In this document: piece by piece, positions 1 to 17,326 of the stretch
Numbering within the stretch: the first letter of the stretch is position 1
Layout: every line of letters begins with the position of its first letter
Assembly: GCA_003557485.1 (NCBI GenBank)
Contig: PWOI01000084.1
Coordinates: forward strand, 1 to 17,326
Origin: Elusimicrobiota bacterium
GTDB taxonomy: Bacteria; CG03; SLGR01; PWQF01
Direction of reading: 5' to 3'
DNA: 17,326 nucleotides
Program-made: the position numbers and the translations under genes
Notes under the pieces: model-generated
What the model saw: only the letters and a program-made list of their open reading frames with translations
The model's database searches: none
What the model was told of the DNA's origin: nothing

Positions 1-1108
1 CAGGCTGTTTCTCTGCACCATCTTCATAAGAAGCAGACAGGACAAGATGATTATCGGATGCGGTTGCGGTTGAATAAATATCAAGAAATGATGAGCCTTC
101 TCTCATATCAGGCACTATTCTGAAATGAGGGGAAACCCACTGACTTGCATCTGAGTCATATTTTATTGCTCCTGAGTAACCATCCTGAAAGCTTGAACCC
201 ATAAAAATAATTCCCGGTTCCTTCTCTTCGTCTTGCAAAAAGAAACCTTTTTCTATTACTCCTACATTCTGAGGAAGGTCTACAACATTAGAATTAGAAA
301 ATTTCATCCGAGGTAATATTAAATCTCCTCCACCACCTAAATCTATTGTATCAAAACTTAAACCAGTTCCATCTCCGAAGTCTATGGTTTGAGGTATTGT
401 TTGGTCTAATCTATACAGGGCTGTCATCTGACTCCCGTCACCTATAAAAGCATCAGCGGTTACATCACCGGAAACCGTCGTGTGCGTGGATATGCTCACC
501 CCGGCATCGGATGTGCTCATATACACAGAGAAAACAGGGTCTGTTTCCTGTAAGTCCTGAGCAGTCGGAGAACTCACCTGAACGGTGCCGTCAGCCCATA
601 CTATTCTTTTCAGGCCGGTTATACCGCTTGATGTAATTATATCGTATTCTGTCATATCAAGCTTACCGCTCATCATACCCCCTGATGTCGAGAGGAACGC
701 CTCGTATGTCCTGCCTGAAAGCGAAGCGGCATTAAGGGCATAGACCGATGAAACCAGCCGTTCCCGGGGTTCCAGAATGCTACGGTCTCCCGGGGCCTCG
801 CCAACACTTATTTCCAAATACGGCGTAATTTCTTCCCAATTCACTCCTGTGGGGGTTATGGTTGAACGGAATACTCCGTTGGTTACACTGAGTGTCTTCT
901 CCCCGGAAGAATAATATTCCTCACCGCCACCGGAGTCCGTTACGCGGAACTGGAAGTACCTTTCACCCGTAACAGGGCCCTCAGCATCCTGGAGGTACCC
1001 CTGGACATTTATAATCTCAGGGACACCCTGCGCCCGGATATCATATGATCCCAGGATTAAACTTACAGCTAATATTCCTGTTGTAAAAACAAACTTTTTA
1101 AAACTCAT
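1..1108 (-). CDS. Secreted fibre-like surface protein, C-terminus cut by window edge
   Basis: The reading frame is open from ATG at 1106-1108 to the left edge: 369 codons, no stop, so the C-terminus is missing. An AGGAGGA Shine-Dalgarno lies 4-5 nt before the ATG, and the upstream gene ends 13 nt away, so the two are probably cotranscribed. Residues 1-27 are a signal peptide (basic start, hydrophobic core, probable cleavage after IRAQ or nearby). Residues 30-85 form a beta-rich domain of the type 'INVQGYLQDAEGPVTGERYF', often found at the start of large secreted proteins in candidate phyla. A short 'DAFIGDGSQMTAL' motif near residue 222 resembles repeats of fibre or adhesin-like proteins. I do not recognise a catalytic domain. 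The part encoded by positions 1-420 is clearly richer in A+T than the N-terminal part. Role is probably surface display or attachment; this is inferred from architecture only. Confidence 0.8.
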   Translation of the reverse strand, partial: MSFKKFVFTTGILAVSLILGSYDIRAQGVPEIINVQGYLQDAEGPVTGERYFQFRVTDSGGGEEYYSSGEKTLSVTNGVFRSTITPTGVNWEEITPYLEISVGEAPGDRSILEPRERLVSSVYALNAASLSGRTYEAFLSTSGGMMSGKLDMTEYDIITSSGITGLKRIVWADGTVQVSSPTAQDLQETDPVFSVYMSTSDAGVSISTHTTVSGDVTADAFIGDGSQMTALYRLDQTIPQTIDFGDGTGLSFDTIDLGGGGDLILPRMKFSNSNVVDLPQNVGVIEKGFFLQDEEKEPGIIFMGSSFQDGYSGAIKYDSDASQWVSPHFRIVPDMREGSSFLDIYSTATASDNHLVLSASYEDGAEKQP

Positions 1109-1121
1109 TTTCTCCTCCTGA

Positions 1122-2960
1122 TTATCTCCTCTCCCTTAACCTGTTTAATTCTTCTTCCAGGGAACTTATATTAATTTCTGTGTCCCTGTATGTAGTTATT
1201 ATACGTTCAAGAACCTGTATTCGCACGTCGTCGCCGGCACCGGCCTCGACAATCCTGTTGTAATAGTTAACAGCGCTCTCAAACTCCCTTTGACTTACTA
1301 TATCGGGAACCGGCTCGGCTTCGCTTATTCCCAGATACTCTAGAAGTTCTTTATCGTTAGGATCAATTTCAAGGGCTCTTTCCCATATCTCCGTAGCTTT
1401 TTGCCTGTTGCCCATTCCGAAGTACGCACTTCCCATACGTTTTAAAGCAAGCACATTGTCGGGTTCAAGGTCAAGGACTTCTTCACAGAGAGAGACAGCC
1501 CTTACCCATCTCCTTTCATATATCGCCTCAAGAATTTCCTGAAGCCTCTGTTCAACAAGATTGAGTCCGGGAATGAGTTTTTCCTCTGAGGCCCGCTGTG
1601 AAAACTTTCTTTCTATTACGCTGCGCAACTGCTGGAGACTGACATCATCCGGCCAGAGCTGGGAAGCATACCTTATTCTATTTAAAGCCTCTCTCCCGCG
1701 CCCGTCAAAATAGGCTCTTACTGCCCGGGCTACCAGAGAAGTTTTCTTATCCCTTTCAACAACGGAGTCATATATGTTAACTACCGGACCCAGATCGCCA
1801 AGCAGGTTTTCCGCGGCTCGATTGTCACCCCATATATTTTTTGCTTGCTCTAATGTTCTAAAAGCTTCTACGAAATTTCCCCTATCAATCATTTCTTCAG
1901 CTTCCGATGTCAAATCACGGGAGCGACGAATATCCGCTTCACTAATAACCCGCGGAGCAACCTCGTCAGGAAGCTCATCGAGAACCACTGCTTCTATAAC
2001 TTCAGGCTCCGGTTCCGGCACGTATTTATCACCAAAATAAAACGCGGCGTTAATTTTATGTGTACCCAATGTTCCGACAATCCCTGTCAATGGATATAAA
2101 AATGAATAATCAATGTTGTAACGGCCAATAGAGTAACTTACCCCCAGACTTGCTGTTCTATACTGCCTTGATCCAAGCCCAAGCCCTCCTCTTGCAAGAA
2201 AACTGCTATTTAATACCCTGTGCTCTGCTCCTATTGAAAAAGTGGTGTCTCCTCCCCCGTATTCAAGCTGCATTCCTATATTGCCGTGAGGAAGAGATAG
2301 ATTAGTGCCTCCCTTCACATAACGGGGAACCCTGTTTTCATGTTTGAGCCCTATATCGGGGCTGTTTATATTATAAACACCAAATCCGAACGCAAAAGTA
2401 TCCAGCAAATTATATATTATACCTAAATCAGCGGAAAATGCAGTACTTCCGTACCCTGAAGAAAAAACAGGGTTTATCTTTGTGTATTCATCTTCACCGT
2501 AACCTACAGATAAAATCTTAAGTCCAATACCGGCTCTCAGAGAATCAGTTACCCTTGCGCCGTACCCCATGACAAATGCGTCCTCCCTGTAAAGACCGGC
2601 CGCACTCAGCCTTGACCAACCGACACCTGCTCCCTCTTCATCAAGAAAATCTATCCCGCTGCTGAAGGGGTATACAGCTGTTATAAGGCTTTTAGTAAGG
2701 CTACCGTCATCCAACCCCATAAAAAGGCCGCCGTATCCGGTAAGAAGTTCAGGTATAGAAATATTTGAAAGACCTGCCGGGTTATGAAAAACAGCAGACG
2801 CATCATCAGCAAGTGCTACATAAGATCCCCCCATCCCTTCCTCCCTTGCCGCCCGGCCGCTGTATTCAAACGCGCCATCCGCAAAAGAAACTAACACCGT
2901 GACTGCAAAAGAAACCGCCAAAAATATTTTCCTTTTAAATACCGGTTTTGTAATACTCAT
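1122..2960 (-). CDS. PorV/PorQ-like outer-membrane barrel fused to TPR domain
   Basis: This 612-residue protein starts with a signal peptide (about residues 1-29). Residues 30-310 resemble the PorV/PorQ (UPF0164) family of FadL-like outer-membrane barrels: the opening motif 'GMGGSYVALADDASAVFHNP' is characteristic, followed by alternating aromatic and glycine-rich strands ending in 'INAAFYFGDKY'. A Pro/Glu-rich linker (about 314-335) leads to a helical C-terminal half with TPR-type repeats, clearest around 'ALALKRMGSAYFGMGNRQKA'-like sequence near residue 505-540. I choose ATG at 2960 because the GTG at 2969 lies inside its Shine-Dalgarno. In Bacteroidota, PorV carries type IX secretion cargo; here the gene sits directly after two FlgD-Ig proteins, which could be its clients. 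That role is inferred. The TPR part probably lies in the periplasm and binds a partner. Confidence 0.85.
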   Translation of the reverse strand: MSITKPVFKRKIFLAVSFAVTVLVSFADGAFEYSGRAAREEGMGGSYVALADDASAVFHNPAGLSNISIPELLTGYGGLFMGLDDGSLTKSLITAVYPFSSGIDFLDEEGAGVGWSRLSAAGLYREDAFVMGYGARVTDSLRAGIGLKILSVGYGEDEYTKINPVFSSGYGSTAFSADLGIIYNLLDTFAFGFGVYNINSPDIGLKHENRVPRYVKGGTNLSLPHGNIGMQLEYGGGDTTFSIGAEHRVLNSSFLARGGLGLGSRQYRTASLGVSYSIGRYNIDYSFLYPLTGIVGTLGTHKINAAFYFGDKYVPEPEPEVIEAVVLDELPDEVAPRVISEADIRRSRDLTSEAEEMIDRGNFVEAFRTLEQAKNIWGDNRAAENLLGDLGPVVNIYDSVVERDKKTSLVARAVRAYFDGRGREALNRIRYASQLWPDDVSLQQLRSVIERKFSQRASEEKLIPGLNLVEQRLQEILEAIYERRWVRAVSLCEEVLDLEPDNVLALKRMGSAYFGMGNRQKATEIWERALEIDPNDKELLEYLGISEAEPVPDIVSQREFESAVNYYNRIVEAGAGDDVRIQVLERIITTYRDTEINISSLEEELNRLRERR

Positions 2961-2966
2961 ATTTTT

Positions 2967-2972
2967 CACCTC
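2967..2972 (-). promoter_or_regulatory. Ribosome binding site of the PorV-TPR gene
   Basis: GAGGTG on the minus strand, 6 nt before ATG 2960. The alternative GTG start at 2969 is the last part of this element, so the ATG is the better start. Confidence 0.6.
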
Positions 2973-2975
2973 TTT

Positions 2976-3422
2976 TTATTTAGCAATTTTTACCAAGCCG
3001 GCAATATTAATGCCGTCTACAGACACATTATATATATATACACCCATTGGAGAGACCCTGCCGTTCTCATCGCGGCCATCCCAGTAAACAATATTATCAT
3101 TCAGGCGGATAAGATTCTTTCTTACCAGCCTCCCTTCCACATTGTAAATCCTTATATCCACTTCACTGTAATTGGGGTTCCGGTAGTGAAACTCAACCCT
3201 GTTAATTGAGCTGTCAGCCTCGTCAGGAGAAAATATTAGAGGACTGACATCAATAAGCTTAAACGGGCTGATTGACAAAAATCTGTTTCCCGAAGGCATA
3301 GTTTCAGAAAAAAGAGAGTTCTGAAAAAGAACAAAAGAGACCAAAAGAGCAAATAAAAAACGACCGGCCTTAATTATTGCCCTAAAATCAAATTTTCTTT
3401 TAAAATATCTTTTTTTGTTCAT
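2976..3422 (-). CDS. Small secreted protein with a single FlgD-type Ig domain
   Basis: A 148-residue protein with a long basic N-terminus and hydrophobic core (about residues 20-38), probably a signal peptide cleaved near SLFSE. The rest, about residues 48-148, is one FlgD-type Ig-like domain: 'VDIRIYNVEGRLVRKNL', then 'YWDGRDENGR', 'GVYIYNVSVDG' and a terminal VKIAK. This is the same module as the last 90 residues of the upstream 729-residue protein, including the terminal (V/I)AK. The start lies 2 nt after that gene's stop and lacks a clear Shine-Dalgarno, so translation is probably coupled. In type IX secretion a related C-terminal fold acts as the export and anchoring signal; here the domain forms nearly the whole mature protein. 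Possible roles are a structural subunit, a decoy or an anchor. Function unknown. Confidence 0.8.
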   Translation of the reverse strand: MNKKRYFKRKFDFRAIIKAGRFLFALLVSFVLFQNSLFSETMPSGNRFLSISPFKLIDVSPLIFSPDEADSSINRVEFHYRNPNYSEVDIRIYNVEGRLVRKNLIRLNDNIVYWDGRDENGRVSPMGVYIYNVSVDGINIAGLVKIAK

Positions 3423-3424
3423 AC

Positions 3425-5614
3425 TTATTTTGCAATGACTACCGTGCCATTTATAACCTCTCCTCCCGCTTCAACCTGGTAGATATAGACTCCACCCCGG
3501 ACTATTTGACCGCTTTCGTCTTTTCCGTCCCAGACTATCAGGTTTTCCCCGGCACTTCTCAGGTTTCTTCTAACAATCCTGCCCCGCACATCAAATATCC
3601 GTATTGTTACCTCTTCAAATTTCGGGTTTTCAAAGTAAAAGCCGACTTCGTTTATCCTGTAGTCACTTTCCTCCGGAGTAAATATTTTAGGTTCAACTGC
3701 ATTGAGCCTGAAACTCCTTGCAAGAGAAGAGTATCCCAACGCAAATTTGCCCAACCGCCGCGAATATGTGGTAAGCGATGCAGCAGCTTCATCCTCCGTT
3801 CCGCCAAGTTTAACCCACCTTACACCGTTATGCCAGAAAATTGCCAGACGCCTGTTAGCAGAGAGAGTAACATTGCCGCCGGTTAGAAGATCATCATAAA
3901 TAATTGATATCTCAGCACCGCGACGGGTATTTTCGAAAATAAAATCTTTTATTTTTTCGCCTTTTCTTTCAGCACTTATGCTATAGGCAGTCAGGTAATC
4001 ACCGGCATCTGTCGCGGCGATTGATATATTAATAGTGTCACCATCGTTGTTTTCGGGGTATGTTTCCAGGGCAAATCTGTAAGGAACTTTCATATAGGCC
4101 CTGCCGTCGGCGCTCAAATAACAGTGATTAAAATCGTTTGATGTATCTATCGACATTGATCCGGCGCTTTCTTCTCCCGACCAGGAAACAGTCCTTACTC
4201 GGTAAAAATAGGCTGATTTTTCAATGGCTACAGGGAAAGAGAGAGTCCCGGTACTGTAAACAAATCCGGCAGTTTCCCACTCATTATCCGGCGCTATTAA
4301 ATCCCGGGATCGCTCAATGCGGTACCCCTTAAGATCAAGACTGCCCTTGCGGACCTGCTCCCAACGCAAAGTCACCACGCTGTCAGAAACAGAATCTATA
4401 TCAAGACGCCGGACCGGATGGAAAACAACCCTTTCACCTGTATATACTTCTTCTGTATCGCTAAATAAACTTTGATGGCCCGCCCAGTCAACAGCCCTTA
4501 CCCTGTAATTGTACAGTCTGCTTAGTTCCAGGCCTGAATCATCTATATATGTATGCATTGCGGGAGTGCCGTTATGTATATGAGAAACAGTAGATACTCT
4601 TACAAACTCTCCGCCCGCTTTACTTCTATGTATCTCGTAATAATCAATATCAAATTCATCGTTGGTATCCCATTCCAGGTAAACATACTGGTCATCTTCT
4701 ATCCACTCAAGGGTCAATCCCGATGGAGCTGCAGGAACAGTATCTCCGGCTACAACATAAACTATATTGCCGACAGGAGATTCGGTTTCCCAGATTCCTT
4801 CCCCTACTATAGTTTTAATAGACATATAATAAGTAGCTCCCGGCAAGGGAAGAATGACCACCGTTTCCTGCGGGGTGCCTTTAACTTCGGCAGCACCATC
4901 CGGCAATGATGAGGCCTTCTGCCACCACTCCTCCTTGTCCGGGCCGGCATCGTACGTGCTGTACCTTATACGGTAAAAATCACCTCCCAGCGATTGCCAG
5001 CTGAGTATAACCTCCCCGTCACCGGATCCCTCTTCTCCGGACAGGTCTGTAATTCTCGGAATTTCCGATGCGACTGCATTAACCTGTATCACAATACCGG
5101 GATACGAAAAAGCCAATTCAGTTCTCTTATCTATTTCGCTTATATTCCCGAACTCGTCCGCGAAAATTATGGCAAAATAATAGGTAGAACCCGGGACAAG
5201 TCCTATTGCGGTAAAATCCATCTCGTCACCCGGAGAACTCCATAAAGTCTGAACTGTTTGATATGATGCTCCACCCCACCACTCTTCAATACTGCCAAAA
5301 TCAGAGACCTTTCGCGTACTTGCGCGAATATAATAATCTTTTATCTCAACATCCGTCGGGGAACCTTCGGGAAAACCCGGGGCTTCCCATTCAAGATCAA
5401 TGGCTCCGGCTCCGCTATCGGCATATTCGGCAGCTTCAGCATTAAAGGTCTGCAGCTTCTCCGGCGGTATTTTTGGATTGGGACGCAGGGAAATCGAGAT
5501 ATCCTCAGTGTGGATAAAAACTTCGGCGCATGAATATTTAAATACAAAAACACAGAGCAGTAAGATGGCTGCCGGAATTCTTGCATTTAATTTTAGATGC
5601 CGAATTTTATTCAT
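3425..5614 (-). CDS. Secreted multi-FN3 protein with C-terminal FlgD-type Ig domain
   Basis: A 729-residue protein. Residues 1-30 form a signal peptide ending near SCA. Four fibronectin type III domains follow, at about 60-168, 184-285, 293-392 and 399-490; each shows the 'LxW ... YxIxxS ... YxFxVxxVD' pattern. Residues 500-628 form another beta domain (containing 'IFWHNGVRWVKLGG'). Residues 640-729 are a FlgD-type Ig domain: 'VTIRIFDVRGRIVRRNL', 'WDGKDESGQIVRGGVYIYQV', ending VIAK. This order, with FN3 repeats then a FlgD/Por-tail-like domain at the extreme C-terminus, is typical of cell-surface proteins in type IX-secreting and related phyla. The start follows the chaperone-like gene by 28 nt. 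No enzyme domain is seen, so a structural or adhesive role is most likely. Ligand unknown. Confidence 0.85.
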   Translation of the reverse strand: MNKIRHLKLNARIPAAILLLCVFVFKYSCAEVFIHTEDISISLRPNPKIPPEKLQTFNAEAAEYADSGAGAIDLEWEAPGFPEGSPTDVEIKDYYIRASTRKVSDFGSIEEWWGGASYQTVQTLWSSPGDEMDFTAIGLVPGSTYYFAIIFADEFGNISEIDKRTELAFSYPGIVIQVNAVASEIPRITDLSGEEGSGDGEVILSWQSLGGDFYRIRYSTYDAGPDKEEWWQKASSLPDGAAEVKGTPQETVVILPLPGATYYMSIKTIVGEGIWETESPVGNIVYVVAGDTVPAAPSGLTLEWIEDDQYVYLEWDTNDEFDIDYYEIHRSKAGGEFVRVSTVSHIHNGTPAMHTYIDDSGLELSRLYNYRVRAVDWAGHQSLFSDTEEVYTGERVVFHPVRRLDIDSVSDSVVTLRWEQVRKGSLDLKGYRIERSRDLIAPDNEWETAGFVYSTGTLSFPVAIEKSAYFYRVRTVSWSGEESAGSMSIDTSNDFNHCYLSADGRAYMKVPYRFALETYPENNDGDTINISIAATDAGDYLTAYSISAERKGEKIKDFIFENTRRGAEISIIYDDLLTGGNVTLSANRRLAIFWHNGVRWVKLGGTEDEAAASLTTYSRRLGKFALGYSSLARSFRLNAVEPKIFTPEESDYRINEVGFYFENPKFEEVTIRIFDVRGRIVRRNLRSAGENLIVWDGKDESGQIVRGGVYIYQVEAGGEVINGTVVIAK

Positions 5615-5642
5615 GCCTTAAGTTTTAACCTCAATCTTCCTT

Positions 5643-6566
5643 TCAAGGTTTTTCCTCCGTTGAGAAATAGACTCTTCCGTAAAGGTCAACAGGAATCTCC
5701 AGCCATAGGATCCTCGCGAAAACCACTGCAGCGTAACTCTTACCGTAAAATTCTTCCCTCTTTGGTACTTTTATCCTCATCTCTACATCCTCAATACTTC
5801 TGGGACGGGATTTAAGTTTCGGATTAACAAAAACAACCGAAAATTCATCCGGTATATGCTCATAGCCTCTTGCCACCCCGTAGCTTTGGGGACTTTCAGC
5901 CAGAAGAAACTCAATTTCGTATTCTTCTCTGCTGCGGTTTACCAGTTGCAGTGACGGTATATCAAAACCGTCAAGAACCAATTCTTCACCGGGTACTGCT
6001 TTTTCCTCTACGAAAAGGCTCATAGGCTCCAGATCAACCATCAGGGAATCCAGTATTCTTCTGCGATGCTCCTGTAGAGCCACCTGAGGAGTCAGTCCGG
6101 TTGAGAACCTCAGGCGGCTCGCAAGAGCAAAACTTATAGATACACCGTGTAATCCAGGCTCCTCAAGCGTCTGGGTAACCAGCATTGCCTGAAAGTGCCT
6201 GTCAGCGTACTCATCCTGCGGGGGTATGGCTACGACAACATCACAGTCCGTCGATTCACCTGGTTTGAGTGTGAAAACGGACGGAGAGATCCTTACCCAC
6301 GAGATATCCGGAACGGGTTCGTACCCGTCCCGGAGTTCTCGCTGACGGGGTTTCTCAACTACAACTTCAACCGTAACTGTTTTATCAGTCATATTAGTAA
6401 CCTGGTAGGGAAGGTTCTGATTCTGCTTTACGCTGTAGACCATGCCGGGGTTAAGGCCGCCCAATGTCACATCGGTGAATTTGGTAGACAGTCCGTGCCT
6501 TACCTCCCCGGCGCTGGCGCTACCGGCAAGAATCAGAAAACTTACAATCCAGGATGCTTTACGCAT
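5643..6566 (-). CDS. Periplasmic tandem Ig-like protein, chaperone-like
   Basis: A 307-residue protein with a clean signal peptide (residues 1-19, cleavage at SASA-GE). Two Ig-like halves can be seen. The first, about 25-135, has 'NLPYQVTNMTDKTVTVEVVV', then 'FTLKPGESTDCDVVVAIP'. The second, about 190-300, has 'QLVNRSREEYEIEFLL' and 'DVEMRIKVPKREEFYGKSYA'. Both contain a matching GYE-x-(V/I)-PD motif, at 81-87 and 234-240, so the halves are an internal duplication. The 'PGES...v.v.iP' pattern is shared with pilus-type periplasmic chaperones and DUF916-like Ig domains. It lies 10 nt after a small secreted beta protein and 28 nt before a large FN3 protein, and may help fold or hold these. No C-terminal transmembrane helix is evident. 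Function is inferred. Confidence 0.75.
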   Translation of the reverse strand: MRKASWIVSFLILAGSASAGEVRHGLSTKFTDVTLGGLNPGMVYSVKQNQNLPYQVTNMTDKTVTVEVVVEKPRQRELRDGYEPVPDISWVRISPSVFTLKPGESTDCDVVVAIPPQDEYADRHFQAMLVTQTLEEPGLHGVSISFALASRLRFSTGLTPQVALQEHRRRILDSLMVDLEPMSLFVEEKAVPGEELVLDGFDIPSLQLVNRSREEYEIEFLLAESPQSYGVARGYEHIPDEFSVVFVNPKLKSRPRSIEDVEMRIKVPKREEFYGKSYAAVVFARILWLEIPVDLYGRVYFSTEEKP

Positions 6567-6576
6567 ATTCCTATAC

Positions 6577-7137
6577 CTAGTCGGACAACCCTTTTATCCT
6601 GACAGTTATGGTCTGCTGCTGCGTATGGCCAACACTTGTGGGCATTTCAAGATTGAACCACAGGTTCTCACTCGCACCGGATTCTCCCGTCGGAGCCAGC
6701 ACCAGCTGATCATCAGATTCATCGGTCAGGTCGTTATATTCTTCCTTGGTTGTGATGAATACAGCAGAAGAGCCTACCACATCCCAGTTATCCGGCACGC
6801 TTGCCTGGGCAACAGCACTTAACCTGAATACGTTATTTCCCGGGGTACCCATTGTCCACGGATCTCCTGCGCTGGTTATGTCCCAGACTGTTTTTTCAAA
6901 CTTGAGATCCACGTTGCCCTGGTTGGCTATTGTAAGGGCAGTAACATTACCGGTGGACTCCCCGACATCCACATTGCCCAGACTAATCAGATCCGGCGAT
7001 ATCGTGAAATTAGCAGTCACAACCGGGGTAACTGTTATAGTGACATTCTGCGTTGATGACTGAATCTCTGCAGCCGCACGGCCTGCAGCAAAAACAAGCA
7101 TAGCCGCGACCATAACCAGTAGTTTCTTTCTCAGCAT
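6577..7137 (-). CDS. Small secreted beta-sandwich protein
   Basis: I start at ATG 7135-7137, giving 186 residues, because an AGGAGGA ribosome site sits 6 nt upstream and a signal peptide begins at once (residues 1-23, cleavage near GRAAA-EI). An in-frame ATG 30 codons earlier would put a charged segment before the signal. The mature protein is a beta domain with 'TISPDLISLGNVDVG', 'IANQGNVDLKFEKTVWDIT', a 'PGNNVFRLSAVAQ' stretch and the closing 'NLWFNLEMPTSV...QQTITVRI'. The same ordered motifs make up the last 155 residues of the preceding 597-residue protein, so the two are paralogous modules. The next gene, 10 nt away, is chaperone-like. This might be a polymerising or surface-coat subunit, analogous to the pairing of WxL and DUF916 proteins, but that is a guess. 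Confidence 0.8.
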   Translation of the reverse strand: MLRKKLLVMVAAMLVFAAGRAAAEIQSSTQNVTITVTPVVTANFTISPDLISLGNVDVGESTGNVTALTIANQGNVDLKFEKTVWDITSAGDPWTMGTPGNNVFRLSAVAQASVPDNWDVVGSSAVFITTKEEYNDLTDESDDQLVLAPTGESGASENLWFNLEMPTSVGHTQQQTITVRIKGLSD

Positions 7138-7143
7138 AAAGCT

Positions 7144-7150
7144 TCCTCCT
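7144..7150 (-). promoter_or_regulatory. Ribosome binding site of the small beta-sandwich gene
   Basis: AGGAGGA on the minus strand, 6 nt before ATG 7137. It fixes the start and discards the 30-codon upstream extension. Confidence 0.7.
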
Positions 7151-7245
7151 TCAAACAATTTCTTCCCAATAACCTCACCTTGACCTTTTTCAAACCCTGA
7201 AACTCTTCCAGTCCTCCTTTCAGGCATTCACAACAACACATATTT

Positions 7246-9039
7246 TTATTTCCTTTCCGCCTCTATTGTCACAGAAATACTCTGCTGCCTGCGGGTTGAC
7301 ACACTCGCGGGCATATCTATCCTGAACCATAGGTTTCTTTCTTCTCCCATAGACACTCCGCTTCCTGTCTGCTGGTACTCCCCGCCGCCGGGAAACGTAA
7401 AATTTTCATCTGATGATTTCCTGGGAAAACTTTCCATTAAGATGTCGCTGTCATGCTCATCATCAAAGAATGAATTTAGAGTATTTGTACCGTGAAAAAT
7501 CGCATAAAACCTGAAAAGATTGTATCCGGGAGCCGTATCGGTGGACCTCCAAAGCGACGGCCCTCCCCCATCCTGAGTTATTGAAGAGATAAAAAGAGTA
7601 TAGTCAAGGTTAACATTACCCGTATTGTGGACCTGTATGGAATTGAGCGAAACCGTGGACTGTGCAAGTAAAACCCTGTCAAAATCATAGTTGTCAGGTG
7701 ATATAGATATACTTATAACTTCCGTTACAGCAGCGGTTGCCCTGTTGGACATGTAGGACCAGTTGCCGGGATAATTGGGGCCGTCAGAAGAATCCCTGGT
7801 CCAGAGTCGAAAATAGAAAGTAACTCCTCCCTGCAGGCCTGTTATAGATTTTGTATTAGTCTGGTCCGGTGATATATTTGTTGAAAACTCAAGGTCATAT
7901 CCGGAATCCCAGTCTATCAGGGGCTCCGTGGACCACCTTATCCTGTAGGCTCCGTTTGTTATATCCCCGGTCATACCGTTATCTCCCGGAGTGGTCCAGG
8001 AAAGCGTAACCGACCCGTCATCCTCGGCAACAGCCTCAAGATCGGTGACGGCCGCAGGGGCTATTCTCACCCATACAGAAGCCTGTTCGGAAATGCCGGA
8101 CCAGTTCTGAACTGTTTCCCAGTCTCTTGTCCATATACGGAAATAGTATGTAGTTTCCTCGGGAAGACCCTCTATAATATACGACCGAAGGCTCCCGGGC
8201 TCAACAGAATGGGTTGGAATTGCAATATCATAGGTCTCGTGGTCGCCCCATTCCTGGGACGGATTACTTGAATACTGTATTCTGAATTCCGCCAGGTCTT
8301 CAGGTTTACCCAGCGTACCTTCCGAGCCGGAAGCGCCGGGAGCCACCCAGGAAAGTTTTATGTCACCTTTTAACGTATATGTCGACGCCCATATTTCGGT
8401 TATCGGAGCGGGCGGAGTGTCATCAAGAAGTGTAGTGCCGGAGGCCTGGTTAGATTTTTCAGATACGAACCCCGCCTCACTTACTATCCAGAGATGAAAA
8501 TAATAGGTTGCGCCGCTATCCAGTCCGTCTACTGTATAGTATTGAGTTGCGCCGGGATGAACAGACTTTGTTGATATGCTTATCTGGGAATTCTCAACCG
8601 ACCAGTCAGCTTCAGTGTAGGTGGCATACTGTATGCGGTATGTACCCGTCCCTAAAGTACCCACATAACCGGTACTTCCGGTAAAAGACCACTTTAGAGT
8701 CAGTTCAAAAAACTTGTCCGGTTCCAGAACCTCAAGGTCTGTTACCTTGCCGGGAGAGACATGTTCCCAGAATGCAGGCGGAATGAAACCCAGATCGGCT
8801 TTTTTGCCGCTGCCGGAATGGCGCTGGACAAACGGCTGCTGGTGTGAAGATTCCAGAGTGTAGCCGCCGCCCTGTGAAATACCGCCTCCCCCATCAATAA
8901 CTGTAACATCGACACGGTAATCGTCTTTTTCCATAACAGGCATTGCCGAGGCTGAAGAAAAGAAAAAAACCGTAAAAAAAAGAATAGAACAAACCTTGAG
9001 GAATTCTTTATATATTTTTCTGTTTATATGAAACTTCAA
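7246..9039 (-). CDS. Secreted three-FN3 surface protein with C-terminal Ig-like module
   Basis: A 597-residue protein, with TTG start at 9037-9039; a stop lies in frame at 9109 and no better start or Shine-Dalgarno is seen. Residues 1-32 are a signal peptide (cleavage after SASA). Residues 38-92 hold a 'YRVDVTVIDGGGG...GGGYTL...GFIPP' segment found at the start of many secreted proteins in uncultured phyla. FN3 domains follow at about 96-203, 208-324 and 328-437, each with the repeated 'YYF(H/R)(L/I)W' strand. The C-terminal module, about 443-597, contains 'VHNTGNVNLDYTLFISS' and 'NLWFRIDMPASV', matching the whole mature form of the next protein. It is the first gene of the surface cluster. 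The TTG overlaps the TGA of a possible leader ORF, so translation may be coupled. Probable structural or adhesive surface protein. Confidence 0.8.
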   Translation of the reverse strand: MKFHINRKIYKEFLKVCSILFFTVFFFSSASAMPVMEKDDYRVDVTVIDGGGGISQGGGYTLESSHQQPFVQRHSGSGKKADLGFIPPAFWEHVSPGKVTDLEVLEPDKFFELTLKWSFTGSTGYVGTLGTGTYRIQYATYTEADWSVENSQISISTKSVHPGATQYYTVDGLDSGATYYFHLWIVSEAGFVSEKSNQASGTTLLDDTPPAPITEIWASTYTLKGDIKLSWVAPGASGSEGTLGKPEDLAEFRIQYSSNPSQEWGDHETYDIAIPTHSVEPGSLRSYIIEGLPEETTYYFRIWTRDWETVQNWSGISEQASVWVRIAPAAVTDLEAVAEDDGSVTLSWTTPGDNGMTGDITNGAYRIRWSTEPLIDWDSGYDLEFSTNISPDQTNTKSITGLQGGVTFYFRLWTRDSSDGPNYPGNWSYMSNRATAAVTEVISISISPDNYDFDRVLLAQSTVSLNSIQVHNTGNVNLDYTLFISSITQDGGGPSLWRSTDTAPGYNLFRFYAIFHGTNTLNSFFDDEHDSDILMESFPRKSSDENFTFPGGGEYQQTGSGVSMGEERNLWFRIDMPASVSTRRQQSISVTIEAERK

Positions 9040-9119
9040 GGCTGAACCCGCAACCCTTGCGATACCGGAAAAAAAAGTCCCGGATCGCTCACTATGAAGA
9101 CTCTGGCTCTAATCCTCAA
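9036..9119 (-). CDS. Possible 27-codon leader ORF overlapping the FN3 gene start
   Basis: A strong AAGGAG (9125-9130) lies 5 nt before TTG 9117-9119, which opens a 27-codon frame ending in TGA at 9036-9038. That TGA overlaps the TTG start of the FN3 gene (TTGA). The main gene lacks its own ribosome site, so re-initiation after this leader would explain its expression. The peptide is Arg-rich at the start and hydrophobic in the middle, with no recognisable family. An alternative is that the real start is elsewhere or that the 8-base T run (9069-9076) marks a frameshift. Evidence is the ribosome site, the overlap and nothing more. Confidence 0.3.
   Translation of the reverse strand: MRIRARVFIVSDPGLFFPVSQGLRVQP
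9059..9088 (-). repeat. Hairpin in the leader of the FN3 gene
   Basis: Inverted repeat: GCGAT (9059-9063) pairs with ATCGC (9084-9088), and CCGG (9065-9068) with CCGG (9080-9083), with one bulged base and an 11-nt loop that contains eight Ts on the RNA. It is not followed by a T tract, so it is not a standard terminator. The downstream arm can instead form a second small hairpin with bases 9048-9060 (CGCAA/TTGCG), so two mutually exclusive folds are possible. It lies 20 nt before the FN3 start. Regulatory meaning is inferred. Confidence 0.45.
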
Positions 9120-9140
9120 AAATACTCCTTATCTCCTTTT

Positions 9141-9151
9141 ATTATATTATA
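9141..9151 (-). promoter_or_regulatory. Possible -10 element for the surface-protein cluster
   Basis: Two overlapping perfect TATAAT hexamers (minus strand 9146-9151 and 9141-9146) just after the response-regulator stop. A transcript starting about 7 nt downstream would begin immediately before the leader ribosome site. No good -35 is seen at 16-18 nt; the best is TTTTAG-like. A short AT-rich coincidence remains possible. Confidence 0.35.
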
Positions 9152-9157
9152 AATCCT

Positions 9158-9727
9158 CTAAGTACGCTCTAAAAGATTTTTAATTTTTTCTTTAAATTCT
9201 TTCAAAACAAGTGGTTTTCTTATGAAATCATCTGCGCCGGCCTGAAGTATTTTCTGGCGGTTCTCTTCCTTGTAGTAACCGGTCATTGCGAGAACTTTTA
9301 TCTCATCGCCAAGTTCCTTGCGTATCTGACTGCAGACATCAAAACCGCTTATACCGGGAAGCATAATGTCAAGAATTACAAGGTCTGGGCCGAATGAATG
9401 AATTTTGCTGCCGGCAGAAAAACCGTCTTCGGCGATATCCATTTTAATATCAAATTCAAAATCTTTGAGAACCGCTGTAATAAACTCCATTACATCCTCG
9501 TCATCTTCAACCACCAATATTCTTGGCACACCCGGAGTGGAAGAAATACCCCTCTCAGGTATCTCGTTCTCATGTAAAAAGATTTTCAGATGTTTGGCTC
9601 CGATTCTGTTATGGCCGCCCGGAGTTTTAAAAGATTTCAACAAACCCGATTTTATCCAGTTGTTTACGGTAGCATGCGTAACACCTGTTATCTCTGCTAC
9701 TTCCTGGGTTGTATAGTGATTTTTCAT
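9158..9727 (-). CDS. Response regulator with N-terminal MerR/excisionase-type HTH
   Basis: A 189-residue cytoplasmic regulator with an unusual order. Residues 3-45 are a MerR/excisionase-like helix-turn-helix ('YTTQEVAEITGVTHATVNNW' followed by the wing 'TPGGHNRI'). A short linker leads to a receiver domain at about 68-188: acidic pocket E74-D75-D76, phosphoacceptor D120 in 'LVILDIMLPG', T149 in 'AMTG' and K171 in 'IRKP', all in place. It should therefore be phosphorylated, presumably by the histidine kinase encoded 72 nt upstream on the same strand. Its promoter candidate (9749-9777) lies in that gap, and GAAGGA 9-10 nt before ATG 9727 is the ribosome site. Targets unknown; the surface cluster just downstream is the nearest candidate. 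Confidence 0.88.
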   Translation of the reverse strand: MKNHYTTQEVAEITGVTHATVNNWIKSGLLKSFKTPGGHNRIGAKHLKIFLHENEIPERGISSTPGVPRILVVEDDEDVMEFITAVLKDFEFDIKMDIAEDGFSAGSKIHSFGPDLVILDIMLPGISGFDVCSQIRKELGDEIKVLAMTGYYKEENRQKILQAGADDFIRKPLVLKEFKEKIKNLLERT

Positions 9728-9748
9728 AATATAATATCCTTCAAAAAA

Positions 9749-9777
9749 ATACTAATACATTTTTTACTTTTTTTCAA
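9749..9777 (-). promoter_or_regulatory. Candidate promoter of the response-regulator gene
   Basis: -35 TTGAAA (9772-9777), 17-nt spacer, -10 TAGTAT (9749-9754). The stretch ATGTATTAGTAT, covering the end of the spacer and the -10, matches the candidate promoter at 12529-12557 in 11 of 12 positions, with the same 17-nt spacing. The start would be about 9742, leaving a leader of roughly 15 nt with the ribosome site. The region is very A-rich, which lowers confidence. Confidence 0.45.
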
Positions 9778-9799
9778 CTTTTTACAATTTTTATGAATT

Positions 9800-11260
9800 T
9801 TATATTTGGTTTATTAGATTGGAAGGAATATAAACAGAAACGGTTGCCCCCCTACCCGTACCACTGCTTGATATTTCAATCAGGCCATTATGGTTCTTCA
9901 TTATGCGGTAGGAAATAGAGAGCCCGAGCCCGGTCCCCTGCCCTATATCTTTAGTAGTATAGAATGGCTCAAAAGCGCGAGAGGCAGCTTCTTCAGTCAG
10001 ACCGGTTCCGGTATCTGTAAACTCGGTCAGAAGATAATCCCTGTTCTCCCGTTTGGTTCTTGATACTTTTATGGTAATCCGGCCTCCGTCAGGCATTGCC
10101 TGCATAGAATTCTGTATTATGTTTAAAAAAACCTGCTGGAGATTACGCGCAGATGCAGTAACACGCAAATCTTTAGAGACATATTGCTTTGTTATTTTTA
10201 TCCCTTTGGAAACTGCCTCGGTCTGACAAAGGATAAGAGTTTCATTAATTATATCTCTAAGATCGTGTACTTTAAAATCGAATTTTTCTTTTCTGGAAAA
10301 ATCCAGAAGCCCCGACACAATTGCGCGGCATCTTAAGGCAGCCCTCTCCATCTTTTTTACGGTCTGGTACAGAGGGTTCTCTTCGGGAATTTTCTGAAGG
10401 ATTAACTGGGAATGTCCGAGTATTCCTGTAAGCGGATTATTAATCTCATGGGCAACGCCTCCGGAAAGCTCACCTACCGCTGCCATTTTACCCATCTGAG
10501 TTATCTTTAACTGATACTCTTTCAGGTCCTGTATCATCCTATTAAAGGAATCTGATATTTTCCTGAACTCACTTTTTGTTTTCAGTTTAAGGCGATGATC
10601 AAGATTTCCTTTCCCAACGGCATCCGTAGCCTGCTCCAATTTCTTAAGAGGTGTCACAACAGCCCTGTAAAGGCTGTACCCCATAATCGAAACAAAAACA
10701 AGCACGAGAAAAAAGAATATTATAAAAAAAGTTGCCAAGCGCATCTGGAAAGAAACCGCAGTATTATGTGAAACTCTTACTCTTTCATCAACAAGAAGAA
10801 TCCCTTCACTTAAAAAAGCCCTTATTCCTTCTAATTTACCGGGAAGAACCTCGTCCGCAAGCCGGACAGCATCTACCCTGCGGCCCGTTTCTGCAAGGTC
10901 AACAACCTCGCCGGCGCTTAACTCAAATTCCCCGAGCAGGGTCCTGAGTTCAGCAAGGAAACCGGCAAACAACCCGAATTCATTCATTTTATCAAGCATA
11001 TCTGTTAATTCGCGTCTTTTATCGCGAAAATTATGTATTTCACTTTTCTGAGACAGATATACATAGTAGTCAAGGGCCTGGACTTTCTCTACAAATACTC
11101 TTTTAGATTCCCCAAGGTTCTCGCGGAATTGAACATAACTCCTGGCGTTGGTGAAATACTCCGCCTGCTGGCGGTTAAGATAAATAGTAGTAATGCCAAG
11201 GACGACAATGGAAGAAACAAAAACAGTAAAGATAAGTATTATTCGCAGTTTAATAGACAT
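9800..11260 (-). CDS. HAMP-domain sensor histidine kinase
   Basis: A 486-residue membrane kinase. Transmembrane helix 1 is at about 7-28, a helical periplasmic sensor at about 30-170, helix 2 at about 174-198, and a HAMP linker at about 199-252 ('VVTPLKKLEQATDAVGKGNL'). The H-box 'GELSGGVAHEINNPLTGI' gives phospho-acceptor His271. The ATPase domain has an N-box 'NIIQNSMQAMPDGG', G1 'DTGTGL' near 416-421, F-box 'FEPFYTTKDIGQGTGLGLSI' and a final 'GRGATVSVYIP'. All catalytic motifs are intact. The periplasmic part is all-helical with no recognised ligand-binding fold. The gene follows the sigma factor by 41 nt and precedes the response regulator, its likely partner. The signal sensed is unknown. 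Confidence 0.9.
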   Translation of the reverse strand: MSIKLRIILIFTVFVSSIVVLGITTIYLNRQQAEYFTNARSYVQFRENLGESKRVFVEKVQALDYYVYLSQKSEIHNFRDKRRELTDMLDKMNEFGLFAGFLAELRTLLGEFELSAGEVVDLAETGRRVDAVRLADEVLPGKLEGIRAFLSEGILLVDERVRVSHNTAVSFQMRLATFFIIFFFLVLVFVSIMGYSLYRAVVTPLKKLEQATDAVGKGNLDHRLKLKTKSEFRKISDSFNRMIQDLKEYQLKITQMGKMAAVGELSGGVAHEINNPLTGILGHSQLILQKIPEENPLYQTVKKMERAALRCRAIVSGLLDFSRKEKFDFKVHDLRDIINETLILCQTEAVSKGIKITKQYVSKDLRVTASARNLQQVFLNIIQNSMQAMPDGGRITIKVSRTKRENRDYLLTEFTDTGTGLTEEAASRAFEPFYTTKDIGQGTGLGLSISYRIMKNHNGLIEISSSGTGRGATVSVYIPSNLINQI

Positions 11261-11301
11261 CTACAATAAGTTGCCCGTAAAAATCAGCTGGGTTCTGCCT
11301 T

Positions 11302-12147
11302 TTATGCAGGCTCCGGGTTTTTTTTATTCAGGTTAAACTTTAGTTTTCTTATGGCAACATCCTGAATATCACGAACTTTATATGCTGAAAGACCCATTTC
11401 TTTACCTATTTCGTCGTAGGTATGAATTCCTTTATCATCCAGACCGAATCTCATAGTTATAATTTTCTTTTCCCGTTCATCAAGAACAGAAAACATGTTT
11501 TCAATTTGTTTTCTGATACTTATTTTATCCAGCAGCTCCTCGAAAAAAGATTCGTCATTGCCTTCTATGAAATCTTTAAGCGTGCGAGCATCATCATTAT
11601 CCATATAGAAATCTAGGGATTTTACATATTTCATCCTCTTCACAGACATAAGAACATCAACTATTTCAGATATGGACTTATCTATTTTTTCCGCTACTTC
11701 ACCGTAATCGGGAACCGAACCGGATTCTCTGAGAAGACGGGAAGTTGCCTCCTCAATTTTTTTAAGGTCCCGGAGTTTCTTTTCTGGTATGGGTATAACA
11801 CTTCTTGCGCTTAATATTGATTCCTGAAAATGTTTCTCAATCCACCAGGATGCGTAATGTGAAAACTTGCACCCTTTGTCCGGATCAAATTTTTCAACCG
11901 CCTTTATGAGACCAATATTGCCTTCTTCAATGAAATTAAGGAAATCCATTCCTATTGATGGGTAATAATATTTTTTTGCGAGAGTAATTACAAGTGGAAG
12001 GTTTACTTCAATCAGTCTAAGACGGGCCTCTTTTGCCTTTTTACCCTTCCCCTTGGATTTACGGAATAAATCAACTTCTTCCTTTTCAGCAAGAGGTTCA
12101 ATTTCATGGATCTGTCTTATATAAATTTTTAATGCTGATTCGGACAC
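11302..12147 (-). CDS. Alternative sigma-70-family sigma factor (group 2/3-like)
   Basis: A 281-residue sigma factor starting with GTG at 12145-12147, with GAGGAG 4 nt upstream. Regions visible: 1.2 (residues 4-30), 2 at about 40-115 ('FIEEGNIGLIKAVEKFDPDK', then 'YASWWIEKHF'), 3 at about 120-175, and 4 at about 215-272 ('VLDEREKKIITMRFGL', HTH 'TYDEIGKEMGLSAYKVRDI'). There is no long region 1.1, so it is not the housekeeping sigma. Contacts differ from housekeeping sigma-70: at the positions of E. coli Q437 and T440 it has Lys105 and Gln108, and at R584 and E585 it has Ala and Tyr (R588 is retained). It should direct polymerase to other promoters. It sits in a regulatory run with the kinase and response regulator. 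Confidence 0.9.
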   Translation of the reverse strand: MSESALKIYIRQIHEIEPLAEKEEVDLFRKSKGKGKKAKEARLRLIEVNLPLVITLAKKYYYPSIGMDFLNFIEEGNIGLIKAVEKFDPDKGCKFSHYASWWIEKHFQESILSARSVIPIPEKKLRDLKKIEEATSRLLRESGSVPDYGEVAEKIDKSISEIVDVLMSVKRMKYVKSLDFYMDNDDARTLKDFIEGNDESFFEELLDKISIRKQIENMFSVLDEREKKIITMRFGLDDKGIHTYDEIGKEMGLSAYKVRDIQDVAIRKLKFNLNKKNPEPA

Positions 12148-12151
12148 CCTG

Positions 12152-12157
12152 CTCCTC
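12152..12157 (-). promoter_or_regulatory. Ribosome binding site of the sigma factor gene
   Basis: GAGGAG 4 nt before the GTG start at 12147; it supports this non-ATG start. Confidence 0.6.
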
Positions 12158-12181
12158 TATAAAATTCGTAGAATCCGGTAC

Positions 12182-12223
12182 GCTGTGCCGGTATGTAAGT
12201 AAAGCAGATCATACAGGCACAGC
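12182..12223. repeat. Long near-perfect inverted repeat upstream of the sigma factor gene
   Basis: GCTGTGCC (12182-12189) is complementary to GGCACAGC (12216-12223), and the inner GTATG (12191-12195) to CATAC (12210-12214). Thirteen paired bases with a single one-by-one mismatch surround a 14-nt loop. No T tract follows on either strand, so an intrinsic terminator is unlikely. It lies in the 96-nt gap between a small membrane-protein gene and the sigma gene, about 35 nt from the GTG start. It could be an operator, an mRNA processing or stability hairpin, or a translational control element. Confidence 0.7.
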
Positions 12224-12243
12224 CCGGAAAATTACCTGGTGTA

Positions 12244-12486
12244 TTATTCTTTTCTTGTATTTTCCTCAATATTCATAAGCAGCTTTACAATACCGGAAAA
12301 GGTATAGAGTATCGCAAAATAAAGGGCTCCGACAAGGAGGGCCACAATACTCATCCCCCTGGGGCTTCCGGGCTGACCACCACCTATAAGAATTATAAAG
12401 AAAGAAAGGACTCCAAGCCCGCCAACCAGCCAGGCGAGTATCTCCATAATTTTAACAACAATCAACAGCACTTTGTTCTGTCCCAT
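12244..12486 (-). CDS. Small two-helix membrane protein of unknown function
   Basis: An 80-residue protein with a strong GGAGGA ribosome site 5-6 nt before ATG 12486. Helices lie at about 14-36 (Gly- and Leu/Ile-rich, starting 'EILAWLVGGLGVLSFF') and 45-66 ('MSIVALLVGALYFAILY'), joined by a short 'GGGQPGSPRG' loop; a charged C-terminal tail (NIEENTRKE) follows. I do not recognise a family. A sigma-70-type promoter candidate (12529-12557) lies upstream, and the sigma factor, kinase and response regulator follow in the same direction. It could be a small membrane partner of the kinase, an anti-sigma-like anchor, or unrelated. Confidence 0.75.
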   Translation of the reverse strand: MGQNKVLLIVVKIMEILAWLVGGLGVLSFFIILIGGGQPGSPRGMSIVALLVGALYFAILYTFSGIVKLLMNIEENTRKE

Positions 12487-12528
12487 TTTTTCCTCCTATC
12501 TCTTATCAACTCAACTTCCACCTGTAAT

Positions 12529-12557
12529 ATGCTAATACATAAAATTTTCTAAGTCAA
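12529..12557 (-). promoter_or_regulatory. Candidate promoter of the regulatory gene group
   Basis: -35 TTGACT (12552-12557), 17-nt spacer, -10 TAGCAT (12529-12534), in the 142-nt gap after the last motor gene. The stretch ATGTATTAGCAT recurs as ATGTATTAGTAT in the response-regulator promoter with identical spacing. Transcription would begin near 12522, about 36 nt before the first codon. The rest of the gap (12558-12628) holds a GC-rich patch at about 12564-12590 but no clear terminator. Confidence 0.55.
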
Positions 12558-12628
12558 GGTTGCCAGCCCCGGCCCCAAAATCCGCCCGGTTAAATGTATT
12601 TCAATATAGTATTATCAAGCGAATTTTA

Positions 12629-13276
12629 TCAGACTTCACTTCTTTTAATCCTTATTTCAATTCTTCTGTTCTTCTCCCTGTTCTCAGGGGTATCGTTGGG
12701 CGCAACCGGCCTATACTCGCCGAATCCAACAGGGATAAATCTCCTGCCTGCTATAGTCTCAACAATTGTAAAATAGTGAATAATGCTGAACGCCCTCTCA
12801 AGGGAGAGTTCCCAGTTGGAAGAGTAAGGCGATGCGGAAGAAAGCGGCACATTGTCAGTATGCCCTTCAATTACAACCTGATTTGGTATATTTCTTATTA
12901 TGCCGGCAAGTTTTTCAAGAAATGGCAGAGCCGACGGCTTAACTTCAGCCCGGCCTGAATCAAAAGCCAGCGGCTCGGCAAAAACAACCCTTATATCCGC
13001 TTTATCAACCTTCACCTCGGCAAACCTTCTTATTCCGCTGTCCTCTATAAAAACGTTAAGCAGATGAGCCATATTCTCCTCTTCCCTGCGAATTCCAAGT
13101 TTATCAAGCCTTCTGGTATCCGGAGTCCCGCCGACTTCAGCCTGAAGCACATTAATTACACTTTCAAACTGCTCCTCATCCGCATAATGGGAAAACACAT
13201 ATAGAAGCATAAAGAAGACAAGAAATATTGTCATCAGATTGGAATATGTCAAAAGCCAGCTTTTCTCGCTGTTCAT
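12629..13276 (-). CDS. MotB-like protein with Asn in place of the ion-binding Asp
   Basis: A 215-residue MotB-family protein. The N-terminal helix is 'WLLTYSNLMTIFLVFFMLLY' (about 7-26). Canonical MotB has Asp at the position occupied by Asn13 (codon AAT at 13238-13240), and there is no other acidic residue within the helix. A linker of about 60 residues leads to an OmpA-like peptidoglycan-binding domain at about 95-210: 'VVIEGHTDNVPL', 'NWELSLERA', 'FGEYRPVAPN', 'NRRIEI'. The start overlaps the previous motB stop by 4 nt (ATGA), so synthesis is probably coupled one-to-one. Alone, this form should not conduct protons, as the equivalent D32N change inactivates E. coli MotB. It most likely pairs with the neighbouring MotB as a heterodimer or acts as a structural anchor. 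Confidence 0.88.
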   Translation of the reverse strand: MNSEKSWLLTYSNLMTIFLVFFMLLYVFSHYADEEQFESVINVLQAEVGGTPDTRRLDKLGIRREEENMAHLLNVFIEDSGIRRFAEVKVDKADIRVVFAEPLAFDSGRAEVKPSALPFLEKLAGIIRNIPNQVVIEGHTDNVPLSSASPYSSNWELSLERAFSIIHYFTIVETIAGRRFIPVGFGEYRPVAPNDTPENREKNRRIEIRIKRSEV

Positions 13277-13902
13277 AATCTGACAATGGAAATTTCCACC
13301 CTCCGGTTCATAGCTCTTCCCTCTTCAGTTTCGTTTGAAAACACAGGACGATACTCCCCGTGCCCTATCGCGCTTAGCCTTTCAGGGTCTATACCGCTTC
13401 TTTCCATATAACCCAGCACGCTTAAGGCACGGGCCCCTGAAAGTTCCCAGTTGGAAAAAAAACGCCGGCTGCGCGTTATAGGTATGTTGTCTGTATGACC
13501 CTCTATAATTATGTCATTTGGTAAATCACGGACAATATCAATAATTTCATCAAGAACAGGATATCCTTCCGGCATAAGCCTGTCATCTCCGGGTTGGAAA
13601 GTAATTCCCTCACGCAAAACAATCCTTATTGTTTTCTCATCGATGTCGACCATAACAAACTCTTCAAGTTTCTGGTCGGTCATCATCTCTTCTATCCTCC
13701 GCCCGGCTTCAACCTCAATGGCAATTGCCGTACCGGGCGCGCCGGACATTGTCTCCTGCAGATTTCTCAACAGGCCCTCCTGTTCCTCGTGGGTAACCCG
13801 TGTAGAGGAGTAAAGAACAAGAAAAAAGAGGACCATATTTGTAACAAAATCAGAGTAAACGGTCAGCCAGAGGCCGCCGCCTCTTCTATTTCTTCCGGGC
13901 AT
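13273..13902 (-). CDS. motB: MotB-like stator protein with intact ion-binding Asp
   Basis: A 209-residue MotB-family protein. The single N-terminal helix is 'WLTVYSDFVTNMVLFFLVLY' (about 12-31), with Asp18 in the position of E. coli MotB Asp32, the ion-carrying residue. A linker containing the putative plug (about 35-90) precedes an OmpA-like domain at about 95-209 with 'IIIEGHTDNIPI', 'NWELSGARA', 'GEYRPVFSN' and 'NRRVEI', which should bind peptidoglycan. It starts immediately after the motA stop (TAA-ATG) and overlaps the second motB by 4 nt. With MotA it should form a five-to-two stator that converts ion flow into movement of the FliG-like partner encoded upstream. Symbol given by family only; the system is not flagellar as far as can be seen. 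Confidence 0.92.
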   Translation of the reverse strand: MPGRNRRGGGLWLTVYSDFVTNMVLFFLVLYSSTRVTHEEQEGLLRNLQETMSGAPGTAIAIEVEAGRRIEEMMTDQKLEEFVMVDIDEKTIRIVLREGITFQPGDDRLMPEGYPVLDEIIDIVRDLPNDIIIEGHTDNIPITRSRRFFSNWELSGARALSVLGYMERSGIDPERLSAIGHGEYRPVFSNETEEGRAMNRRVEISIVRL

Positions 13903-14658
13903 TTATTTCATAGACCTGTACTGCTGGGAAAGGAAAAGTTCAAGTTTTCTCTCTATCATATAAACCCCCTCCCCTTTTTGTATTGCAAGGAGCCCTTCGC
14001 AGGCAATTTTTTTTGCAAGGCCTTCCTGGTCAGAGTAAGCATGAAGTTTATTTAAGACAGGAATAAAAATGAAATTAGCCGCAAATATTCCGTAAAACGT
14101 AGTCGTTATGGCTATAGACATTGACGTTCCTATAACCTCCGGGTTTGTAAGGTTTCTCATAACCTGTATAACCCCTATAAGAGTCCCGAGAAGGCCAAAT
14201 ATAGGGGAATAGGTACCCATTGTCCTAAATACATTAGCATACTGCTTGTGTCTCTCTGAGGTAAATTCAATCTCCTTATTAAGATTGTCCCTTATCTCAT
14301 CAGACGAGATATTCTCAAGTATCATCTGAATTCCGCTGTTTATAAAATCATCCTGCGTATTTTCTTCACTTAGCGAAGCGACTCCTCCCGCTTTAACAGA
14401 CCTCGCCAGCCTGAGAACTTCATTTATAACATAACGCGCCTTTGATACCCTGGGAGGAAAAAAAACAAGAAAAACCAGCTTAGGTATTTTTTTTACAACA
14501 TTGAAGGGATAACTTATAAGAGTTGACCCGAAAGTTCCCCCGAAAACCAGGATCAGAGACATCGGATTGTACAACAAACCCAAAATCTCACCTTCAAGCA
14601 TAACAAGGTATACAGCTCCTAACCCCATACCCAACCCCAAAATAGTCATCAAATCCAT
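13903..14658 (-). CDS. motA: MotA-like stator channel protein
   Basis: A 251-residue four-helix protein: helices at about 5-24, 33-51, 147-168 and 179-203, with a large cytoplasmic loop between helices 2 and 3 and a cytoplasmic C-tail. The signature 'YSPIFGLLGTLIGVIQVM' contains Pro152 (matching E. coli Pro173), and 'AITTTFYGIFAANFIFIPVL' contains Pro200 (matching Pro222). The loop is rich in charged residues, as needed to contact FliG. Length and topology are those of ordinary MotA/PomA, unlike ZorA (long cytoplasmic tail) or ExbB/TolQ. GAGGT lies 5 nt before the ATG. It follows the FliF/FliG-like gene by 26 nt and abuts motB. It should form the pentamer around the MotB dimer in the inner membrane. 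Confidence 0.93.
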   Translation of the reverse strand: MDLMTILGLGMGLGAVYLVMLEGEILGLLYNPMSLILVFGGTFGSTLISYPFNVVKKIPKLVFLVFFPPRVSKARYVINEVLRLARSVKAGGVASLSEENTQDDFINSGIQMILENISSDEIRDNLNKEIEFTSERHKQYANVFRTMGTYSPIFGLLGTLIGVIQVMRNLTNPEVIGTSMSIAITTTFYGIFAANFIFIPVLNKLHAYSDQEGLAKKIACEGLLAIQKGEGVYMIERKLELFLSQQYRSMK

Positions 14659-14684
14659 TTTTTACCTCTTTTTCTGCTTTCTAT

Positions 14685-15992
14685 TCAGATATTAGCATTT
14701 ATCCCGTAAGCATTTTTAATTAATTCCTTACGGGCAAGCGCGACCTCTTTCTCATCAATTTCAGGCAGGTAGGAAAGCTCTTCTTCTATCATTCTTGACA
14801 TACCTGCCGGAAGTTTCTTCTTAAGGCCGGCAAGGGCTTCCTTATCCTGCCCTTTTAAGGCCCGGGCAACAATAGCAACTCCGGATTTCCTAACCACGGG
14901 AATAAGTGCTGCTGAATCAAATCCGAGTATATCTTCAAATGAAATCATGCTGCTTTTAAGTTTTTCAGCCAGGGCAGGGTTGACTTCAGCAGTGGCCGCA
15001 ACCATTTTTTCCTGCTCATCCGAATCAATATCTCTGAAGATCCTAAGAACGCTTTCCTCACCCCCTACAACATTTTCAACCTTAGCACGAAGCCTTTTTT
15101 CAGTTTCAGATATTTTCTCCGGCGGAAGGAAGTTTACTTTACTCATAAAACGAACTGTTTCCCATTTTTTATTACCAGGGAGCCTTGATAGCAGCCATGA
15201 TAAATATTCATCCGGAAGATGCTCGCATAATATTGCAGTTGCTTCCACGGGTTCATTTTCAAGGACATGAAGCATTCTACTGAGGTTTCCGCTATTCACA
15301 AATGAAAAATATTTAGACTCCCGGCTTTCTGTGATTTTTTTAACTGTTCCAGATTCCGGGCCACCGATATCTAAAGCGTTTCTTCCCTGTATTGAAGTAA
15401 TTGCTATCTGTCTTTTAGCCTGCTTTAAATAACTACCGACAGGGCCAAGCAGAAAAACAAATGCAAGAAGCAAACCGGATATCCGGTAGGTTTGAGGGTT
15501 TTCAAGTAAGGCATATAAATCTATACCCGAAGAAGCGGCGAGAGTATTTTCAATATTGAGAACATCTCCTCGATCATAGTCAAGATGCAGTAATTCTGTA
15601 AGGAAAGTCCGAACAGCGGGTATCTCTTCTTCAGGAAAATCTTCAGGAAGATAGAGTTTAACTATCATCCGCCTCAAAAAATAGCGCATCGCCGGAGCCT
15701 CTCTGGCCGACATTACTTCCTCGGCTACCGGAACCCCGGGAAGAACAAACCTTCTCTCGGCTTCCTGCTCCATCTCGCCGACGCTCAAAAACGGGACAGC
15801 GTCTATGCGTATAATAACTTCCGAAACCCCGAACCTTTTTTTGAAAAGCTCCTCCGCACGGCTTCGAAGTTCATTTTCAAGGGCAATCCGTTCCCTGCCA
15901 AGTTCAACAAGAAGAGAACTTTCGGCATATCCGCATGCAATACCGGCAAAAAGCACAACTAAAACCATTACCCTTTTAAAATATAAAATCAT
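14685..15992 (-). CDS. Membrane-anchored FliF-C/FliG fusion, putative rotor protein
   Basis: I start at ATG 15990-15992 (435 residues), because AAGGAG lies 9 nt upstream and a hydrophobic leader (about 1-23) begins there; a longer start at 16079 would overlap the TolC-like gene and put 29 polar residues first. Residues 24-150 resemble the last periplasmic ring-building domain of FliF: 'MIVKLYLPEDFP', 'AVRTFLTELL', and 'LDYDRGDVLNIEN' (RGD 141-143). A transmembrane helix lies at about 170-188. The cytoplasmic part matches FliG middle domain (about 235-320, 'LENEPVEATAILCEHLPDE' and the Gly-Gly hinge 310-311, 'VGGEESVLRIFRDID') and C-terminal domain (about 350-430, 'FEDILGFDSAALIPVVRKSG', 'ARALKG', 'IEEELSYL', 'IDEKEVALARKELI'). 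The FliG N-domain and FliF cytoplasmic tail, which normally bind each other, are absent, as expected for a fusion. Next to motA and two motB, it is the likely torque receiver. No known family name fits. Confidence 0.82.
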   Translation of the reverse strand: MILYFKRVMVLVVLFAGIACGYAESSLLVELGRERIALENELRSRAEELFKKRFGVSEVIIRIDAVPFLSVGEMEQEAERRFVLPGVPVAEEVMSAREAPAMRYFLRRMIVKLYLPEDFPEEEIPAVRTFLTELLHLDYDRGDVLNIENTLAASSGIDLYALLENPQTYRISGLLLAFVFLLGPVGSYLKQAKRQIAITSIQGRNALDIGGPESGTVKKITESRESKYFSFVNSGNLSRMLHVLENEPVEATAILCEHLPDEYLSWLLSRLPGNKKWETVRFMSKVNFLPPEKISETEKRLRAKVENVVGGEESVLRIFRDIDSDEQEKMVAATAEVNPALAEKLKSSMISFEDILGFDSAALIPVVRKSGVAIVARALKGQDKEALAGLKKKLPAGMSRMIEEELSYLPEIDEKEVALARKELIKNAYGINANI

Positions 15993-16001
15993 TAAACTTA
16001 T

Positions 16002-16007
16002 CTCCTT
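16002..16007 (-). promoter_or_regulatory. Ribosome binding site of the FliF/FliG-like gene
   Basis: AAGGAG 9 nt before ATG 15992; it decides this start over the ATG at 16079. Confidence 0.65.
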
Positions 16008-16041
16008 CAATTCTTTTCCAGATGACACTTTTTGAGAGATT

Positions 16042-17326
16042 CTACCGTAGAATTTCCACGGGCATAATCTGTTTTCCACACGCTCTGTTTAGGGCAGCTG
16101 ATGCGGCGTAAAACTTATAAATATTTTCGTATAGAGAGTTTTCAACCTGAACGACATTATTGCGGGCTTCCATTACATCTTTAAGAGAAGCCTGACCAAG
16201 AAGTCTGTTTTTATCAATAATTTCCACCCGGCGTTTTTCCACATCAAGTCTTTTTCTTGTATTATTAACAAGATCCATGGTTCTGTGAAGAATCCTGAGG
16301 TTATTTTCAACTTCTCTTTCTATCTGTTTCACAGTATTCTCTAAATCCATTTCTGACTGCATTCTTACAACTTCCTTCTCTTTTTCGGAATGAACCCGCT
16401 CAAGGCCGTCAAGAAGAGAAAATTGCGCTACATGCTCCCGGCTCTGAATTCTCTGTGAAGCGTCAATTATTGCTGCCGATGGGTCGCTCACCCTATCCCC
16501 CCCGTACCTGTAAGAAAAAGTATTACCCCAGAAACCCCACCTTAAATTTAAAAATACTGACCACTGATCCACAAGAAGCAGGTCCCTGTCAACAAAAGCC
16601 TCTCCGCTTCTCCCGTAAAAACCTTCAAGAGTAAGTGCGGGATAGTTTGCCGCCCCGGCTACCCGTTCATCGTATTCGGATTGGCTGACTACTAAACGGG
16701 CTATCTTCATTTCCGGCCGGTTTTCAAAAGCGATTCGCAGGCAATCCTCAAGCCGGTACGCAACAAGAGACGGAGAAAAAACCAGGTCCAGTTCCCTTTC
16801 CCCAACTTCGAGTTCAGGATCGCTGCATACAATCCTTAAGTCCATAAGCGCTATGGCCAGTTCATCCGCAGCAATATCTTTCTGTATCCTGATACTTTCT
16901 TTGAGATTTGAAATATCCTCGTAATCAATTTCAGTTTTTATCTCTCTTTCGCGCTGACGGCGTGCAATTTCATAATCCCGTTCTAACTCAGAAATGAGAC
17001 TCTCATAGTTGGAAAGAATATTCCTGTGCATCAGAACTTTATAGTAAGCATCGGCGACCTCATTTTCTATTTCAGCAAGTATGCGCTGATGCGAGGCTTC
17101 GGCCACCTGAACACCTTTCCTTTCCCTGCGGTAACCGAAATAACGGCCGCCTCCCTGAAAAACAGCCTGCTCAAACCTTACACCGTAACTCTCGGCCCGG
17201 TAGGGGTCATCAAAAGTCTCCCCCTCTGAGCTTCTGTATTCAAGCACCAGAAAAGGCCCCAGAAACCTGGTTGCGTTCACAAGCCGCATCCTGGCCAGGT
17301 TTACCTGCTCCAGGGATATATTTATA
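16042..17326 (-). CDS. TolC-family outer-membrane channel protein, N-terminus cut by window edge
   Basis: The frame stays open to the right edge; upstream of Met 17289 it reads 'INISLEQVNLAR', the usual start of the TolC repeat, so that Met is internal. About 428 residues are visible; a signal peptide and some 30-60 residues are missing. The protein shows the duplicated TolC/OEP layout: long heptad-rich helices at about 65-150 and 290-395, beta strands between ('YGVRFEQAVFQGG', 'WSVFLNLRWGFWGN'), and the typical end 'YKFYAASAALNRACGKQI'. It should form a trimeric outer-membrane and periplasmic tunnel. The FliF/FliG-like gene follows after 49 nt, then motA and motB genes, so it may be the outer part of the same machine. 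No periplasmic adaptor or pump gene is in view, though one could lie beyond the edge. Confidence 0.88.
   Translation of the reverse strand, partial: INISLEQVNLARMRLVNATRFLGPFLVLEYRSSEGETFDDPYRAESYGVRFEQAVFQGGGRYFGYRRERKGVQVAEASHQRILAEIENEVADAYYKVLMHRNILSNYESLISELERDYEIARRQREREIKTEIDYEDISNLKESIRIQKDIAADELAIALMDLRIVCSDPELEVGERELDLVFSPSLVAYRLEDCLRIAFENRPEMKIARLVVSQSEYDERVAGAANYPALTLEGFYGRSGEAFVDRDLLLVDQWSVFLNLRWGFWGNTFSYRYGGDRVSDPSAAIIDASQRIQSREHVAQFSLLDGLERVHSEKEKEVVRMQSEMDLENTVKQIEREVENNLRILHRTMDLVNNTRKRLDVEKRRVEIIDKNRLLGQASLKDVMEARNNVVQVENSLYENIYKFYAASAALNRACGKQIMPVEILR

Follow-up and report, generated by a model that had tools for sequence, protein, structure and literature searches.

A four-gene FliF/FliG, MotA and MotB set in an Elusimicrobiota genome as a probable minimal non-flagellar rotary motor

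The analysed window is one entire contig of 17.3 kb from a draft genome. A motor set of four minus-strand genes, a FliF/FliG fusion (the rotor gene), MotA and two MotB paralogs, occupies positions 12629-15992. The initial annotation had named five genes (TolC, FliF/FliG, MotA, MotB and MotB-like), and all of them were found on the minus strand at the positions assigned to them, the Pfam domain calls being counted above the curated cut-offs. The motor genes and the domains of the rotor are:

14685..15992, minus strand: rotor gene, 435 aa from ATG 15992, with signal peptide/first TM, RBM3, TM2, FliG_M and FliG_C
15534..15923, minus strand: FliF RBM3-like periplasmic domain (model residues 53-182 compared with 8z5v_A)
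14688..15314, minus strand: FliG middle and C-terminal (torque) domains (Pfam, residue comparison, model)
13903..14658, minus strand: MotA, flagellar-type stator ring subunit of PomA-like size and fold (Pfam MotA_ExbB and MotA_N; model)
13273..13902, minus strand: MotB1, TM helix with the ion-binding Asp18 and an OmpA peptidoglycan-binding domain (Pfam, alignment)
12629..13276, minus strand: MotB2, paralog with Asn13 replacing the ion-binding Asp, and an OmpA domain (Pfam, alignment)

The rotor ORF extends back to GTG 16079, and its likely start is ATG 15992 behind the Shine-Dalgarno sequence AAGGAGAT. FliG_C (3e-12) and FliG_M (6e-6) were recognized in the protein by Pfam, and no Pfam match was obtained with the FliF half. 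The profile comparison of this half with flagellar FliF by hhalign resulted in a probability of 98.5% (E 2.7e-15), spanning the RBM3 ring domain. The AlphaFold2 model of the rotor, a monomer with a pTM of 0.36, matched FliF RBM3 (8z5v_A; Z 12.0, rmsd 2.2 over 99 residues), FliG_M (Z 11.6) and FliG_C as bound to MotAB (Z 12.5, rmsd 1.7 over 85 residues). The LPGVP family motif is located at a short beta-collar insertion of the RBM3-like domain. Flagellar FliF consists of RBM1-RBM2-RBM3 and two TMs, whereas only RBM3 and TM2 are present here, RBM1 and RBM2 being missing from a protein that is too short for them. The proposed FliF/FliG fusion was confirmed for RBM3, TM2, FliG_M and FliG_C, which are common with the flagellar motor core (FliF S-ring, FliG, MotA5MotB2 or PomA5PomB2), and not for a full FliF. 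Engineered FliF-FliG fusions exist and were built on flagellar proteins (PMC11481574, PMC6079021).

MotA, with a length of 251 aa and no long tail, was assigned to MotA_ExbB (2e-27) and also to MotA_N. Its model matched PomA 8brd_C (Z 25.6, rmsd 2.7 over 249 residues); the Z scores with PomA/MotA structures were 20-26, in contrast to 7-10 with ExbB/TolQ/ZorA (ExbB 10.4, ZorA 7.4). Flagellar stators are marked by a torque-generating domain, a square fold and an OmpA domain (PMC12505986). The torque domain and the square fold were observed in the MotA model, and OmpA and MotB_plug were detected by Pfam in both MotB genes, so that the likeness to flagellar stators comprises a full-length flagellar-type MotA and MotB proteins with plug and OmpA domains.

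The reading frames of MotB1 and MotB2 overlap by ATGA. The codon of MotB1 Asp18 is GAT 13851-13849 and that of MotB2 Asn13 is AAT 13240-13238. The gene described previously as MotB-like is a true second MotB with OmpA and MotB_plug domains, in which the ion-binding Asp is changed to Asn. The same division was seen in the related loci: Asp was kept in 15/15 MotB1 and lost in every MotB2, where the position is occupied by Asn, Thr or Ser (12/12; Asp 0/12). In the MotB tree the support of the MotB1 clade was 96 and that of the MotB2 clade 86. A second MotB lacking the ion-binding Asp is an addition in comparison with the flagellar stator. As a point against a paired stator, a single MotB stands beside MotA at one locus outside the phylum, G082. 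We infer a heterodimeric MotB1-MotB2 stator with one aspartate.

Sets of the window's kind are referred to as type II. A second version, type I (PorV-family porin, FliF/FliG/TPR, long coiled coil, MotA, MotB), was found in the same genome and is more widespread. In the MotA tree, type II and type I each formed their own clade (SH-aLRT 97 and 99), and LPGV was invariant among 13 type-II rotors. The type-II set was detected in 10/16 genomes of the phylum, with a total of 14 copies, and also in two families that do not belong to the phylum. Genomes with two type-II copies, the highest number observed, had matching stators. The rotor and matching MotA genes numbered 14 each, with equal copy number in 16/16 phylum genomes, and 12 of the 14 pairs were adjacent. 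The retention of the FliF/FliG gene in relatives without mot genes, considered in the initial annotation as evidence against a joint function, was not observed in these 16 genomes. Two cases of a rotor without a stator, G009 and G011, were only apparent, as matching MotA-MotB1-kinase-receiver-MotB2 sets were located on other contigs. A split ORF was seen once, in G012. The contig scan with the type-I rotor resulted in nine true relatives, the remaining matches being TPR-only and due to chance.

The residues of the rotor-stator contact were compared with those of flagellar proteins. The position of FliG R281, one of the torque-helix charges together with D288/D289, was Arg in 24/24 sampled flagellar FliG as well as in E. 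coli, in contrast to Gly, Ala or Glu in 16/16 type-II rotors and Gly in the window rotor. On the stator side, the position of MotA E98 was acidic in 15/15 flagellar MotA and non-acidic in 15/15 type-II stators. This rotor-stator contact has been changed in a matched fashion on the FliG and MotA sides, i.e. by co-evolution. The other contact was mostly kept in type II: MotA R90 corresponds to Lys or Arg in 12/15, and the positions of FliG D288/D289 to Glu or Gln, mostly acidic (Glu in the window rotor). The EHPQ (FliM-binding) and GPVR motifs of FliG were lost in type-II rotors.

FlhA, the type III export gate, was detected in 0/16 phylum genomes, with control matches in four flagellated genomes, and the FliM/FliN domains of the C-ring likewise in 0/16 with positive controls. 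No flagellin, hook or rod genes were present among the genes of the loci read. A complete flagellar operon beyond the window, to which the set might have belonged, was rejected on the empty FlhA and FliM/N searches, and the uncultured host is apparently flagellum-less. In contrast to the flagellum, FliF and FliG form one protein, and neither FliM/FliN nor the FlhA export gate accompanies it; the loss of EHPQ and GPVR together with the missing FliM/N indicates that the motor has no switch. The description of the locus as a compact non-flagellar rotor and stator set was borne out by the homologies, the recurrence, the equal copy number and the missing FlhA and FliM/N.

The set has the appearance of a flagellar motor core that was adapted to a different function, and it is considered probable that its FliF/FliG rotor and MotA-MotB1-MotB2 stator make up a minimal rotary motor of a non-flagellar kind. 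In such a machine the FliF/FliG fusion would form an inner-membrane ring, with the RBM3 domains assembled into a periplasmic S-ring-like ring, TM2 spanning the membrane and the attached FliG domains serving as cytoplasmic teeth without a FliM/FliN C-ring. The MotA ring would surround one MotB1 and one MotB2, whose two OmpA domains would tether it to peptidoglycan. The flow of ions past the one Asp of MotB1 would turn MotA, which would push the FliG teeth and turn the RBM3 ring, and the torque would act on a load in the outer membrane or at the surface, for which secretion of the PorV/type IX-like kind or adhesin movement is the most likely candidate.

Every part of the set is homologous to flagellar rotor or stator proteins, which would also be expected of a leftover of a lost flagellum, retained by chance or in a minor role. 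This is very improbable, as the 16 genomes contain no FlhA or FliM/N remnants, two paralogous versions with their own MotA and MotB clades are kept across the phylum and in outside families, duplicated rotors come with matching stators, and the contact changes are systematic and do not resemble decay. A fixed platform, in which the RBM3 ring would hold the stators via FliG and the MotB pair would deliver force to the wall or the outer membrane in an AglRQS-like manner, is unlikely but deserves more weight. In AglRQS and GldLM, MotAB-like motors act on something other than a flagellar rotor (PMC9389320, PMC13104615), the occurrence of two MotB genes side by side is reminiscent of AglQ/AglS, and the loss of the R281-E98 contact could mean a weaker, binding-only interface. 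However, the FliG_C domain and the R90-D288/D289 charge contact are kept, MotA carries the full flagellar torque domain, and the OmpA peptidoglycan-binding domains in both MotB proteins would hold the stator still.

The TolC gene (Pfam OEP, 5e-32) had been counted as part of the machine; if the motor rotated or gated this outer-membrane tunnel, the machine would be a transport or secretion device. On the same strand, 49 nt separate the end of TolC from the likely rotor start downstream of it; nevertheless, the TolC orthologs in two related genomes, G005 and G003, are the last genes of MFP-RND-RND-TolC efflux operons, close to which no motor genes occur, and G003 has no type-II rotor. TolC of the window's family was absent from every other rotor locus read. 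Since the orthologs end RND efflux operons, TolC is placed outside the motor set, of which the other four genes remain, and a TolC-linked motor is scarcely credible. Phage defence of the Zorya type, where a MotAB-like motor triggers a cytoplasmic effector, is the least credible and was rejected on the fold and size of MotA. Both MotB genes matched the PADLOC ZorB models, a match that reflects the shared OmpA/MotB fold, whereas MotA gave no ZorA match, fitted PomA far better than ZorA and has no long tail. No ZorC/D/E gene was found among the genes read.

The load of the proposed rotary motor would probably be located in the outer membrane or at the cell surface (PorV/type IX-like). Among outer-membrane proteins, the one encoded repeatedly near these sets is a PorV/UPF0164-like porin that often carries TPRs; the candidate in the window is:

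1122..2969, minus strand: PorV/PorQ-like porin carrying TPR repeats, a candidate outer-membrane partner (PorV_fam 7e-12, below the cut-off)

This gene is 10 kb away from the motor set, a distance that, like the score, weighs against the proposed load; in most related loci the corresponding gene is adjacent. Every type-I locus whose upstream DNA is intact has a PorV-family porin gene ahead of the rotor gene, and a porin gene of this family also lies next to most type-II loci; the porin of the type-I locus in this genome scored above the NCBIfam cut-off. SprA-like ORFs, about 1,700 aa long, were detected in 15/16 phylum genomes (E to 6e-27), as partial matches below the family cut-off with silent controls. 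SprA-like genes are common overall (159/386 genomes), and their association with the rotor outside the phylum, 3/4 versus 141/366, was not significant (p 0.30) and was dropped. The GldM search gave no match in the 16 phylum genomes and none in the control genomes either. Weak T9SS-tail-like ends were noted in proteins encoded in the window and in others next to the type-I locus. That the load is PorV/type IX-like secretion or gliding-like adhesin movement has somewhat less than an even chance.

Several known systems share features with the set. AglRQS of Myxococcus gliding likewise combines one MotA-like with two MotB-like genes and has sensory regulation nearby, but the Asp is present in AglQ as well as in AglS (PMC9389320), the Agl proteins fall into the TolQ/ExbB-like class (PMC12505986), and FliF or FliG is absent there. 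With GldLM/PorLM and type IX secretion of Bacteroidota the use may be shared, given the PorV porins, SprA-like translocon and giant T9SS-tail-like proteins here; however, GldLM resembles MotAB while being reported as not homologous, pushes the outer-membrane-associated GldJKN assembly (PMC13104615) and has no FliG. The heterologous TolR-like or vWA pairs of TolQ-like motors also provide two different axle or partner subunits per motor ring, the differences being the Asp, kept in vWA axle pairs where described, the TolQ-like rings and the lack of FliF/FliG (PMC12204202). Zorya (ZorAB) has in common the MotA/MotB-type 5:2 motor and a MotB with an OmpA domain; in contrast, no ZorA tail or effector genes were seen here and a FliG rotor is present. 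No description of a non-flagellar FliF/FliG motor was found in literature searches, which covered open-access journal papers. An undescribed class of rotary machines outside the flagellum, with an S-ring/FliG fusion and an obligate MotB1-MotB2 one-aspartate stator, powering type IX-like secretion or adhesin gliding in a flagella-free phylum, is proposed tentatively, as possible rather than probable.

A rotor and stator module without FlhA or FliM/N calls into question whether stators of the flagellar MotAB type are confined to flagella, as has been held (PMC12505986). Its recurrence bears on the question of whether the flagellum was assembled from, or has spawned, working sub-machines. Because Asn mimics the protonated state of Asp (PMC9389320), the Asp-less MotB2 represents a natural test for stator models relying on both aspartates (PMC10659934).

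The promoter and terminator scans revealed nothing clearly informative. Possible control genes, whose membership in the set is uncertain, lie at 9158..12147 on the minus strand:

11302-12147, minus strand: sigma-70 factor
9800-11260, minus strand: histidine kinase
9158-9727, minus strand: regulator with MerR-type HTH and receiver

Kinase and receiver genes recur next to or within other type-II loci.

The window comprises one complete contig (C165, 17,326 bases) of a draft genome of 2.07 Mb that is 86.6% complete, and every gene of the finding is carried by the minus strand. The initial annotation described five same-strand genes, which were assigned by Pfam to OEP/TolC, FliG_M with FliG_C, MotA, MotB and again MotB, each scoring above the curated cut-off. 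The distance between the TolC stop and the probable start of the rotor (the FliF/FliG fusion) was 49 nt, and that between the rotor stop and MotA 26 nt; MotB1 starts directly behind MotA and overlaps MotB2 by four bases. The located features were the following:

15992, minus strand: ATG, probable rotor start, preceded by AAGGAGAT
13851-13849, minus strand: ion-binding Asp18 of MotB1, at the position of E. coli D32
13240-13238, minus strand: Asn13 of MotB2 at the ion site, at the position of E. coli D32

The proposed membership of TolC in the machine had to be abandoned. In the relatives G005 and G003 the TolC ortholog is the last gene of an MFP-RND-RND-TolC operon. A type-II rotor (the kind of the window) is missing from G003. 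TolC is a chance neighbour of the motor genes.

The N-terminal half of the rotor is assigned, from profiles and a structural model, to the ring-building RBM3 domain of FliF and its second transmembrane helix. The profile-profile comparison with flagellar FliF gave 98.5% probability (E 2.7e-15) over about residues 229-433 of E. coli FliF. FliF was also among the PDB sequences matched by the rotor profile (best 2e-5), and the SpoIIIAG ring was a weak match (0.009). In the AlphaFold model (pLDDT 74.6) the relative domain positions are unreliable because of the pTM of 0.36; the Z values were 12.0 with FliF RBM3, 11.6 with FliG_M and 12.5 with FliG_C of the MotAB-FliG complex. The fusion suggested initially was borne out. 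In contrast to the flagellar proteins, the rotor lacks RBM1 and RBM2 of FliF and the N-terminal domain of FliG, the FliG part being joined directly.

Along its full length, the MotA model matched sodium-driven PomA (Z 25.6, rmsd 2.7, 249 residues) far better than ExbB/TolQ (about Z 10) or ZorA (Z 7), and the protein therefore qualifies as a flagellar-type A subunit under the criteria given in PMC12505986. A Zorya-type ZorA identity was rejected, the window MotA giving no ZorA match. MotB1 and MotB2 formed two sister clades (SH-aLRT 96 and 86), suggesting a single ancient duplication. The Asp at the ion site was found in 15/15 MotB1 and 6/6 type-I MotB, and was absent from all 12 MotB2 (Asn in 6, Thr in 5, Ser in 1). 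Two MotB genes, with Ser and then Asp at the ion site, come after MotA in G049 (L181:1501-3729), whose FliG is ordinary; this is apparently an independent case of an Asp-less partner.

In E. coli, MotA R90 contacts FliG D288-D289, and MotA E98 contacts FliG R281 (PMC12505986). R281, present without exception in the 24 flagellar FliG sampled and in E. coli, was replaced by Gly, Ala or Glu in 16/16 type-II rotors and by Gly or Ala in 12/12 type-I rotors. The E98 position was acidic in 15/15 flagellar MotA and non-acidic in 15/15 type-II stators; type-I MotA retained E98 in 6/7. The D288/D289 positions remain Glu, with some Gln, and the R90 position was Lys or Arg in 12/15 type-II MotA. On these counts, type II has lost both partners of the R281-E98 contact and has mostly kept the R90-D288/D289 contact, and the loss in type I is confined to the rotor. 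The FliM-binding EHPQ motif and the GPVR motif were lost from the FliG part, as fits a phylum lacking FliM/N. Neither FlhA nor FliM/N domains were found in the 16 genomes of the phylum, which upholds the non-flagellar nature of the locus. A secreted protein at 6577-7227 of the window matched archaeal flagellin in Pfam weakly and under the cut-off (1e-4), probably because of a shared beta-sandwich.

Two locus kinds recur across the phylum. Type II has the order rotor-MotA-MotB1-MotB2 (14 copies in 10/16 genomes); type I has a PorV-TPR porin, a FliF/FliG/TPR rotor of about 640-740 aa, a long coiled-coil protein, MotA and MotB, and is also present in the window's genome (contig C84). Relatives keeping the rotor without stators were not found: the numbers of type-II rotors and matching MotA were equal in 16/16 genomes, an identity reached by 0/200,000 shuffles, with the caveat that related genomes do not count as independent samples. 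A rotor and its MotA-MotB1-kinase-receiver-MotB2 set lie on separate contigs in one case each in G009 and G011. In G012 a type-II rotor gene is split into two ORFs (L050:3282-4648; frameshift or assembly error). Outside the phylum, type-II sets were detected in G223/G353 (one family) and G082, type I also in G353, and a more distant fusion in G058; FlhA was absent from all four. The flagellated G137 and G274, with two FlhA genes each, have FliG-bearing relatives alongside normal flagella: two adjoining FliG-like ORFs, MotA, MotB and a 2019-aa Ig-like protein in G137 (L098:2-9957), and ~900-aa TPR proteins ending in FliG middle and C domains, adjoining PorV-like porins, in G274 (L096:9640-12300, L097:7750-10485).

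Earlier work includes engineered FliF-FliG fusions (PMC11481574, PMC6079021), and rotor genes without filaments are on record as an unexplained statistic (PMC12199754). In a search of open-access journal papers, no description of a natural FliF/FliG fusion with MotAB outside the flagellum was found.

By sequence and fold, the parts are a ring domain, a transmembrane helix, FliG teeth, a flagellar-type MotA and two OmpA-anchored MotB axles, one with Asp. We infer that the fusion would form a ring, turned by a stator of MotA, one MotB1 and one MotB2, and that this ring would hand torque on to the periplasm and the outer membrane. If the partner bears Asn, Thr or Ser, such a stator would have a single ion site and would differ from the stator models in which both aspartates are used (PMC10659934). 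Alternatively, MotB1 may form a normal homodimer and MotB2 may serve as separate anchors.

The commonest outer-membrane neighbours were PorV/UPF0164-like porins, often with TPRs. They immediately precede the type-I rotor at every locus that retains its upstream DNA, and they adjoin most type-II loci (10 kb away in the window). SprA-like translocon genes, below the family cut-off, occurred in 15/16 phylum genomes, very large proteins precede type-I loci (one with a weak T9SS-like tail), and kinase and receiver genes adjoin type-II sets or even interrupt them. These neighbours would fit a regulated motor that serves surface adhesins or secretion; the load is given as a hypothesis, since SprA is common elsewhere (159/386 genomes) and its association with the rotor outside the phylum was not significant. 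MotB1 and MotB2 are separated by histidine kinase and receiver genes in two stator operons (L195:541-4693, L196:255-4324). The type-I coiled-coil protein of ~1300 aa between rotor and MotA (L004:10499-14407), whose N-terminus is rich in proline and shows no evident signal peptide, is a candidate cytoplasmic linker or track.
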